Of a DNA stretch of 64,000 nucleotides, positions 1-64,000 are shown one piece after another (the first letter of the stretch is position 1; every line of letters starts with the position of its first letter). Made by a program: the position numbers and the translations under genes. Source of the stretch: Hyalangium gracile. GTDB taxonomy: Bacteria; Myxococcota; Myxococcia; Myxococcales; Myxococcaceae. The stretch is from contig NZ_JAHXBG010000036.1 of the NCBI RefSeq assembly GCF_020103725.1, positions 1 through 64,000 on the forward strand. Reading direction: 5' to 3'. Under the pieces are notes generated by a model. It saw nothing but the letters and a program-made list of their open reading frames with translations, did no database searches and was not told where the DNA came from.

Positions 1-175
1 TCCCAATCATCTCGGCCGCCTGCTCCTGAGTGAGTCCCCGCGCCGTGCGCAGTTCCCGCAGGCGTAGCCCGAGGCGCTTGCGCTCCCTCTTGATGATCGG
101 CGCAAGGTCCTCCGGAACCTGGATGCCGGACGGGCCGGGCGGACGTGACTTGCCGGGTGGCGACACGTACCCCAT
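1..175 (-). CDS. XRE-family HTH regulator, N-terminal part
   Basis: The minus-strand frame starts at the ATG complementary to 173-175 and runs off the left edge, so only about 58 residues are visible. After a proline/glycine-rich N-terminus comes a basic stretch with KRERKRLGLRLRELR, then LTQEQAAEMIG, which matches helix 2 and the start of the recognition helix of Cro/C1-type (XRE) domains. Such proteins are usually repressors of their own promoter and of neighbouring genes. The 79-bp gap to the divergent gene at 255 holds a perfect palindrome over a TATAGT box, which fits autoregulation. Total length and any C-terminal domain are unknown. Confidence 0.75.
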   Translation of the reverse strand, partial: MGYVSPPGKSRPPGPSGIQVPEDLAPIIKRERKRLGLRLRELRTARGLTQEQAAEMIG

Positions 176-184
176 CTCGCCCGG

Positions 185-217
185 GTAAACTTTGATTTAC
201 CACAAACTATAGTTTAC
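185..217. promoter_or_regulatory. Palindromic operator/divergent promoter
   Basis: A perfect 12-bp palindrome AAACTATAGTTT lies at 204-215, and GTAAACT (185-191) is inverted as AGTTTAC (211-217). The palindrome contains TATAGT, a plausible -10 box, on both strands. It sits between the divergent XRE gene and the gene at 255. An A+T-rich island in GC-rich DNA with dyad symmetry is the expected binding site for the XRE dimer. Binding is inferred, not shown. Confidence 0.55.
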
Positions 218-254
218 TTTCGGGGCGGCACTGAGCCACGAAAGGACGGCCGAG

Positions 255-794
255 ATGGAAGAAGAGAACGGACCTAGCAGTCACCCACCGGGGACGGTGG
301 TGAGCCTGGACCTCGAACTAGGCACCCTGGCCACTGCAATCCAGGGGGCGCGGATGCTTGCGGACCTCCAAGCGCGGCGCGATCTGCCGGATGCGGAGAT
401 GGAGCGGGATGCTCCTGCCTGCATCGTGTCCGTGCTGGCCCTGGCTACGGAGCGTATCGGGCAACTGCGGCGCGTGGTGCGCAACGAGGAGAACCCGGGC
501 AACTTGTGGGCCCCTCACAACGCGGTGGAGGACCCAGCGACAAGCGGCGAGTTCCCCGGGGATATCGTCCTGTTCTCCTGGGGCTCCCACCGGCTGCCCC
601 TGGTCATGTGGGAACCCCGGGGAATGGAGCGCCAAGGGAACGCGAAGAAGCGCGCGAGCAAGGCGCCCAAGGGCAGGAGCCGGAAGGCACGGGGAGCCGC
701 CCCTGAGTCCTCCGAGGTCTCCGAGGATGCGAGCTCAAGGGAACCCGCGCCGTCTGCGCCCGAGTCCCACGGCTCGGAGCGCCAGAACGGCTGA
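255..794 (+). CDS. Hypothetical protein, 179 aa
   Basis: I do not recognise this protein. The first 120 residues look globular and partly helical, with no signal peptide or membrane segment and a WAPHN stretch near residue 85. The last 55 residues are low complexity: a Lys/Arg-rich block (residues 127-146) followed by Ser/Glu/Pro-rich sequence, as in unstructured tails that may bind nucleic acid. The ATG at 255 follows an AGGA-like ribosome site and the operator at 185-217, so it is probably controlled by the divergent XRE protein. Its place near a putative integrated element suggests accessory DNA. No function is proposed. Confidence 0.6.
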   Translation: MEEENGPSSHPPGTVVSLDLELGTLATAIQGARMLADLQARRDLPDAEMERDAPACIVSVLALATERIGQLRRVVRNEENPGNLWAPHNAVEDPATSGEFPGDIVLFSWGSHRLPLVMWEPRGMERQGNAKKRASKAPKGRSRKARGAAPESSEVSEDASSREPAPSAPESHGSERQNG

Positions 795-815
795 CGCTGA
801 CGCGGGGACCGATGG

Positions 816-855
816 GCCCGGCTGCTCCATCGGCCTCTGCTTCGGAGGCCCGGGC
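816..855 (+). terminator. Possible stem-loop terminator
   Basis: GGCCTC (832-837) pairs with GAGGCC (845-850) around a TGCTTCG loop, and an outer GCCCGG (816-821) can alternatively pair with CCGGGC (850-855). It lies 22 bases after the stop of the 179-aa gene. There is no T-run, so it may slow or stop transcription only weakly, or be incidental in GC-rich DNA. Confidence 0.3.
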
Positions 856-1039
856 TGGGCGTAACGCTGCTCAGTCCTTCCTCCTCTGGAAGAGCGGGAA
901 GAGGCTAGTAGGTGGCCTGAAGAGTGCTGCCGCTCTTGCCCCTATCGGTGTGCGCCTCGTAGGGACCTGACCTCAGCGTTTACACCTGCTGAGCGGGCGA
1001 GCAGTGGCGCTCCATGCCGCAGTGCGGGAGAGTCAGGGG

Positions 1040-1597
1040 ATGCGATTCTTGCTCCTTCTGTCGTTACTAGTGGCCAGCTCGGCGCATGCGTCGTGGGATT
1101 CCGATGTGTGCTCCGATCTCGGCTCAGTCGGCACTCTGGTTGGGGTGTCGCTGGCCGATCTTGACCCCGAGGTGGGCACTCGTGATGCCATGGAGGAGCG
1201 GTTCACGCGAACGCTCAAGATCAAGTTGCGGTCCTCCAACATCAGCGTCCTCGAAAGCGAAGAGGTGTCGTACACCACACCCGCCCTGCTCTTCTTTGTG
1301 AGCATTCAGGGTGTCTTTGAGACCGGGTACGCAGCGTTTCGCGTTGAACTGCTGTTCTCGGAGCCGGCGACCGTCTCCCGGACCGGACTGCGAACTCGGG
1401 CAATCATCGCACGTCAATCCGTGACGGGAGTTGCGGGGCAGCGGAAGGCAGAGGACTCGGTCAACGAGGCGATCGGGTCTCTGGCGGATGAGTTCGTGAG
1501 TTGCGTCCTTGAGGCTCGAGACAAGGCCGGGAAGATCGGGCCAAAGAAACAGGCCCCGACAAGGAAGCCAGCCAGTGCCAAGACGGACGACCTGTAG
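1040..1597 (+). CDS. Secreted hypothetical protein, 185 aa
   Basis: The frame is open from 1004, but the ATG at 1040 gives a clear Sec signal peptide: MRF, then LLLLSLLV, then a cleavage site near SSAHA at about residue 17. The mature protein, beginning SWDSDVC, has two cysteines (near residues 22 and 151) that could form a disulfide. The body is a mixed alpha/beta sequence without a family I recognise, and the C-terminus is a Lys/Pro/Ala-rich tail. It probably acts in the periplasm. It sits alone between the 179-aa orphan and a repeat-rich non-coding stretch within the putative integrated element. Function unknown. Confidence 0.6.
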   Translation: MRFLLLLSLLVASSAHASWDSDVCSDLGSVGTLVGVSLADLDPEVGTRDAMEERFTRTLKIKLRSSNISVLESEEVSYTTPALLFFVSIQGVFETGYAAFRVELLFSEPATVSRTGLRTRAIIARQSVTGVAGQRKAEDSVNEAIGSLADEFVSCVLEARDKAGKIGPKKQAPTRKPASAKTDDL

Positions 1598-1601
1598 CCC
1601 C

Positions 1602-1785
1602 GGTTCCGCCAGTTCTGGGTTGGTTCCGGGACCCTGCGGGCGGACGCGGACGGTGCGGACGATCGGTTCCCATGGTTCCCACCGGTTCCGGGAACCTCAC
1701 GGCTTCTTCGCCTCCCCACGTTGCTGACGGTTCGCTCGACACGCAGCGGTTCCGGTTCCCGCTATAGGGCCGGGAACCGGGAACC
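1602..1785. repeat. Cluster of GGTTCC/GGAACC hexamers with a long hairpin
   Basis: Seven GGTTCC (1602, 1622, 1665, 1674, 1684, 1748, 1754) and three GGAACC (1691, 1773, 1780) occur within 184 bases. The last four form a near-perfect hairpin, 1748-1761 with 1771-1785, of 14 base pairs, one bulged base and a 9-nt loop. A random hexamer would be expected less than once in this length. The stretch 1598-2026 shows no convincing gene. Iterated short sites next to an excisionase-like gene and a tRNA fragment could be binding sites for a recombination or replication protein; this is inference. Confidence 0.6.
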
Positions 1786-2026
1786 ACCAGCCGCGCATCA
1801 GCGATCAGCCCACTCAGCCCCCGCTGTTCTCAGCGACCCGCAGGGGGGCATGGGGGCACGCTGCACACCCGCCCCGCGCGAGGAAGCCCCAAGCCACTCG
1901 CCCACCTCAGACCGCCTGTTCTCGGACGGGCACAGTGTCGGTGTCGGTGGCATAAGCGCCGCCCCTGGGGCGTGGCCTCGTGGCGTCAAACTCCGCTGAG
2001 AGCAGCAGGGGAACAGCGGCAGCGCG

Positions 2027-2242
2027 TCAGCGCAGCCCCCGGGAGAGGAAGGCTTCCACGTCCGCAGGCCGGATGCGGATCGCGTTGCTCACCCGCACGT
2101 GGGGCAACTCGCCACGCTCGCACAGTCCGTAGACGGTGGCCGTACTGACCCCCAGCCGCTCGGCCACCTCACGCACGGTGAGCAGGCGCTCGGCACCTCC
2201 CGGCAGAACGCGCAGGCGAGCAGGGGGCCCACCTTGCAGCAA
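2027..2242 (-). CDS. Excisionase/AlpA-like HTH protein
   Basis: The last 55 residues read LLTVREVAERLGVSTATVYG and then LCERGELPHVRVSNAIRIRPADVEAFL, the standard pattern of small MerR-like HTH proteins used as excisionases or phage regulators (HTH_17 type). The frame is open much farther upstream, but that part runs antisense to the tRNA fragment and terminator and is not credible. A TTG at 2242 would give 71 aa; the exact start is uncertain. It lies 124 bases from the tRNA fragment, as expected for xis near the attachment site of an integrated element. No integrase is visible in the window; it would have to lie left of position 1 or be lost. Confidence 0.65.
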   Translation of the reverse strand: MLQGGPPARLRVLPGGAERLLTVREVAERLGVSTATVYGLCERGELPHVRVSNAIRIRPADVEAFLSRGLR

Positions 2243-2365
2243 GGGTGCAGCAAAAGCCCTGTGACTCCCTGCTATCGGCTGGGACGGTTGGACGGGCCCC
2301 GGCCCCGAATCCCCAAGATTTCCAAGGGCTTGTGAACGGCTGATAACCGTTGGACGGGGGGACCC

Positions 2366-2412
2366 TTCGCCTCCGGAGCCAAAGGCCACAGGTTCGAATC
2401 CTGTATCGCGCG
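2366..2412 (+). other. 3' fragment of tRNA-Arg(CCG), putative attachment site
   Basis: The sequence reads as the 3' half of a tRNA: anticodon loop CTCCGGA (2371-2377, anticodon CCG), stem 3' side GCCAA, 5-nt variable loop, T-stem ACAGG (2388-2392) and CCTGT (2400-2404) around TTCGAAT, then ATCGCGC (2405-2411) and a discriminator G. The matching acceptor strand GCGCGAT and a D-arm are absent upstream, and the 5' anticodon stem has a C-C mismatch. Such fragments are left when an element integrates into the 3' end of a tRNA gene. The intact copy would lie left of the window on the plus strand. A decayed duplicate tRNA is the alternative. Confidence 0.65.
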
Positions 2413-2418
2413 CTGTTG

Positions 2419-2475
2419 GAAGGGGCTGGAATCCCTGGGGAAATCTCCTGGTGGTTCCAGCCCCTTCGCTTTTTC
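2419..2475 (+). terminator. Rho-independent terminator after tRNA fragment
   Basis: A 13-bp perfect stem, GAAGGGGCTGGAA (2419-2431) with TTCCAGCCCCTTC (2455-2467), is followed by GCTTTTTCT. The 23-nt loop is long but the stem and T-run are strong. It begins seven bases after the tRNA fragment, so it is probably the terminator of the original tRNA-Arg gene, left in place on the chromosomal side. Confidence 0.75.
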
Positions 2476-2583
2476 TGGAGGTGGTGGCGCGCGCCAAGGC
2501 GGCCGGAGTCGCCGTGCGCGGACTTTCTGGCTTCTATACCCGCCGCGATGCCGCAGAGAGAGCCCCGTGAGCCGATGCTGGCC

Positions 2584-3861
2584 TCAAGGAGCCGGGACCG
2601 ACTCCTGAGGGGCGAGGATGATGCGCACCGAGCGCACCCGGCGGGGCGTGGCGTCCAGCACCTCCAGCACCGTCCCATCCTCCAACGTCAGCCGCGTCCC
2701 TGGCTCGGGGATGGCTCCTGTTCTCGCGGAGCAGAGGCCGCCGATCGTGGAGTAGCCCTGGCCCTCTTCCAGCTCGAGCCCCAGCGCGCGGTTGACCTCC
2801 CGGAGGCTGGCCGTGCCCTGCACCACCGCCGTGTTCGGGCTCTCTCTCCGGATGAGCTCCTCGGGAGTCTCCGTCTCGCTCAGGATGTCCCCCACCAACT
2901 CCTCGATGAGATCCTCCATCGTCACCAGCCCCAGCACGCCCCCGCGCTCGTCCACCACGATGGCCAGCTGCATGCGGCGCTTCTGCAGCTCCTTGAGCGC
3001 GTCGAGGGCTCGCATCGTCTCGAAGACGAAGTAGGGCGGACGTATCACGTCCTCCAGGACGATGAGCGTTCCCTCCCAGGCCACGCCCAGCAGATCCTTC
3101 GCGATGACGTAGCCCACGATGTTGTCCAGCGACTCCTCGTAGACTGGCATCCGCGAGTGCCCACGCTCCAGCAGGACCTGCCGGATCTCCTCGGAGGTCG
3201 CGCGCCGGTTCAGCGCCTCGATGCGGCTGCGAGGGACCATCACCGCCGCCAGCGTGAGCCCCGTGAGATCGAACGCCCGAGAGGCGATCTCCCCGGCCCG
3301 CGGATCCAGCGTGCCCGCCTTCGAGGCTTCCTCCACGAGTTGCTGGAGCTCCTCCGGCGAGAGGCGGGCCTCCGCGAAGTTCGTCTTGTCCCCGAAGAAG
3401 CGCAGGATCAGGTTGGAGCTGGCCGTCAGGAGCCACACCACGGGACGGGCCAGCCAGGACAGCCCATACAGCGGGCGGCCCACGAGCAGCGCGTAACGCT
3501 CCGCGTAGCGCAGGGCGATCGACTTGGGGACCAGCTCGCCCAGCACCAGGGACAGATAGGAGATGAGGCCGACCACCAGGGCAAAGGCGAGGCTCTGCGC
3601 CGCGGACTCGCCCAGCCCCAGTCGCACCAGGACCGCCGCCAGCGGCGCGGCAAGCGAGGCGCCACCGAAGGCCGCGGCCGTCGCGCTGACCACCGTGATG
3701 CCAATCTGCACCGTGGCGAGCAGCCGCTCCGGGTTGGAGCGCAGGGCCGCGATCAGCTGGGCCGAGCGATTGCCTTCGTCCAGCAGCTCGCGCAGGCGAG
3801 TCTTGCGTACCGTCAGCAGCGAGAGCTCCGCGCCCGCGAACACTCCGTTCGCCAGCACCAA
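2584..3861 (-). CDS. CNNM/CorC-family membrane protein (hemolysin-C-like)
   Basis: The protein has the CNNM (DUF21) membrane domain, starting around the motif ANGVFAGAEL and spanning about residues 1-135 with three to four hydrophobic segments, then two CBS domains (about 200-320, including PVYEE and AIVVDERGG) and a C-terminal CorC_HlyC domain (about 340-415, with GLELEEGQGYSTIGG). Family members are implicated in Mg2+/Co2+ transport or resistance at the inner membrane. Homologues usually begin about ten residues earlier. In this frame the only codon with a well-placed Shine-Dalgarno (GGGGAGG) is an ATC at 3891; the TTG at 3861 or the GTG just after it are the standard-codon options. Confidence 0.85.
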   Translation of the reverse strand: MVLANGVFAGAELSLLTVRKTRLRELLDEGNRSAQLIAALRSNPERLLATVQIGITVVSATAAAFGGASLAAPLAAVLVRLGLGESAAQSLAFALVVGLISYLSLVLGELVPKSIALRYAERYALLVGRPLYGLSWLARPVVWLLTASSNLILRFFGDKTNFAEARLSPEELQQLVEEASKAGTLDPRAGEIASRAFDLTGLTLAAVMVPRSRIEALNRRATSEEIRQVLLERGHSRMPVYEESLDNIVGYVIAKDLLGVAWEGTLIVLEDVIRPPYFVFETMRALDALKELQKRRMQLAIVVDERGGVLGLVTMEDLIEELVGDILSETETPEELIRRESPNTAVVQGTASLREVNRALGLELEEGQGYSTIGGLCSARTGAIPEPGTRLTLEDGTVLEVLDATPRRVRSVRIILAPQESVPAP

Positions 3862-3966
3862 CAGCAGGACGATGATGAGCTCCGACGCGATAGTGTCCTC
3901 CCCTCGAAGGTTTCCAGCTTACGCGGAGCGAGCGGGCGGGCTGCCACCTTTCCGCTCGCCAGGCGC

Positions 3967-4344
3967 TCAGGCCTCCAGCGACTGCAAGAGGAGCGACAGC
4001 TGATCCCGGCTGGCGCCCTTGGGGAGGTAGTAGTGGGGGCCCGACATGAGCGCGCTGCCCACATCCTGGGCCGCCGCGGAGGTGAGGAAGACGATGCGGG
4101 GCTTGGTGTTGTTGCGCGGGAGCCGCTCGACGACCTCCAGGCCGCTCATTCCCGGCATGTTCAGGTCGAGGAGCATGATCCGGTACTTCTCTCGAGAGAG
4201 CGAGTCCAACGCCTCCTGGCCGTCTGCCGCCTCGATGGCCTCGTAGCCCAGGTCTTCCAGGCACAGCCTGAGGAACTCTCTCCAGTCCGCGTCGTCGTCC
4301 ACGACCAGGACCTTGCGTCCATCGTCCGCTATCGGTCGGCTCAA
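3967..4344 (-). CDS. Single-domain response regulator
   Basis: A 125-aa stand-alone receiver domain with the acidic pair around residues 16-18 (VVDDDAD), the phospho-acceptor Asp60 in MLLDLNMPG, a Thr/Ser near 88 (FLTSA) and the conserved Lys109 (YYLPKG). No output domain follows, so it probably passes phosphate or binds a partner, as many myxobacterial orphan receivers do. The TTG at 4344 has a GGGAGG ribosome site six bases upstream and is preferred. It lies between the CNNM gene and a metallophosphoesterase, with no kinase beside it; the cognate kinase is unknown. Confidence 0.85.
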   Translation of the reverse strand: MSRPIADDGRKVLVVDDDADWREFLRLCLEDLGYEAIEAADGQEALDSLSREKYRIMLLDLNMPGMSGLEVVERLPRNNTKPRIVFLTSAAAQDVGSALMSGPHYYLPKGASRDQLSLLLQSLEA

Positions 4345-4484
4345 AGATCCTCCCTGACACGGGAAGAACCCCTCTGCGCTCCTGCCTCTTTCACTCCCTG
4401 CGGCTATAGCTGCCGGCCTGGAGGGCAGGGGAACGGGCAGCGGCTCGCTGACGATGGCGGCCGTTCGTGCTCCACCTCAGGGAG

Positions 4485-5318
4485 TCAGAAGAGGGCGGTG
4501 CTCAGCTGGTTCGCCAGTTGCTGGAGCGCGGGCAGCAGGCTGTGGCTCGCCGTCCTGGGCGTCGGTATGGCCGAGGTTCGTTGCCACGTCGGGGGAGCGA
4601 GCAGGCGCCCTCCCGAGTGCTGGAAGAGCCGGAATCGTCCCAGCTCCGTGGAGCTGCCCGAGTTGTAGATGCCCAGCGCCCTCTCGTGCCCATTGAGGGT
4701 GAACTCTCGCGGCACGTGCCGGTGCCCGTGGAGGATGAGATCGCAGCGTCCCTGGACGCGCGACACCAGCCGGGGTCCCAGGGCCAGCTCCGCCGCGTGC
4801 GGCCAGCCCATCCTCGTGGCCAGCCGCTCGGGGAGGCTCTCCTCGGGCAGTGGCAGCACGTGGTGGTGCAGCAGGATCGCCGTCAGGGCCTCGCGTGGAG
4901 CGGCGGCGAGGGCCGTGTCCACCGCCTCCAGCGCCGCCGAGGTCAGCGTTCCATGGCTCGCGAAGATGGAGCGGCGGTTCTGGGGCCCGGTCGAGTCCAC
5001 ACAGACGAGGTAGAGGCCCTCTCGCTCCACCGTGCACACCTTGCGGCCCTTCATCCAGCGCCTCACCACGTCATCCCCAGGCCGGTCGTGGTTGCCGGGG
5101 ATGAAGGTGAGCCGGGCGGTGTCGAGCAACGGGGAGAAGATCTCCCGGAATCGGCGGAACTCCGCGCTCGCCCCCTGGTGCGTCAGGTCTCCCGTGACCA
5201 CCACATGGTCCACGCGCTCGGCGAGCAGGGTCGCCACGAGGGCTCGTGCCGCGGAGTCGCTGCTGGGACTCAGGTCCAGATGGAGGTCCGAGAGGTGCGC
5301 CAGCTTCTGAACGGGCAT
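4485..5318 (-). CDS. Metallophosphoesterase, CpdA-like
   Basis: 277 aa with all calcineurin-type metal motifs in order: SDLHLD (about 9-14), TGDLTHQG (about 42-49), GNHDRPG (about 75-81), LLHHHV (about 149-154) and HGHRHVP (about 197-203). This arrangement is that of class III cyclic-nucleotide phosphodiesterases such as CpdA, although substrates in the family range widely. There is no signal peptide, so it should act in the cytoplasm. A candidate Pho box lies 40 bases upstream of its start and the gene follows the pst/pho cluster, so induction on phosphate starvation, perhaps to release phosphate from phosphodiesters, is a reasonable inference. Confidence 0.85.
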   Translation of the reverse strand: MPVQKLAHLSDLHLDLSPSSDSAARALVATLLAERVDHVVVTGDLTHQGASAEFRRFREIFSPLLDTARLTFIPGNHDRPGDDVVRRWMKGRKVCTVEREGLYLVCVDSTGPQNRRSIFASHGTLTSAALEAVDTALAAAPREALTAILLHHHVLPLPEESLPERLATRMGWPHAAELALGPRLVSRVQGRCDLILHGHRHVPREFTLNGHERALGIYNSGSSTELGRFRLFQHSGGRLLAPPTWQRTSAIPTPRTASHSLLPALQQLANQLSTALF

Positions 5319-5357
5319 GACGCATTCATAGGCACCTCCGGAAACACCCTGATGGCT

Positions 5358-5390
5358 CGCCGGTGAAAGCTTCGAGAGCCTCGTGTGACA
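5358..5390 (-). promoter_or_regulatory. Candidate Pho box upstream of CpdA-like gene
   Basis: On the minus strand, TGTCACACGAG, GCTCTCGAAGC and TTTCACCGGCG are three consecutive 11-mers. The first and third carry TGTCAC/TTTCAC half-sites exactly 22 bp apart, matching the 11-bp phasing of PhoB-type sites; the middle copy is degenerate. The site ends 40 bases before the phosphoesterase start. Confidence 0.45.
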
Positions 5391-5396
5391 GCGCGG

Positions 5397-6608
5397 TCAA
5401 CCCGCGAGCAGCTCCTCGCCTGGGCTCGCCTCGCTCGGAGAGAGCGCCAGCGGTGCCCTGGTCTCCACCGGAGCCAGCCGCGTGCCCGGCAACACTCGCA
5501 GCCGCGTCCCCCGCCAGTCCACCGTCCGGCTGAACAGGCCGTTGCACCAGGCCACGAAGAGCAGGGCGTCCTTGATGAGCACGGCGGGAACCGTGCGCCA
5601 GGACACCGGCTCCGGACGCAGCATGCGGAACACCGTCACGTCGATGGCGGCCTTCGTCATGGCCAGGGCCGCCACCGCCGCGAAGGCCGGCATCCCCGGC
5701 TCCAGCAGCGCTGCCAGCAGCGCCAGCGGCACGGGGTTGAGCAGCCCCTGCGCCAGGTACGTCATCGTCCCCACGGAGCTGTGGTGGATGACGCTCCAGC
5801 GCACGTAGCGCTTGAAGAAGGCCCCCACGCACTTCCTCAGGGACACGTTGAACACCGGCGTCGTCGCCACGTGGACCCGCTTGCCCAGCCTGCGCGTCAC
5901 CCACTGCCCGATGACGAAGTCCTCCGCCAGCACGTCCTTCACCGAGAAGAAGCCGCCGAGTGCCTCCACGTCCTCGCGCCGCAGCGCCATGGACTTGCCC
6001 ACCACGATGTCCTTGTCCGCCAGCCGCTTGGCGGCGATCACCCCCGCCGCCGCGCTCGAGGCCAGGTGGAGGTTGTCCAGCAGCGAGCCCAGCGTCTGCT
6101 CGCCAATCCCCCCGATCGGATGCGTCACGCAGCCCACCGTCGGATCCTCGAACCCGTCGGCAATCCCATCGAGATAACCCGGCGCCACGCGCACGTTCGA
6201 GTCGCTGATCACCCACAAGTCATATCGGGCCTCGGAGGACAGCGTGACGAGCTGGTTCACCTTCGGGTTGAGGCCCGGCTCGCCCTCCTGCAGCACCAGC
6301 CGCATCACCTGGGGCCAGCGGGCCACCGCCGCCCGCGCCACCGCGTAGGCCGGATCCCTCATGTCCTTCACGCCCAGGAGCACCTCGTAGCTCGGGTAGT
6401 CGAGCGAGGCGAACTGCTCCAGGTTGGCCTCCAGATCGTCATCCACGCCGCACAGGGGCTTGAGGATGGAGATGCCCGGCCGGGCCGCGCCTTCCGAGCG
6501 GGGCAGGGGGCACTCGCGGCGGTGGCGCAGGACGTAGACGAGCTGCACTGCCAGGGCCACAAGCCCTACCGAGGCGGCGGCGAGCAGGACGAGGGAGGCG
6601 ACGGGCAT
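5397..6608 (-). CDS. Ceramide-glucosyltransferase-like glycosyltransferase (GT21)
   Basis: 403 aa. An N-terminal membrane helix (residues 4-27) is followed by a GT-A domain containing SILKPLCGVDDDLE (about 48-60), the metal-binding-type motif DSNVRV (136-141), AEDF with Asp230, and RYVRW (268-272), equivalent to the (Q/R)xxRW motif of GT21. Two or three hydrophobic segments (about 285-370) anchor the C-terminus. The family includes ceramide glucosyltransferase and HpnI; the acceptor is likely a sphingolipid or other membrane lipid, and myxobacteria do contain sphingolipids. A candidate Pho box at 6710-6731 and the adjoining phoU-pst operon suggest phosphate-controlled synthesis of a phosphorus-free glycolipid. 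Exact sugar and acceptor are not readable from sequence. Confidence 0.8.
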   Translation of the reverse strand: MPVASLVLLAAASVGLVALAVQLVYVLRHRRECPLPRSEGAARPGISILKPLCGVDDDLEANLEQFASLDYPSYEVLLGVKDMRDPAYAVARAAVARWPQVMRLVLQEGEPGLNPKVNQLVTLSSEARYDLWVISDSNVRVAPGYLDGIADGFEDPTVGCVTHPIGGIGEQTLGSLLDNLHLASSAAAGVIAAKRLADKDIVVGKSMALRREDVEALGGFFSVKDVLAEDFVIGQWVTRRLGKRVHVATTPVFNVSLRKCVGAFFKRYVRWSVIHHSSVGTMTYLAQGLLNPVPLALLAALLEPGMPAFAAVAALAMTKAAIDVTVFRMLRPEPVSWRTVPAVLIKDALLFVAWCNGLFSRTVDWRGTRLRVLPGTRLAPVETRAPLALSPSEASPGEELLAG

Positions 6609-6709
6609 TCGCGAGCTCCAGAGCGGCGCACGGTCATCGTGCGACCTGCTCGGGAGGCTAGAAGGGCCCGGCGTCAGCTCAGCGACCGCCTCGCGTCGGC
6701 GGCGGGAAA

Positions 6710-6731
6710 ACGGAGTGACAGCGGCGTGAAG
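6710..6731 (-). promoter_or_regulatory. Candidate Pho box upstream of glycosyltransferase
   Basis: The minus strand has CTTCACGCCGC directly followed by TGTCACTCCGT, so TTCAC and GTCAC half-sites are 11 bp apart as in PhoB-type boxes. It lies in the 137-bp gap between the phoU stop and the glycosyltransferase start, about 100 bases from the latter, leaving room for a promoter. Confidence 0.5.
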
Positions 6732-6745
6732 TCCCGCTCCCTTGC

Positions 6746-7435
6746 CTACTCCTGGGAGAGGTTGCGGCTTCGCGGGTGGCGGATGTCCTTGCCCCGCACC
6801 ATGTAGACGACCATCTCCGCCACGTTCATCGCGTGGTCCCCGATGCGCTCCAGGTGCTTGGCGATGAACATCAGCGCGGTGGCCCGACGGATGTTCTTCG
6901 AGTCCTCCATCATGTACGCCAGCAGCTCGTTGAAGACCTTCAGGAAGAGTGCATCCAGGAGATCATCCCCCTTGAGCACCTCCTCGGCCTTCGCCACGTC
7001 GTTGGACACGAACGCGTCCAGCGCCTTCTTCACCTGCTGCTGGGCCAGCTCCGCCAGCTTCGGCGTGTCCACGTAGGGCGCCAGCGGCGTCACCTGGTTC
7101 AGATCGATGGCCCGCTCGGCGATGTTCACCGCCAGATCCCCGATGCGCTCCAGGTCCGTGACGATCTTCAGCGCCGTGGTGATGAGGCGCAGATCGCTCG
7201 CCGCGGGCTGCCGCAGCGCCAGGATGCGGCGGCAGAGATCGTCGATCTCCACCTCCAGCCGGTTCACGTCCTTGTCGGACTTGATGACGTTCTCGGCCAG
7301 CGCGGAGTCGCGCTCCGTGAGCGCCTTCACGCTGTGGGCGATGAGCGTCTCCACCTTGGCGCCCATGGCCAGCAGCCGCTCGCGCAAGTCGCGCAGATCC
7401 TGCTCGAAAGCCTTGTCGGTGTGCGTTGCCGGCAT
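6746..7435 (-). CDS. phoU: Phosphate signalling protein PhoU
   Basis: 229 aa, all helical, with the two PhoU repeats marked by LERIGDLAVNIAER (about 95-108) and LERIGDHAMNVAEM (about 195-208); the acidic/Asn residues bind metal clusters in known structures. PhoU links the PstSCAB transporter to the PhoR kinase and keeps the Pho response off when phosphate is plentiful. Length is typical (220-240). It is the last gene of pstS-pstC-pstA-pstB-phoU, 13 bases after pstB, and the glycosyltransferase beyond it has its own candidate Pho box. Confidence 0.95.
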   Translation of the reverse strand: MPATHTDKAFEQDLRDLRERLLAMGAKVETLIAHSVKALTERDSALAENVIKSDKDVNRLEVEIDDLCRRILALRQPAASDLRLITTALKIVTDLERIGDLAVNIAERAIDLNQVTPLAPYVDTPKLAELAQQQVKKALDAFVSNDVAKAEEVLKGDDLLDALFLKVFNELLAYMMEDSKNIRRATALMFIAKHLERIGDHAMNVAEMVVYMVRGKDIRHPRSRNLSQE

Positions 7436-7448
7436 TGGTGCCTCGATC

Positions 7449-8225
7449 CTACCCGAACTTCCCGGTGACGTAGTCCTCGGTCCGCTTCTCCGCCGGGTTC
7501 GTGAAGATCTGCTCCGTGGGCCCGCATTCCACCAACTCGCCCATGTAGAAGAAAGCCGTCCGGTCGCTCACCCGCGCAGCCTGCTGCATGTTGTGCGTGA
7601 CGATCGCGATCGTGTACGTGGCCTTCAGCTCGTGGATGAGCTCCTCGATCTTCGCCGTGGCGATGGGGTCCAGGGCGCTGGCCGGCTCGTCCATCAGCAG
7701 CACCTCGGGCTCCACCGCCATCGCTCGGGCGATGCACAGGCGCTGCTGCTGGCCGCCAGACAGGCCCAGGGCGCTGTCGTCCAGCCGGTCCTTCACCTCG
7801 TCCCAGAGCGCCGCGCCCCGCAGGGACTTCTCCACTCGCGCCGAGAGCTGCCCCTTGTCCTTCATCCCCGCCACGCGCAGGCCGTAGGCCACGTTCTCGA
7901 AGATGGACTTGGGGAAGGGGTTGGACTTCTGGAACACCATGCCCACCCGGCGGCGCAGATCCACCACGTCCACGCTCCGGTCGTGGATGCTCGTCCCGTC
8001 CAGCAGGATGGTGCCGGTGTGGTTCGAGCTGGGGATGAGATCGTTCATCCGGTTGAGCGAGCGCAGGAAGGTGGACTTGCCACACCCGGACGGGCCGATG
8101 AGCGCCGTCACCTGACGCTCGGGGATGGCGAGGCTCACCTTGTTGATGGCCACCTTGGTGCCGTAGCGGAGGCTCAGCTCCCTCGACTCCATCTTGATGC
8201 GCGGGCTGGGCGGCTGGAAGGTCAT
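7449..8225 (-). CDS. pstB: Phosphate ABC transporter ATP-binding protein PstB
   Basis: 258 aa. Walker A GPSGCGKS is at about 44-51, the Q-loop in [12 protein letters not shown], the signature LSGGQQQR near 150, Walker [14 protein letters not shown], and the H-loop in IVTHNMQQA. These are PstB hallmarks: it hydrolyses ATP to drive phosphate uptake through PstC/PstA at the inner membrane. The ATG at 8225 is chosen because it starts MTFQPP, 11 bases after pstA, although the frame is open far upstream inside pstA. Order and spacing put it in the pst operon. Confidence 0.96.
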
Positions 8226-8236
8226 GGACGGCGTTC

Positions 8237-9148
8237 TCAGTGGGCGTTCGCGGCGCGCCGGCGGGTACGGGTCCGGATGACGACCGCGACTATGTTGAGG
8301 GCGAAGGTGAGCATCAGCAGCACCAGCACCGTGGCGTACAACAACGGGCGGGTGGCCTCCACGTCCGGCGACTGCGTGGCCAGCACGTACGTGTGGTAGC
8401 CCAGGTGCATGAACTGCGAGTTCAGCGAGGTGGGCAGGTCCGGCAGGAAGTACGCCGCGCCGGTGAAGAGGATGGGCGCCACCTCGCCCGCGCCGCGCGA
8501 GACGGCCAGCACGGCACCCGTGAGGATGCCTGGCAGCGCCCCGGGCAGCACCACCCGCACCAGCGTCTGGGACTGGGTGGCGCCCAGCGCCAGGCTCGCG
8601 GTGCGGTGATCCAGGGGCACCGCGCGCAGCGCCTCCTCCGTGGCGACGATGACCACCGGCAGCGTCAGCACCGCCAGCGTCAGCGAGGCCCAGAGGATGC
8701 CAGGCTGCGCCCAGTGCAGCTCCTGGTAGCCCAGCACGCGGTCCAGGCCGCCGCCCACGAAGTGGATGAAGAAGCCCAGGCCGAACAGCCCGAAGACGAT
8801 GGAGGGCACGCCCGCCAGGTTGACGATGGCCACCCGAACCCAGCGCGCCACGATGGAGTCGGGCGGGGCGTACTCGTGCAGGTAGACGGCCGTGAGCACT
8901 CCCACCGGCATCACCGCCAGCGTCATCAGCAGCGTGAGCGCCGCGGTGCCGTAGAGCGCCGGGAAGATGCCGCCGCCCATCATGCCGTCGGACGGGGCCT
9001 CGGTGAGGAACTTCCAGGTGACGTGGCCCGCCCCTTCGGTGAACACGTCCAGCAGGATGACGGCGAGCATCCCCACGATGAGGAGCGCGGCCAGCCCCGT
9101 CAGCGAGGTGAGGGCGCCGCCCACCGCCCGGCGCGTCGAGTGCTTCAC
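8237..9148 (-). CDS. pstA: Phosphate ABC transporter permease PstA
   Basis: 303 aa with six predicted membrane segments; the permease coupling loop reads [20 protein letters not shown] and [11 protein letters not shown], as in binding-protein-dependent permeases. PstA pairs with PstC to form the phosphate channel. The GTG at 9148 is preferred: it has GGAGG seven bases upstream and overlaps the pstC stop by 4 bp (GTGA), indicating translational coupling. The frame is open far upstream, but that part is antisense-like shadow over pstC. Confidence 0.95.
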
Positions 9149-10155
9149 GAGCCACCTCCCGTGAGCCGCTTGAGGACCCGCTTCGTCCAGGTCGCGGCCA
9201 CCATGTTGAGGATGAAGGTGAAGACGAACAGCTCCACGCCGATGAAGAACAGCAGCGAGTAGTGCGGGCTGCCCACCACCACCTCGCCCATCTCGGCGGC
9301 GATCGTCGCCGACAGCGAGCGCACCGAGTCTCCCAGGCTGGCGGAGACGATGGCCGCGTTGCCGGACGCCATCAGGACGATCATCGTCTCGCCGATGGCG
9401 CGGCCGAAGCCCAGCACGCAGCCGGCGAGGATGCCGGGCGCCGCCGCGGGCAGCACCACCTTCCAGGCGGTCTCCCAGGGCGTGGCTCCCAGCGCCAGCG
9501 AGGCCTCGCGGTAGCTGCGCGGCACCGAGGTGAGCGCGTCCTCGGCCACGGTGAAGATGACGGGCACGATGGCCAGCGCCAGCCCCAGGCCCGCCACCAC
9601 CGCGTTGAGCCGGTAGGTGAAGCCGAACGTGTCCTGCAGGAACGTGGCGAGCACCATCAGCGCGAAGAAGCCCAGCACCACCGACGGGATGCCCGCCAGC
9701 AGCTCGATGACGGGCTTGAGCAGCTCCCGCAGCCGCCGCGGAGCGAACTCCGCCGCGAACAGCGCGCCGGCCACGCCCACCGGCACCGCCACCAGCATGG
9801 AGACCACCGTCGTCTTCAGCGTGCCGATGAACAGCGGGATCATGCTCACCTTGGGCACCGAGGATACCGGCTGCCACAGGTAGGCGGGCGGACGGCCCGG
9901 CCGCGTGGGCTGGGCCGTGAACATCTTGGCCAGGCTCGCCTCGTGGCGCGCCTCGGCGTCCAGGAAGAGATCCAGCGCTTCCTTCGCGACGAAGACGATG
10001 ATCAGCACCAGGGCGGCGATGCCCGTGAAGGCCATCGCGGTGACGATGCCCGCGATGACCTTCTCCCGGAGCTGCCGGCGCCGTGCCTCGGGGGAGCTCC
10101 GCGGAGCGACGATGGGTTCAGCGAGACTCTGCTGCATGGGTGCCTCTCTATCCAT
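9145..10155 (-). CDS. pstC: Phosphate ABC transporter permease PstC
   Basis: 336 aa (330 if the second ATG at 10137, which has GAGAGG upstream, is used). Six membrane segments, with a periplasmic region of about 60 residues between the first two and the EAA-type coupling loop [19 protein letters not shown]. It forms the membrane channel with PstA. It begins 39 bases after the pstS stop, with a candidate Pho box in that gap, and ends overlapping pstA by 4 bp. Confidence 0.94.
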
Positions 10156-10168
10156 CCTGGCCCCCCAC

Positions 10169-10190
10169 CTGGCGTGACATTCTTGTGACG
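10169..10190 (-). promoter_or_regulatory. Candidate Pho box between pstS and pstC
   Basis: The minus strand carries CGTCACAAGAA followed directly by TGTCACGCCAG, half-sites 11 bp apart. The second 11-mer is identical to one in the box upstream of the regulator at 11800. An internal promoter here would let pstCAB-phoU be made apart from pstS. The distance to the second pstC ATG (10137) is short, so the leader would be only a few bases. Confidence 0.45.
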
Positions 10191-10193
10191 GGA

Positions 10194-11015
10194 CTACTTC
10201 ACCGGGAAGTAGCCAACCTTGTTCACGATCTGCTGTCCCTCGGTCGACAGGGCGAAGTCGATGAAGGCCTTGGTCTCGCCCGCGGGCGCGTTGCGCAGGT
10301 AGAAGTAGAGATCCCGCGCGAGCGGGTACTTGCCGCTCTTGATGTTCTCGAGGGTGGGCGCCACCTCCTCGTTGCCCACCTTCACCTTCAGCTCCTTGAG
10401 GCCCTTGGCGTAGGCGGCGCCGCCGTAGCCGATGCCGTTCTTCTCCTTGGCCACGGCGTTCACCACCGCGGCGGTGCCCGGCAGCGTCTGCGCGCTGGCG
10501 GTGTAGTCATCCCCACCGAGCACGGTGTCCTTCACGAAGGTGTAGGTGCCGGAGGAGTTCTCGCGGGAGTAGACGACGATGGGCGCGTCCGGGCCGCCCA
10601 CCTCCTTCCAGTTGGTGATGTCGCCCAGGTAGATGCCCTTGAGCTGCTCCTGCGTGAGCGAGTTCAGCGGGTTCTTCTCGTTGACGTAGAAGGTGACGCC
10701 GTCCTTGGCCACGGAGATCTCCGTGCCGTGGGTCTTGAAGCGAGCGTTCAGCTTCTGCTTCTCCGCGTCCTTCATGGGACGGCTGGACATGCAGATCTCG
10801 GTGGTGCCGTTGATGAGCGCGGAGATGCCGGTGCCCGAGCCGCCGCCCGTCACCTGCAGCTTCGTGTCGGCGTTCTTCTTCATGAACTCCTCGGCCCAGC
10901 GCTGGGCGAGGATGACCATGGTGTCCGAGCCCTTGATGGTGATGGTGCCCGCCCGCGCCGCCATGGGCAGGGCGAGCAGGAAGACGGCGAGGAAGGATGC
11001 GAGGAACTTCTTCAT
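10194..11015 (-). CDS. pstS: Phosphate-binding protein PstS
   Basis: 273 aa. A Sec signal peptide (MKKFLASFLAVFLLALPMA, cleavage near ARA at 22) has no lipobox cysteine, so the mature protein should be free in the periplasm. The mature part starts TITIKGSDT and includes GGGSGTGISALINGTTEICM and SRENSSGT, the phosphate-contacting Ser/Thr/Gly segments of the PstS family. It captures phosphate for PstCAB. It lies 95 bases after a PhoB-type regulator in the same direction; one TGTCAC half-site occurs in that gap but no phased partner. Confidence 0.94.
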   Translation of the reverse strand: MKKFLASFLAVFLLALPMAARAGTITIKGSDTMVILAQRWAEEFMKKNADTKLQVTGGGSGTGISALINGTTEICMSSRPMKDAEKQKLNARFKTHGTEISVAKDGVTFYVNEKNPLNSLTQEQLKGIYLGDITNWKEVGGPDAPIVVYSRENSSGTYTFVKDTVLGGDDYTASAQTLPGTAAVVNAVAKEKNGIGYGGAAYAKGLKELKVKVGNEEVAPTLENIKSGKYPLARDLYFYLRNAPAGETKAFIDFALSTEGQQIVNKVGYFPVK

Positions 11016-11110
11016 GGTGGATGACTCCTTGGAGAGACGTTGGCTGGATGCCGGCTATGCGACGACTGTGGCTCTTTCGCGGCTCGAACGTGACAAGTGC
11101 GCAACGCGCC

Positions 11111-11800
11111 TCAGGCGGAGTGGGGATCGACGATGCGGTAGCCCACGCCGCGCACCGTCTCGAGGCACGCGCGCGCCGGGCCGAGCTTGTCGCGCAGGCG
11201 CATCACGTGCGTGTCGATGGTGCGCGTCTCGAGCGAGCTGGAGAGGCCCCACACCTCCTCCAGGAGCTGGTCGCGCGTCTGCACCCGGCCGACGCGCGTC
11301 ATCAGGTACTCCAGCAGCCGGAACTCCAGCGCCGTGAGCGCCACCTCCTTGTCCTCCACGTAGAAGCGGTGGGCTCCCACGTCGAGCCGGAGGGCGCCCA
11401 GCGTGATGGGCGCCGAGCCGTCCCGCGGCGGGTTGCTGCGGCGCAGGATGGCCTTGAGGCGCAGCACCAGCTCGCGGACGCTGAAGGGCTTGGTCACGTA
11501 GTCGTCCGCTCCCACCTCGAAGCCGCGGACCCGGTCCGCCTCCTCGCCCTTGGCGGTGAGCATGACGATGAGGATGTCCCGGGTGAGCGCCCCCGCGCGC
11601 AGCTGCCGGCACACCTCCGTGCCAGGCATGTCCGGGAGCATCAGATCGAGCAGCACGAGATCCGGTCGCTGCTCTCGCGCCGCGGCGAGGGCCGCCTCGC
11701 CCGTGGCCGCCACCCGGGTGGAGAAGCCGGCCGTCTTGAGGTTGAAGTCGATGAGCTCGGCGAGGTCGCGCTCGTCATCGACGATGAGGACGTGGGACAT
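11111..11800 (-). CDS. PhoB/OmpR-type response regulator next to pst operon
   Basis: 229 aa: receiver (1-120) with Asp52 in VLLDLMLPD, Thr near 80 (MLTAKG) and Lys102 (TKPFS), then a winged-helix domain with ALEFRLLEYLMTRVGRVQTR and VMRLRDKLG, ending RGVGYRI. It belongs to the PhoB class and should bind phased TGTCA repeats. The start is set at ATG 11800, giving MSHVLIVDDE; the open frame extends upstream but covers a candidate Pho box (11831-11863), implying autoregulation. It is the first gene before pstS. Myxococcus xanthus also has a PhoP-type regulator beside its pst genes; equivalence is likely but not proven. No kinase is directly adjacent; PhoR is three genes away. Confidence 0.9.
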   Translation of the reverse strand: MSHVLIVDDERDLAELIDFNLKTAGFSTRVAATGEAALAAAREQRPDLVLLDLMLPDMPGTEVCRQLRAGALTRDILIVMLTAKGEEADRVRGFEVGADDYVTKPFSVRELVLRLKAILRRSNPPRDGSAPITLGALRLDVGAHRFYVEDKEVALTALEFRLLEYLMTRVGRVQTRDQLLEEVWGLSSSLETRTIDTHVMRLRDKLGPARACLETVRGVGYRIVDPHSA

Positions 11801-11830
11801 GGCGATGCAATCTGTCCGTCCCCGTTTGCG

Positions 11831-11863
11831 CTGGCGTGACACGCTGGAAACAACTGCGTGACG
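11831..11863 (-). promoter_or_regulatory. Candidate Pho box (three 11-mers) upstream of PhoB-type regulator
   Basis: On the minus strand CGTCACGCAGT, TGTTTCCAGCG and TGTCACGCCAG stand head-to-tail in perfect 11-bp phase. All three align to the PhoB half-site pattern. The array ends 31 bases before the regulator start, where a PhoB-activated promoter would place its -35 region. This is the best of the five sites. Confidence 0.6.
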
Positions 11864-11932
11864 ATCCACCAGCACCTTGGATTTCGCGGAGTTGCGCCCC
11901 GGTGTTGCAGGCCCGTGACAGGCGAGGGCGGC

Positions 11933-12427
11933 TCAGCCGCGCGGCGAGTCCGGGCGCAGCACGCTCCGGCCCGGGGCGGCCATCCACGCGAAGGTGAAGC
12001 GCTTGCCCGCGGGCATCATCGCCAGCACCGTGCCCTTGCGCAGCTTGTCCGGCAGCGCCTCACCGAGTGCCAGCTTGCCGGCCCGCGCCAGGGAGGGGTT
12101 GTGGCCCACCAGCGCCCAGCCCGGTCCCACCTCCGCCGCCAGCTCCACGATGCGCTTGTGGGCATGGTCGAGCGGGAGCAGCGCCTGGTGCACCTCCACC
12201 TGCGCCAGCCCGAAGGCCTCGGCGAGGATCTCCGCCGTCTGGACCGCGCGCACCAGCGGGCTGGTGAGGATGCCCGTCATGGGCGTGAGGCGCGCGAGCT
12301 TGCGCGCGTGCTGGCGGAAGGCGGCGCGTCCCTCGACGGTGAGCGCCCGGGCTTCGTCGCCGAGCGCGTGTTCATCCTCCGCCACGGCATGGCGGACGAG
12401 CATCAGTGGAAGGGCATGGACGGGCAT
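11933..12427 (-). CDS. sixA: Phosphohistidine phosphatase SixA-like
   Basis: 164 aa of the histidine phosphatase superfamily: the catalytic RHA motif is LMLVRHAVAED (His about residue 13), the second arginine is in TSPLVRAVQTAE, and the second histidine in LVGHNPSL. The short length and single domain are typical of SixA, which dephosphorylates phosphohistidine in multistep phosphorelays. An ATG nine codons in would also give a normal N-terminus. It lies between the phosphoesterase/PhoR genes and the second PhoB-type regulator, so a role in tuning the phosphate kinase pathway is possible, but substrate cannot be told from sequence. Confidence 0.8.
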   Translation of the reverse strand: MPVHALPLMLVRHAVAEDEHALGDEARALTVEGRAAFRQHARKLARLTPMTGILTSPLVRAVQTAEILAEAFGLAQVEVHQALLPLDHAHKRIVELAAEVGPGWALVGHNPSLARAGKLALGEALPDKLRKGTVLAMMPAGKRFTFAWMAAPGRSVLRPDSPRG

Positions 12428-12480
12428 GGCGGCGCGTCCCTACCCCCGCGCGGCGCGTGCAGGCAAGCCAACCTTGTGTG

Positions 12481-13473
12481 TCAGCCATCCAGATCGTTCG
12501 CGGACTCGAGCTGCGAGGCCAGCGCGGGCTCCGCCGCGATCGCCGTGGCCTGGGCGTGCCCCAGATCCGTGGGGTCCACCGCCTCCTGGCGCAGGGCGGC
12601 GGCCTCGGCCTCGTCCCGGGGAACGGGCGGCTCCTCCGCCGCGACGGGCTCGGCAGGGGCGGGGCGGGGCGGGGCTCCCGGGGGCGGGCGCAGCACGGGG
12701 CCCGGAGGCGGCAGGCCCGAGTGGCGGCGCGCGGCCTCCAGCAGCGCGTGGTGGTGGCGGTAGCGCGCCTCCACCAGCTTGTGGATGAGGATGGGGCCGC
12801 CGGGCACCTTGCGCGCCGTGAGCGCCTGGGTGGCCTTGCGCACCGGGTAGCGCACCCGGCGGATCTGCACGCGCCAGCCCTTGGGCGTGTACGTGAAGAT
12901 GCCGTAGGCCGGGCGGAGGTCTCCGTCCCGAGGAATGCCCGCGCTGGCCACGTCCGCGATGATCATCCGGCCCACGCGGCGGCGGTACGGGAAGTGGAGG
13001 TGCCCGAACGCGCAGGCCGCCGCGTCCAGGTGCATGAAGAACCGGCGGACGGACAGCTCGTCCAGCGTCGGATCCAGCGACTCCTCGAGGTTCTTCGGGT
13101 TGGCGTGGCAGACGAAGAGGTCCTGCCCCTTGCGCGGCGTGTAGCGGATGGAGAAGGGCATGGCGCCCAGCATCTTCAGGTGGGCCTCGCCCAGCTGATC
13201 CCGCGTCCAGCGCAGCAGCTCCGTCTTCCAGTGGTCCCGCTCGCGGTAGGCGCCGCCCAGGTAGTTGCCCGCGAGGTAGCAGTCCGTGTTGCCCATCAGC
13301 AGCGCGTCGCAGCGGTCCGCCAGCAGCTCCACCGTCTCGCGCGGGTGGGCACCGCGCAGCGCCAGGTCCCCCGCGGCCACGATGTAGTCGGGGGCCATCC
13401 TGTCGATGTCCTCGAGGACTGCCTCGCAGGCGGGGAGATTGCCGTGAATGTCCGCGAGGATCGCGACCCGCAT
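12481..13473 (-). CDS. Metallophosphoesterase with proline-rich C-terminal tail
   Basis: 330 aa. The first 210 residues form a calcineurin-like domain: LADIHGNL (7-14), AAGDLALRG (about 34-42), GNTD (about 61-64, a variant of GNHD/GNTD seen in YfcE-type enzymes), VCHANP and FGHLHFPYRR. A basic linker and HHH-containing helix follow, then a long Pro/Ala/Glu-rich tail (about 245-330) that looks disordered. No signal peptide. It starts 12 bases after the phoR stop, so it is probably translated from the phoB-phoR transcript. Substrate unknown; nucleotide or phosphoprotein hydrolysis are typical for the family. Confidence 0.75.
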   Translation of the reverse strand: MRVAILADIHGNLPACEAVLEDIDRMAPDYIVAAGDLALRGAHPRETVELLADRCDALLMGNTDCYLAGNYLGGAYRERDHWKTELLRWTRDQLGEAHLKMLGAMPFSIRYTPRKGQDLFVCHANPKNLEESLDPTLDELSVRRFFMHLDAAACAFGHLHFPYRRRVGRMIIADVASAGIPRDGDLRPAYGIFTYTPKGWRVQIRRVRYPVRKATQALTARKVPGGPILIHKLVEARYRHHHALLEAARRHSGLPPPGPVLRPPPGAPPRPAPAEPVAAEEPPVPRDEAEAAALRQEAVDPTDLGHAQATAIAAEPALASQLESANDLDG

Positions 13474-13485
13474 CGTACCCGTATC

Positions 13486-14838
13486 CTACCCGGATGCCGC
13501 CTCAGGGGTAGCGACGGGAAGAAAAATGACGAACACGCTGCCTACATGGGGCTGGCTCTCCACCTTCACCTCCCCGCCCATGGCCCCCATCAGGTGTTTC
13601 ACGATGGACAGGCCCAGGCCCGTGCCCCCCATGTCCCGGCTGCGACCTTTGTCCACCCGGTAGAAGCGCTCGAAGATACGGGAGAGGTGCTTCGGCTCGA
13701 TGCCCAGCCCCGTGTCCTTGACCCGGACCACGCAGCGCCCGTCCTCCAATGTGCCGAAGACGTCCACCCGCCCTCCTGCCGGGGTGTACTTCACCGCGTT
13801 ATCGAGCAGGTTCAGGAGCACCTGCTCGACTGCTCGCTCGTCCCCGCGCGCCACCAGGTTCTGGGGGACGTGGAGCTCCAAGTGGATGTTCTTGCCCGCG
13901 GCCTTGGGCTTGACGGTCTCCGCCGCTCGCGAGGCGGCCACCGCCAGGGGCACCTGGGCGATCTTCAGCTGCAGCTCGCGGGACTCCAGCCGGGACAGCT
14001 CGAGCAGATCCTCCACGAGCTCGGAGAGGCGCTCGGACTGGCGGTGGATGATCTCCACCATCTTGGGCGCCATCTCCTGGTCCTTCAGCGCTCCGCTCTG
14101 GAGCGTCTCCGCGTAGCCGCGGATGGCGGTGATGGGGGTGCGCAGCTCGTGGGAGACGTTGGCCACGAAGTCCTTGCGCACCTTCTCCAGCCGCCGCAGC
14201 TCCGTCACGTCGTGGAAGACGGCGGCGCTGCCCGGCAGATCCTTGCCCAGCGGCGTCACGCGGATGGACAGCGTGCGGGGGAACAGCCCCTCCAGGGTGA
14301 GCTCCAGGCGCGAGGATGTCCCCTCCCGGCAGGCGCGCATCACCGCCTCGTGCAGCTCCTCGTTGCGGATGAGGGCCAGCGGGCGCTGGCCCACGATGTC
14401 CGCGCCGCCCGGCTGGAGCATCCCGCGCAGGGCGTCGTTGTGGCGCACGACGTTGCCCGCCGCGTCGGTGATCCAGATGCCCTCGATCATGCCGTCCAGC
14501 ACGGCGGTGAGGGTGCGCGCCTCCTGGGTGAGCTGGGCGTTCTGCGCGGCGAGCCGGGCGTGCAGCGACTCGATGGCGCCCTCCAGCGTCGCCACCTCCT
14601 CCAGCGTGTCGTCCTCGGAGGAGGTGACGGGCGGAATGCCCTCGAGGCGCCCGCGCGTCTTGCGCGCCAGTGTCTGGAGCTGCCGCTCGAAGCTGTCGCG
14701 GCTGGCGATGATGACGGTGACGAAGCCGGCCAGCGTGACGACCGCCGCGGCGATGGCGCTCACGGGCGTGTCCAGGGCCACCAGCACCACCAGGACCACG
14801 ACCGCGGACAGCAGGAGCGGGACGATGAGGTTGCGCAT
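13486..14838 (-). CDS. phoR: Phosphate sensor histidine kinase PhoR
   Basis: 450 aa. Two N-terminal membrane segments (about 3-22 and 26-46) with almost no periplasmic loop, a helical linker, a PAS domain (about 105-215), then HisKA with His230 in VSHELRTPITA, and HATPase_c with LLNLLDNAVKYT (N box), KDTGLGI (G1), RIFERFYR (F box) and GGTGLGL (G2). The lack of a sensing loop fits PhoR, which reads phosphate through PstSCAB-PhoU. It sits 18 bases after the PhoB-type gene at 14857-15537, its likely partner. Confidence 0.9.
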   Translation of the reverse strand: MRNLIVPLLLSAVVVLVVLVALDTPVSAIAAAVVTLAGFVTVIIASRDSFERQLQTLARKTRGRLEGIPPVTSSEDDTLEEVATLEGAIESLHARLAAQNAQLTQEARTLTAVLDGMIEGIWITDAAGNVVRHNDALRGMLQPGGADIVGQRPLALIRNEELHEAVMRACREGTSSRLELTLEGLFPRTLSIRVTPLGKDLPGSAAVFHDVTELRRLEKVRKDFVANVSHELRTPITAIRGYAETLQSGALKDQEMAPKMVEIIHRQSERLSELVEDLLELSRLESRELQLKIAQVPLAVAASRAAETVKPKAAGKNIHLELHVPQNLVARGDERAVEQVLLNLLDNAVKYTPAGGRVDVFGTLEDGRCVVRVKDTGLGIEPKHLSRIFERFYRVDKGRSRDMGGTGLGLSIVKHLMGAMGGEVKVESQPHVGSVFVIFLPVATPEAASG

Positions 14839-14856
14839 GGGCGGGCCAGGCGGTGC

Positions 14857-15537
14857 TCAGGGCGGGTTGAGCTTGTAGCCCACGCCCCGGATGGTCTCGA
14901 TGATGTCGCCCGAAGGGCCCAGCTTCTCGCGCAGCCGCTTGATGTGGGTGTCCACGGTGCGGGTGTGGATCTCCGCCTGGATGCCCCAGACGTCCGAGAG
15001 GAGCACCTCGCGCGTCTGCACCCGTCCGGCCCGCTCCAGCAGCGTGCGCAGCAGGCGGAACTCCAGCGCGGTGAGGATGACCTCCTCGCCCTTCACGCGG
15101 ACCTGGTGGCGCGCCGTGTCCAGCTGGATGTCACCGGCGCCGAGCTGGGGCGCGGGCTCCTCCTCCGCGTCCGCGCGGCGCAGCACCGCCTTGACCCGGA
15201 GCATCAGCTCCCGGACGGAGAAGGGCTTCACCACGTAGTCATCCGCGCCCGCCTCGAGCCCCTGGATGCGGTCGGCCTCCTGGCCCTTGGCGCTGACGAT
15301 GACCACCGGCACCTTGCGCAGCTCCGAGTCGCTCTTGAGCATCCGGAGCACCTCGCTGCCGGCCACGTCCGGGAGCATCAAGTCGAGCAGCACCAGGTCC
15401 GGCATCCGCGCGCGGGCCTTGGCCAGCCCTCCCGCGCCGGTGTTCGCCGTCTCCGTCTCGAACCCCGCGGCGCGGAGGTTGTACTCGACGAGTCCAGCGA
15501 GGTCCTGCTCGTCCTCGATGATCAGGATGCGCGCCAT
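14857..15537 (-). CDS. phoB: Phosphate regulon response regulator PhoB/PhoP
   Basis: 226 aa: receiver with Asp52 (VLLDLMLPD), Ser near 80 (VSAKG) and Lys102 (VKPFS), and a C-terminal winged helix with ALEFRLLRTLLERAGRVQTR and IKRLREKLG, ending RGVGYKL. Directly upstream of phoR in the same direction, it is the probable cognate regulator. The ATG at 15537 gives the family start MARILIIEDE; earlier in-frame codons run through a candidate Pho box (15601-15622). It is close to the second regulator at 11111-11800, so the locus has two PhoB-type proteins but one PhoR. Confidence 0.9.
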   Translation of the reverse strand: MARILIIEDEQDLAGLVEYNLRAAGFETETANTGAGGLAKARARMPDLVLLDLMLPDVAGSEVLRMLKSDSELRKVPVVIVSAKGQEADRIQGLEAGADDYVVKPFSVRELMLRVKAVLRRADAEEEPAPQLGAGDIQLDTARHQVRVKGEEVILTALEFRLLRTLLERAGRVQTREVLLSDVWGIQAEIHTRTVDTHIKRLREKLGPSGDIIETIRGVGYKLNPP

Positions 15538-15600
15538 GGCCTTCTCCGCCTCCAGTGGGAGCCGTGTCACGGCCCCGTGGCGTCGCAGCGATAGCAGATC

Positions 15601-15622
15601 CAATTGTGACAGCGAGGTGAAA
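15601..15622 (-). promoter_or_regulatory. Candidate Pho box upstream of phoB-phoR
   Basis: The minus strand has TTTCACCTCGC directly followed by TGTCACAATTG, two half-sites in 11-bp phase, 64 bases before the regulator start. This implies autoregulation of phoB-phoR and of the phosphoesterase and sixA genes behind them. Confidence 0.5.
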
Positions 15623-15679
15623 GACACCGCTTCTTGCGCCCGCCTCGCTGGAAGCCCGGGGGCCGGGCCGGCACGGGTG

Positions 15680-16183
15680 TCAGAAGGTGGGATCGCAGTC
15701 CACGGTGGTGAGCGTCATCGGCGCGGCGATGACCGGGTCGTTCCGGCTCGCGTTGACCTCCGGGAGGTAGTTGCAGGAGCTGCCCAGGAAGCGCGGCGGG
15801 CTCTCATTGGAGATCGCCTCGATGACGAGCACGTAGTCCCGCCCCACCGGTGCCTCGAAGCTGACGTCCTGCGAGGTGACGCCGGTGCCGCTCAGGTTCT
15901 CCAGGAAGCGCAGCGCGCGGCTCTCCCGGCCCCGGGCATCGTGGAGCGGCAGCAGCTCGTCAAGCCTCACCTTCTGGTTGAGGCAGGTCTTCTGGAGCTC
16001 CGTGCAGTCGCGCTGCTTGCCGTCCGGGAGCACCACGATCTGGAAGGCGGACAGCTGGTCCGTCACGGCCTTCTCCACGAGCAGGTCCAGCCCGAGCGGG
16101 GAGGTGTCGGAGGAGGGCGCCGCGCCACAGCCGGCGACGAGCGTGAGGGCCAGGGACGTCAGGGCGAACGGACGAAGGTTCAT
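15680..16183 (-). CDS. Small putative lipoprotein
   Basis: 167 aa with a type II signal peptide: hydrophobic segment ALTSLALTLVAGC with the lipid-attachment cysteine at residue 19. Three to four more cysteines occur in the mature part (in DCTELQKTC, SSCNY and the final VDCDPTF), suggesting disulfides. No family recognised. Its start overlaps the stop of the upstream TPR gene by 4 bp (ATGA), so the two are co-translated and may work together in the envelope. Confidence 0.65.
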   Translation of the reverse strand: MNLRPFALTSLALTLVAGCGAAPSSDTSPLGLDLLVEKAVTDQLSAFQIVVLPDGKQRDCTELQKTCLNQKVRLDELLPLHDARGRESRALRFLENLSGTGVTSQDVSFEAPVGRDYVLVIEAISNESPPRFLGSSCNYLPEVNASRNDPVIAAPMTLTTVDCDPTF

Positions 16184-17091
16184 GGATTGACGCGGATGGT
16201 GACGGGGACGCGACCGCGCTCCTCGGAGGTGGCGATGGCGACACCCGCGGCGGTGCCTCCGACGACGACGGCGCCCACGCCCACCCAGAGCCAGGGGCTC
16301 TTGTACCAGGGCCGCGCCGTGCTGGCCGTCGCGGACGTGCCCGAGGCCGGCTGGGGCATCACCGAGAAGATGAGCGGGTTGAAGGAGTCGCCCCGGCCCG
16401 CCAGCCGCCGCTGCGCCGCGTCCGCCACCTCGAAGTAGTACTCCACCTCATAGGGGTTGGCCTCGGAGGGTAGCTCGTAGGCGGGCAGGGTGGCCTGGTA
16501 CTGCTCCTTGTTGCCTCGCAGGCGCGTGAAGTCCACCGAGCTGTAGGCCTCGTCCCCCGCGCGGCGGAAGAAGAGCTTCGCCTTGGCCCCCAGGGCCATG
16601 TTCTCGATGCGCGCGTCCACCACCACCGGCTCGCCGCCCGTGGGGTCCGGGATGGGGTCCACCTGCAGCGTCACCGGCCGGACACGCCGGCTCTTGATGT
16701 CCTCCTTGATGCGCGCGTACAGCTGCCGCAGCTTGGGCGGCGCGTTGCGGGGCAGCTCGAAGTCCGGCCGGGCCTGGAGCAGCCGCTCGTAGGCCTCCCG
16801 GGCGCGCGCCTCGTCCCCCAGGTACAGCGAGGCCAGCCCGAGCAGGCGGTAGAGCTCCACCAGCTGATCATCCGTGACGTCGGGCGCATCCAGGCCCGCC
16901 TGGAGCGTCTTCACCGCCTCCTCGAAGTCCCCCTGCTCGATCTGCTCCTGGGCGCGGACGATCTCCCGGTTGGTGGGGCCCAGCTGGAAGAGGAGGGGCT
17001 CTGGGAAGACGGGTCGAGCGAACGCCAGGGCAGGGCTCAGGAGCCCGCCTACCAGGATGCTGACCACCACACGCAGCCGCCAGCCTTGCAT
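16180..17091 (-). CDS. TPR-containing envelope protein
   Basis: 303 aa. An N-terminal signal peptide (cleavage near AFARP, about residue 25) is followed by one or two tetratricopeptide-like repeats (about 45-110: EQIEQGDFEEAVKTLQ and YLGDEARAREAYERLLQ), a beta-rich middle domain (about 135-250), and a C-terminal hydrophobic segment WLWVGVGAVVVGGTAAGVAI (about 270-290). It is therefore probably exported and anchored by its C-terminus. The same architecture recurs in myxobacterial hypothetical proteins. Co-translated with the lipoprotein that follows it. Specific function unknown. Confidence 0.7.
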   Translation of the reverse strand: MQGWRLRVVVSILVGGLLSPALAFARPVFPEPLLFQLGPTNREIVRAQEQIEQGDFEEAVKTLQAGLDAPDVTDDQLVELYRLLGLASLYLGDEARAREAYERLLQARPDFELPRNAPPKLRQLYARIKEDIKSRRVRPVTLQVDPIPDPTGGEPVVVDARIENMALGAKAKLFFRRAGDEAYSSVDFTRLRGNKEQYQATLPAYELPSEANPYEVEYYFEVADAAQRRLAGRGDSFNPLIFSVMPQPASGTSATASTARPWYKSPWLWVGVGAVVVGGTAAGVAIATSEERGRVPVTIRVNP

Positions 17092-17195
17092 TACACGGAC
17101 CGTACCAGAGCGTTATTAAAAGGATCCACGGAAGGAGATCCCCCGGCCGGTCACGGCCAGGTGAATTCCAACGTGGTTTTGAGAACAGCGGCGCG

Positions 17196-17224
17196 TTGAC
17201 TTTTGGGGATCCCCCCTCTATGTT
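17196..17224 (+). promoter_or_regulatory. Sigma70-type promoter of yceD-rpmF-fab operon
   Basis: TTGACT (17196-17201) and TATGTT (17219-17224) are separated by exactly 17 bp, a near-consensus housekeeping promoter, 30 bases before the yceD start. The spacer contains GGGGATCCCC. It should drive yceD, rpmF and probably the fab genes. Confidence 0.65.
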
Positions 17225-17253
17225 GCGCGCCCTTTTGCCTGGAAGCCTTGTAG

Positions 17254-17835
17254 ATGGTCGTAAAGATTGAACAAATTCAAGAAGCGGGGCTGAAGCTCGA
17301 CGAGCCCATCGCTCTGGAGCTGCTCCAGGAGGTGCTGGGAGGAAGCGGTCAGGATACCGGCTTCCGGGCGACCCGGCCCTCGACGCTCCACGCTTCCCTG
17401 CGGAAGGTGAGCGGCGGCGTGCTCGTGCAGGGCAGCTTCACCGCCCACGTGGCCGCTCCCTGCAAGCGGTGCCTGGTGGACGTGAAGCTGGAGCTGCCGG
17501 TGTCCTTCACCCTCAACCTGGTGCCCGAGTCGCTCGTCCGGGGCGATGACATCCTGGACGAGGACGAGAAGGACGAGCGCGCCCAGGGCGAGACGGGCGG
17601 GTCCTTCGAGTTGGAGGACGCGGACGAAGAAGTCTTCGACGGGAAGACGATCGATCTGGATCCGATCGTGCGTGAGCAGGTATTGCTCGCCCTGCCGATG
17701 AACGCGGTCTGTCGTGAGGACTGCAAGGGGCTCTGCGCGCAGTGCGGCCAGAACCTCAACGAGAAGCAGTGTGGCTGCGAGCAGAAGGTCATCGACCCTC
17801 GGCTCGCTCCCCTGATGAACATCAAGCTGAACTAG
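17254..17835 (+). CDS. yceD: YceD/DUF177 family protein
   Basis: 193 aa with the DUF177 cysteine motifs: APCKRCL near residue 70, and CREDCKGLCAQCGQNLNE then QCGCE near residues 150-180, plus an acidic middle. Proteins of this family precede rpmF across bacteria and are linked to 23S rRNA accumulation or ribosome assembly; the biochemical role is not settled. The start ATG follows the promoter at 17196-17224 and rpmF starts nine bases after its stop. Confidence 0.9.
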   Translation: MVVKIEQIQEAGLKLDEPIALELLQEVLGGSGQDTGFRATRPSTLHASLRKVSGGVLVQGSFTAHVAAPCKRCLVDVKLELPVSFTLNLVPESLVRGDDILDEDEKDERAQGETGGSFELEDADEEVFDGKTIDLDPIVREQVLLALPMNAVCREDCKGLCAQCGQNLNEKQCGCEQKVIDPRLAPLMNIKLN

Positions 17836-17844
17836 AGGTGAGTC

Positions 17845-18027
17845 GTGGGAGTTCCCAAGAAGCGGACTTCGAAGATGCGCCGGGATCGCCGTCGCGCGGC
17901 CAACAACAACCTGCGCTCTGCCGTGCAGGTCATCAAGTGCTCCAAGTGCAAGGAGCCGGTGCTGCCGCACCGCGCCTGCGCCGCTTGTGGCAACTACAGT
18001 GGGCGTGAGGTCATCGCCACCGAGTAG
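17845..18027 (+). CDS. rpmF: 50S ribosomal protein L32
   Basis: 60 aa, starting MGVPKKRTSKMRRDRRRA as L32 does, with the zinc-type pair CSKCKEP and CAACGNY. A GTG start at 17845 has GAGGTGA just upstream. Highly basic N-terminus binds 23S rRNA. In most bacteria plsX and fabH follow; here only a relic of plsX is left before fabH. Confidence 0.96.
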   Translation: MGVPKKRTSKMRRDRRRAANNNLRSAVQVIKCSKCKEPVLPHRACAACGNYSGREVIATE

Positions 18028-18288
18028 TTGAGGCGTCCGGTGCGGCTCGTGCTCGACGCGAGGGGTGGCGATCCCGCCCCCTTCGCCGTCGTCGTGCGCC
18101 GTATTTCGTTCGTGCGCGCTCTCCCGGAGCACCGGATGGTGCTCGTGGGGGAGTCGTCGTGCATGCGGGCGTCTCCTCGGCGGAAGAAGCACTCCCTGTT
18201 CCAGGCGGGCGTCGCGCTCGTCCAGGATCGGGAGGCGTCTGCCCGGGCCCGGGTGGCCAATCCCGCGCGTGTCAGGCTGGCGCCATAG
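18028..18288 (+). pseudogene. plsX: Degraded plsX remnant
   Basis: The stretch between rpmF and fabH, where plsX normally lies, encodes 86 codons that still resemble the PlsX N-terminus: VRLVLDARGGDPAP against the family VRLVLDAMGGDHAP, HRMVLVGES against the VLVGD strand, and SPRRKKHSLFQAGVALVQ against the RKK-DSSL...LV helix. About 45 residues between the last two are missing in frame, the Met and His of the motif are changed to Arg and Pro, and a TAG ends it; the remaining two thirds of the roughly 340-residue protein are gone. PlsX is the phosphate acyltransferase that feeds PlsY. The cell must use another copy or PlsB. It is not likely to make a working protein. Confidence 0.75.
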
Positions 18289-18382
18289 GGTGGTTTCGCG
18301 GTGGCTTCGGCCTGCTCCGCGAGGCCATCGGCTTGACGCGATGCATTGACTGCTCGGAACCTGGCTGCTTGCCCGCCAGAGA

Positions 18383-18412
18383 GGAAAAAGGGCGACAGGC
18401 GACGCTTTTTCC
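18383..18412. terminator. Inverted repeat before fabH
   Basis: GGAAAAAG (18383-18390) and CTTTTTCC (18405-18412) form a perfect 8-bp stem with a 14-nt loop, in the gap between the plsX relic and fabH. The A/T-rich stem is weak for a terminator, but it could separate rpmF from fab expression. The rest of 18289-18466 shows no gene. Confidence 0.3.
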
Positions 18413-18466
18413 GATTAGAGAGCCCGCCCGTAGCGTTGTGTTCCGACGACACTCCGGGAGTACCAC

Positions 18467-19450
18467 GTGCCCCTCGCGCAGATCATCGGAACGGGTTCCT
18501 ACGCGCCCGCCCAAGTCATCACCAACCAGGACCTCGAAAAGATCGTCGACACCTCCGACGCCTGGATCACCGAGCGAACCGGTATCCGCGAGCGCCGCAA
18601 GGCCGCGCCCGGCGAGGCGACGAGCGACATGGCGGTCGCCGCCGCCCGGCAGGCGCTGGAGATGGCGGGTGTCCGCCCCGAGGAGCTGGATCTGATCGTC
18701 GTGGGCACCATCACGGCGGACATGCCCATGCCCTCCTGCGCCGTGCTCGTGCAGGCCAAGCTGGGGGCGAAGAAGGCCTTTGCCTTCGACGTGGCCGCCG
18801 CGTGCGCGGGCGCGGTGTACGCCCTCTCGGTGGCGGACCAGTTCATGCGCACCGGTCAGGCGAAGCGGGCGCTCGTGATCGGCGCGGACCTCTTCACCGG
18901 CGTGCTGAACTGGAAGGACCGCAACACCTGTGTCCTCTTCGGCGACGGAGCCGGGGCCATGGTGCTGGCGCCCGCCGAGGAGGAGGGCAGGGGCATCCTC
19001 TCCACGCGGCTGCGGACCGACGGCACGCTGTCGGACATCCTCACCATCCCCGCGGGCGGCTCCAAGGAGCCGCTCACCGAGGAGAACATTCGCGACCAGC
19101 GCCACAAGGTGAGCATGAACGGGCGCGAGGTCTTCAAGACCGCGGTGCGCGAGCTGACGGGCATCACCAATGAGGCGCTGCAGGCCCATGGCATCTCCCC
19201 GGGCCAGGTGGACCACGTCATCGCGCACCAGGCCAACCTGCGAATCCTCGAGGCGGTGATGCAGCGCATCGAGATTCCCGTCGAGAAGTGCTGGATCAAC
19301 CTCGACAAATACGGCAACACGTCGGCCGCCTCGGTGCCCATGGCGCTGGATGAGGCCAACCGCGCCGGCCGTCTCAAGCGCGGGGACCTCATCGCCGTGA
19401 TGGCGGTGGGGGCGGGTATGGCGTGGGGCAGTGCCGTGGTGCGGTGGTAG
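18467..19450 (+). CDS. fabH: 3-oxoacyl-ACP synthase III (FabH)
   Basis: 327 aa with the FabH catalytic triad: Cys113 in AAACAGAVYAL, His254 in IAHQANLRI and Asn284 in KYGNTSAAS. It condenses an acyl-CoA primer with malonyl-ACP to begin fatty acid synthesis; in myxobacteria, which make branched iso fatty acids, primers such as isovaleryl-CoA are expected. The GTG at 18467 (MPLAQIIGTGSY) gives the family start. It heads fabH-fabD-fabG-acpP-fabF. Confidence 0.96.
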   Translation: MPLAQIIGTGSYAPAQVITNQDLEKIVDTSDAWITERTGIRERRKAAPGEATSDMAVAAARQALEMAGVRPEELDLIVVGTITADMPMPSCAVLVQAKLGAKKAFAFDVAAACAGAVYALSVADQFMRTGQAKRALVIGADLFTGVLNWKDRNTCVLFGDGAGAMVLAPAEEEGRGILSTRLRTDGTLSDILTIPAGGSKEPLTEENIRDQRHKVSMNGREVFKTAVRELTGITNEALQAHGISPGQVDHVIAHQANLRILEAVMQRIEIPVEKCWINLDKYGNTSAASVPMALDEANRAGRLKRGDLIAVMAVGAGMAWGSAVVRW

Positions 19451-19482
19451 CCAAGGGGCAGTCAGGGAGGGAGTGAGTACAC

Positions 19483-20421
19483 ATGTCGAAGATTGCATTC
19501 GTCTTCCCCGGGCAGGGCAGCCAGAAGGTGGGCATGGGGAAGGACCTGCTGGAGAAGTTCCCCGAGGCTCGCGCCGTCTTCGACGCGGCGGATGATGCGC
19601 TCGGCGAGAAGCTGTCCTCCCTCTGCTTCGAGGGGCCCGAGGACGCGCTCAAGCTCACCGCCAACACGCAGCCGGCGATCCTCACGGTGTCCTTGGCCGT
19701 CCACGCCATCGTCTCCAAGCGCGGGGTGACGGCCTCCTTCGTCGCGGGGCACTCGCTGGGTGAGTACTCGGCCCTGGTGGCCGCTGGCGCCCTGTCGCTG
19801 CCGGACGCCGTCCGCGCGGTGCGCTCGCGCGGCTCCTTCATGCAGGAGGCGGTGCCCGCGGGCGTGGGTGCCATGGCCGCCGTGCTCGGCCTGGAGCCCG
19901 AGAAGGTGAAGGCCGCCTGTGACGCGGCGGCCCAGGGCGAGGTGCTGGCCCCCGCCAACTACAACTCGCCCGAGCAGACGGTCATCGCCGGGCATGCCTC
20001 CGCGGTGGCTCGCGCCGAGGCGAAGCTCAAGGAGGCCGGCGCCAGGCGCGTCATGCCCCTGCCGGTGTCCGCGCCCTTCCACTGCGCGCTGATGGATCCG
20101 GTGAAGCCGCGGCTGGCCGAGGTGCTCGGCAAGGTGAAGGTGTCCGCGCCCCGCATCCCGGTGGTCACCAACGTGGAGGCCAGGCCCAACGCGGACGCCT
20201 CGCGCGTGGTCCCGCTCCTGCTGGAGCAGGTGAGCGCCCCGGTGCGCTGGATCGAGTGCGTGGAGGCCCTCAAGGCCGAGGGCGTGACGCGCATCGTCGA
20301 GCTGGGACCGGGTAAGGTGCTGGCCGGGCTCGTCAAGCGCATCAGCAAGGACATCGAGACGTTCAACGTCGAGGATTCCGCGAGCCTTGAGAAGACGCTC
20401 GCGGCGCTGGGGGCAGCATGA
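19483..20421 (+). CDS. fabD: Malonyl-CoA:ACP transacylase (FabD)
   Basis: 312 aa. The N-terminus FVFPGQGSQKVGMG, active-site Ser91 in GHSLGEYSAL and the catalytic His in APFHCALM (about 198) are all present. FabD loads malonate onto ACP. It starts 32 bases after fabH and overlaps fabG by 4 bp (ATGA), so coupled translation is likely. Confidence 0.97.
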   Translation: MSKIAFVFPGQGSQKVGMGKDLLEKFPEARAVFDAADDALGEKLSSLCFEGPEDALKLTANTQPAILTVSLAVHAIVSKRGVTASFVAGHSLGEYSALVAAGALSLPDAVRAVRSRGSFMQEAVPAGVGAMAAVLGLEPEKVKAACDAAAQGEVLAPANYNSPEQTVIAGHASAVARAEAKLKEAGARRVMPLPVSAPFHCALMDPVKPRLAEVLGKVKVSAPRIPVVTNVEARPNADASRVVPLLLEQVSAPVRWIECVEALKAEGVTRIVELGPGKVLAGLVKRISKDIETFNVEDSASLEKTLAALGAA

Positions 20422-21167
20422 ACGGCTTCAAGGACAAGGTGGTGCTGGTGACGGGCGGCTCGCGCGGCATCGGCCGGGCGTGCGCGGTGGCCTTCGCCAA
20501 GGCGGGCGCCGCCGTGGTGATCGTCAACTACGCGGGCAACGAGGCGGCCGCCCAGGAGTCGGTCAAGCTCGTCCAGGAGGCCGGCGCCAAGGCCGAGGCC
20601 GTGAAGTTCGACGTGGCGGACACCGCCGCCTGCGCCTCCGCCGTGGAGAACATCGTCAAGACGCACGGCCGGCTGGACGTGCTCGTCAACAACGCGGGCG
20701 TGGCGGTGGACGGCCTGGTCATGCGCTTGAAGGACGAGGACTGGGACAAGCAGTTGGACACCAACCTCAAGGGCGCCTTTGCCCTCATCCGCGCCGCCAG
20801 CCGCCCGATGATGAAGCAGCGGGGTGGGGCCATCATCAACCTCACCTCCATCGTCGGCGAGTCGGGCAACGGCGGACAGGCCGCCTACTCCGCCTCCAAG
20901 GCGGGCCTCATCGGCCTGACGAAGTCGGTGGCCAAGGAGCTGGCCAGTCGCAACATCCGCGTCAACGCCGTCTCCCCGGGCTTCATCGGCACGGACATGA
21001 CGGCCAGCATCAACGACGAGATGCGCAAGAAGATGCTGGAGAACATCCCCCTGGCACGTCTGGGCACCCCGGAAGAGGTGGCCAACGCCGTGGTATTCCT
21101 GGCCAGCGATGCGGCTGCCTACATCACCGGAGAAGTTCTGAAGGTGAATGGCGGCATGTACATGTAG
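20418..21167 (+). CDS. fabG: 3-oxoacyl-ACP reductase (FabG)
   Basis: 249 aa short-chain dehydrogenase: cofactor motif TGGSRGIGRA (12-21), NNAG (91-94), catalytic Ser144, Tyr157 and Lys161 (YSASK), and the C-terminal VNGGMYM typical of FabG. It reduces 3-oxoacyl-ACP with NADPH in each elongation round. Start ATG overlaps the fabD stop. Confidence 0.97.
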   Translation: MNGFKDKVVLVTGGSRGIGRACAVAFAKAGAAVVIVNYAGNEAAAQESVKLVQEAGAKAEAVKFDVADTAACASAVENIVKTHGRLDVLVNNAGVAVDGLVMRLKDEDWDKQLDTNLKGAFALIRAASRPMMKQRGGAIINLTSIVGESGNGGQAAYSASKAGLIGLTKSVAKELASRNIRVNAVSPGFIGTDMTASINDEMRKKMLENIPLARLGTPEEVANAVVFLASDAAAYITGEVLKVNGGMYM

Positions 21168-21174
21168 CCCAAGG

Positions 21175-21240
21175 TTGGATTGCTGGCGGGCGTGGGATAT
21201 ACCGCGCCCGCCTTTGACTGGGCCCGGGAAGTAAGGCGGG
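21175..21240 (+). promoter_or_regulatory. Possible acpP promoter and leader stem-loop
   Basis: In the 105-bp gap before acpP, TTGGAT (21175-21180) and TATACC (21198-21203) are 17 bp apart and could be a weak promoter. They are followed by a perfect 8-bp inverted repeat, CCCGCCTT (21207-21214) with AAGGCGGG (21233-21240), 32 bases before the start codon. ACP is needed in far greater amounts than the enzymes around it, so a separate promoter or stabilising hairpin is plausible. Confidence 0.35.
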
Positions 21241-21272
21241 CCCCCACATGGTTCCTGGAGGGTTCATCACTT

Positions 21273-21515
21273 ATGTCGACGTCAGCCATCGAAACCAAGG
21301 TCAAGTCCATCATCGCCGACCAGCTCGGGGTGGGAGAGGACGAGATCAAGCCCGAGTCCTCGTTCATCGAGGACCTTGGCGCCGACAGCCTCGACATCGT
21401 GGAACTCGTGATGGCGATGGAGGAGGAGTTCGAGGTCGAGATTCCCGATGAAGAGGCCGAGAACATCAAGACTGTCGGCGACGCCATCAACTACATCAAT
21501 ACCCACAAGAAGTAA
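21273..21515 (+). CDS. acpP: Acyl carrier protein
   Basis: 80 aa, strongly acidic, with the phosphopantetheine site Ser39 in [13 protein letters not shown]. The ATG at 21273 ([14 protein letters not shown]) gives the normal length and has GGAGGG upstream; the open frame begins earlier but that part is leader. It carries growing acyl chains for the Fab enzymes encoded on both sides. Confidence 0.97.
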
Positions 21516-21605
21516 GGCAGCACGCGCGGCCGGGCCGGAGGAACGCCAGGCACCGGCGTTCCGTGGCCGCGCACAGGCGTAGCCGCGCACCCGTTGGAGA
21601 GGATC

Positions 21606-22856
21606 GTGTCAAACCGTCGAGTCGTCGTCACTGGTACCGGATTGATCACGGCACTGGGTACCGGTACCGAGAAGAACTGGCAGGCGATGCTCGCCGGCAA
21701 GTCTGGGATCGGCACCATCACGCGCTTCGAGCTGGCGAAGCTCGACACGCGTGTCGCGGGCGAGGTGAAGGACTTCGCGCCCGAGGAGTTCATCGACAAG
21801 CGCGAAGTGCGCCGGATGGACCTGTTCTCCCAGTACGCCGTGGCCGCCTCCGAGATGGCCATGCGCGAGAGCGGCCTGCCCATCGGCACGGACAAGCCGC
21901 ACGGCTACCAGCAGGAGCGGGTGGGCGTCATCATCGGCTCCGGCATCGGGGGCATCGCGTCGCTGGAGGAGCAGCACAAGAAGGGGCTGGAGAAGGGGTT
22001 CGACCGGCTGTCGCCCTTCTTCATCATCCAGATGATCATCAACATGGCGCCCGGCCTGGTCTCCATCCGCTACGGCGCCAAGGGCCCCAACTGGTCCCCG
22101 GTGTCCGCCTGCGCCACCAGCGCCCACGCCATTGGCGAGGCCTGGAAGTCCATCCGCCTGGGTGAGACGGACGCCGTCATCGCCGGAGGCGCCGAGGCCG
22201 CCATCACCCCGCTGGGCATGGGTGGCTTCTCGGTGATGAAGGCGCTGTCCACGCGCAACGACACCACCGCCAGCCGCCCGTTCGACAAGGACCGGGATGG
22301 CTTCGTGATGGGCGAGGGCGCCGGCATCGTCATCCTCGAGGAGCTGGAGCACGCGAAGAAGCGCGGCGCCAACATCCTGGCGGAGCTGGTGGGCTACGCG
22401 GCCAACTCGGACGCCAACCACGTCACCGCCCCGGCCCCCGAGGGCGAGGGCGCGGCCCGCTGCATGCGCCTGGCCCTGGCCTCCGCGCAGATGAACCCCG
22501 AGGAGGTGGGCTACATCAACGCCCACGGCACCTCCACCCCGTACAACGACGCCAACGAGACCAAGGCCATCAAGTCCGTCTTCGGCGCGCACGCGCGGAA
22601 GCTGGCCGTGTCGTCCACCAAGTCGATGACCGGGCACATGCTCGGCGCGGCCGGTGGCGCGGAGGCGGTGGTGAGCGTGCTGTCGCTGCTGCGCGGCGTG
22701 CTGCCTCCGACGATCAACTACACGACGCCGGATCCGGACTGCGATCTGGACTACGTGCCGAACCAGCCTCGAGAGGTTCGCGTCGAGGCGGCGATGAGCA
22801 ACTCGTTCGGCTTCGGTGGCACCAACGCGGTGCTGCTGTTCCGCCGCTTCAAGTAG
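21606..22856 (+). CDS. fabF: 3-oxoacyl-ACP synthase II (FabF)
   Basis: 416 aa. Catalytic Cys169 in [11 protein letters not shown], and histidines in [11 protein letters not shown] (about 308) and [13 protein letters not shown] (about 345), define a FabF-type condensing enzyme. It elongates acyl chains with malonyl-ACP. The GTG at 21606, preceded by GGAGAGG, is the better start; a TTG four codons earlier lies in the ribosome site. Last gene of the fab cluster; rpiB follows after 26 bases. Confidence 0.96.
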
Positions 22857-22882
22857 TCCGGCCCTGCCGGGAGGAGGCCCGC

Positions 22883-23332
22883 GTGAAGATCATCCTTGCT
22901 TCCGACCACGCGGGCCTCGAGCTGCGCAAGGCCCTGGTGGACCTGCTCCAGGAGAAGGGCCACGCGTTCCAGGACGTGGGTCCCACCACCAGCGACTCGG
23001 TGGACTACCCGGACTTCGCCAGGACGGTGGCCCGCGCCGTGGCCGCCGGCGAGTTCACCCACGGGGTGCTCGTGTGCGGCACGGGCATCGGCATGAGCAT
23101 CGCGGCCAACAAGTACCGGGGCGTGCGCGCGGCCCTGTGCAGCACCGAGTTCGAGGCCCGCATGGCCCGCGAGCACAACGACGCCAACGTGCTGTGCCTG
23201 GGGCAGCGGGTGATCGGCCCCGGCGTGGCCAAGGGCATCCTCGAGGCCTTCCTCGCCACCGCGTTCGCGGGCGGCAAACACGCCCGGCGCGTCCAGATGA
23301 TCCGCGACGCCGAGTCCGAATCGCAGCGGTGA
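22883..23332 (+). CDS. rpiB: Ribose-5-phosphate isomerase B
   Basis: 149 aa. [10 protein letters not shown] (7-16), DYPDFA (41-46) and the catalytic Cys65 in [15 protein letters not shown], with EHNDANVL, are RpiB/LacAB hallmarks. It interconverts ribose-5-phosphate and ribulose-5-phosphate; the latter is the substrate of RibB, encoded a few genes downstream, so the position is metabolically sensible. GTG start with GGAGGAGG upstream. Confidence 0.95.
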
Positions 23333-23432
23333 GGCCCTGGCGGGGCTTGCTCCGCTCGTGGCCGGCGTTCCAGTCTTCCAGCAGCAGCCTCCGCAGCGGA
23401 GGCCTTCGCAGCACCTACCTTCCGAGGGAACC

Positions 23433-24689
23433 ATGGAGAACATCCGCACGCTCGCCGAGGTCGATCCCGAGATCGCCCAGGTGGTCCGCCACGAGACGGA
23501 GCGCCAGGAGGAGGGGCTCGAGCTGATCGCCTCGGAGAACTTCGTCAGCCCGGCGGTCATGGAGGCCATGGGCTCGGTGCTGACGAACAAGTACGCCGAG
23601 GGCTACCCCGGCAAGCGCTACTACGGCGGCTGCGAGGTGGTGGACGTGGCGGAGACGCTCGCCATCAACCGCGTGAAGGAGCTGTTCGGCGCCGAGGCCG
23701 CCAACGTCCAGGCCCACTCGGGCAGCCAGGCCAACATGGCCGCCTACATGGCGCTGATGAAGCCGGGCGACACCATGCTGTCGCTGGACCTGAACTCCGG
23801 TGGCCACCTCACCCACGGCGCGGCCTTCAACTTCTCCGGCAAGCTCTACAAGGTCGTCCACTACGGGCTGACGCGCGAGACGGAGACGATCGACTTCGGG
23901 CAGGTGTCCTCCCTGGCCCGCGAGCACAAGCCCAAGGTCATCATCGTGGGCGCCAGCGCCTATCCGCGCACGCTCGACTTCGCGAAGTTCCGCGAGATCG
24001 CCGACAGCGTGGGCGCGGCGATGATGGTGGACATGGCGCACATCGCCGGCCTGGTGGCCGCGGGCGTGCACCCCTCGCCGGTGCCGCTGGCGGAGTTCGT
24101 CACCTCCACCACGCACAAGACGCTCCGCGGCCCGCGCGGCGGCCTGGTGCTGTGCAAGGAGCCGTACGCCAAGGCCGTCAACAGCCAGATCTTCCCCGGC
24201 ATCCAGGGCGGGCCGCTGATGCACGTGATTGCCGCCAAGGCCGTGGCCTTCAAGGAGGCGCTCAGCCCCGAGTTCAAGGCCTACCAGCGACAGATCGTCT
24301 CCAACGCCAAGGCGCTGGCCGAGGCGCTCCAGAAGGCCGGCCTGCGCCTGTGCTCGGGCGGCACGGACAACCACCTCATGCTGGTGGACCTGCGCCCCAA
24401 GAAGATCACCGGCAAGGCCGCCGAGGACGTGCTGGGCAAGGCCGGCATCACCGTGAACAAGAACATGATCCCGTTCGATCCGGAGAAGCCGACCACCACC
24501 TCCGGCGTCCGCGTGGGCACCCCCTCCCTCACCACGCGCGGGATGAAGGAAGCGGAGATGGCCATCGTCGGCCAGCTCATCGGCGAGGCGCTGGACAATG
24601 CCTCGGACGAGGCGCAGCTGACGCGCATCCGTGGCAAGGTGAAGGAGCTGACGAAGTCCTTTCCGCTCTACGCCTCGCGCCTGAAGTAG
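23433..24689 (+). CDS. glyA: Serine hydroxymethyltransferase
   Basis: 418 aa. PLP-binding Lys229 in [14 protein letters not shown], plus the N-terminal [23 protein letters not shown] and HSGSQANMA, are GlyA signatures. It makes glycine and 5,10-methylene-tetrahydrofolate from serine in the cytoplasm. ATG 23433 (MENIRTL) is chosen from the family N-terminus. The 100-bp upstream gap contains a small GC-rich hairpin (CCTCCGCAGCGGAGG) but nothing like a glycine riboswitch. Confidence 0.97.
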
Positions 24690-24708
24690 GTAATGTCTCC
24701 CGCTCCCG

Positions 24709-25212
24709 ATGCGCTGCCCCTTCTGCCAGGACACCGAGAACAAGGTCATCGACTCGCGCGAGTCGCATGAGGGCTCGGTCATCCGCCGGCGCCGCGAGTG
24801 CCTGCAGTGCAAGCGCCGCTTCACCACGTACGAGCGGGTGGAGGAGCTCTACCCGCTCATCGTGAAGAAGGACGGCCGGCGCGAGGCCTTCGATCGGGAC
24901 AAGATCGTCAACGGGCTGAAGAAGGCCTGCGAGAAGCGCCCCGTGTCGGCCGACCAGGTCGAGCAGACGGTGGAGGCCATCGAGCGGATGCTGCAGGGCA
25001 TGGGCGAGAAGGAGGTGCCCTCCAGCGTCATCGGCGAAGAGGTGATGAAGCACCTGCGCGCGCTGGACGAGGTGGCCTATGTGCGCTTCGCCTCGGTGTA
25101 CCGGAGCTTCCGCGACATCGCCGAGTTCATGAACGAGCTGCGCGAGCTGGCCGATCAGTCGAAGGAAGCCCGGCCCAAGCCCCAGCCCGGCAAGGGTGGC
25201 CAGCCGTCATGA
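24709..25212 (+). CDS. nrdR: Transcriptional repressor NrdR
   Basis: 167 aa. The zinc ribbon cysteines Cys3, Cys6, Cys31 and Cys34 (MRCPFC and CLQC) are followed by an ATP-cone domain (about 49-139) with [14 protein letters not shown]. NrdR represses ribonucleotide reductase genes in response to ATP/dATP. The C-terminal Lys/Pro tail is slightly longer than average. It overlaps ribD by 4 bp, the common nrdR-ribD coupling. Confidence 0.95.
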
Positions 25213-26372
25213 GGCTGCTGACTCGGGCACGCCTGAAGGCCAGCAGGGCCCCGAGAGCAAAGCGCGCCGCGGACTTCGACCGGGCCGTGGCCGAGTTCTT
25301 CATGCGCATCGCGCTGGAGGAGGCCACCAAGGGCCTGGGCCGCACCAGCCCCAACCCGGCCGTGGGCGCGGTGCTGGTGAAGGGCGGGCGCATCATCGCT
25401 CGTGGCTTCACCCAGCCGGCGGGACAGGCCCACGCGGAGGTGATGGCGCTGGCGGCGGCCGGCCCTCGGGCGCGCGGCGCGGACCTCTACACGACGCTCG
25501 AGCCGTGCAGCCACTATGGGCGCACGCCCCCGTGCACCCTGGCCATCCTCGAGGCCGGCGTGCGCCGCGTCATCAGCGCCGCCGGGGACCCGAACCCGCG
25601 GGTGAATGGCAAGGGCATCGCCAGGCTCCGGCGCGCCGGGGTGGAGGTGCTCACCGGCGTGCTCGAGGAAGAGGCCACCACGCTCAACCGGGCCTTCTTC
25701 AAGACCATCCGCACGGGCATGCCCTACGTCACGCTCAAGGCGGCGGTGACGCTGGATGGCAAGCTGGCCACGGCCACCGGTGACTCGCGCTGGGTGACGG
25801 GCGAGACGGCGCGCGCCTGGGTCCACCAGCTGCGCAACCAGGTGGATGTCATCCTCGTGGGCTCCAACACGGTGCGCCGGGATGATCCCAAGCTCACCAC
25901 CCGGCTGCCCGGCGGCGGAGGGAGGGACCCGGTGCGCGTGGTGGTGGACTCGCGCCTGAGCCTGAAGCCGTCCGCCACCATCTTCACCCAGCGCTCCCCG
26001 GCGAAGACGGTGCTCGCCACCCTGGAGGACCCCGAGGGCCGCAAGGCGCGCCGCTTCTCCGCTCAGGGCGTCGAGGTGTGGCAGGTGCGCGCCAGGCGCG
26101 ACCGCGTGGACCTCAAGGCCCTGCTGACGCGCATCGGCCACGCCGGCTTCAACCACGTGCTCGTGGAGGGTGGGGCGGAGATGTACGGCTCCTTCCTCCG
26201 GGAGCGGCTGGCCGACGAGCTGGCCCTGTTCCTGGCTCCCAAGCTCATCGGCAGCCAGGGCCTCTCCTGGTCGGGAGACCTGGGCGTGAAGATGATGTCC
26301 GAGGCCCTCTCTCTCAAGCACGTCACCTACGAGCAGCTGGGAGAGGATCTGCTCCTTCAGGCACGGCTCTGA
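25209..26372 (+). CDS. ribD: Bifunctional riboflavin deaminase/reductase RibD
   Basis: 387 aa. Deaminase domain with [13 protein letters not shown], His75 and Glu77 in HAEVMAL, and zinc cysteines Cys100 and Cys109 in [12 protein letters not shown]; reductase domain from about residue 175 with [22 protein letters not shown] and [11 protein letters not shown]. It performs the second and third steps of riboflavin synthesis. ATG 25209 overlaps the nrdR stop; the first 31 basic residues are extra, and ATG 25302 would give the usual family start. Confidence 0.93.
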
Positions 26373-26395
26373 AGAATTCGTTATAAGCCCCGCCG

Positions 26396-27046
26396 ATGTT
26401 CACCGGTCTCGTTCAGGATGTGGGTGTTGTCGACCGTGTCGTCCCAGGTGGGATGACCGACCTGTGGATCCGCACCGCGCTGGGAGCCGGCGGCTTTGCC
26501 CTCGGCGAGTCCATCGCCGTGGATGGTGCCTGCCTCACGGTGGTGGAGCGCAGCGGAGACATCTTCAAGGTCCAGGCCGCCCCGGAGACGCTGCGCCGCA
26601 CGACGATGGGCGAGCTGCGCCCCGGCTCCCGGGTGAACCTGGAGCGAGCCCTGGCGCTGGGCGATCGGCTGGGCGGGCACCTCGTGGCGGGCCACGTGGA
26701 CGCGGTGAGCGAGGTGCTGGAGACGCGGCCCGAGGGCGGCTCGTGGGTGATGGCGTTCCGCCTGCCCGCTGAGCTGGCGCCCTACTTCATCGAGAAGGGC
26801 TCGGTGGCGGTGGATGGCATCAGCCTCACCGTGAACGCCGTGCTCCCGGACCGCTTCACCGTGCAGCTCATCCCCGAGACGCAGGCGCGCACCACGCTGC
26901 AGGGCAAGGGGGTGGGCTCGCGCGTGAACCTGGAAGCGGACATGATCGGCAAGTATGTGGCGCGGCTGTTCTCGCTGCGCCAGGCCCCGGGCAGCGGGCT
27001 GACCGAGGACGTGCTGAAGGCGGCCGGCTTCGGGACGAAAGGCTAG
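26396..27046 (+). CDS. ribE: Riboflavin synthase alpha subunit
   Basis: 216 aa with two lumazine-binding halves: [10 protein letters not shown] at the start and [18 protein letters not shown] in the second half. The enzyme dismutates two 6,7-dimethyl-8-ribityllumazine molecules to riboflavin. It lies 23 bases after ribD and 12 before ribBA. No FMN riboswitch pattern is present in the operon upstream. Confidence 0.95.
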
Positions 27047-27058
27047 GAGAGCGAAGTC

Positions 27059-28240
<1,182 letters not shown>

Positions 28241-28275
28241 AGACGCGGGCCGGGCCCCTGGTGTAGGAAGCTCTC

Positions 28276-28773
28276 ATGCCTCGCTACATCGAAGGTGACT
28301 TCCTGCCCCCCAAGGGCCGCTTCGCCATCTGCGTTGCCCGCTTCAACGCGTTCATCACCGAGGAGCTCGTCAAGGGCGCGGTGGACTCGCTCGTGCGCCA
28401 CGGCGTGGCCGACGGGGACATCGACGTGTACCGCTGCCCCGGCACCTATGAGCTGCCGGGTTTGACGCGCCGCGTCGTGGAGTCCCAGGGCTACGTCGGC
28501 GTCGTCACCCTGGGCGCCGTCATCCGCGGCGGCACGCCCCACTTCGACTACGTGGCCGGCGAGTGCTCCAAGGGCATCGGCTCGGTGGCCTTCAGCGCGG
28601 CGGCCCTGGCGAAGCCCGTCTCCGTCACCTTCGGCGTGCTGACGTGTGACACGGTGGAGCAGGCCATCGACCGGGCTGGCGTGAAGGCGGGCAACAAGGG
28701 CGCCGAGGCGGCCATGGCCTGTCTGGAGATGGTCAACCTCTACGCGAAGATGGCGGAAGGAAAGAGGGGGTAG
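28276..28773 (+). CDS. ribH: 6,7-dimethyl-8-ribityllumazine synthase
   Basis: 165 aa. ARFNAFITEELVKGA, PGTYELPGLTRR, LGAVIRGGTPHFDYV and FGVLTCDTVEQAIDRAG match lumazine synthase; the substrate-binding His is in GGTPHFDY. It condenses the RibD product with the RibB product. A few residues at the start (MPRYIEGDFLPPKG) and the Lys-rich end are normal for the family. Only three bases separate it from nusB. Confidence 0.95.
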   Translation: MPRYIEGDFLPPKGRFAICVARFNAFITEELVKGAVDSLVRHGVADGDIDVYRCPGTYELPGLTRRVVESQGYVGVVTLGAVIRGGTPHFDYVAGECSKGIGSVAFSAAALAKPVSVTFGVLTCDTVEQAIDRAGVKAGNKGAEAAMACLEMVNLYAKMAEGKRG

Positions 28774-28776
28774 CTC

Positions 28777-29202
28777 ATGGGCGCGCGCAGAACCGGGCGC
28801 GAGCGCGCATTGCAGGCGCTCTACCAACTGGAGATGGCCGAAGGCTCCTCGTCCTCGGAGGCGCTGGCGTCCGCGTGGTCCGCCTCCGCCGAGGAGGGCA
28901 AGCCGGATCCCGACGCCGTCAAGTTCGCCCAGGAGCTCGTGGAGGGCGTCCGGGCGCACCAGGCCGAGATCGACCAGCTCATCGAGAAGCACAGCCACAA
29001 CTGGCGCCTGGACCGGATGTCCCGTATCGACCGGAATGTGCTGCGCCTGGGCGTCTTCGAGCTGAAGTACCGCCCGGACATCCCCAAGAAGGTCTCCATC
29101 AACGAGGCCGTGGAGCTGGGCAAGAACTTCGGCACGGAGGAGTCCAGCGCCTTCGTCAACGGCCTGCTCGACCGCGTCGCGGTGGCCCTCGGTAAGCCGT
29201 GA
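28777..29202 (+). CDS. nusB: Transcription antitermination factor NusB
   Basis: 141 aa, all helical. GARRTGRERALQALYQLEM at the N-terminus, NWRLDRMSRIDRNVLRLGVFEL in the middle and KNFGTEESSAFVNGLLD near the end are NusB patterns. It binds boxA RNA with NusE/S10 for rRNA antitermination. ribH-nusB linkage is common. Its stop overlaps the next GTG start by 4 bp. Confidence 0.95.
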   Translation: MGARRTGRERALQALYQLEMAEGSSSSEALASAWSASAEEGKPDPDAVKFAQELVEGVRAHQAEIDQLIEKHSHNWRLDRMSRIDRNVLRLGVFELKYRPDIPKKVSINEAVELGKNFGTEESSAFVNGLLDRVAVALGKP

Positions 29203-29687
29203 GCGTCACTGTCTACGAGATCGGCCTCGAGGGCCTGGATGCCCTCGCCGGGGTGGACGCCCTCTGCCTCTTCGTGGCCGAGGACGACCGGCCCCTGCCC
29301 GGCACCGCCGGGTATGTGGACTGGCGGCTGTGCGGCGCCCTCTCGCGCGTGCTCAAGCAGGGGTTCTTCACCGGGGTGAAGGACGACTGGCTCCTGGTGC
29401 CCTCGGACGGGCGCATCCCCATCCCCCGCATCTTCGCGGTGGGGCTGGGGGCCCGGAAGAACCTGGACGCGGCCTCGCTCGGAGTGGCCCTGGCCAACGC
29501 CGCCCGTGTCCTCGACAAGGCCAAGGTGGACTCCATCGCCATGGAGCTGCCCGGCGGCGAGAAGGTGGACGAGGCCGCCCAGGCCCAGGCCCTCCAGCAG
29601 CACTTCCTGCCGGCCTTCAAGGGCAAGCGGGTCACCATCCTGGCCGACAAAGGGCTGGCCAAGCTGCTCCCAGTGCGCAAATCCTGA
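29199..29687 (+). CDS. Stand-alone M17 aminopeptidase N-terminal-like domain
   Basis: 162 aa. The pattern from ALCLFVAEDDRPLPG through YVDWRLCGALSRVLKQG and FFTGVKDD to FAVGLGARKNLDAASL resembles the N-terminal (macro-fold) domain of leucyl aminopeptidases, but the metallopeptidase domain with NTDAEGR is absent. It cannot be a peptidase by itself; ligand binding or DNA binding, which this domain does in some PepA proteins, are possibilities. It overlaps nusB by 4 bp and precedes the chemosensory operon by 57 bases. GTG start. Confidence 0.7.
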   Translation: MSVTVYEIGLEGLDALAGVDALCLFVAEDDRPLPGTAGYVDWRLCGALSRVLKQGFFTGVKDDWLLVPSDGRIPIPRIFAVGLGARKNLDAASLGVALANAARVLDKAKVDSIAMELPGGEKVDEAAQAQALQQHFLPAFKGKRVTILADKGLAKLLPVRKS

Positions 29688-29744
29688 CGTCTGGCGGTCA
29701 AGGATTCTTCCCCCCGGCGGGCTTCTGCTACCATTTCGCCGCCC

Positions 29745-30119
29745 ATGGGATTCAAGGTCCTGATCGTGGAGGACTCCAGATCGTCGCGCGAGTACATCGC
29801 CGCGACGGTGGAGGCTGTTCCAGATGTGCAGGCCTTCACGACGGCCAGCGGGTTCGAGGCGCTCAAGCTCCTGCCGCGCCACCGCTTCGATCTCATCATC
29901 ACCGACATCAACATGCCGGACATCAACGGCCTGGAGCTCATCAACTTCGTCAAGAAGAACCCCAACTACCGCGAGACGCCGCTCTTCATCATCACCACCG
30001 AGGGGCGCGATCAGGATCGGGAGCGGGGCATGGCGCTCGGGGCCGCGGAGTACCTGGTCAAGCCCTTCCAGCCCGAGGCCCTCGCCGGGCTGCTGCGGCG
30101 GTACCTGAAGCTGGCGTGA
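29745..30119 (+). CDS. cheY: CheY-like response regulator
   Basis: 124 aa receiver alone: Glu9/Asp10, phospho-acceptor Asp54 in IITDINMPD, Thr84/Thr85 (FIITTEG) and Lys106 (YLVKPFQ). First gene of the chemosensory operon, 19 bases before cheA, so it should receive phosphate from that CheA. Target motility or developmental machinery is not identifiable; flagella are not expected in this lineage. Confidence 0.9.
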   Translation: MGFKVLIVEDSRSSREYIAATVEAVPDVQAFTTASGFEALKLLPRHRFDLIITDINMPDINGLELINFVKKNPNYRETPLFIITTEGRDQDRERGMALGAAEYLVKPFQPEALAGLLRRYLKLA

Positions 30120-30138
30120 GCCGGAGAGCGCTGAGGAC

Positions 30139-32409
30139 GTGAACCCCGGAGGCAAAGCCCTGTCGGAGTTCGTCGCCGAGGCGACGGAGATCCTCGACAC
30201 GCTCAACAAGGACCTGCTCACGCTCGACGAGCGCCGGGGGCAGGAGCCGGACCCCGAGCTCATCAACGGCATCTTCCGCGCCGCGCACTCCCTCAAGGGG
30301 CTGTCGGGGCTCTTCGGCCAGGACCGCATCGCCCGGATGGCGCACGGCATGGAGGACCTGCTGGACCGGCTGCGGCTGGGCAAGCTGGTCCTGGACGACT
30401 CCGTGCTGGACAGCCTGGTCGAGGCGCTCGACGTGCTGCAGGCGCTGCTCGTGGACGCCTCGCGAGGCGAGTCCTCCACCACGCAGTCCGAGCGCGTCGA
30501 GGGGCTCATCGCGCGCTTCGAGCAGCTGGGGGCTCCCGCCGCTCCGGGCGAGGAGGATCCGCTCGACCGGCTGGAGCTGGAGGCCCAGGTCCGCGCCGTC
30601 TTCACCGAGTACGAGGAGCACCGGCTCCGCGAGAACGTCCGCAAGGGCGTGGCCCTGTGGCGCGTGCGCGCCGACTTCGATCTGTCCGACTTCGACAAGG
30701 GGCTGGCCGAGCTCAACTCCCGCCTCAAGCCCATCGGCGAGATCATCAGCACGCTGCCCTCGGCCCAGCCCAGCAGCGCCAGCGGCATCGCGTTCGATCT
30801 CATCTTCGGCGCCAAGGTGCCGGCCGAGGAGCTGACGAAGGCCCTCGAGGGTACCCCCGCGCAGCTCTCCCAGCTCCCGGTGCGGCCTCCGGCCAGGGCC
30901 GCGGCGCCGCCGGTCGTCCGCACGCAGGTTCCCGCCGCGCCTCCCCGGGCCGCAGCCTCGGCTCCCGCCGCCCCCGAGGAGCCACGCGCGGCCTCCGCTC
31001 GCCGCTCGGGCGCCAAGAAGGGCAAGGCGGCCCGGCAGGCTCCTCCCCCGGAGCCCATCGAGGAGGAGCCTCCCACTCCGGCGCCTCCGTCCGCGCGCCC
31101 CCAGGCCGCGCCCGAGCCGCTGCTCACGCCGTCATCGAGCGACACCAGCGTCAGCCCCGGCTCGAAGGGGCCGAAGGTGGACTTCGACACCTCGCTGCGC
31201 TCGCTGACGCAGACGGTGCGCGTGGACATCCGCCGGCTGGACGGGCTGATGAACACGGTGGGCGAGCTGCTGCTCATCAAGGCCAACCTCCAGCGCATGA
31301 GCGAGAGCGCCCGGCAGGAGGGCACGCTGGTGCTCTCCAAGTCCTTCGTCGCGGAGCTGGCGCGCGAGACGCGGCAGCTGGAGCGCAAGCTGGACGCGCT
31401 CCAGAGCGGGCTGCTCGAGGCGCGCATGGTGCCCGTGGGCCAGGTGTTCGACAAGCTGGCGCGGCTCATCCGCCGCATCGCCCGCGAGGCCGGCAAGGAG
31501 ATCGACTTCGTCAGCAGCGGCGGCGAGGTGGAGCTGGACAAGCTCATCGTCGAGGAGCTGAGCGATCCGCTCATGCACATCATCCGCAACGCCCTGGATC
31601 ACGGCGTGGAGTCGCCCGAGGCCCGGGTGGCGGCGGGCAAGCCGCGGCGGGCCATCGTGTCGCTGAGGGCCGAGCAGAAGGGCAACCACGTCGTCATCGA
31701 GGTGAGCGACGACGGGGCGGGCATCGACGAGCACCGCGTCCGGGAGGTGGCCGTCCAGAAGCACCTCATCACCGACGCGCAGGCCGCGGAGATGAACCGG
31801 CGCGAGCTGCTCAACCTCATCTTCCTGCCGGGCTTCTCCACCGCCCGGAACGTCTCCGAGCTGTCCGGCCGGGGCGTGGGGCTGGACGTGGTGAAGAACA
31901 ACATCAGCAACCTGTCCGGCCTCATCGACGTGTGGAGCGAGCGGGGCAGGGGAACGGCCTTCCAGCTCACGCTGCCCCTGACGCTGGCCATCATCCGGGC
32001 GCTGGTGGTGGGCGTGAGCGGGCGGACGTACGCGGTGCCCCTCAACAGCGTGCTGGAGATACTCTCCGTGCAGCCCAAGGACATCCGCACCGTGGAGCGG
32101 CGCGAGGTGCTGGATCTGCGCGGCCAGACGCTGCCCTTCACCCGGCTGGCAAGGATGTTCGGCCTGCCCGAGCGCAACACCGGCCGCCACTTCGTGGTGG
32201 TGGTGGGCCTGGCCCAGGAGCGGATGGGCATCGCCGTGGACGAGCTGTTCGGCCAGCAGGACATCGTCACCAAGCCTCTGGGAGGGCGGCTCCAGTCCGT
32301 CCGGGGCATCTCCGGGGCCACGGACCTGGGAAACCGGAGAACCGTGCTCGTTCTGGATGTCGCAGAATTGCTCGAGGAAGGTATCGGTCCCGAGCGACGC
32401 TGGGCATGA
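30139..32409 (+). CDS. cheA: Chemotaxis histidine kinase CheA
   Basis: 756 aa. Domains in order: Hpt (1-105) with His50 in FRAAHSLKGLSG; a linker rich in Pro/Ala (about 245-340) in place of a clear P2 domain; dimerisation and kinase core (about 360-600) with MHIIRNALDHGVE (N box) and SDDGAGID (G1), and GRGVGLDVVKNNI; and a CheW-like domain (about 610-745). It autophosphorylates and feeds CheY and CheB encoded around it. GTG start at 30139 follows GAGGAC-like sequence. No transmembrane region, so it is cytoplasmic. Confidence 0.95.
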   Translation: MNPGGKALSEFVAEATEILDTLNKDLLTLDERRGQEPDPELINGIFRAAHSLKGLSGLFGQDRIARMAHGMEDLLDRLRLGKLVLDDSVLDSLVEALDVLQALLVDASRGESSTTQSERVEGLIARFEQLGAPAAPGEEDPLDRLELEAQVRAVFTEYEEHRLRENVRKGVALWRVRADFDLSDFDKGLAELNSRLKPIGEIISTLPSAQPSSASGIAFDLIFGAKVPAEELTKALEGTPAQLSQLPVRPPARAAAPPVVRTQVPAAPPRAAASAPAAPEEPRAASARRSGAKKGKAARQAPPPEPIEEEPPTPAPPSARPQAAPEPLLTPSSSDTSVSPGSKGPKVDFDTSLRSLTQTVRVDIRRLDGLMNTVGELLLIKANLQRMSESARQEGTLVLSKSFVAELARETRQLERKLDALQSGLLEARMVPVGQVFDKLARLIRRIAREAGKEIDFVSSGGEVELDKLIVEELSDPLMHIIRNALDHGVESPEARVAAGKPRRAIVSLRAEQKGNHVVIEVSDDGAGIDEHRVREVAVQKHLITDAQAAEMNRRELLNLIFLPGFSTARNVSELSGRGVGLDVVKNNISNLSGLIDVWSERGRGTAFQLTLPLTLAIIRALVVGVSGRTYAVPLNSVLEILSVQPKDIRTVERREVLDLRGQTLPFTRLARMFGLPERNTGRHFVVVVGLAQERMGIAVDELFGQQDIVTKPLGGRLQSVRGISGATDLGNRRTVLVLDVAELLEEGIGPERRWA

Positions 32410-32445
32410 CGACAGGGGGGGCCGGGCTGCTATCCTGGCCAGGCC

Positions 32446-33006
32446 TTGTCTCGCTTCTCCGAACTGCTCGACGACTTCTTCTACCGGCCAGACGAGGACG
32501 TCGGAGGCCTGCTCGAGTTCGCTGCGGGCAGCGACGAGATGCTGCCGCCCACTCCGGAGGAGACTCCCGAGGAGTACCTGGCCTTCGTCCTGGAGGGCGA
32601 GTGGTACGCCGTCCCCATCCGCTCCGTCCGGGAGATCGGCCGGGTGCCCCCGCTGACGGAGATCCCTCGAGCGGAGTCCAACCTGCTGGGCGTGATGAAC
32701 CTGCGCGGGGATGTCATCCCCGTGTATGACCTCAAGATGCGGTTGAGGTTGACCGACAAGCCCGCCCTGGTGGCGGGCCCGGATGCCCCGCCGCCGTCCC
32801 GCACGGCGCGCATCCTCGTCGCTCATACGGAGGAGGGCCCCGCCGGTGTGTGGGTGGACGCGGTGAAGGACGTGGTGCGCCTGAAGCCCTCCATGCTCGA
32901 GTCGGCCCCGCCGGGGCTCGGCGGCGAGCGCGACTGCGTGGTGGGCATCGGCCGGCGCAGCTCGCAGCTCTACATCCTCATCGATCTCCAGCAGGCCCTC
33001 GCATGA
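32446..33006 (+). CDS. cheW: CheW-like coupling protein 1
   Basis: 186 aa. A CheW domain (about 42-186: EYLAFVLEGEWYAVPIRSVREI, GVMNLRGDVIPVYDLKMRL, ILIDLQQAL) is preceded by a 40-residue acidic/aromatic N-terminal extension. Coupling proteins connect receptors and CheA. TTG start at 32446. Its stop overlaps the next cheW by 4 bp, so two different coupling proteins are made together. Confidence 0.9.
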   Translation: MSRFSELLDDFFYRPDEDVGGLLEFAAGSDEMLPPTPEETPEEYLAFVLEGEWYAVPIRSVREIGRVPPLTEIPRAESNLLGVMNLRGDVIPVYDLKMRLRLTDKPALVAGPDAPPPSRTARILVAHTEEGPAGVWVDAVKDVVRLKPSMLESAPPGLGGERDCVVGIGRRSSQLYILIDLQQALA

Positions 33007-33524
33007 GAGAGCCCGTGTCCCTGCTCCCGCGCCGGCCCCGTCCCGAGGACTCGGCGCCTCGAGATCCCATCGTCCAGCTGTGCAGCTTCGTCGTGGGCAA
33101 GGAGGAGTACGTCGTCGACATCATGAGAGTGGAGGAGATCCTGCCGCCCCAGCGCGTCATCCCCGTGCCGCGCGCCCCCTCCTTCGTGGAGGGCATGCTG
33201 CACCTGCGCGGGGCCCTGCTGCCAGTGGTGGACCTGCGCCAGCGGCTGATGACCACGGAGGCCCCCCTGTCTCCGAAGACGCGGCTGCTGGTGTGCCTGC
33301 TGGGCCGGCGGCGGCTGGCGCTGCGCGTGGACCGGGTGACGGAGGTGATGCGGGTGCGCCGCAGCGACCTCAAGCCCGCCCCCGCGCTGCTGTCTCCGGG
33401 CCGGGCCCCCTTCGTCGTGGGCCTGTGCGGCACGCTGGAGCGCCCACGGCTGATGCTGGACATCAAGGCGCTGCTGCGAGCCGAAGTGGAGCGCGAGTCG
33501 AAGCGGACGGGAGGGGCGGCGTGA
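33003..33524 (+). CDS. cheW: CheW-like coupling protein 2
   Basis: 173 aa. CheW signature: QLCSFVVGKEEYVVDIMRVEEI, PSFVEGMLHLRGALLPVVDLRQRL and LMLDIKALL. ATG 33003 overlaps the first cheW; its own stop overlaps the HEAT-repeat gene by 4 bp. It is only distantly similar to the preceding CheW, so the pair may couple different partners to CheA. Confidence 0.92.
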   Translation: MREPVSLLPRRPRPEDSAPRDPIVQLCSFVVGKEEYVVDIMRVEEILPPQRVIPVPRAPSFVEGMLHLRGALLPVVDLRQRLMTTEAPLSPKTRLLVCLLGRRRLALRVDRVTEVMRVRRSDLKPAPALLSPGRAPFVVGLCGTLERPRLMLDIKALLRAEVERESKRTGGAA

Positions 33525-35494
33525 CCCACGTCCTCGCTCCCCATGAGGAGGAGCGCTATCGGGCCATCCTGGCGCTGGACCCGGCCGCTCCGGGGACGCT
33601 CGACGCGCTCATCGTCGGGCTCCACGACGAGAGCTGGCGTGTGCGCCGCGCCTCCGCCGAGAGCCTGCGGCGGCTGACGACCCTGACCGAGGTGGCCCAC
33701 CGGCTCGTCGCCGTGCTGGGCGAGCGCGGAGAGACGGGCGCTCGCAACGCGGCGGCCGAGGCGCTGGTGGGGCTGGGGGACGTCTCCGTGGCGCCCCTCA
33801 TCAAGCTGCTGCGCCACTCCGATCCGGATCAGCGGAAGTTCGCCGCGGACATCCTCGGGCAGCTCGGCCGGCGCAGCGCCGAGAGCGCCCTGGTCGAGCT
33901 GCTGGATGATCCGGACATCAACGTCCGCGTCTCCATCATCGAGGCGCTGGGGCGCGTGGGCTCCGACACGGCGGCCCGGGCCCTGGAGGGCATCCTCAAG
34001 GAGCAGGATCTGCTGATCCGGCTGGCCGTGCTGGAGGCGCTCACGCAGCTTCAGTGGCCGCCCCCGCTGCCGGTGGTGGTGCCGCTGCTCGCCGATGCCC
34101 AATTGCGGCGCAGCGCCTACCGCGTCATGGGGCTCATTCCCCAGGTGGCCGCCACCGAGCTCATCAGCCGCGGGCTCAGCTCGGAGCTGCGCTCCGTCCG
34201 CGAGGCCGCGCTCGGGGCGCTCGGGACGCAGGCCAGCGTGGCGGATGCGACGCTCCGCACGGAGATCGACTCGCAGACCCGCGCCGCGCTCAAGCGCGTG
34301 CCGGATGCCGTGGAGTTCGTCGCCCAGGCCTTCGAGGCCGATGACATGCCCGTGCGCGCCGGGGCGCTCGTGGCGGCTGGCGCGCTGCGGGAGCCCTCGC
34401 TCGCCATCTCCGTGGCCGAGGCGGCGCGGGAGGACCGGCTGCTGCGCGAGGTGATCCGCACGCTGTCCCGGCTGGGCTCCGAGGCGGGACGGGAGCTGCT
34501 GGGGCGCATGGCGGAGCTGTCCCTGCCGGCTCGGGCCGCCGCCGCCCAGGCGATGCTGGAGATGGTGGATCCGTCCTACGTGCCGGCGCTGAGCGCGCTG
34601 CTCGAGTGGGCCGAGGACGATCTGCGCGCGGTGGCGGTGAAGGCGCTGGGGCGCACGCAGTCCCCGGAGGCGGTGGCGCCCCTGGTGGCGCTGCTCGAGG
34701 AGCCCTCCGTGGCGGGGGCGGCGGTGCGGGCGCTCGGCGTGCTCTCCGGCGGCTGCCGGGAGGCCGTGCTCAAGGCGCTGGAGGAGGTGGTGGAGCGGCG
34801 GCCCTCTCCGGCGGCGGTGGCCGCGCTGGCTCACGCGGGCGGGACGGCCGCCCTGCCCACGTTCCGGAAGCTGGCGCGTGCCCCGGATCCGCTGCTGCGC
34901 GCGGCGGCGCTGGATGCCGCGATGGACGTGGATCCGGCGGTGGGCCTGGAGCTGGCGCGAGGCGCCCTGGCCGACGAGGCCGCTCCGGTGCGCACGGCGG
35001 GGGCGCGGGCGATCGGCCGGGTGGGGGATGCCTCCGCGGGCACGCTGCTCAAGCGCGCGCTCCAGGACGAGGACATCGCCGTGCGGCTCGCCGCGGTGGA
35101 GGCCCTGGGAGAGTGTGGCGCGGTGGATCGTGCCCCGGAGCTCGAGGCGCTGGTGAGCCACCCGGACGGGGCGCTGGCCGGGCGGGCCGTGCGTGCGCTC
35201 GCGCGGCTGGGCACGGTGAAGCCGGCGGTGCTCCGGGAGGCCGCGCGCCACGCGGACGCGGAGGTGGTGAAGGCGGCGCTCCAGGCCGGCGCGGTGTCGG
35301 CCGAGGGGGTGGCCCTGGCGGTGGAGCTGCTGCGCCACCCGGGCTGGGACGTGCGCGCCACGGCGGCGCGCGTGCTGGGGGACTCCGGTGGACGCGAGAG
35401 CCTGGAGGCGGTGAGGGCCGCGCTCGCGGCGGAACAGGATGCGCTGGCCCGGCGCGCGCTCTCGGACGCGGTGGAGCGCCTCTCGAGGCGCTGA
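33521..35494 (+). CDS. HEAT-repeat protein of the chemosensory operon
   Basis: 657 aa made almost wholly of HEAT/PBS-lyase-type helical repeats of about 31 residues, seen as recurring motifs such as VRRASAESLRRL, ARNAAAEALVGLGD, VRVSIIEALGRVGS, RAAAAQAMLEM and VRLAAVEALGECG. No catalytic motif, signal peptide or membrane helix. Such proteins are scaffolds for protein binding. GTG 33521 overlaps the cheW stop by 4 bp; cheR follows after 16 bases. Its place inside the operon, and the absence of a receptor gene, suggest it brings proteins to CheW/CheA or replaces part of the sensory array. A HEAT/PBS-lyase-like protein occurs in at least one Myxococcus Che cluster; orthology here is not established. 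Confidence 0.85.
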   Translation: MTHVLAPHEEERYRAILALDPAAPGTLDALIVGLHDESWRVRRASAESLRRLTTLTEVAHRLVAVLGERGETGARNAAAEALVGLGDVSVAPLIKLLRHSDPDQRKFAADILGQLGRRSAESALVELLDDPDINVRVSIIEALGRVGSDTAARALEGILKEQDLLIRLAVLEALTQLQWPPPLPVVVPLLADAQLRRSAYRVMGLIPQVAATELISRGLSSELRSVREAALGALGTQASVADATLRTEIDSQTRAALKRVPDAVEFVAQAFEADDMPVRAGALVAAGALREPSLAISVAEAAREDRLLREVIRTLSRLGSEAGRELLGRMAELSLPARAAAAQAMLEMVDPSYVPALSALLEWAEDDLRAVAVKALGRTQSPEAVAPLVALLEEPSVAGAAVRALGVLSGGCREAVLKALEEVVERRPSPAAVAALAHAGGTAALPTFRKLARAPDPLLRAAALDAAMDVDPAVGLELARGALADEAAPVRTAGARAIGRVGDASAGTLLKRALQDEDIAVRLAAVEALGECGAVDRAPELEALVSHPDGALAGRAVRALARLGTVKPAVLREAARHADAEVVKAALQAGAVSAEGVALAVELLRHPGWDVRATAARVLGDSGGRESLEAVRAALAAEQDALARRALSDAVERLSRR

Positions 35495-35510
35495 GGATTG
35501 GGGGGGGCAG

Positions 35511-36389
35511 GTGGCACCACTCTTCGATGACGAGGGCCGTCCGGAGATGACCGCGGAGGAGTTCCGTCTCCTGCGCGATCACGTCTACTCCCACTGCGGC
35601 ATCCTCGTGCGCGAGGACATGAAGTTCGTCATGGAGCGCAGGCTGTGGCCCCGGCTCGAGGCGCTGGGCCTGCGCGACTTCAGCGGCTACCACCGCTACC
35701 TGCGCTACGACGCCCAGCGCCGCGTGGAGCTGGAGGCCGCCGTCGAGGCGCTCACCACGCACGAGACGTACTTCTTCCGCGAGCCGAACCAGCTCAAGGC
35801 CTTCACCGACGAGATCCTCCCCGTGCTCCAGCAGCGCAACGCCTCGTCCCGGAGGCTGCGCATCTGGTCCGCCGGGTGCTCCACTGGCGAGGAGGCCTAC
35901 ACCATCGCCATGCTCCTGCAGCAGAGCCGCCGCTTCGAGAACTGGGACGTGGAGGTCTACGGCACGGACATCTCCCGCCGGGTGCTGGCCACGGCGCGCC
36001 GGGCCGAGTACGGCCCCTCCGCCCTGCGAGCGACGCCTCCGGAGCACGTGTCCCGCTTCTTCGTCCCGCTGGGCGGCAACAAGGTCAAGGTGCGCGACGA
36101 CGTGCGCGCCTGGGTGTCCTTCGGGCAGCTCAACCTGCTGGACGCGGAGGCCTGCCAGCTCGTCGCGCAGATGGACGTCGTCTTCTGCCGCAACGTGATG
36201 ATCTATTTCGACCTGCCCGCGCGCCGACGCGTGCTCCAGGTCTTCCACGAGCGGCTCGTCCCCGGCGGGTACCTGATGCTGGGGCACTCGGAGAACCTGC
36301 TCAACCTGGGCGCGGACTTCGAGCTGGTGCACCTGCGCGGAGATCTGGCGTACCGCAAGCCGGAGCCGCCGCCGAGGGGGCTGCGATGA
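35511..36389 (+). CDS. cheR: Chemotaxis methyltransferase CheR
   Basis: 292 aa. N-terminal helical domain with HVYSHCGILV, then the methyltransferase domain: THETYFFREPNQL, SAM-binding IWSAGCSTGEEAYTIAML, YGTDISRRVLATARR and DVVFCRNVMIYFD. It methylates receptor glutamates. GTG 35511 is chosen; ATG 35547 is an alternative. Its stop overlaps cheB by 4 bp. The receptor it modifies must be encoded elsewhere. Confidence 0.93.
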   Translation: MAPLFDDEGRPEMTAEEFRLLRDHVYSHCGILVREDMKFVMERRLWPRLEALGLRDFSGYHRYLRYDAQRRVELEAAVEALTTHETYFFREPNQLKAFTDEILPVLQQRNASSRRLRIWSAGCSTGEEAYTIAMLLQQSRRFENWDVEVYGTDISRRVLATARRAEYGPSALRATPPEHVSRFFVPLGGNKVKVRDDVRAWVSFGQLNLLDAEACQLVAQMDVVFCRNVMIYFDLPARRRVLQVFHERLVPGGYLMLGHSENLLNLGADFELVHLRGDLAYRKPEPPPRGLR

Positions 36390-37435
36390 GCGGGCGTCCT
36401 CCCACCACGGTGCTCGTCATCGACGACTCGGCCCACAACCGGCGCACGCTGAAGCACCTGCTGGAGTCCGAGCCGGACGTGCGGGTGCTCGACTGGGCGG
36501 CGGACGGCGAGGAGGGGCTGCGCAAGGTGGTGGACCTGCGCCCGGACGTGGTGACGGTGGACCTGGAGATGCCCCGCATGGGCGGGTACACCTTCCTGCG
36601 GCTGCTGCGCACCACCGCGCCCACGCCGGCCATCGTCATCTCCAGCCACTCGCACACCGCGGACGTCTTCAAGGCGCTGGAGCTGGGGGCGTTCGACTTC
36701 ATCGCCCGGCCGGCGAAGGCCTCGGCGGCGGCGCTGGAGATCCTCCGCGTGGAGCTGCTGGAGAAGGTCCGCGCGGCGCGGCTCGTGCGGCGGGGCGGGG
36801 CGGCGCGGCGGGCGCCCGGGCGGGTGGTGCGCGAGGTGGTGGATCCTCAAGAGGAGCACCCCTTCATCATCGCGGTGGCCGCGTCCACGGGCGGGCCACC
36901 GGCGGTGCAGCGGCTGCTGGAGGCGCTGGCGGCGGAGCCCACTCCCTGCGTGCTCATCTGCCAGCACATGCCGTCCCAGTTCACCAAGGCGTTCGCGGAG
37001 CGGCTGGATCGCATCGGGCCCTTCCACGTGGCCGAGGCCAAGGAGGGGGACCGCATCACCCCGGGCCAGGTCTACATCGCGCCGGGCGGCCGCCACATGC
37101 AGCTCGTCGAGCGGGAGGGACGGCTGGTGCTGAAGACGCCGGAGATGACGCCGAAGGACCGCTACGTCCCGTCGGCGGACCAGCTCTTCGAGAGCGTGGC
37201 GAAGACGCTGGGAGACCGGGCCCTGGCGGTGGTGCTCACGGGCATGGGCTCGGACGGAGCGGCCGGCGCGCGCGAGGTGCACAAGGCCGGCGGCGAGGTG
37301 TGGGCCGAGTCCGAGGAGACGGCCGTCGTCTTCGGCATGCCGCAGGAGGCGATTTCTACCGGCGTGGTGAAGCGGGTGCTGCCGCTGGGGGAGATCGGTC
37401 CGGCCCTGGTCTCCCTGGCTCGGCGTCGGCGGTGA
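36386..37435 (+). CDS. cheB: Chemotaxis methylesterase CheB
   Basis: 349 aa. Receiver with Asp59 in VTVDLEMPRMGG, a basic linker, then the esterase domain with catalytic Ser167 (AASTGGP), His194 (CQHMPSQF) and Asp290 (GMGSDG). It removes methyl groups from receptors when phosphorylated by CheA. ATG 36386 overlaps cheR. The long upstream open frame is not coding. Confidence 0.95.
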   Translation: MSGRPPTTVLVIDDSAHNRRTLKHLLESEPDVRVLDWAADGEEGLRKVVDLRPDVVTVDLEMPRMGGYTFLRLLRTTAPTPAIVISSHSHTADVFKALELGAFDFIARPAKASAAALEILRVELLEKVRAARLVRRGGAARRAPGRVVREVVDPQEEHPFIIAVAASTGGPPAVQRLLEALAAEPTPCVLICQHMPSQFTKAFAERLDRIGPFHVAEAKEGDRITPGQVYIAPGGRHMQLVEREGRLVLKTPEMTPKDRYVPSADQLFESVAKTLGDRALAVVLTGMGSDGAAGAREVHKAGGEVWAESEETAVVFGMPQEAISTGVVKRVLPLGEIGPALVSLARRRR

Positions 37436-37486
37436 GGGCGGGGGGAAAGCAGAGGTTTTTTGGAAGGGGATGGTATCTTCCCGCCC

Positions 37487-37864
37487 ATGACGCAGATCCG
37501 GGCGCTGGTGGTAGACGACTCCCAGGCCATGCGGCGCAGCATCATGTATGCATTGCAGCGGCTCGGTGGAGTCGTGTGTGTCGAGGCCGGTGACGGGGCC
37601 GACGGGCTCAAGAAGTTCACCCAGGGACAGTTCGACCTGGTGCTCACCGACATCAACATGCCGCTGATGGATGGCCTGAAGCTCATCAGCCACATCCGGC
37701 AGGCGCCGGAGCACCGGGACATCCCCATCGTCGTCATCACCACCGAGGGCGCGGCGGCGGATCGCGATCGCGCCATGGCGCTCGGGGCGAGCGCGTACCT
37801 GGTCAAGCCGGTACAGGCCAGGGTGGTGCTCGAGACGGTGAAGGGGCTGCTCAACCTGCACTGA
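37487..37864 (+). CDS. cheY: CheY-like response regulator 2
   Basis: 125 aa receiver: Asp10/Asp11 (VVDDSQ), phospho-acceptor Asp55 in VLTDINMPLMDG, Thr85/Thr86 (ITTEG) and Lys107 (YLVKPVQ). It closes the chemosensory operon 51 bases after cheB. With the first CheY this gives two single-domain regulators for one CheA, one possibly acting as output and the other as phosphate sink. Confidence 0.9.
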   Translation: MTQIRALVVDDSQAMRRSIMYALQRLGGVVCVEAGDGADGLKKFTQGQFDLVLTDINMPLMDGLKLISHIRQAPEHRDIPIVVITTEGAAADRDRAMALGASAYLVKPVQARVVLETVKGLLNLH

Positions 37865-37876
37865 TCTGGAGCCAGG

Positions 37877-38695
37877 GTGTCGCCCTCCGACATGACAACC
37901 GACGCGGGCCCGGCCATGGCTCCGCCCGAGGCGCCCGTGCTGGAGGTGGCGGGGCTGGAGAAGGCCTACGGCGCGCTGAAGGCCGTGCAGGGGCTCACCT
38001 TCCAGGTGGCGCCCGGAGAGGTGCTGGGGCTGGTGGGGCCCAACGGGGCGGGGAAGACGTCCACGCTGCGGTGCCTCGCGGGCATCCTGCCCGTGTCCTC
38101 CGGGCGGGTGGCGGTGGCCGGGCACGACGTGGCGGTGGAGCCGGTGAAGGCCAAGCAGGCGCTGGCGTTCCTGCCGGACGAGCCGCGCCTCTTCGAGTAC
38201 CTCACCGTCTGGGAGCACCTGAACTTCGTCGCCCGGCTCTACGGCGTGGAGGGCTGGGAGGAGAAGGGGCGGGCGCTGCTGGCGGAGATGGAGCTGGAGA
38301 GCAAGGAGAAGGCGCTGCCGGGAGAGCTCTCGCGGGGCATGAAGCAGAAGCTGTCCATCGCCTGCGGCTTCCTGCATGAGCCCAAGCTCATCCTGCTCGA
38401 CGAGCCGCTCACGGGGTTGGATCCCATCGGCATCCGCCGGATGAAGGCGTCGCTGCGCAGGCGGTCGGAGCAGGGGGCGGCGCTGGTGCTCTCCTCGCAC
38501 CTGCTGCCGCTGGTGGAGGAGCTGTGCCACCGCATCCTCGTCATCGCCGGAGGGCGCGCGGTGGCGCTGGGGACGCTGGAGGAGATCCGCTCGCGGATGA
38601 GCGGCATGGATGCGGGCAGCGCCTCCCTGGAGGAGCTCTTCGTGCGCATCACCAGCGCGGAGGGAGGGGAGCGCCCGGAGCCTCCGGCCTCATGA
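37877..38695 (+). CDS. ABC exporter ATP-binding protein
   Basis: 272 aa. Walker A GPNGAGKTS (54-62), Q-loop in FLPDEPRLFEYLT, signature LSRGMKQK (about 155), Walker B LILLDEPLTGLDP and H-loop SSHLLP. The sequence type (drug/CcmA-like subfamily) is that of exporters. GTG start at 37877, or ATG 37892 or 37919. It overlaps the permease gene by 4 bp. Substrate unknown; it begins 12 bases after the last cheY, which may be chance. Confidence 0.9.
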   Translation: MSPSDMTTDAGPAMAPPEAPVLEVAGLEKAYGALKAVQGLTFQVAPGEVLGLVGPNGAGKTSTLRCLAGILPVSSGRVAVAGHDVAVEPVKAKQALAFLPDEPRLFEYLTVWEHLNFVARLYGVEGWEEKGRALLAEMELESKEKALPGELSRGMKQKLSIACGFLHEPKLILLDEPLTGLDPIGIRRMKASLRRRSEQGAALVLSSHLLPLVEELCHRILVIAGGRAVALGTLEEIRSRMSGMDAGSASLEELFVRITSAEGGERPEPPAS

Positions 38696-40416
38696 GCTTC
38701 CCGAGCGCGGTGACGTTCCTGTGGTGGGCCTCGCTGCGCAACCGGGTGCGCAAGCAGTTGCAGCGCCTGCGCCAGCCGAAGTACCTGGTGGGCCTGGTGG
38801 TGGGCGGGGCCTACCTGTACGCCGTCTTCTTCCGGAGGCTGAGCCTGCGCAGCTCCGGCGACTCGCTCCCGGAGGGGGCGCGGGCGATGGCCGAGCTGGG
38901 GCTGGCCGGCATGCTGCTCATGTCGCTGGCCGCGGCGTGGGCGCTGGGGCAGGACCGACCGGCGCTCACCTTCACGGAGACGGAGGTGCAGCAGCTGTTC
39001 TCCGCGCCCGTCAGCCGGCGCTCGCTCCTGCACTACAAGCTGGCGCGCGGGCTGTTCGGGGCGGCGGTGTCCGCCCTGTTCAGCACGCTCTTCGTCTTCC
39101 GGACCATCAGCCCCGAGCCCGTGCTCTTCTTCCTGGGCGCCACGCTGGTGTTCGGCACGGTGAACCTGCACTTCACCGCGGCCTCGTTCGTGCGCACGCG
39201 GCTGGCCCGGCTGGGGTGGCTCGGGACGGCGCTGCGGTGGACGGTGCTGGTGGGGCTGGCGGCGGCCCTGGGCCTGTCGGTGTATGCGGCGCTCCAGGCG
39301 CACCCCTTTCCCGCGGGGGCGGTGAAGCCGGGGCGCGTGGAGGCGTGGGTCCTCTCGCTGCTGGAGCAGCCCACGCTGCGCCTGGCGCTGTGGCCCGCGC
39401 GCACCCTGGTGGCGCTGCCCATGGCGGACAGCCCGGCGGCCTTCCTCCGGGCGCTGCCCCTGGCGCTGGGGCTGTTCGCGCTCCACTACCTCTGGGTGTC
39501 CGTCCTGATCGTCCCCTTCGAGGAGGCGGTGGTGGCCCGGGCGGAGACGCTGGCCCGTCAGCGCGGGCAGCGGCTGGCGCGGGTAGGGCACATCGTCATG
39601 CGCAGGCCGTTCTTCCGGCTCACGTCGCTCGGCCGACCCGAGGTGGCGCTGCTGTGGAAGAACCTCACCGCGGCCCGGCGGATGGGGGGGATGGAGGTGG
39701 TGCTCGTCCTGGCCCTGCTCGGGCTGGCCTATCCGGCGGGCGCGGCCCTGTTCGCCCCCGAGTCCGTCACCATGGCGCGGCAGGTGATGGCGATCCTCTA
39801 CGCGTCCTTCGCGGGGATGATGTCGGTGTTCGGTCCGTCCTCGGTGCGCGCGGATCTGCGCATGGACCTGCCCAAGCTGGACATGCTGCGGGCGATGCCC
39901 TTGACGGGGCGGCAGGTGGTGGCGGCCGAGGTGCTCGCGCCGGGGCTGCTGCTGGGGGCCATCCAGGTGGGGCTCATCATCCTGTCCGTGGCAATGGCGG
40001 TGGGGGCGCCGGGGCCGTTCGAGCCCGAGCTCTGGGTGGCCTGCGGGCTGGGGCTCGTGCCGCTGCTGCCGATGCTGGGAATGGGAGGCCTGTTCGTCCA
40101 GAACGCCGCGGTGGTGCTCTTCCCCGCGTGGCTGCCGGCGGATGGCGAGCGGGCCAGAGGCATCGAGGCGCTGGGCCAGCGGCTGCTGACGCTGGCCGGG
40201 GCGCTGGTGGTGGTGATCGGCGGGCTGATTCCCGCGGGCTTCGTGGCGCTGCTGGTGGGCTTCGCGCTCTACGGCCTGCTGGGCGTGTGGGCGATCCCGA
40301 TCGCCGGGCTCACGGCGGCGGCGGGGCTGGCCTTGGAGGTGGCGCTGGGGGTGGTGACCCTGGGCCGTGCCTTCGACCGGATGGACGTGTCCAGCGAGGG
40401 CCCGGGGGCTCCATAG
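38692..40416 (+). CDS. ABC exporter membrane protein
   Basis: 574 aa with about ten to twelve hydrophobic segments: MSFPSAV then a basic stretch (NRVRKQLQRLRQPKYL) before the first helix, and repeated long Leu/Ala/Val/Gly-rich helices to the C-terminus, with a large cytoplasmic loop around residues 280-330 (PFEEAVVARAETLARQRG). It fits the putative ABC exporter permease family paired with a single ATPase. ATG 38692 overlaps the ATPase stop by 4 bp. No hint of substrate. Confidence 0.8.
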   Translation: MSFPSAVTFLWWASLRNRVRKQLQRLRQPKYLVGLVVGGAYLYAVFFRRLSLRSSGDSLPEGARAMAELGLAGMLLMSLAAAWALGQDRPALTFTETEVQQLFSAPVSRRSLLHYKLARGLFGAAVSALFSTLFVFRTISPEPVLFFLGATLVFGTVNLHFTAASFVRTRLARLGWLGTALRWTVLVGLAAALGLSVYAALQAHPFPAGAVKPGRVEAWVLSLLEQPTLRLALWPARTLVALPMADSPAAFLRALPLALGLFALHYLWVSVLIVPFEEAVVARAETLARQRGQRLARVGHIVMRRPFFRLTSLGRPEVALLWKNLTAARRMGGMEVVLVLALLGLAYPAGAALFAPESVTMARQVMAILYASFAGMMSVFGPSSVRADLRMDLPKLDMLRAMPLTGRQVVAAEVLAPGLLLGAIQVGLIILSVAMAVGAPGPFEPELWVACGLGLVPLLPMLGMGGLFVQNAAVVLFPAWLPADGERARGIEALGQRLLTLAGALVVVIGGLIPAGFVALLVGFALYGLLGVWAIPIAGLTAAAGLALEVALGVVTLGRAFDRMDVSSEGPGAP

Positions 40417-40438
40417 CGCGGCGCTCCGTCTCGAGTGG

Positions 40439-40483
40439 TTGACACGGAGCCCGGTCGCGCTGATATTCAACCTTGGGGTTGAA
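40439..40483 (+). promoter_or_regulatory. Promoter and ArsR operator
   Basis: TTGACA (40439-40444) and GATATT (40462-40467) are spaced 17 bp. Overlapping the -10 end is a perfect inverted repeat TTCAACC (40466-40472) and GGTTGAA (40477-40483) with a 4-bp centre, three bases before the arsR ATG. A repressor bound here would block RNA polymerase and ribosome access, so autoregulation by the ArsR protein is likely. Confidence 0.65.
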
Positions 40484-40485
40484 CG

Positions 40486-40860
40486 ATGCCGACCGCGACG
40501 ACACAGACCCAGCTCGACCACACCCTCCTGGCGCTGGCCGACCCGACGAGGCGCGCCATCCTCCACCGGCTCACCCAGGGGGAGGCGCGCGTGACGGAGC
40601 TCGCGGAGCCGTTCGAGATCTCCCTCAACGCCGTCTCGAAGCACATCCGGCTGCTCGAGCGGGCCCACCTGGTGCGCCGCCGCAAGGCGGGCCGTGAGCA
40701 CTTCCTGTCGTTCAACCCGGAGCCCCTCGACGCGGCCACCGCGTGGATCGAGGAGCAGCGCACGCTGTGGAACTACCGGCTGGAGGCCCTCGACGCCCTG
40801 CTGCGCGCCGAGGACGAGGCCGCCTCCGCCGATGCCGTGAAGAAAGGACGAAAGCGATGA
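40486..40860 (+). CDS. ArsR-family regulator
   Basis: 124 aa winged helix: LALADPTRRAILHRLTQGEARVTELAEPFEISLNAVSKHIRLLERAHLVRRRKAGREH. This subgroup, ending with FNPEPLDAATAWIEEQRTLW, is typically paired with an SRPBCC gene and lacks metal-binding cysteines; it has none. It probably represses its own two-gene operon through the palindrome at 40466-40483. Its stop overlaps the SRPBCC start. Confidence 0.9.
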   Translation: MPTATTQTQLDHTLLALADPTRRAILHRLTQGEARVTELAEPFEISLNAVSKHIRLLERAHLVRRRKAGREHFLSFNPEPLDAATAWIEEQRTLWNYRLEALDALLRAEDEAASADAVKKGRKR

Positions 40861-41318
40861 GCACCGAGAAGAAGGTCACCGTACGCGTCACCCGCCGCTT
40901 CGAGGCCTCCGCCGAGCGGGTCTTCAATGCCTGGCTCGAGCCGGAGCGGGCCCGGAAGTTCCTCTTCGCCACCCCCACCGGGCAGATGGTGCGCGCGGAC
41001 ATCGATGCGCGCGTGGGAGGCTCCTTCTGTTTCGTCGATCGGCGGAGCGGCGAGGACGTCGAGCACGTCGGGACGTACCTCGAGATCGATCGGCCCCGGC
41101 GCCTCGTCTTCACCTTTGGCGTGCCGAAGTACTCGTCCGACAACACCCGCGTCACCGTGGAGATCGTCCCGCGAGGAACCGGCTGCGAGCTCACCCTGGT
41201 CCACGAGGGCGTGCTGACCGACTACGTGAGCCAGACCGAGGCCGGCTGGGGCAAGATCCTCGGCGGTCTCGAGGCGACGCTCTCTGGCATGGACGTGGCC
41301 GCCGAGGCCCGTGCCTGA
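40857..41318 (+). CDS. SRPBCC (AHSA1-like) domain protein
   Basis: 153 aa START-like fold: VTRRFEASAERVFNAWLEPERARKFL at the N-terminus, GGSFCFVDRR and HVGTYLEIDRPRRLVFTF in the middle and TEAGWGKILGGLEATL at the end. These domains have a hydrophobic cavity; the ligand is not known. Co-translated with the ArsR regulator (4-bp overlap), which suggests that a small hydrophobic compound may induce the pair. Ends back-to-back with the convergent kinase gene without any gap. Confidence 0.85.
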   Translation: MSTEKKVTVRVTRRFEASAERVFNAWLEPERARKFLFATPTGQMVRADIDARVGGSFCFVDRRSGEDVEHVGTYLEIDRPRRLVFTFGVPKYSSDNTRVTVEIVPRGTGCELTLVHEGVLTDYVSQTEAGWGKILGGLEATLSGMDVAAEARA

Positions 41319-43145
<1,827 letters not shown>

Positions 43146-43301
43146 GGGTCGGTCCACGGGAAGCCCTGAGACACTCTCAGGCCAGCAGAATCTTGCGCAC
43201 GCTGCCCGTGGGGAGGAGTGGGCCCCAGCCATCCTCCCGGTGCCGAGTCGGCTGGTGGACACACGCGGTGGAGAGCGCCCACCGCGTGCCTGCACCCTCG
43301 C

Positions 43302-43985
<684 letters not shown>

Positions 43986-44005
43986 GTGACTCTCCTCCGA
44001 AAAAG

Positions 44006-44042
44006 GGTCTCAGACCTGTCCCTTCCAAGATGCGGCAGGTCT
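44006..44042 (-). promoter_or_regulatory. infC leader with alternative hairpins
   Basis: In the infC mRNA leader (minus strand), AGACCTG (44036-44042) can pair with CAGGTCT (44012-44018), a perfect 7-bp stem with a 17-nt loop. The same downstream arm overlaps a smaller GGTC/GACC hairpin (44006-44016) followed directly by CTTTTTC. The two are mutually exclusive, like an antiterminator and weak terminator, ten bases upstream of the ribosome site. The rest of 43986-44299 shows no gene or clear promoter. Confidence 0.3.
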
Positions 44043-44299
44043 CTCTGCTACGACAGGGGGCCAGACTTGGATGTGAGGCAGCCCGCCCTCCTCGCGTCCC
44101 GAGCCTGCAGCGGAGCCTCCAGGTGCAGGAGTGACTCCAAGTGCCCGCTCGCTCGGTCGGAGGGGAGCCCAGCCCGACTCTTGCTGACGGCGGACCGTAA
44201 CACCAGGGATAACGCCCGGTCCGGGCCCCTGCCATGGGGCCATGCGTTCACAGGGGTACTTCGCCTACACTCCCAGTACTATACGCCGGGCTGCCAGCC

Positions 44300-45991
44300 T
44301 CAGAAGGGCGGTGGGCTCTCCAGGTGGATGCGCTCGCCCGAGCGGGGGTGTGTGAAAGTCACGGCCTCGGCGTGGAGCAGCAGGCGAGCGTCGTCCCGGC
44401 CGTACAGTCGGTCGCCGACGAGCGGGGCGCCCAGGCCGAGTGGGTGCGCGGTGTGGACGCGGAGCTGGTGCGTCCGATCGGTGCGGGGAATGAGCGACAC
44501 CCGGGTCCTCGCGTCGGTTCGCCGCAGGACATGCCACTCGGTGAGGGCGCGCTTGCCGTGCAGGGGATCGACGAGGTGGCGGGGACGCTGCTCGGGGTCG
44601 GCTCGGAGCGGCAGCTCGATGAGCCCCTGGTCTCCCGTGACGTGGCCGTCGAGCCAGGCGACGTAGCGCTTGTCGGCCTCGCTCCGGCCGAACTGCTGGT
44701 GGAGCGCGGCGTGCGTCTCCAGGTCCTTGGCGACGAGGAGGAGCCCGGAGGTCTCCGCCTCGAGCGGATGGAGGATGAGCGGCCCGGAGTGCGCGGCGGA
44801 GCGGCTCTGGAGCCGGACGAGCACCGAGTCTCGCCGCGGCTCGTGACGGCCGGGGACTGACAGCAGGCCACAGGGCTTGTCGACGACGAGCAGCCACGCG
44901 TCCTCGTACACGACACGCAGCTCATCCTCCGGGCCCGGTGTGGCGGCGGAGGCTGGGGCCGGGTCCACGGACAGGCCTTCGAGCATGTACGGGAGGACCG
45001 CGCCGCACTTGCTCTGGCACGCCGGGTAGTACTCGCCCGCGTGCCGATCGCCCGTCAGGGGTGGCGCTCCCCACCAGAACTCGGCGAGCGCGAGGGGCTT
45101 CAGGCGATGGTGGTAGGCCTGGGCGAGGAGCTTCGGCGCGGCGCAGTCCCCCGCGCCGCCTGGGGGAGGCTCGGGGGCGAACATCACTTCCAGGGTCCGC
45201 GTTTCACCGCGCGCATTCGGAATCACGTAGCTGGCGGCGATCTGTCGCCAGAGCTGCCGCGAGAGCCCAGCGCGCAGGCGCTCCAGCTCGGTGCGGCGTG
45301 CGGTGAGCTCCCTCTGGGCCTCCGCCAGGCTCTCTCGCTCCTGGTGGTGCGCCGCGTCCTGTCGTCGGCGCGCCTCGCTGTCGGCGCGGCTCTCCTGGCC
45401 GAGCGCGTGGAGCGCCGCGCGTCGCTCCTCCTCTCCGAGCGTGCCCTCGGTCAGCCGCCGGCGTGCGGCCTGCCGGAGGCGGCGGTTCTCCTCATGGCGC
45501 GCGCGCAGCTCGGCCGTGGCCGCGGCCTGACGCTCGGTCAGCTCCGCCAGGCGCGTGCGCAGCGCGACGGCCTCGGCTCCATCCACCAGCTCGGCATGGC
45601 GGGCGGCGAGCGCATACAGCTCGGCCTGGCCCGCGGGCCAGAACGCATCCCGCGCCACCGGATCGAAGAGGGGCGGCGCGAACCCGTCCACGTGCCAGCG
45701 CTCGTCGAGCATGCCCGAGAACCCGCAGAGGTAGCCCACGCGGCCATCGGGCGCCGCGACGACCAGCACCCCGAACATCTTGCCGCGGCCCGGCGTGTCG
45801 AGGCCGCTCAGGTCGACCCGTCCGGCGAGGTCTCCGTGGCGCAGGCGGCGCAGCAGCTCCTCGGCGGCCCGGCGCGCCAGGGGGTGGGGTGGGCCTCCCG
45901 CGAACGGGCTTGCGAGCCGCGCCGGCAGCTCCGTCGGAGCCGGCTGTGGATCGAAGTACGTCACGACATCGTGCAAGGGTGCCTCTCCCAC
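44300..45991 (-). CDS. RluA-like pseudouridine synthase with altered active site
   Basis: 563 aa. The C-terminal 210 residues are an RluA-type domain: VVYEDAWLLVVDKPCGLLSVPG, then HPLEAETSGLLLVAK, RYVAWLDGHV and HQLRVHTAHPLGLGAPLVGDRLYG. The catalytic motif is normally HRLDxxTSG; here residue 411 is Glu instead of the essential Asp, and the Arg is Pro. The first 140 residues form an unassigned domain, followed by a charged coiled coil (about 145-245) and a Trp/Cys-containing segment (FWWGAP, YYPACQSKCG). This long layout is seen in a subgroup of RluA-like proteins. It may be inactive, or a slow or repurposed enzyme. RNA target unknown. Confidence 0.8.
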   Translation of the reverse strand: MGEAPLHDVVTYFDPQPAPTELPARLASPFAGGPPHPLARRAAEELLRRLRHGDLAGRVDLSGLDTPGRGKMFGVLVVAAPDGRVGYLCGFSGMLDERWHVDGFAPPLFDPVARDAFWPAGQAELYALAARHAELVDGAEAVALRTRLAELTERQAAATAELRARHEENRRLRQAARRRLTEGTLGEEERRAALHALGQESRADSEARRRQDAAHHQERESLAEAQRELTARRTELERLRAGLSRQLWRQIAASYVIPNARGETRTLEVMFAPEPPPGGAGDCAAPKLLAQAYHHRLKPLALAEFWWGAPPLTGDRHAGEYYPACQSKCGAVLPYMLEGLSVDPAPASAATPGPEDELRVVYEDAWLLVVDKPCGLLSVPGRHEPRRDSVLVRLQSRSAAHSGPLILHPLEAETSGLLLVAKDLETHAALHQQFGRSEADKRYVAWLDGHVTGDQGLIELPLRADPEQRPRHLVDPLHGKRALTEWHVLRRTDARTRVSLIPRTDRTHQLRVHTAHPLGLGAPLVGDRLYGRDDARLLLHAEAVTFTHPRSGERIHLESPPPF

Positions 45992-46038
45992 GCGGCCGGT
46001 CCATCCGGGGCGGTGCTCTCCGGGATGCTGACATATCC

Positions 46039-46094
46039 AAAAAGGGAAGGCCCCCGCCCCGGCCTGAGTGGACTCAGGGAGGGCGAGGGCCTTC
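46039..46094 (-). terminator. Rho-independent terminator after giant surface gene
   Basis: On the minus strand GAAGGCCC (46087-46094) and GGGC (46081-46084) pair with GCCC (46056-46059) and GGGCCTTC (46046-46053), separated by a 2x2 internal loop, followed by CCCTTTTTGG. It lies about 60 bases after the stop of the gene ending at 46152 and before the pseudouridine synthase start. Confidence 0.7.
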
Positions 46095-46151
46095 TCGGAC
46101 CTGCGCTCGGGAGGGGAGAGGGGGCTCAGGCAGCAGCCCCCTCCGTGTCCG

Positions 46152-49100
46152 TCACGGGCAGATGGTGCGCTCGTTCAGCGGGTTGATGTGACCCTCGGCG
46201 TTGCCGTTGAACGACTTCGCGTAGATGCCACCATCCCAGCTGCCGTTGTTGAAGGTGATGTTGGCGTAGGGCGCCAGCACCGTGCCCCAGAAGCCGTAGC
46301 CCTGGGCGTTGATGCTGGTGGTGTCCACGAAGTTGTACAGGACGGTCTGCGCGCTCACACCGCTGAACGAGTGGCCGAAGCCCTGGAACGTGGCCGAGGC
46401 GCCGCGGATGTTCACCACCACGAAGGAGCCAGACGGCGCGCTGATGGACAGCAGCTTGGCGCCCGTGAAGGCGCTGGCCTGCACGTCGAACACGTTCACG
46501 CTCGGGTTCGTGCCGGACAGCATCACGCCACCCCAGCTCTCGCGCTTCGTCGTGCCGTTGGCCGGCAGGGCCGCCAGGCGGGCCGACACGCTGCGCAGCT
46601 CGGCGAACCGGGCCGCGAAGTCGATGGGCATGCCCTGGGACACGGTGCCCCGCGGGAACGTCACGCTCTGGTTGGTGCTGAGGCTGCCACCGTAATAGGT
46701 GTCACCCCAGACGGCGCCGCGGTTGAGCGTCAGGTTGCCACCCGCCACCAGGGTCTTCGAGATGTCGCTGGCCGGCAGCCCGGAGCCCACCGCGAAGTCC
46801 TCCATGGAGATGTTGCCGCCCGCCGCCACCTTGCCCACCACGTCGTGGCCGCCGGTGTACGAGTCCTCGAGGAAGAGGTTGTAGTCGTTCAGCTTCACGT
46901 CGATGCAGCTGACGGCGCAGGGGCCCGCCACCGTGAGCAGACGCGTGGCGGTGCTCGTGTTGCCCGCGTCGTCCGTCACGCTGTAGGTGACCGTGTACTG
47001 GCCGGCCCGCGTCTGGTCCAGGTTGCTGGTGCTGGTGATGCGCGAGGTGAGGTTGCCCGCGCAGGAGTCGGAGGCGGTGGCGCCCGGATCCACGTAGGGC
47101 GCGCCGTTGCACTGGAGCACCGAGGGACCGGAGAGCACCTGGAGCTGCGGCCCCACGGTGTCACGCACCGTCACCGAGCGGCTGGCGGTCGCCGTGTTGC
47201 CGGAGGCGTCGGCCACCAGGTAGCTCAGCGAGTAGTTGCCCAGCGCGGCCGTGTTGACCGAGCCCGACTTGACGATGGAGGCGGTCAGGTCGCCCGTGCA
47301 GGCGTCGGCCGCCGTGGCGCCCGGATCCGTGTAGCTCGAGCCGCACTCGACGGCCTGGCTGGCGGAGCCCAGCAGCGAGAGGGTAGGCGCCAGGGTGTCC
47401 ACCACCGCCACCGTGCGGCTGGGGGACGCCGCCGTGTTGCCGGAGGCATCCGCCGCCGTGTAGCCCAGCGTGTAGCTGCCCGGCGCGTTCGTGTTCACGC
47501 TGCCAGACACCGTCACCGGCAGGGCGCCAGCGCACACGTCGGTGGCCACGGCGCCCGGGTCGGTGTACGCCGTGCCGCACTCGACCTGCTGGCTGAGCGA
47601 GCCGTTGACCGTGATGGACGGGGCCAGCGTGTCGACCACGGACACCGCGCGGGAGACGGAGGGCGCGGCCTGGCCGGATGGATCCGTCACGTTGTAGACG
47701 AGGGCGTAGTTGCCCGGAGCGCCGCTGTTCACGGCGCCGGAGCGGATGATGCGGCTGGTGACGTCGCCGAAGCACACGTCGGTGGCCGTGGCGCCCGGGT
47801 CGCTGTACGGCGTGCCGCACTCGAGCGACTGGGTGGCCGGGCCGAGCAGCGCCAGCGTGGGCGGCTCGTTGTCGTTCACGTGCACCGTGCGCGTCACCGG
47901 CGCGACGGTCGTGTTGCCCGCGGGGTCCGTCACGCTGTAGCGGATGGTGAAGGTGCTGGGCCGGGCCGTGTCGCCCACCTGCGTCGCCTGGATCTGCGCC
48001 GTCAGGTCACCGAAGCAGGCGTCGCTGGCCGTGGCGCCCGGATCCACGTAGGTGGATCCGCACTCGTACGTCGTCTCGAGCGGGCCGAGGACCGTGATGG
48101 CCGGAGCCAGGGTGTCGCTCACGGTCACCTCGCGGCTGGCGGAGGCGGCGTGGCCGGAGGGGTCGGCCACCGAGTAGCCCAGCGCGTAGCTGCCCAGGGC
48201 GCTCGTGTTCACGTTGCCCGTCCGCTGGATGGCGGCGGTCAGGTCACCGGCGCACACGTCGCTGGCCGTGGCGCCCGGGTCGGTGTACGGCGTGCCGCAC
48301 TCCTGCGACTGCCGGGGCGAGCCGATGAGCGACAGCGTCGGAGCCAGGGTGTCGCTGACGGCCACCGTGCGGCTGGCGGAGGCGCTGTGGCCGGCGCCAT
48401 CGTTCGCGCTGTAGCTCAGCGTGTAGCTGGCCGGGACGTAGGGGTTCACGCTGCCAGCCACCGCCACCGGCAGGGCGCCGGCGCACTGGTCGCTGGCCGT
48501 GGCGCCCGGGTCGGCATACGTCGAGCCGCACTCCAGGGCCTGGGCGGCCGGGCCGTTGAGCGTCAGCGTGGGAGCCAGCGTGTCGCGCACCGTCACCGTG
48601 CGGCTGGTGGTCGAGGTGGCCGTGTTGCCCGCCGGGTCCGTCGCCCGGTAGCTGATGGTGTAGCTGCCCGGCACATTCGGGTTGGCCGAGGCGGTGGCCA
48701 CCGCCGGCCGCGGCCCGGCGCACAGGTCGCTCGCCGTGGCGCCCGGATCCGTGTAGCTCGCGCCGCACTCCACCGCCTGGGTCAGCGGGCCGGTGACCGT
48801 GATGACCGGCGCCTTCGTGTCGTTGACCGTGACGGTGCGGGTGGCCTCCGGGGCCGCGTTGTTCTTCGCGTCCTTCACGTTGTAGCGGAGCGTGTAGGCG
48901 GCCGGGACCATGTTGTTCACCGTGCCGGTCTTCACGATCGCGCTCGTCAGGTTGCCGTAGCACTGGTCGCTGGCCGTGGCGCCCGGATCGCTGAACGGGC
49001 TGGCGCACTCGAGCGTGGTGCTGGCCGCGCCGAGCAGCGTCAGCGTCGGGGCCTTCGTGTCGGCCACCGTCACCGCGCGGTTGGGCGAGACGACCACGTT

Positions 49101-51143
49101 GCCCGAGGGGTCCGTCGCCCGGTAGCTGATGCTGTAGTTGCCCGGCGTGCCCATGAGGATGTTGTTGGTGTGGACCACCGGCGTCAGGGCGCCAGCGCAC
49201 GTGTCGCTGGCCGTGGCGCCCGGGTCCGGGTACGTGCCGCCGCACTCCACCGTCTGGGGAGAGGCGCCCAGGAGCGAGATGGTCGGCGCCTGCCTGTCAC
49301 GCACGAAGACGGTGCGGGTGGCCTCCAGGGCGGCGCGGTTGCCCGAGTCCTTCACGTTGTAGCGGATGAGGTAGTTACCCACCGCGGAGGTGTTCACCGT
49401 GCCGCTCTGGACGATGCGCGGCGTCAGGTTGCCCTCGCACTGGTCGGCGGCCGTGGCGCCCTGGTCCACATAAGGGGTGGCGCACTCGTGCGTCACACCC
49501 TCCTGGCCGGTGCGGGTGATGACCGGCGCCAGCGTGTCGGCCACGGGCACCGTGCGCGTCACGACCGGGGACTTGTTCCCCGACGAGTCCGTCGCCTGGT
49601 AGGTCAGCGAATAGGTGCTGGGGACGCTCAGCCTCACCGAGCCCGTCCTCGCGATGCTGCTCTGGGGCAGCGTGCCCTCGCACAGGTCGCTCGCGGTGGC
49701 GCCCGGGTCGACGTAGGTGGCGGTCGGGTGGCACTCCTGCGGGTCGTTCGCCTGGCCGTTCAGCGCGATGGTCGGCGCCACGCTGTCAGCCACCGTCACC
49801 ACGCCGGTGCACGTGGAGGACAGGCCCGCCTCGTCCGTGCAGGTCAGCGTCACGGTGGTGTTGCCGATGTTGTACGGGCCCGGCGGGCTCTGCGTGCAGC
49901 CCACCAGATCGTTGTCCGGATCGTACGAGCCGCTGTCGATGCCAGCCTCGGCGCCGCAGGTGTACTCGGCCACCGCCGTCACGTTCTGGCACAGCGCGAC
50001 CGGCGGGCGGTTGACGGCCATCAGGTTGGGGACCTTGCAGAACGCGGTGCACTCACCCAGGTGGCCGTTGGCGTCGCCCGTGCGGCCGTTGGCCTCGCCC
50101 TTGTCGCACTCCTCGCCGAACTCGGCATCCACCACGCCATCGCCGCACCAGTTGCTGCGGCAGGACCAGGAGCACGTCTCCCAAGGCTGCTGGCTGGAGG
50201 TGGCCGGCTGGCCGTTGAGGCCATCGCCCAGGTCGCACTCCTCGCCGGACGGAGCCGGGTTGATGCCGCAGCCGGCGCCCAGCGTCATCGCGCCACGCAC
50301 CAGGATGTATGGCGAGCCCACGTACTGCGTCTCGAAGCCCGGATCGACGGTGTAGTCCACATAGAGCTTCTGAGCGGGGACCGCCGCGGTGGCGCGCATC
50401 GCGATGCCCGCGTGCGAGAAGTCGCGCTCCGGGTAGGAGGTGAACACCGAGCGCGCCGCGCAGCCGCCCGCGCCAGGCAGCGAGTAGTCAGAGACGTCGC
50501 GGGAGATGATGTCGTTGTACATCTCGAAGACGTGCGCGGAGTCGGCGCAGCCCGGCACGCCCTGGATGTGGAAGGAGCCGAACGGCTCGAGCAGCGCCAC
50601 CTCGGTGCCGGCCGGAGCGTTCTGATAGGCGCAGCCCAGCGCGATGTACATGCCCGTGCGCTTCTGCACCGAGTTGAGGGCGTAGCGGATGCCGTTCTCC
50701 ACCAGCAGCTCCGTGCCGTTGGTGGTGGGGTCCGTGGCGAGGATGGCCACGTCACCGTCGACGATGGCGCCCCAGTTGCGCCGCGAGTCGATGGCCGCCT
50801 GGAAGGCCTCGGTGCCGCTCTGGCACGCCGCATCGCCGATGATGAGCGCGCGGTAGCTCATGAACTGCTGGGCCGACATCACCTTCCACTGCGAAGGCGT
50901 GACGATGTCGATCTGGGCCTCGGGAGCGAAGTCGGCCACCGCCCGGGCCTCGCGGCTGTCGAGGCCATCCTTCACGGTGCTGCCCAGGATGAGCACCTTG
51001 TTGCTGGCGCTCAGCGCCTGCTGGGCCGAGCCCAGCGTCGCTTCGGAGGAGCCAGGCGACGGCCCGGCGGGATCTTGCTGGCAGGCATTGGATGCCAGCG
51101 CGGTGATCAGCAGTGCGGCTCTTCCTACGCTTCTCGGTGTCAT
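46152..51143 (-). CDS. Giant surface protein: 12 Ig-like repeats, choice-of-anchor A
   Basis: 1663 aa from ATG 51143. A hydrophobic export signal ends near LASNACQQ (Cys21; lipobox imperfect). Then: an unassigned N-terminal domain of about 250 residues (VLILGSTVKDGL, YRALIIGDAAC, DVAILATDP); Myxococcus-type Cys-rich repeats (EECDLGDGLNG, NWCGDGVVDAEFGEECD); a HYR-like domain; twelve DUF5011-type repeats of 77-83 residues at 46920-49781, each with the pattern EC...Y-DPGATASD-C-G; and a C-terminal choice-of-anchor-A domain (CIDVKLNDYNLF to GHINPLNERTICP) with no sorting tail. It should be on the cell surface or in the matrix, perhaps as an adhesin. Paralogue of the gene at 51419-54295. Confidence 0.85.
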   Translation of the reverse strand: MTPRSVGRAALLITALASNACQQDPAGPSPGSSEATLGSAQQALSASNKVLILGSTVKDGLDSREARAVADFAPEAQIDIVTPSQWKVMSAQQFMSYRALIIGDAACQSGTEAFQAAIDSRRNWGAIVDGDVAILATDPTTNGTELLVENGIRYALNSVQKRTGMYIALGCAYQNAPAGTEVALLEPFGSFHIQGVPGCADSAHVFEMYNDIISRDVSDYSLPGAGGCAARSVFTSYPERDFSHAGIAMRATAAVPAQKLYVDYTVDPGFETQYVGSPYILVRGAMTLGAGCGINPAPSGEECDLGDGLNGQPATSSQQPWETCSWSCRSNWCGDGVVDAEFGEECDKGEANGRTGDANGHLGECTAFCKVPNLMAVNRPPVALCQNVTAVAEYTCGAEAGIDSGSYDPDNDLVGCTQSPPGPYNIGNTTVTLTCTDEAGLSSTCTGVVTVADSVAPTIALNGQANDPQECHPTATYVDPGATASDLCEGTLPQSSIARTGSVRLSVPSTYSLTYQATDSSGNKSPVVTRTVPVADTLAPVITRTGQEGVTHECATPYVDQGATAADQCEGNLTPRIVQSGTVNTSAVGNYLIRYNVKDSGNRAALEATRTVFVRDRQAPTISLLGASPQTVECGGTYPDPGATASDTCAGALTPVVHTNNILMGTPGNYSISYRATDPSGNVVVSPNRAVTVADTKAPTLTLLGAASTTLECASPFSDPGATASDQCYGNLTSAIVKTGTVNNMVPAAYTLRYNVKDAKNNAAPEATRTVTVNDTKAPVITVTGPLTQAVECGASYTDPGATASDLCAGPRPAVATASANPNVPGSYTISYRATDPAGNTATSTTSRTVTVRDTLAPTLTLNGPAAQALECGSTYADPGATASDQCAGALPVAVAGSVNPYVPASYTLSYSANDGAGHSASASRTVAVSDTLAPTLSLIGSPRQSQECGTPYTDPGATASDVCAGDLTAAIQRTGNVNTSALGSYALGYSVADPSGHAASASREVTVSDTLAPAITVLGPLETTYECGSTYVDPGATASDACFGDLTAQIQATQVGDTARPSTFTIRYSVTDPAGNTTVAPVTRTVHVNDNEPPTLALLGPATQSLECGTPYSDPGATATDVCFGDVTSRIIRSGAVNSGAPGNYALVYNVTDPSGQAAPSVSRAVSVVDTLAPSITVNGSLSQQVECGTAYTDPGAVATDVCAGALPVTVSGSVNTNAPGSYTLGYTAADASGNTAASPSRTVAVVDTLAPTLSLLGSASQAVECGSSYTDPGATAADACTGDLTASIVKSGSVNTAALGNYSLSYLVADASGNTATASRSVTVRDTVGPQLQVLSGPSVLQCNGAPYVDPGATASDSCAGNLTSRITSTSNLDQTRAGQYTVTYSVTDDAGNTSTATRLLTVAGPCAVSCIDVKLNDYNLFLEDSYTGGHDVVGKVAAGGNISMEDFAVGSGLPASDISKTLVAGGNLTLNRGAVWGDTYYGGSLSTNQSVTFPRGTVSQGMPIDFAARFAELRSVSARLAALPANGTTKRESWGGVMLSGTNPSVNVFDVQASAFTGAKLLSISAPSGSFVVVNIRGASATFQGFGHSFSGVSAQTVLYNFVDTTSINAQGYGFWGTVLAPYANITFNNGSWDGGIYAKSFNGNAEGHINPLNERTICP
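46920..49781 (-). repeat. Twelve tandem DUF5011/Ig-like repeats
   Basis: 2862 bases encode 12 contiguous repeats of 77-83 codons (954 residues). Each has two conserved cysteines, about 15 residues apart, flanking the block Y-x-DPGATA-x-D, so one disulfide per repeat is likely. Repeats diverge at other positions, so the array is not a recent amplification. At DNA level the codons for DPGATA recur about every 240 bp. Confidence 0.85.
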
Positions 51144-51238
51144 CGGGCATCCCCCACGATGAATGGACGACGGCAGGCTCATCTCCGACCCTTGCGCTGG
51201 ATTTCCCCAAGCCACTGAAAGGAGGAATCCGGGTTCAG

Positions 51239-51283
51239 CGAGAGTTCTGAGAAAGCATTATTGTTCTGCTGAAAAGTTTCAAG
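51239..51283 (-). promoter_or_regulatory. Conserved 45-bp element upstream of giant gene 1
   Basis: This 45-bp, A+T-enriched block matches 54358-54402, upstream of the paralogous gene, at 31 of 45 positions without gaps, sharing CGAGAGTTC at one end and CAAG at the other. On the minus strand it reads TTGAAA, 16 bases, TAATGC, a plausible promoter 96 bases before the start codon. The remainder of 51144-51418 shows no gene. Confidence 0.45.
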
Positions 51284-51378
51284 AGGGATTAAATGAAGTT
51301 CGAGGTTTTCCGTCTCTCGAGCCCTCTTGTTTGTGTATGTCTTTGTCCGGGCGGGGATGTTTTTGTCTGTTTTGATGG

Positions 51379-51407
51379 GAGGACGGGGCAGAGATACCCC
51401 CGTCCTC
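51379..51407 (-). terminator. Stem-loop after giant gene 2
   Basis: GAGGACGGGG (51379-51388) and CCCCGTCCTC (51398-51407) form a perfect 10-bp stem with a 9-nt loop, 12 bases after the stop of the gene ending at 51419. There is no T-run on the coding strand, so it is a GC-rich stem that may act as a weak terminator or protect the mRNA end. Confidence 0.45.
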
Positions 51408-51418
51408 GAACCCTGGAA

Positions 51419-54295
51419 TCAAGGACAGACGCTGCGATCGTTCAGCGGCTTGAGGTGACCCTCGGCGGTGCCGTTGAGCGAGACGGCGTAGAGGCCGCCA
51501 TCCCAGCTGCCGTTGTTGAAGGTCATCCGCGCGTAGGGCGCGAGGATGGTGCCCTGGAAGCCGAAGCTGGTGGCGTTGAGCGTCGTGGCATCCACGAAGT
51601 TGTAGAGGATGGTGTTCGCGTTGGCGCCCGTGAGCGAGTAGCCGAAGTTCTGGAAGGTGGCCGAGGCGCCGCGGATGTTGATCACCACCAGCGAGCCGCT
51701 GGGCACGTTGATGGAGAGCAGCGCGGCGCCGGTGAAGGCGCTGGCGTTCACGTTGAAGACGTTGGTGGTGGGGTTGGTGCCGCGCAGGAAGATGCCGCCC
51801 CAGGACTCACGCGTCGTGGTGCCGTTGGCCGCCAGGGCCCCGAGCTGAGCGGACATGGCGCGCAGCTCGGCGAAGCGGGCGTTGAAGTCGATGGGCGTGC
51901 CCCGGGCCACGGTGCCCCGGCGGGAGGTGACGCCCTGGTTGGCGCTGTACGTGCCGCCGTAGAAGGCGTTGCCCCAGATGCTGCCGTTGGCGAGCGTCAG
52001 GTTGCGGCCGGCCACCAGCACGTTGGAGATGTCGCTGGCCGGCAGGTTTCCGCCCACCGAGAAGTTCTGCATGAAGATGTTGCCGCCGGCGGCCACCTTG
52101 CCCTGCACGTCGGGGCCGTTGGTGTAGTCCTCGAGCACGAACAGGTTGTAGTCGCTCAGCTTCACGTCGATGCAGGAGGTGCAGGGCCCGGCCACGGTGA
52201 GCTGGCGCGCGGCGGTGGCGGTGTTGCCCGCGTTGTCCGTCACCCGGTAGCTGACCGTGTACTGGCCGGCCCGCGTCTGATCGAGGTTGCTGGTGGTGAC
52301 GATGCGCCCGCTCAGATCGCCCGCGCAGGAGTCGGAGGCGGTGGCGCCCGGATCCACGTAGGGCGCGCCGTTGCACTGCACGGTGGAGGTTCCGGGGCGC
52401 ACCTGGAGCTGGGGCACCAGGGTGTCACGCACCGTCACGCTCCGGCTGGCGGTGGTGGCGTGGCCAGAGGCGTCGGCCACCGAGTAGCTCAGCGAGTAGC
52501 TGCCCGGCGCGGCCACGTTGACCGAGCCCGCCTTGACGATGGCGCCCGTCAGGTCGCCGGCGCACGCGTCGCTCGCCGTGGCGCCCGGGTCGCCGTACGT
52601 GCCGCCCTGGATGCACTCCAGCGCCTCGCTGGCCGAGCCGTTGAGCGAGAGGGTCGGCGCCAGCGTGTCGGCCACGGCGACGGTGCGCGTCACCGGCGCG
52701 GACGCGTTGCCAGAGGCATCCGTGGCGACGTAGCTCACCACGTAGGAGCCGGGCACCGCCAGGTCCACCGCGCCGGACTTCGAGATGCTGCTGCCGCCGC
52801 ACAGGTCGCTCGCGGAGGCGCCCGGGTCGTCGTACGTGCCGCCCAGGCTGCACTCCAGCGCCTCGCTGGCCGCGCCGTTGAGGGCCACCGTCGGCGGCAG
52901 GGTGTCGAGCACGGTGACGATGGCGGTGCACGAGGAGGCCTGGCCCGCCTGGTCCGCGCAGGTCAGCGTCACCGACGTCTCGCCGAGCGGGAAGGGGCCC
53001 GCGGAGCTCTGCGTGCAGTGCGCCAGCTGGCTCTCCGGATCGTACGAGCCGTCGTCGATGTTGGCCGAGCCGCCGCAGGTGTACTCGGCCACCACCGTCC
53101 TGTCCTGGCAGCGCGCCACGGGCGGCAGGTTGGTGGGGGGCGGCTTCGTGGACCACTTGCAGAACGCGGTGCACTCGCCCATCTGCGCGGAGGAGTCCGT
53201 CGCGCGTCCGTTGGACTGGCCGTTGTCGCACTCCTCGCCGAAGTCGGCGTCCACCACGCCGTCGCCGCACCAGTTGCTGCGGCAGGACCAGGAGCACGTC
53301 TCATGCGGCTGCTGCCCGGCGAGGGCCGGCTGGCCGTTGAGGCCATCACCCAGGTCGCACTCCTCGCCCGAGAACGTCGCGGGGATGCCGCAGCCGGCCC
53401 CCAGCGTCATCGCGCCGCGCACCACGATGTACGGCGTGCCCACGTACGGCGTCTCGAAGCCCGGGTCGACCGTGAAGTCCATGTACGGCTGCTGGCCGGG
53501 GATGGGCATCTCTCCGGTGGAGCTCGTCGCCACCGCCGCATAGGAGAAGGTGTGGTTGGGGAAGGTGGTGAAGACCGAGCGCGCCGCGCAGCCGCCCATG
53601 CCCGGCAGCACCCAGTCCGACATGTCGCGGGACATGAAGTCGTTGTACATCTCGAACATGTGCCCGGAGTCGGCGCAGCCCGGCACGCCCTGGATGCGGA
53701 AGGTGCCGAACGGCTCGAGCAGCGTCACCTCCGTGCCCGCCGGAGCGTCCTGGTAGGCGCAGCCCAGCGCGATGTACATGCCGGTGCGCTTCTGCTCCGA
53801 GTTGAGCACGTAGCGGATGGCGTTCTCCACCAGCAGCTCCGTGCCGTTGGAGGTGGGGTCCGTGGCGAGGATGGCCACGTCGCCGTCGATGACGGAGCCC
53901 CAGTTCTTCCGGTTGTCGATGGCGGCCTGGAAGGCCGCGGTGCCGCTCTCACACGCCGCGTCACCGATGATGATGGCGCGATAGGTCATGAACTCCTGGA
54001 CCGTCATCGCCTTCCACTGCTGCGGCGTCACCACGTCGATCTGCGCGCCGTAGGCGTAGGTGGCCACCGCCTGGGCCTCGCGGCTGGCGAGCCCGCCGCT
54101 CACGCTGCTGCCCAGGATGAGCACCTTGTTGGTGCTGCGGATCTCCTGGTGGGTCGTGCCCGGGCTGGCCGCGGACAGCTCCGACTCCGGGCTGCAGGCA
54201 AAGGCCGCCACGGCTGCCAGCAGCAGGCACGCCTTCGCCAGGGTGTTCGATGTCGTCTGGGAACCCACAAGCTGATGCATCACGGGATGGCTCAT
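51419..54295 (-). CDS. Surface protein paralogue: 3 Ig-like repeats, choice-of-anchor A
   Basis: 958 aa. Signal segment KACLLLAAVAAFACSPES, with a possible lipidation cysteine at 34 (lipobox imperfect). The layout repeats that of the 46152-51143 protein: N-terminal domain (VLILGSSVSGGL, YRAIIIGDAAC, DVAILATDP), Cys-rich repeats (EECDLGDGLNG, NWCGDGVVDADFGEECD), HYR-like domain, but only three DUF5011-type repeats (52184-52900) before the choice-of-anchor-A domain (CIDVKLSDYNLF to GHLKPLNDRSVCP). The flanking domains are closely similar between the two, so they arose by tandem duplication and then differ in repeat number. ATG 54280 is an alternative start. Confidence 0.85.
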   Translation of the reverse strand: MSHPVMHQLVGSQTTSNTLAKACLLLAAVAAFACSPESELSAASPGTTHQEIRSTNKVLILGSSVSGGLASREAQAVATYAYGAQIDVVTPQQWKAMTVQEFMTYRAIIIGDAACESGTAAFQAAIDNRKNWGSVIDGDVAILATDPTSNGTELLVENAIRYVLNSEQKRTGMYIALGCAYQDAPAGTEVTLLEPFGTFRIQGVPGCADSGHMFEMYNDFMSRDMSDWVLPGMGGCAARSVFTTFPNHTFSYAAVATSSTGEMPIPGQQPYMDFTVDPGFETPYVGTPYIVVRGAMTLGAGCGIPATFSGEECDLGDGLNGQPALAGQQPHETCSWSCRSNWCGDGVVDADFGEECDNGQSNGRATDSSAQMGECTAFCKWSTKPPPTNLPPVARCQDRTVVAEYTCGGSANIDDGSYDPESQLAHCTQSSAGPFPLGETSVTLTCADQAGQASSCTAIVTVLDTLPPTVALNGAASEALECSLGGTYDDPGASASDLCGGSSISKSGAVDLAVPGSYVVSYVATDASGNASAPVTRTVAVADTLAPTLSLNGSASEALECIQGGTYGDPGATASDACAGDLTGAIVKAGSVNVAAPGSYSLSYSVADASGHATTASRSVTVRDTLVPQLQVRPGTSTVQCNGAPYVDPGATASDSCAGDLSGRIVTTSNLDQTRAGQYTVSYRVTDNAGNTATAARQLTVAGPCTSCIDVKLSDYNLFVLEDYTNGPDVQGKVAAGGNIFMQNFSVGGNLPASDISNVLVAGRNLTLANGSIWGNAFYGGTYSANQGVTSRRGTVARGTPIDFNARFAELRAMSAQLGALAANGTTTRESWGGIFLRGTNPTTNVFNVNASAFTGAALLSINVPSGSLVVINIRGASATFQNFGYSLTGANANTILYNFVDATTLNATSFGFQGTILAPYARMTFNNGSWDGGLYAVSLNGTAEGHLKPLNDRSVCP
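52184..52900 (-). repeat. Three tandem DUF5011/Ig-like repeats
   Basis: 717 bases encode three repeats of 79-81 residues, each with the two conserved cysteines around the DPGA block. The third repeat is closely similar to the twelfth of the neighbouring gene (QLQV, QCNGAPYVDPGATASDSC, SNLDQTRAGQYTV), which shows that array ends are orthologous and the length difference lies in the middle. Confidence 0.85.
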
Positions 54296-54357
54296 CGGGG
54301 GGACCTCGTCGCTCGAATTGCGCAGTTTTTATTGAGAAATAAGAAAACTGGTTGGAC

Positions 54358-54402
54358 CGAGAGTTCGGGAAAATCATCGTATTACCGGTGGAAAATTGCA
54401 AG
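54358..54402 (-). promoter_or_regulatory. Conserved 45-bp element upstream of giant gene 2
   Basis: This block aligns gaplessly with 51239-51283 (31 of 45 identical) and starts 63 bases before the start codon of the downstream gene. On the minus strand TTGCAA occupies the place of TTGAAA in the other copy. It lies in the 243-bp gap to the divergent leuS; no other gene is seen there. Confidence 0.45.
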
Positions 54403-54538
54403 CACGCACGAAAAGTTCCGTCAGGGTGGACGGAATAGGTGCGTCCAGGTGTGTATTCGTGAGGCTTGACGGGGGATCCGCGAGGGGGCCTCGCTTGTTG
54501 CTTAGGAAGCGGGCCTCCCATAAGAGGCGCACCGATAT

Positions 54539-57037
54539 ATGGCGATGAACGAGCGTTACGAGCCGCAGTCGATCGAAGGAAAGTGGCAGGCCCGGTGGGC
54601 GCAGGAGGGCGTGTTCCGCGCGGGCACCCGGCCCGGGGCTCCCAAGAAGTACATCCTCGAGATGCTGCCGTACCCCAGCGGGAAGATGCACATGGGGCAC
54701 GTGCGCAACTACCTCATCGGGGACGTGTACGCGCGCTACTTCCGGATGCGGGGCTTCGACGTCATCCACCCGATGGGCTGGGACGCCTTCGGCCTGCCGG
54801 CGGAGAACGCGGCCATCAAGGACGGCGTGCACCCGGCGGTGCGCACCCAGGAGAACATCGACTCGTTCAAGGCGGAGATCCGCTCGCTCGGCTACAGCTA
54901 CGACTGGACGCGCGAGGTGAACACCAGCCAGCCCGAGTACTACCGCTGGAACCAGTGGTTCTTCATCCAGATGCTGGAGCGCGGGCTGGTGTACCGCCGC
55001 TTCAGCAAGGTGAACTGGTGCACCGGCTGCCTCACCGTCATCGCCAACGAGCAGGTGAAGGAAGGCACGTGCGAGCGCTGCGACTCGCAGGTGGTGGACA
55101 AGGAGATGCCCGAGTGGGCGTTCCGCATCACGAAGTACTCGCAGGCGCTGCTGGACGGGCTGGACGAGCTGAAGGAGTGGCCCGAGCGCATCACCAGCAT
55201 GCAGCGCAACTGGATCGGCCGCTCGGAGGGCGCCGAGGCCGACTTCGCGGTGCAGGGCAGCGGCGAGAAGATCCGCGTCTTCACCACGCGCATCGACACG
55301 GTGTACGGCTGCACCTACGTGGTGCTGGCGCCGGACCACAAGCTGGTGGCGAAGGTGACGACGCCCGAGCGCCGCGCGGAGGTGGAGGCCTTCGCCGCGA
55401 GGATGGCGGCCATCAGCAAGACGGACCGCACGGCCGAGGGCGCCACCAAGGAAGGCGTCTTCACGGGCGCCTACGCGCTCAACCCGTTCAACGGCCAGCC
55501 GGTGCCCATCTGGATCGCCAACTTCGTGCTGTCCGACTACGGCACGGGCGCGGTGATGAGCGTGCCGGCGCATGACGAGCGCGACTTCGAGTTCGCTCGC
55601 AAGTACGGCCTGCCCATCCACGTCGTCATCCAGCCAGCCACCGGGGACAAGCTGCCCTCGGGAGACAAGCTGGAGGCCGCGTACACGGAGTACGGCGTGC
55701 TGGCGGACTCGGGCGAGTTCACCGGGCTGAAGTCCGAGGAGGCGCGCCGCAAGATGGCCGCGAAGCTGGAGGCCGAGGGCCGCGGCAAGGCCACGGTGAC
55801 GTACCGCCAGAAGGACTGGGGCTTCAGTCGCCAGCGCTACTGGGGCACGCCCATCCCCATCATCTACTGCGAGAAGTGCGATCCGGAGCGCAAGGGCATC
55901 CCCGTGCCGCTGGAGCAGCTGCCCGTGCGCCTGCCGGAGATCGACACCCAGGCGGTGCTCACCGGCAAGGGCGAGCCGCCGCTGGCCAAGGTGGCCTCGT
56001 GGGTGAACACGAAGTGTCCGAAGTGCGCCGGGCCCGCGCGCCGCGAGGCGGAGACGATGGACACCTTCGTCGACTCCTGCTGGTACTACGCGCGCTACCT
56101 GTCGCCGCAGTACGACGCGGCGCCGGTCGATGCCGCGGAGGCGAAGCGCTGGCTGCCGGTGGACGTGTACGTGGGCGGCCCCGAGCACGCCGTGATGCAC
56201 CTGCTGTACTTCCGCTTCTGGACGCGCATCATGAAGGAGCTGGGCCTGTCCCCGGTGGACGAGCCCGTCACGCGCCTGGTCACCCAGGGCATCGTCAACG
56301 GCCCGGACGGGCGGAAGATGTCCAAGCGCTGGGGCAACGTGGTGGCGCCCGCCTCCATCGTGAGGAAGTACGGCGCGGACACGGCGCGCACCTACGTGCT
56401 GTTCGCGGGCCCGCCGGAGCGTGACTTCGACTGGTCCGATGCCCAGGTGGAGGGCGCCTTCCGCTTCCTCAAGCGCGTGTGGACGCTGGCCGCCACGCAC
56501 GAGGGGGTCGCCGGGGCCACGCACTCGGGGGCCTTCGAGGGCAAGGCGCTGGAGATCCGCCGCGCCGCGCACAAGTGCCTGAAGCGGGTAGGGGAGTCCA
56601 TCGAGCGGCTGTCCTTCAACACCGCCATCGCCGGCATCATGGAGTACCTGAACGTGCTCTCCGCGGTGGGCACTCTCGAGACGCCCGCGGAGAAGGCCGC
56701 CATGGCCGAGGCCCTGCGGCTGATGGCCATCATGCTGACGCCGTTCGCGCCGCACATCGCGGACGAGCTGGCCGAGACGTTCGGCTCGAAGACGCTCACC
56801 GTGAACCAGGAGTGGCCGGCCTTCGATCCGGCGCTGGTGGTGGATGACGAGATCCCCTACGCGGTGCAGGTCAACGGCAAGCTGCGCGCGGAGATCAAGG
56901 TGCCGGCGGACGCGGGCGAGGCGGACGTGCGCGCCGCGGCCGAGGCGGACGAGCGGGTGAAGGCGGCCACGGCCGGCAAGACGGTCCGCAAGTTCGTCTT
57001 CGTCCCGAAGCGGCTGGTGAACTTCGTCGTCGGCTGA
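54539..57037 (+). CDS. leuS: Leucyl-tRNA synthetase
   Basis: 832 aa class I synthetase: HIGH-type motif PYPSGKMHMGHVRNYLIGD (HMGH at 51-54), the editing domain (about 220-400, with TTRIDTVYGCTYV and VPAHDERDFEFA), zinc cysteines (CEKC and CPKC), KMSKS motif as KMSKR near residue 592, and the C-terminal anticodon and LeuRS tail (YAVQVNGKLRAEIKVP). Length is normal for bacterial LeuRS. Charges tRNA-Leu. It is followed 12 bases later by a small membrane protein and lptE. Confidence 0.97.
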   Translation: MAMNERYEPQSIEGKWQARWAQEGVFRAGTRPGAPKKYILEMLPYPSGKMHMGHVRNYLIGDVYARYFRMRGFDVIHPMGWDAFGLPAENAAIKDGVHPAVRTQENIDSFKAEIRSLGYSYDWTREVNTSQPEYYRWNQWFFIQMLERGLVYRRFSKVNWCTGCLTVIANEQVKEGTCERCDSQVVDKEMPEWAFRITKYSQALLDGLDELKEWPERITSMQRNWIGRSEGAEADFAVQGSGEKIRVFTTRIDTVYGCTYVVLAPDHKLVAKVTTPERRAEVEAFAARMAAISKTDRTAEGATKEGVFTGAYALNPFNGQPVPIWIANFVLSDYGTGAVMSVPAHDERDFEFARKYGLPIHVVIQPATGDKLPSGDKLEAAYTEYGVLADSGEFTGLKSEEARRKMAAKLEAEGRGKATVTYRQKDWGFSRQRYWGTPIPIIYCEKCDPERKGIPVPLEQLPVRLPEIDTQAVLTGKGEPPLAKVASWVNTKCPKCAGPARREAETMDTFVDSCWYYARYLSPQYDAAPVDAAEAKRWLPVDVYVGGPEHAVMHLLYFRFWTRIMKELGLSPVDEPVTRLVTQGIVNGPDGRKMSKRWGNVVAPASIVRKYGADTARTYVLFAGPPERDFDWSDAQVEGAFRFLKRVWTLAATHEGVAGATHSGAFEGKALEIRRAAHKCLKRVGESIERLSFNTAIAGIMEYLNVLSAVGTLETPAEKAAMAEALRLMAIMLTPFAPHIADELAETFGSKTLTVNQEWPAFDPALVVDDEIPYAVQVNGKLRAEIKVPADAGEADVRAAAEADERVKAATAGKTVRKFVFVPKRLVNFVVG

Positions 57038-57049
57038 TCGGAGGCCCGG

Positions 57050-57616
57050 GTGCCGACCGAAGTCCTCGTCATGTGTACGAGGTGCGGACGGCCGCAGCCG
57101 GCCCGCCCCGGCAACTGCATGGCGTGCGGCGAGGTGCTGCCGGACGCCCCGCGGCCCTCGGCGTCCCAGGCGCCGTTCCTCCAGCTCGAGGGCACGCGCG
57201 GCCGGAGCATCACGGGCGTGGATGGAAAGCTGACGTACCGCGCGGGCGCCTCCGCGCCTCCGTACGGGGTCGAGCTGGGACGGATCCGAGGCGCGGTGCT
57301 CGTGCGCCATCCTCCCCTGGAGGGCGTGTTGATCGTGCTGGTGGCCGTGTTCCTCGGGGTCTCCGTGTCTTCGCTCCTGATGGTGGCGGCGGGGCTCGCG
57401 GCCGTCGGAGTGCTCGTGGCCCTGCTGTGGCGGCGCTACTCCCTGGGAGTGGTGACGCTCGATGGCGCTCGCTCCCTATGGCCGCTGGGCTGGCTCTGGC
57501 TCGGCTCCCGGCGGGTCCATGCGCTCGAGCAGGCCTGGTCCGCGGGCGCCCAGGCCCTGGCCTCGCGCGGCGTCTCCGTCCAGGACTCCTCGGGGGCCTC
57601 GGGGCCCGGCGCTTGA
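57050..57616 (+). CDS. Zinc-ribbon membrane protein, hypothetical
   Basis: 188 aa. N-terminal zinc ribbon (MCTRCGRPQPARPGNCMACG: Cys9, Cys12, Cys23, Cys26), a soluble segment, then two closely spaced membrane helices (about 90-125: VLIVLVAVFLGVSVSSLLMV and GLAAVGVLVALLW) and a cytoplasmic Ala-rich tail. GTG start at 57050. No family recognised. Same strand and close spacing with leuS and lptE suggest an operon. Confidence 0.65.
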   Translation: MPTEVLVMCTRCGRPQPARPGNCMACGEVLPDAPRPSASQAPFLQLEGTRGRSITGVDGKLTYRAGASAPPYGVELGRIRGAVLVRHPPLEGVLIVLVAVFLGVSVSSLLMVAAGLAAVGVLVALLWRRYSLGVVTLDGARSLWPLGWLWLGSRRVHALEQAWSAGAQALASRGVSVQDSSGASGPGA

Positions 57617-57647
57617 CCCGGGGGCGGCCCCCGATACTGTGAGCGCC

Positions 57648-58181
57648 ATGGCTCGGCTCTGTGCGGTGGTGGTGGCGGTGCTCGTGGCGGGAGCGGGGTG
57701 CGGCTACCGCTTCGTGGCGCGCGACGGGACGCTGCCGGAAGGGGTCCGCGCCGTCTGCGCTCCCATCTTCTTCAACGAGACGTCCGAGCCGGGGCTGGAG
57801 ACCCTCTTCACCCGCGCCATGCGCCAGGAGATGGTGCGCTCGGGGACGCTGGGAGACGGCGCGGCGTGCGAGGCGCGGCTCGAGGGCGTCGTCACCAACG
57901 TGAGCAGCTACCCGACGATCGTCACCGAGCCCATCACCGATGAGAACGGGGTGGTGGTCGTCGGGCCGCAGCTGGCCAGCTACCGTGCCTTCGCGGAGGC
58001 ACGGCTGCGGCTGCTGAAGGACGAGCGGGTCCTGGCGGAGACGAGCGTCTCCGGCACGGAGGACTACCTGCCCGGCAGCGGTGATGTCCTGGAAGCGGAG
58101 GCCAACCGTCAAGCCGCGCTCCACCGTCTCTCGGAGACGCTGATGCGCGAGGGCTACGAGCGGCTGGCCCGCAACTGGTGA
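57648..58181 (+). CDS. lptE: LptE-like LPS-assembly lipoprotein
   Basis: 177 aa with a lipoprotein signal: MARLCAVVVAVLVAGAGC, lipid Cys18, followed by GYRFVARDGTLPEGVRAVCAPIFFNETSEPGLE and a beta-rich body as in LptE/RlpB. LptE plugs the LptD barrel that inserts LPS into the outer membrane. Sequence identity in this family is low, so the call rests on size, lipobox, GY-x-F start and gene context downstream of leuS, where lptE is also found in other bacteria. Confidence 0.75.
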   Translation: MARLCAVVVAVLVAGAGCGYRFVARDGTLPEGVRAVCAPIFFNETSEPGLETLFTRAMRQEMVRSGTLGDGAACEARLEGVVTNVSSYPTIVTEPITDENGVVVVGPQLASYRAFAEARLRLLKDERVLAETSVSGTEDYLPGSGDVLEAEANRQAALHRLSETLMREGYERLARNW

Positions 58182-58211
58182 GGCGCCGCGAGGGCGCTCC
58201 CGCCAGGTGGA

Positions 58212-58487
58212 CTACTTCGCGGCCGTGGTGGCCTTGCGCGCGGCCTTGGTCAGGCGGGCGATGCGGCGCGAGGCGGTGCGCTTGTGGAGCACGCCCTTGG
58301 AGGCGGCCTTGGCCAGCGTGCGGACGGCGTCCTTCAGGGCGTCCCCGGTCTTCGTCGCGTCCTTGGTCGCGATGGTCTCGCGCGCCTTCTTCACCGCGGT
58401 CTTCACGGTGGTGCGGACATTGGTGTTGCGCGCGCGGCGCTTCTGGGCCTGACGGTTACGCTTCTCTGCGGACTTGGTGTTCGCCAA
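58212..58487 (-). CDS. rpsT: 30S ribosomal protein S20
   Basis: 91 aa, very basic: ANTKSAEKRNRQAQKRRARN at the N-terminus and GVLHKRTASRRIARLTKA near the end. The TTG at 58487 is the correct start, since it gives (M)ANTKSAEK and has GGAG six bases upstream; an ATG four codons earlier lies in the ribosome site. A TTG start is also used by Escherichia coli rpsT, where it supports autogenous control. Convergent with lptE. Confidence 0.95.
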   Translation of the reverse strand: MANTKSAEKRNRQAQKRRARNTNVRTTVKTAVKKARETIATKDATKTGDALKDAVRTLAKAASKGVLHKRTASRRIARLTKAARKATTAAK

Positions 58488-58512
58488 GGTAATCTCCAAC
58501 TGACGGCTATGG

Positions 58513-58544
58513 AAAAAGAGGGGCCGTACCTACAGCGGCCTCTC
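58513..58544 (-). terminator. Terminator after mazG
   Basis: On the minus strand GAGAGGCCG (58536-58544) pairs with CGGCCCCTC (58518-58526) with one mismatch and a 9-nt loop, followed by TTTTT. It lies 22 bases after the stop of the mazG-VOC gene and separates it from rpsT. Confidence 0.7.
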
Positions 58545-58565
58545 CCGAGCGTCAAGGCGCTCGTG

Positions 58566-59732
58566 TCACGCGGTGTATTCCCAGAGCAGTCCGGCCGGAT
58601 CCCGGAAGCGGATCCGCTGGGGCTCTGTCGCCTGTACGGCCCCGGGGTGCGCGCCTTCCAGCGCGGCTCGGAGTCGCTCCACCGCTCGGGAGGACGGAGC
58701 CCCCAGGGAGATCACCGCGCCCGAGGCCCCCGAGGAGCTTCCCTCGGTGAACACCAGGCGCAGGGCTCCATCTCCATAGGAGGCCTCGTCCGGGGCTCCC
58801 CGCTCGGCCTGCCAGCCGATCAGCGGCACCAGGGTGTTCCAGAACGCGCGCTGTGCTGGGAGATCCGCCACCGTGAAGCGCAGCGAGGTGAGCGGCGCCC
58901 GGGGCAGGGAAGCGGGAGGGGGCAGGGCCTTCTCCGCTGCCTTGGCCGTCTGCCAGTGTCGCTCCATGTGCTCCAATGTAGCCTCTCCGAAGGGGATGCC
59001 CTCGGCGCGGAGCGCGGACTCGATGTGCTGGAAGCGGGTGATGAAGCGGCGGATGGCCATGCGCAGCGCATCCTCGGGCGGGGTGTGCAGGAAGCGCCCG
59101 AGGTTGGCCAGGGAGAAGAGGACGTCGCCGAACTCGTGCTCGATGGCGTCCCGGTCCTTGGAGGCGATGGCCTCGTCCAGCTCCGCCAGCTCCTCGTAGA
59201 GCTTGCCGCGCACGCCGGCCACGTCCGGCCAGTCGAACCCGATGCGGCTGGCCTTCTCGGTGAGGCGCTCGGCGCGCAGCAGGGCGGGGGCGGCGGTGGG
59301 CACTCCATCGAGCACCGAGCCCTCTCGGCCCGTCTTGCGCTTCTTCTCCTCGGCCTTGAGCTTCGCCCAGTTGAAGAGCACCTCCTCGGAGCCCTTCACC
59401 TGGCGCTCGCCGAAGACGTGGGGGTGGCGGCTGGTGATCTTGTCGCTGATGGCCCGGCACACATCGGCCATGGTGAACTCGCCCTTCTCGGCGGCCAGCT
59501 GGGCGTGGAAGACGATCTGGAAGAGCAGATCCCCCAGCTCCTCGCACAGGGCGCGCCAGGGGCCGCCGTAGGCCACCCGGTCCATCTCGTCGAGCACCTC
59601 GAAGGTCTCCTCGACGAGGTAGGGGCGCAGCGAGCGCAGGTCCTGCTCCCGGTCCCAGGGGCAGCCATTCTCCGCGCGCAGACGCTCCATGATTCCCACC
59701 AGCCGCTCCAGCTGCTCCCCGGTTGCGCTCAT
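58566..59732 (-). CDS. mazG: MazG nucleoside triphosphate pyrophosphohydrolase fused to VOC domain
   Basis: 388 aa. Residues 1-265 are a normal two-module MazG: CPWDREQ, YLVEETFEVLDE, CEELGDLLFQIVFHAQ, FNWAKLKAEEK, RIGFDWPDV, YEELAELDEAI and EHEFGDVLFSLANL. It hydrolyses (d)NTPs, and in Escherichia coli MazG also lowers ppGpp. After a Pro/Ala linker, residues about 281-388 look like a vicinal-oxygen-chelate (glyoxalase-like) module: SLRFTVADLPAQRAFW, DGALRLVFTEG, RIRFRDPAGLLWEY. The ATG at 59732 (MSATGEQ) has GGAGG upstream. The fusion is unusual; the frame is continuous through the linker. Confidence 0.88.
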   Translation of the reverse strand: MSATGEQLERLVGIMERLRAENGCPWDREQDLRSLRPYLVEETFEVLDEMDRVAYGGPWRALCEELGDLLFQIVFHAQLAAEKGEFTMADVCRAISDKITSRHPHVFGERQVKGSEEVLFNWAKLKAEEKKRKTGREGSVLDGVPTAAPALLRAERLTEKASRIGFDWPDVAGVRGKLYEELAELDEAIASKDRDAIEHEFGDVLFSLANLGRFLHTPPEDALRMAIRRFITRFQHIESALRAEGIPFGEATLEHMERHWQTAKAAEKALPPPASLPRAPLTSLRFTVADLPAQRAFWNTLVPLIGWQAERGAPDEASYGDGALRLVFTEGSSSGASGAVISLGAPSSRAVERLRAALEGAHPGAVQATEPQRIRFRDPAGLLWEYTA

Positions 59733-59882
59733 GTGTGACCAACCTCCTGTTCGTCGGGTCCGCGCCACGGAGGACCCGCCCGCCGGACCCCTGGAAATGG
59801 CCGCCTACCCTGTAAGCCAGGGAGCGGAAGGGGGGCGATTGCTTTCACCGTGAGGGTCCCTCGCCTATCATCGAAGGTCCGG

Positions 59883-62114
59883 ATGCCTCACTCCTTTTGT
59901 TCGCGACTGCTCCCGGTGATCTTCTGCCTCGCGCTGTTCCCGGCGATGAAGGCGAACGCCCAGATCGATGCGCCCACTCCCATCCAGGAGGTGGACCCCG
60001 ACTCTGAGCCGGCGGACGACTCGTCCGACGACTCCGCCTATGAGGACGAGGAGCCCACGCCGAAGCGTGGGGCCAAGAACAAGAAGGGCAAGGGCCGCGT
60101 CCAGGAGGACGAGGAGGAGCCCGAGGAGGAGGTGCCGGCGGCGAAGAACCCGAAGACGCCCGAGCCGCCCGCTCCGCCCACCGGTACGCCCGCCACTCCG
60201 CCCACCGGCACGCCGGGGACGACACCGACCGCGGCTCCCAAGGCCGAGGCTCCCAAGGCGGATGCCGCCAGCCGTCCACCGCCGCCGCTGCTGGCCCCGC
60301 GCGTCTCCGACGCGGACCTGCTCGCCGTGTGGGAGCGCTGGACGGAGGCCCGGAAGAAGGGGGACATGGAGGCGGCGTCGCAGGGACAGAAGGATCTGCT
60401 GAAGCTGCGCGACGAGGTGTCCGCGACGGACTTCGATGCCTTCAGCGTGAGCCTGCTGCGCGAGTCCCGGGCGAAGCTCGAGAAGAAGGACCTGTCCGGC
60501 GCGGTGCAGGTGGCCGAGGCCGCGGTGGCGCTCTCGCCCAACCTGCCGTATGCGCACTTCGCGCTGGCGGATGCCTACGCGCGCAAGGACCTGGGCTCGG
60601 TGGGCAGGTACGCCGGGGAGATCCAGGCCGGCATCGGGGCGCTGGCGAAGGATCCGCGCTTCTGGCGGCCGGCGCTCGCGAACCTGGGGGCCATGGCGCT
60701 GCTGGCCCTGCTGGCCACGGCCGTGGCGGTGGTGGGCGTGCTCTTCGCGCGGCGGCTGCGCTACATCCTGCATGACTTCCACCACGTCTTCCCGCGAGGC
60801 ATGGGCCGCTGGCAGTCCATCGCGGTGGCCGCGGCGATCCTGCTGATGCCCATCCTGCTGAGGATGGGCGTGGTGCCGGTGCTGCTCGTCATGTTCGGCG
60901 CGATGGCGCTCTACCTCTCGCTGGCGGAGCGGGCCGTGGCGGGAGTGCTGCTGGCGCTGGCGGGGGTGATTCCGCTGGCCGGCGGGCTGATCGCCCAGTC
61001 CACGGTCTTCGCCGGGACGGTGGCGGAGGATGTGTATGTCCTGGAGCGCGGTGGGTTCACCGGAGACGATGCCGCGGCCCGGGTGCTCGCGCGCCAGGCG
61101 GCGAAGGAGGCCACCTTCGCGGAGCTCTTCGCCCTGGGGCGCTACCAGTCCCGTCGCGGGCAGCTCGAGGATGCCGCCAACGCCTACAAGGCGGCCGCGG
61201 CCCTGAAGCAGCGCAACGCCCTGCTGCTCACCAACTACGGCAACGTGCTGCTGGCCTCCGGGGACACCGACGCCGCCACGCGGCTCTACCAGGAGGCGCA
61301 GCAGGCGGATGGCTCGCTCGCGGCCGCGCCCTACAACCTGGCCCAGGTCTACCGGCGCCAGGCCAAGGCGATGGATGACGCCCAGCTGAGCGCCCAGCTC
61401 CAGCGCGCCGCCGAGACCATGAACGTGGCGCAAGGCCTGGACGGCAGCCTCGTGGGGCGGGACGTGCCACCGGACGATCGGCTCCTGGTGAACCTGCTGC
61501 TGCTGTCGCCGCAGCTGCCCTGGAACGAGATCATCGCCCTGGCCGACGGGAAGGCCGCGGGCACGCGCGTGGAGAACCAGCTCGACCGCCTGCTGATGGG
61601 CACCGCGGGCATGGCGGCGCGCATCTACCCGGCGGTGCTGGCGCTGCTCTTCTTCCTGCTGGGCTACGGGCGCGATCAGCTCCGCGCCTCCAAGTCCTGC
61701 GACAAGTGCGGCCGCCCGGTGTGCCGCCGGTGCGATCCGGACCTGGGCATGGGCGCCTTCATGTGCAGCCAGTGCACCAACGTCTTCGCCCGCAAGGGCG
61801 TGGTGCCCGAGCCGCTGCGCGCGCGCAAGCAGGCCGAGGTGCAGCGCCACCAGACGTGGATGGGGCGGCTGGCGCTGGCGCTCGGGGCGCTGGTGTCCGG
61901 GGCGGGCCACATCTTCTGGGGCCGGCCCGTGCGCGGCGCCATCTATAGCTTCCTGTTCCTCCTGTCCCTGACCGCCATCCTGCTGCGCGATGGCGTGCTC
62001 CGGGCTCCCTACGGCGAGGCGCCGCTGTATCTGAAGATGATACCGGTCGGCTTGCTACTCCTTCCCCTCTACCTCCTGTCGCTGCGCGGTCTGCGCAAGC
62101 AGCAGACCGAGTAG
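59883..62114 (+). CDS. TPR and zinc-ribbon membrane protein
   Basis: 743 aa. A signal peptide (MPHSFCSRLLPVIFCLALFPA, cleavage near NAQ) leads to an acidic then Pro/Thr/Ala-rich disordered region (to about residue 140), a helical region with TPR-like pairs, four or five membrane segments (about 270-390), more TPRs (about 400-500: AANAYKAAAALKQRNALLLTN), and a C-terminal zinc ribbon with six cysteines (CDKCGRPVCRRC from residue 606, then CSQC), followed by two more membrane helices. GTG at 59850 is an alternative start. I do not recognise a named family. It is 11 bases upstream of the DUF4388 gene, so the pair is likely co-transcribed. Confidence 0.7.
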   Translation: MPHSFCSRLLPVIFCLALFPAMKANAQIDAPTPIQEVDPDSEPADDSSDDSAYEDEEPTPKRGAKNKKGKGRVQEDEEEPEEEVPAAKNPKTPEPPAPPTGTPATPPTGTPGTTPTAAPKAEAPKADAASRPPPPLLAPRVSDADLLAVWERWTEARKKGDMEAASQGQKDLLKLRDEVSATDFDAFSVSLLRESRAKLEKKDLSGAVQVAEAAVALSPNLPYAHFALADAYARKDLGSVGRYAGEIQAGIGALAKDPRFWRPALANLGAMALLALLATAVAVVGVLFARRLRYILHDFHHVFPRGMGRWQSIAVAAAILLMPILLRMGVVPVLLVMFGAMALYLSLAERAVAGVLLALAGVIPLAGGLIAQSTVFAGTVAEDVYVLERGGFTGDDAAARVLARQAAKEATFAELFALGRYQSRRGQLEDAANAYKAAAALKQRNALLLTNYGNVLLASGDTDAATRLYQEAQQADGSLAAAPYNLAQVYRRQAKAMDDAQLSAQLQRAAETMNVAQGLDGSLVGRDVPPDDRLLVNLLLLSPQLPWNEIIALADGKAAGTRVENQLDRLLMGTAGMAARIYPAVLALLFFLLGYGRDQLRASKSCDKCGRPVCRRCDPDLGMGAFMCSQCTNVFARKGVVPEPLRARKQAEVQRHQTWMGRLALALGALVSGAGHIFWGRPVRGAIYSFLFLLSLTAILLRDGVLRAPYGEAPLYLKMIPVGLLLLPLYLLSLRGLRKQQTE

Positions 62115-62125
62115 GCCCGAAGACC

Positions 62126-63298
62126 ATGGCTCTCCAGGGAACCCTCAAGGACTTCGGCATCGCCGACATCCTTCAGCTCATTGGCCAGCAGCAGAAGACC
62201 GGTCAGCTCTGCCTGGCCAACAAGGAGCAGGAGGTCAACGTCTTCTTCCGGGACGGCAACATCGCCCGGGTGGAGAGCGTCACGCGCAAGAAGAAGGACC
62301 TCATCGGCAACATGCTGGTGCGCGCGGAGATCATCACCGACGCCCAGCTCGACGAGGCGCTGGAGACGCAGCGGCGCACGCTCAAGCGGCTGGGGGACGT
62401 GCTCGTCTCCACCGGCGCCATCACCGCCGACCGCTTCAAGAAGATGATGCAGCTGCAGGCCACGGAGACCATCTACCGGCTCTTCAGCTGGGACGCGGGC
62501 ACCTACGAGTTCAAGGCCGAGCCCGTCGAGTCCGACACCGAGGCCATCACTCCGCTCCGAGCCGAGTCGGTGCTGATGGAAGGCTTCCGGATGGTCGACG
62601 AGTGGCCCGTCATCCGGAAGAAGATCAACCGGCTGGACATGGTCTTCGAGCAGCTCAAGCCGCTGCCGCCGCCCGTCAACAAGGAGGAGGATCTCGACGC
62701 CGCGTTCGACGACGCCTTCTCCGAGAAGAAGAAGGACGAGAACAAGGGCGACTTCAAGTCGGTGGGCGACTCGGAGCGCATCGTCTACGACAAGATCGGC
62801 CCCGGCCGGGACGTGCGCAAGCTCATCGACGTGTCCTGTCTGGGCGAGTTCGAGACCTGCAAGGCGCTGCTGAACCTGGTCAACCTGGAGTACATCCGCC
62901 CCGTCTACAAGGACGGCAAGTCTCCTTCTGGCGACCGCGACGGCATCCTCCAGAAGGTGGGGCGCGGCATCGGGGCGCTGGGCGCCAGCATGGCCGCCCT
63001 GGCCGCCATCTTGTTCCTGGTGGCCCAGTTCACCGGCAAGCTCTCGCTGGCCAGCTCGCCTGCCTCCCGGTTCTCGGACCCTGCCGCCCAGCGCTTCATC
63101 TCTCGGACGCAGGTCAAGCGGATAGAGGCGGCGCTGGAGATCTTCCGCTTGGAGAAGGGCGAGCTGCCCGACAAGTTGGATGCGCTGGTGGAGGCCGGGC
63201 TGTTAAAGCCAGAAGAGCTGCGCTACCCGTGGCGGGAGCAGTACTATTACAGGCGCCTGGCTGCTCGTGAGTTCGTCCTGCTACCGCCCTTGCAATAG
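62126..63298 (+). CDS. DUF4388 protein with C-terminal membrane anchor
   Basis: 390 aa. Residues 1-55 are the DUF4388 (PATAN-like) pattern MALQGTLKDFGIADILQLIG and KTGQLCLANKEQEVNVFFRDG; about 60-125 resembles an MshEN-type helical domain (IGNMLVRAEIITDAQLDEAL, LGDVLVSTGAITADRF). A hydrophobic segment at about 272-295 is followed by RTQVKRIEAALEIFRLEKGE and LRYPWREQYYYRR, reminiscent of the soluble tail of type II pseudopilins. DUF4388 proteins are frequent in myxobacteria and are tied to signalling or motility. Function here unknown. Confidence 0.75.
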   Translation: MALQGTLKDFGIADILQLIGQQQKTGQLCLANKEQEVNVFFRDGNIARVESVTRKKKDLIGNMLVRAEIITDAQLDEALETQRRTLKRLGDVLVSTGAITADRFKKMMQLQATETIYRLFSWDAGTYEFKAEPVESDTEAITPLRAESVLMEGFRMVDEWPVIRKKINRLDMVFEQLKPLPPPVNKEEDLDAAFDDAFSEKKKDENKGDFKSVGDSERIVYDKIGPGRDVRKLIDVSCLGEFETCKALLNLVNLEYIRPVYKDGKSPSGDRDGILQKVGRGIGALGASMAALAAILFLVAQFTGKLSLASSPASRFSDPAAQRFISRTQVKRIEAALEIFRLEKGELPDKLDALVEAGLLKPEELRYPWREQYYYRRLAAREFVLLPPLQ

Positions 63299-63362
63299 CC
63301 AGCGACGCCTGGTTCCCTTTCCCGGTCAGGGACTCGACGTTACGTTCATCCGGGAAGGTTGA

Positions 63363-64000
63363 ATGGAGGAACGGACCTCATTGAGAAACCCTGCCACGTT
63401 GGAAGCTCCTGCTGTCCGCCCCACCTCTGCCAAGGTCGATGTCCGGGACAACGAGACCGCCCTGGCCCTGTGCGGTAACCAGAACGAAAACCTGAAGCTC
63501 ATCGAGCGGCGCCTGGGCGTGCGCGTGGGTCAGCGCGGCACGGAGCTGCTCCTGTCCGGCCCCGCCGACGCGGTGGCCTTCGCGGTGCGGCTCGTGGAGA
63601 ACCTCGAGGAGATGATTCGGGCCGGCCGGCCCGTCTACCGGGAAGACGTGGAGCAGGGCATCAAGGTCCTGGGCCGCGGCGGCGCGGAGTCTCTCGGCGA
63701 GGTGATGTTGGGGCCCGTCCTCAAGAGCTCGGGCAACCGCCAGATTGCTCCCAAGAGCATTGCCCAGAAGCGCTACGTGGAGGCCATCCGCGCCCACGAC
63801 ATCGTCTTCGGCATCGGCCCTGCGGGTACGGGGAAGACGTACCTGGCCATGGCCATGGCGGTGGCCTTCCTGCAGGAGCGCAAGGTCAAGCGCATCATCC
63901 TGGCGCGGCCCGCCGTGGAGGCGGGTGAGAAGCTCGGCTTCCTGCCGGGCGACCTGGCGGAGAAGGTGAACCCGTACCTGCGGCCGCTCTATGACGCGCT
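63363..64000 (+). CDS. phoH: PhoH-family ATPase, N-terminal part
   Basis: The frame is open to the right edge, showing about 212 residues. The N-terminal KH-like region (NQNENLKLIERRLGVRVGQR) is followed by the PhoH ATPase core with Walker A GIGPAGTGKTYLAMA and RPAVEAGEKLGFLPGDLAEK. PhoH-like (YbeZ) proteins work with YbeY in ribosome and RNA maturation; ybeY would be expected downstream, beyond the window. ATG 63363 has GAAGG upstream; TTG 63381, with GGAGGA ahead of it, is an alternative. It is not in the visible Pho-box set despite the name. Confidence 0.92.
   Translation, partial: MEERTSLRNPATLEAPAVRPTSAKVDVRDNETALALCGNQNENLKLIERRLGVRVGQRGTELLLSGPADAVAFAVRLVENLEEMIRAGRPVYREDVEQGIKVLGRGGAESLGEVMLGPVLKSSGNRQIAPKSIAQKRYVEAIRAHDIVFGIGPAGTGKTYLAMAMAVAFLQERKVKRIILARPAVEAGEKLGFLPGDLAEKVNPYLRPLYDA

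Follow-up and report, generated by a model that had tools for sequence, protein, structure and literature searches.

A Pho box-preceded GT21 glycosyltransferase gene in the pst-phoU cluster of Hyalangium gracile and its predicted role in glycolipid synthesis under phosphate starvation

Introduction

Pgt, a member of glycosyltransferase family GT21, is reportedly a processive enzyme that glycosylates lipids in Mesorhizobium loti and Agrobacterium, as described by Devers in 2011. To our knowledge, the GT21 members studied so far all act on lipids.

Agrobacterium Pgt is reported to prefer diacylglycerol (DAG) and also to accept ceramide (PMC3972451), to have a predicted Pho box and to play a role in phosphate starvation (PMC3972451, PMC4796936). 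plcP is reported to lie upstream of glycosyltransferase genes, one of which encodes a confirmed glycosyl-DAG maker (PMC4796936). In Caulobacter, Sgt1 and Sgt2 are reported to form a glycosphingolipid upon phosphate starvation, and both are described as GT-4-type enzymes (PMC6445935). With these rhizobial and Caulobacter precedents, phosphate-linked glycolipid remodeling is not new in bacteria. In the open-licence literature that we searched, we found no paper on a GT21-pst gene in myxobacteria, which does not prove that none exists.

Here, we analyzed a 64-kb stretch (64,000 nucleotides) of the genome of the myxobacterium H. gracile, hereafter called the window, which carries a GT21 gene in a pst-phoU cluster. 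Like Pgt as reported, this gene has a predicted Pho box upstream and a phosphoesterase gene nearby, PlcP being the phosphoesterase encoded beside Pgt-related genes. Unlike Pgt, the window glycosyltransferase belongs to a separate myxobacterial GT21 clade, its gene lies inside the pst-phoU cluster, and the partner phosphoesterase is GpdQ-like. The alphaproteobacterial sequences used in our comparisons are annotated as ceramide glucosyltransferases and are not proven Pgt enzymes.

Results

The sequence-only reading of the locus had recognized a GT21-type enzyme, an assignment that Pfam confirmed, with model PF13506 (Glyco_transf_21) scoring 152.3 bits (cut-off 21.7, E 1.1e-44). A sequence search of the PDB (E up to 1) matched ceramide glucosyltransferase chains only, the best being 26qf (E 3e-31). 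The alignment with this enzyme, UGCG, covers residues 22-275 and retains the DxD-like, ED and RxxRW residues; nevertheless, it amounts to only ~110 bits. Among 40 aligned GT21 homologs, D85, D136, E229-D230 and R267-x-x-R270-W271 are invariant, and we take the invariant Asp residues and RxxRW to be the catalytic motifs of GT21. The AlphaFold2 model (pLDDT 93.2, pTM 0.89) consists of a membrane helix at the N-terminus, a GT-A domain and helices at the C-terminus. Its top fold match in VIA-align was a viral hyaluronan synthase (Z 24.2, rmsd 3.4, 346 residues), and the archaeal mannosyltransferase 6yv7 aligned with Z 23.4 and rmsd 4.2 over 318 residues; UGCG structures were absent among the fold-search matches listed, from which we draw no conclusion. 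In the 11.7-Mb genome, the GT21 protein is the single strong match by protein search, and PF13506 finds six other, more distant proteins. The closest named relative by GT21 protein is Hyalangium versicolor (89%).

As the sequence-only reading had also stated, the gene adjoins phoU, which is encoded on the same strand 137 bp further upstream and whose product passes the cut-off of its model (Table 1). The cluster holds two PhoB-like regulators; the coordinates of the one next to pstS delimit its longest frame, and the true start is probably further in. Of the Pho-box-like sites in the cluster, the best conserved is the one in the pstS-pstC spacer and not one before pstS: by the looser per-gene score described below, a site reaching 10 or more was present 5′ of pstC in 19 of 19 relatives. 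This suggests that pstCAB-phoU has a promoter of its own within the cluster. The second PhoB-like gene, located upstream of the PhoR-like kinase gene, is preceded by the best Pho-box match found in the window.

Table 1. Features of the GT21 locus and the pst-phoU cluster in the window
Feature	Position	Strand	Basis
Calcineurin-like metallophosphoesterase, 277 aa	4485..5318	-	PF00149 1e-15; GpdQ/Rv0805-like fold
Weakly Pho-box-like sequence with 2 mismatches at the GT21 stop codon, 5′ of the phosphoesterase gene	5385..5401	-	Uncertain
GT21-family membrane glycosyltransferase, 403 aa	5397..6608	-	ATG at 6608; PF13506
Pho box before GT21, TTCAC-N6-GTCAC, 11-bp phase	6715..6731	-	Pattern search and conservation
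phoU	6746..7435	-	TIGR02135 231.3 bits, cut-off 130.25
pstB	7449..8222	-	TIGR00972 410.1 bits, cut-off 343.2 (scanned as 7449-8255)
pstA	8238..9146	-	Position and conserved synteny only
pstC	9145..10155	-	TIGR02138 245.9 bits, cut-off 196.45
Pho box, pstS-pstC spacer	10174..10190	-	Strict pattern
pstS	10194..11015	-	TIGR02136 259.7 bits, cut-off 206.6
PhoB-like response regulator (longest frame)	11111..11875	-	TIGR02154 254.5 bits, below cut-off 296.2
PhoR-like histidine kinase	13486..14838	-	NF046044 395.4 (cut-off 400); TIGR02966 308 (cut-off 334.2)
Second PhoB-like response regulator	14857..15537	-	Named from its sequence
Pho box before the second PhoB-like gene	15606..15622		Strict pattern

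The GT21 gene is preceded by the Pho-like box CTTCACGCCGCTGTCAC, about 107-122 nt 5′ of its ATG, and a third, weaker half-site in the same 11-bp phase reaches to about position 6704; the phased box that the sequence-only reading had assigned to this gene is thus present. A loose Pho-box pattern was uninformative across the window, with 9 matches against 8.84 expected (not significant). The strict pattern [TG]TCAC-N6-G[TA]CAC, in turn, occurred 4 times in the 64 kb, whereas simulated sequences contained it 0.46 times on average. Three of these sites are located before the second PhoB-like gene, pstC and GT21, and the fourth lies on the opposite strand at 16670, within the ORF 16180-17091.

In related genomes, the strict pattern was found 5′ of GT21 in 41 of 67 non-redundant upstream regions. 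Elsewhere in these loci it occurred 36 times in 1.42 Mb, a background of 0.006 expected per 250 nt; since the loci compared are from related species, they are not independent trials. Where phoU is part of the locus, 39 of 49 carry the box; where phoU is missing from the fetched locus, 2 of 18 do (L024 and L028). The pattern is missing from 26 of the 67 regions, including those of most deep-branching members. Its presence in L024 and L028, which are themselves deep-branching, makes it less likely that the box was inherited solely with the pst cluster. Across relatives, the box is found at two favored distances, roughly -82 or -122 to -128 relative to the gene start. The conservation of the half-sites, the drift of the spacer and the two favored distances form the pattern expected of a binding site. 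A looser per-gene score of 10 or more, attained by 14-20% of shuffles, was weak evidence: it was reached at 19 of 21 loci for GT21, but also at 14 of 20 for pstB, 11 of 18 for pstS and 9 of 22 for CNNM, and at 0 of 21 for phoU and 0 of 22 for the response regulator. Our conclusions rest on the strict pattern. A scan of positions 5200-7500 for sigma-70 promoters and terminators found none, a result that is uninformative for a Pho promoter.

The adjacency to phoU is also conserved, so that gene, neighbor and box recur together in relatives. Among 30 loci from named genomes, 21 have phoU <400 bp from GT21, as do all 35 loci of a second set, which comprises the best matches, that is, close kin, and may overlap the 30. 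In three uncultured Anaeromyxobacter loci, GT21 is found 0.7-3.6 kb behind phoU, and in an Archangiaceae MAG (L022), PhoB- and PhoR-like genes are located upstream of GT21. In the latter, a gene adjoining GT21 (L022:4295-5626, -) gives the impression, from its sequence, of a phosphate-selective porin. A record titled Comamonas sp. KCTC 72670 (L019) contains a Myxococcus-type pst-phoU-GT21 cluster with a GT21 70% identical to that of the window; it is probably a mislabeled or contaminated assembly.

Gene content was compared in 117 genomes of the order, with GT21 orthologs defined by 49% identity or more. Based on this definition, proteins of 37-42% identity in G001, G007, G024, G027, G030, G039, G049 and G077 were left out, as were short fragments in G012, G067 and G069. 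A GT21 ortholog was present in 78 genomes, the phosphoesterase in 66 and both in 57.

The sequence-only reading had not listed this phosphoesterase gene, which follows GT21 and is its second conserved partner. The two genes lie within 2 kb of each other in 51 of the 57 genomes with both; in 48 they share a strand, and 10 of the 51 genomes are from outside the window's family. Their evolution is correlated (LR 16.4, p 0.0025), also when GT21 is defined more widely (p 0.011). The phosphoesterase is missing from 21 of the 78 GT21 genomes, including those of the M. xanthus type and four others of the window's genus, and therefore cannot be essential.

The metal-site residues D11, H13, D44, N76, H77, H151-153, H197 and H199 are invariant in 31 phosphoesterase homologs. 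The nearest fold to the phosphoesterase model (pLDDT 83.0) was Lmo2642 (Z 24.5, rmsd 4.9, 262 residues), followed by Rv0805 (Z 24.1, rmsd 2.6, 214 residues) and the glycerophosphodiesterase GpdQ (Z 23.8, rmsd 2.7, 219 residues). The protein thus shares its predicted fold and metal-site residues with the GpdQ/Rv0805 class; the sequence match is weak (E about 0.001), and unlike members of that class, the window gene is coupled to a glycosyltransferase. LpxH came no higher than rank 40 in the Foldseek list. A strongly amphipathic helix (moment 0.47, equaled by 0 of 2000 shuffles) forms the C-terminus and may touch the membrane, although it belongs to a low-confidence part of the model.

Two alphaproteobacterial plasmid loci have the same layout as the myxobacterial pair, with a phosphoesterase annotated as UDP-2,3-diacylglucosamine diphosphatase followed by a GT21 annotated as ceramide glucosyltransferase; the myxobacterial phosphoesterase, however, appears to be of an unrelated subfamily. 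We considered whether it could be PlcP and found no support for this identity: comparison with two PlcP-like neighbors of alphaproteobacterial GT21s, themselves PlcP by inference, gave E 0.02, and the fold is nearest to GpdQ/Rv0805. One of these two proteins was searched in the window's genome, without a match. We also rejected a Pho box of the phosphoesterase gene itself at the GT21 stop, as the site lacks conservation, with the score attained in 6 of 18 relatives, compared with 14% of shuffles.

The best NCBIfam model of the GT21 protein is HpnI (TIGR03472), at 251.6 bits, below the cut-off of 310. In a family tree, which contained no proven Pgt sequence, the protein falls within a clade of 37 myxobacterial sequences (support 100/91). 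Supported clades separate this group from HpnI with its cyclase-linked relatives and from the alphaproteobacterial GT21s; it is also apart from a second set of paralogs whose genes lie a few kb from sub-cut-off terpene cyclases. Human UGCG, on a long branch, groups weakly with the alphaproteobacterial GT21s (90/92), outside the myxobacterial clade. Squalene-hopene cyclase (TIGR01507) has 0 matches in the window's genome and exceeds the cut-off in 6 of the 78 GT21 genomes. As a separate observation, loci L123-L127 and L136 contain a second GT21 (24-30% identical) a few kb from a sub-cut-off squalene-hopene-cyclase-like gene, a HpnI-like pairing that is absent from the window's genome.

The window's genome encodes serine palmitoyltransferase (SPT), with a match to the PDB SPT 8guh at E 1.4e-121; its best NCBIfam model is NF047600, serine palmitoyltransferase, at 518.7 bits, below the cut-off of 640. 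A GNAT-like protein is encoded beside it (L074:1-1119, -), for which no NCBIfam match was found at E up to 1e-5 and which, by resemblance, may be a bacterial ceramide synthase. Among the 117 genomes, 68 have both GT21 and SPT, 10 GT21 only, 6 SPT only and 33 neither. The genomes G002, G010, G016 and G025 (family f3, 45-46% identity) were counted as SPT-bearing on the basis of their best model, SPT, which scored under its cut-off. Six GT21 genomes are clean cases without SPT (G008, G026, G029, G035, G050 and G111), in the sense that the assembly is good and all BioF/Kbl-type matches exceed the BioF or Kbl cut-offs. Excluded from these cases were the incomplete G020 and G048, together with G045 and G097, in which an alpha-oxoamine-synthase domain lies in an open frame of >2300 codons (L114 and L122, respectively). 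By the NCBIfam cut-offs, these two frames are neither BioF, Kbl nor SPT, and they are possibly part of a large biosynthetic protein.

On an rpoB tree of 58 genomes, GT21 and SPT showed correlated evolution (LR 17.05, p 0.0019). The tree was built from 60 genomes picked from the 103 with an rpoB match, minus the partial G045 and G106; G025 is absent for want of an rpoB match. Under the wider definition of GT21, the correlation stood at p 0.011; dropping one patchy genus weakened it to p 0.049, and counting the f3 genomes as SPT-less gave p 0.0008. In contrast, no correlation was obtained on this tree for GT21 and the cyclase (p 0.53) or for the phosphoesterase and SPT (p 0.33).

Discussion

In our view, the most economical reading is that this GT21 serves glycolipid synthesis during phosphate starvation. 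More specifically, we propose, with a probability of roughly 0.6, a Pho-induced synthesis of a phosphorus-free glycolipid from ceramide and/or DAG, in which the phosphoesterase frees the acceptor. Low phosphate would be sensed through Pst/PhoU and PhoR, and the PhoB-type regulators so activated would bind the Pho box of GT21 and raise its expression. The GpdQ-like phosphodiesterase would, most likely, remove phosphate-bearing head groups, releasing phosphate and a neutral lipid acceptor. At the inner membrane, GT21 would then use a UDP-sugar as donor and glycosylate this neutral lipid at its hydroxyl, yielding the phosphorus-free glycolipid.

In H. gracile, the acceptor is most likely (dihydro)ceramide, DAG or the two together; we lean slightly towards ceramide, which is favored because SPT is encoded in the genome and GT21 correlates with SPT. 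The suggestion of the sequence-only reading that the acceptor may be a sphingolipid or ceramide therefore holds in part: the presence of SPT and the correlation agree with it, while the persistence of GT21 in genomes without SPT does not. Taken together, the six clean GT21 genomes without SPT and the six SPT genomes without GT21 indicate that the pairing is not obligatory. Ceramide is thus favored as one acceptor, yet can hardly be the sole acceptor across the clade.

The same data bear on the narrower readings of the acceptor. The enzyme could be a counterpart of rhizobial Pgt that glycosylates DAG or alkylacylglycerol, with no part for ceramide. This is a real possibility, though we consider it less than even: orthologs occur in the six SPT-free genomes, four of which also have no cyclase match of weight (none in G008, G035 and G050; 34.6 bits in G111), and one of which, G008, carries the strict Pho box in its GT21 locus (L024), and a Pho-regulated glycosyltransferase of a similar general type is reported to prefer DAG over ceramide. 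DAG, moreover, is present in all of these bacteria. The DAG-only reading is at odds with the gains and losses of GT21, which follow SPT on the rpoB tree, and with the separation of the window clade from the alphaproteobacterial GT21s that adjoin PlcP-like genes. A dedicated ceramide glycosyltransferase, with ceramide as the sole acceptor, would explain why GT21 is found in 68 of the 74 SPT-bearing genomes, why the two are correlated when the contrast pairs are not, and the SPT gene of H. gracile with its GNAT-like neighbor. Nevertheless, we regard this exclusive form as unlikely, given the exceptions in both directions and the placement, weak and on a long branch, of human UGCG away from the myxobacterial clade. 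More speculative still is a PlcP-independent, sphingolipid-centered exchange, in which, during phosphate starvation, the phosphodiesterase would strip phosphosphingolipids of their phospho head groups and the Pho-controlled GT21 would recap the ceramide with sugar, so that sphingolipids instead of glycerolipids would act as the phosphate store.

Readings outside glycerolipids and sphingolipids fare worse. Another acceptor, such as polyprenyl phosphate or an envelope glycan, with Pho control serving the cell envelope and not lipid economy, would fit the predicted fold, which is common to hyaluronan and cellulose synthases and the archaeal mannosyltransferase 6yv7; we judge it improbable in view of the GT21 membership by sequence and of PDB sequence matches confined to ceramide glucosyltransferase. 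A hopanoid role, with the protein acting as HpnI, the bacteriohopanetetrol glycosyltransferase, has in its favor that HpnI is the nearest NCBIfam model. We rejected it as very improbable because the score is under the cut-off, the protein belongs to another clade and the cyclase is absent from the genome.

Of the comparisons drawn here, the one with Caulobacter Sgt1/Sgt2 concerns the product, since a glycosphingolipid upon phosphate starvation, as reported for these enzymes, is also among the products that we propose for the window's GT21; the enzymes differ, being of GT-4 type in Caulobacter and GT21 in the window. Phosphate-starvation glycolipids as such are known, and what is new is that a GT21 clade of its own is encoded within the pst cluster of myxobacteria, next to a GpdQ-like partner apparently distinct from PlcP. 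If our preferred reading of a Pho-induced, phosphorus-free glycolipid made from ceramide and/or DAG is true, the myxobacteria, which form a large group of soil-dwelling predators, would gain a defined and conserved route that spares membrane phosphate. The partner phosphoesterase would then qualify as a candidate enzyme of head-group removal that is not of the PlcP family and, should ceramide be the acceptor, phosphate-starvation glycosphingolipids would have arisen independently a second time, apart from those made by GT-4 enzymes in Caulobacter.
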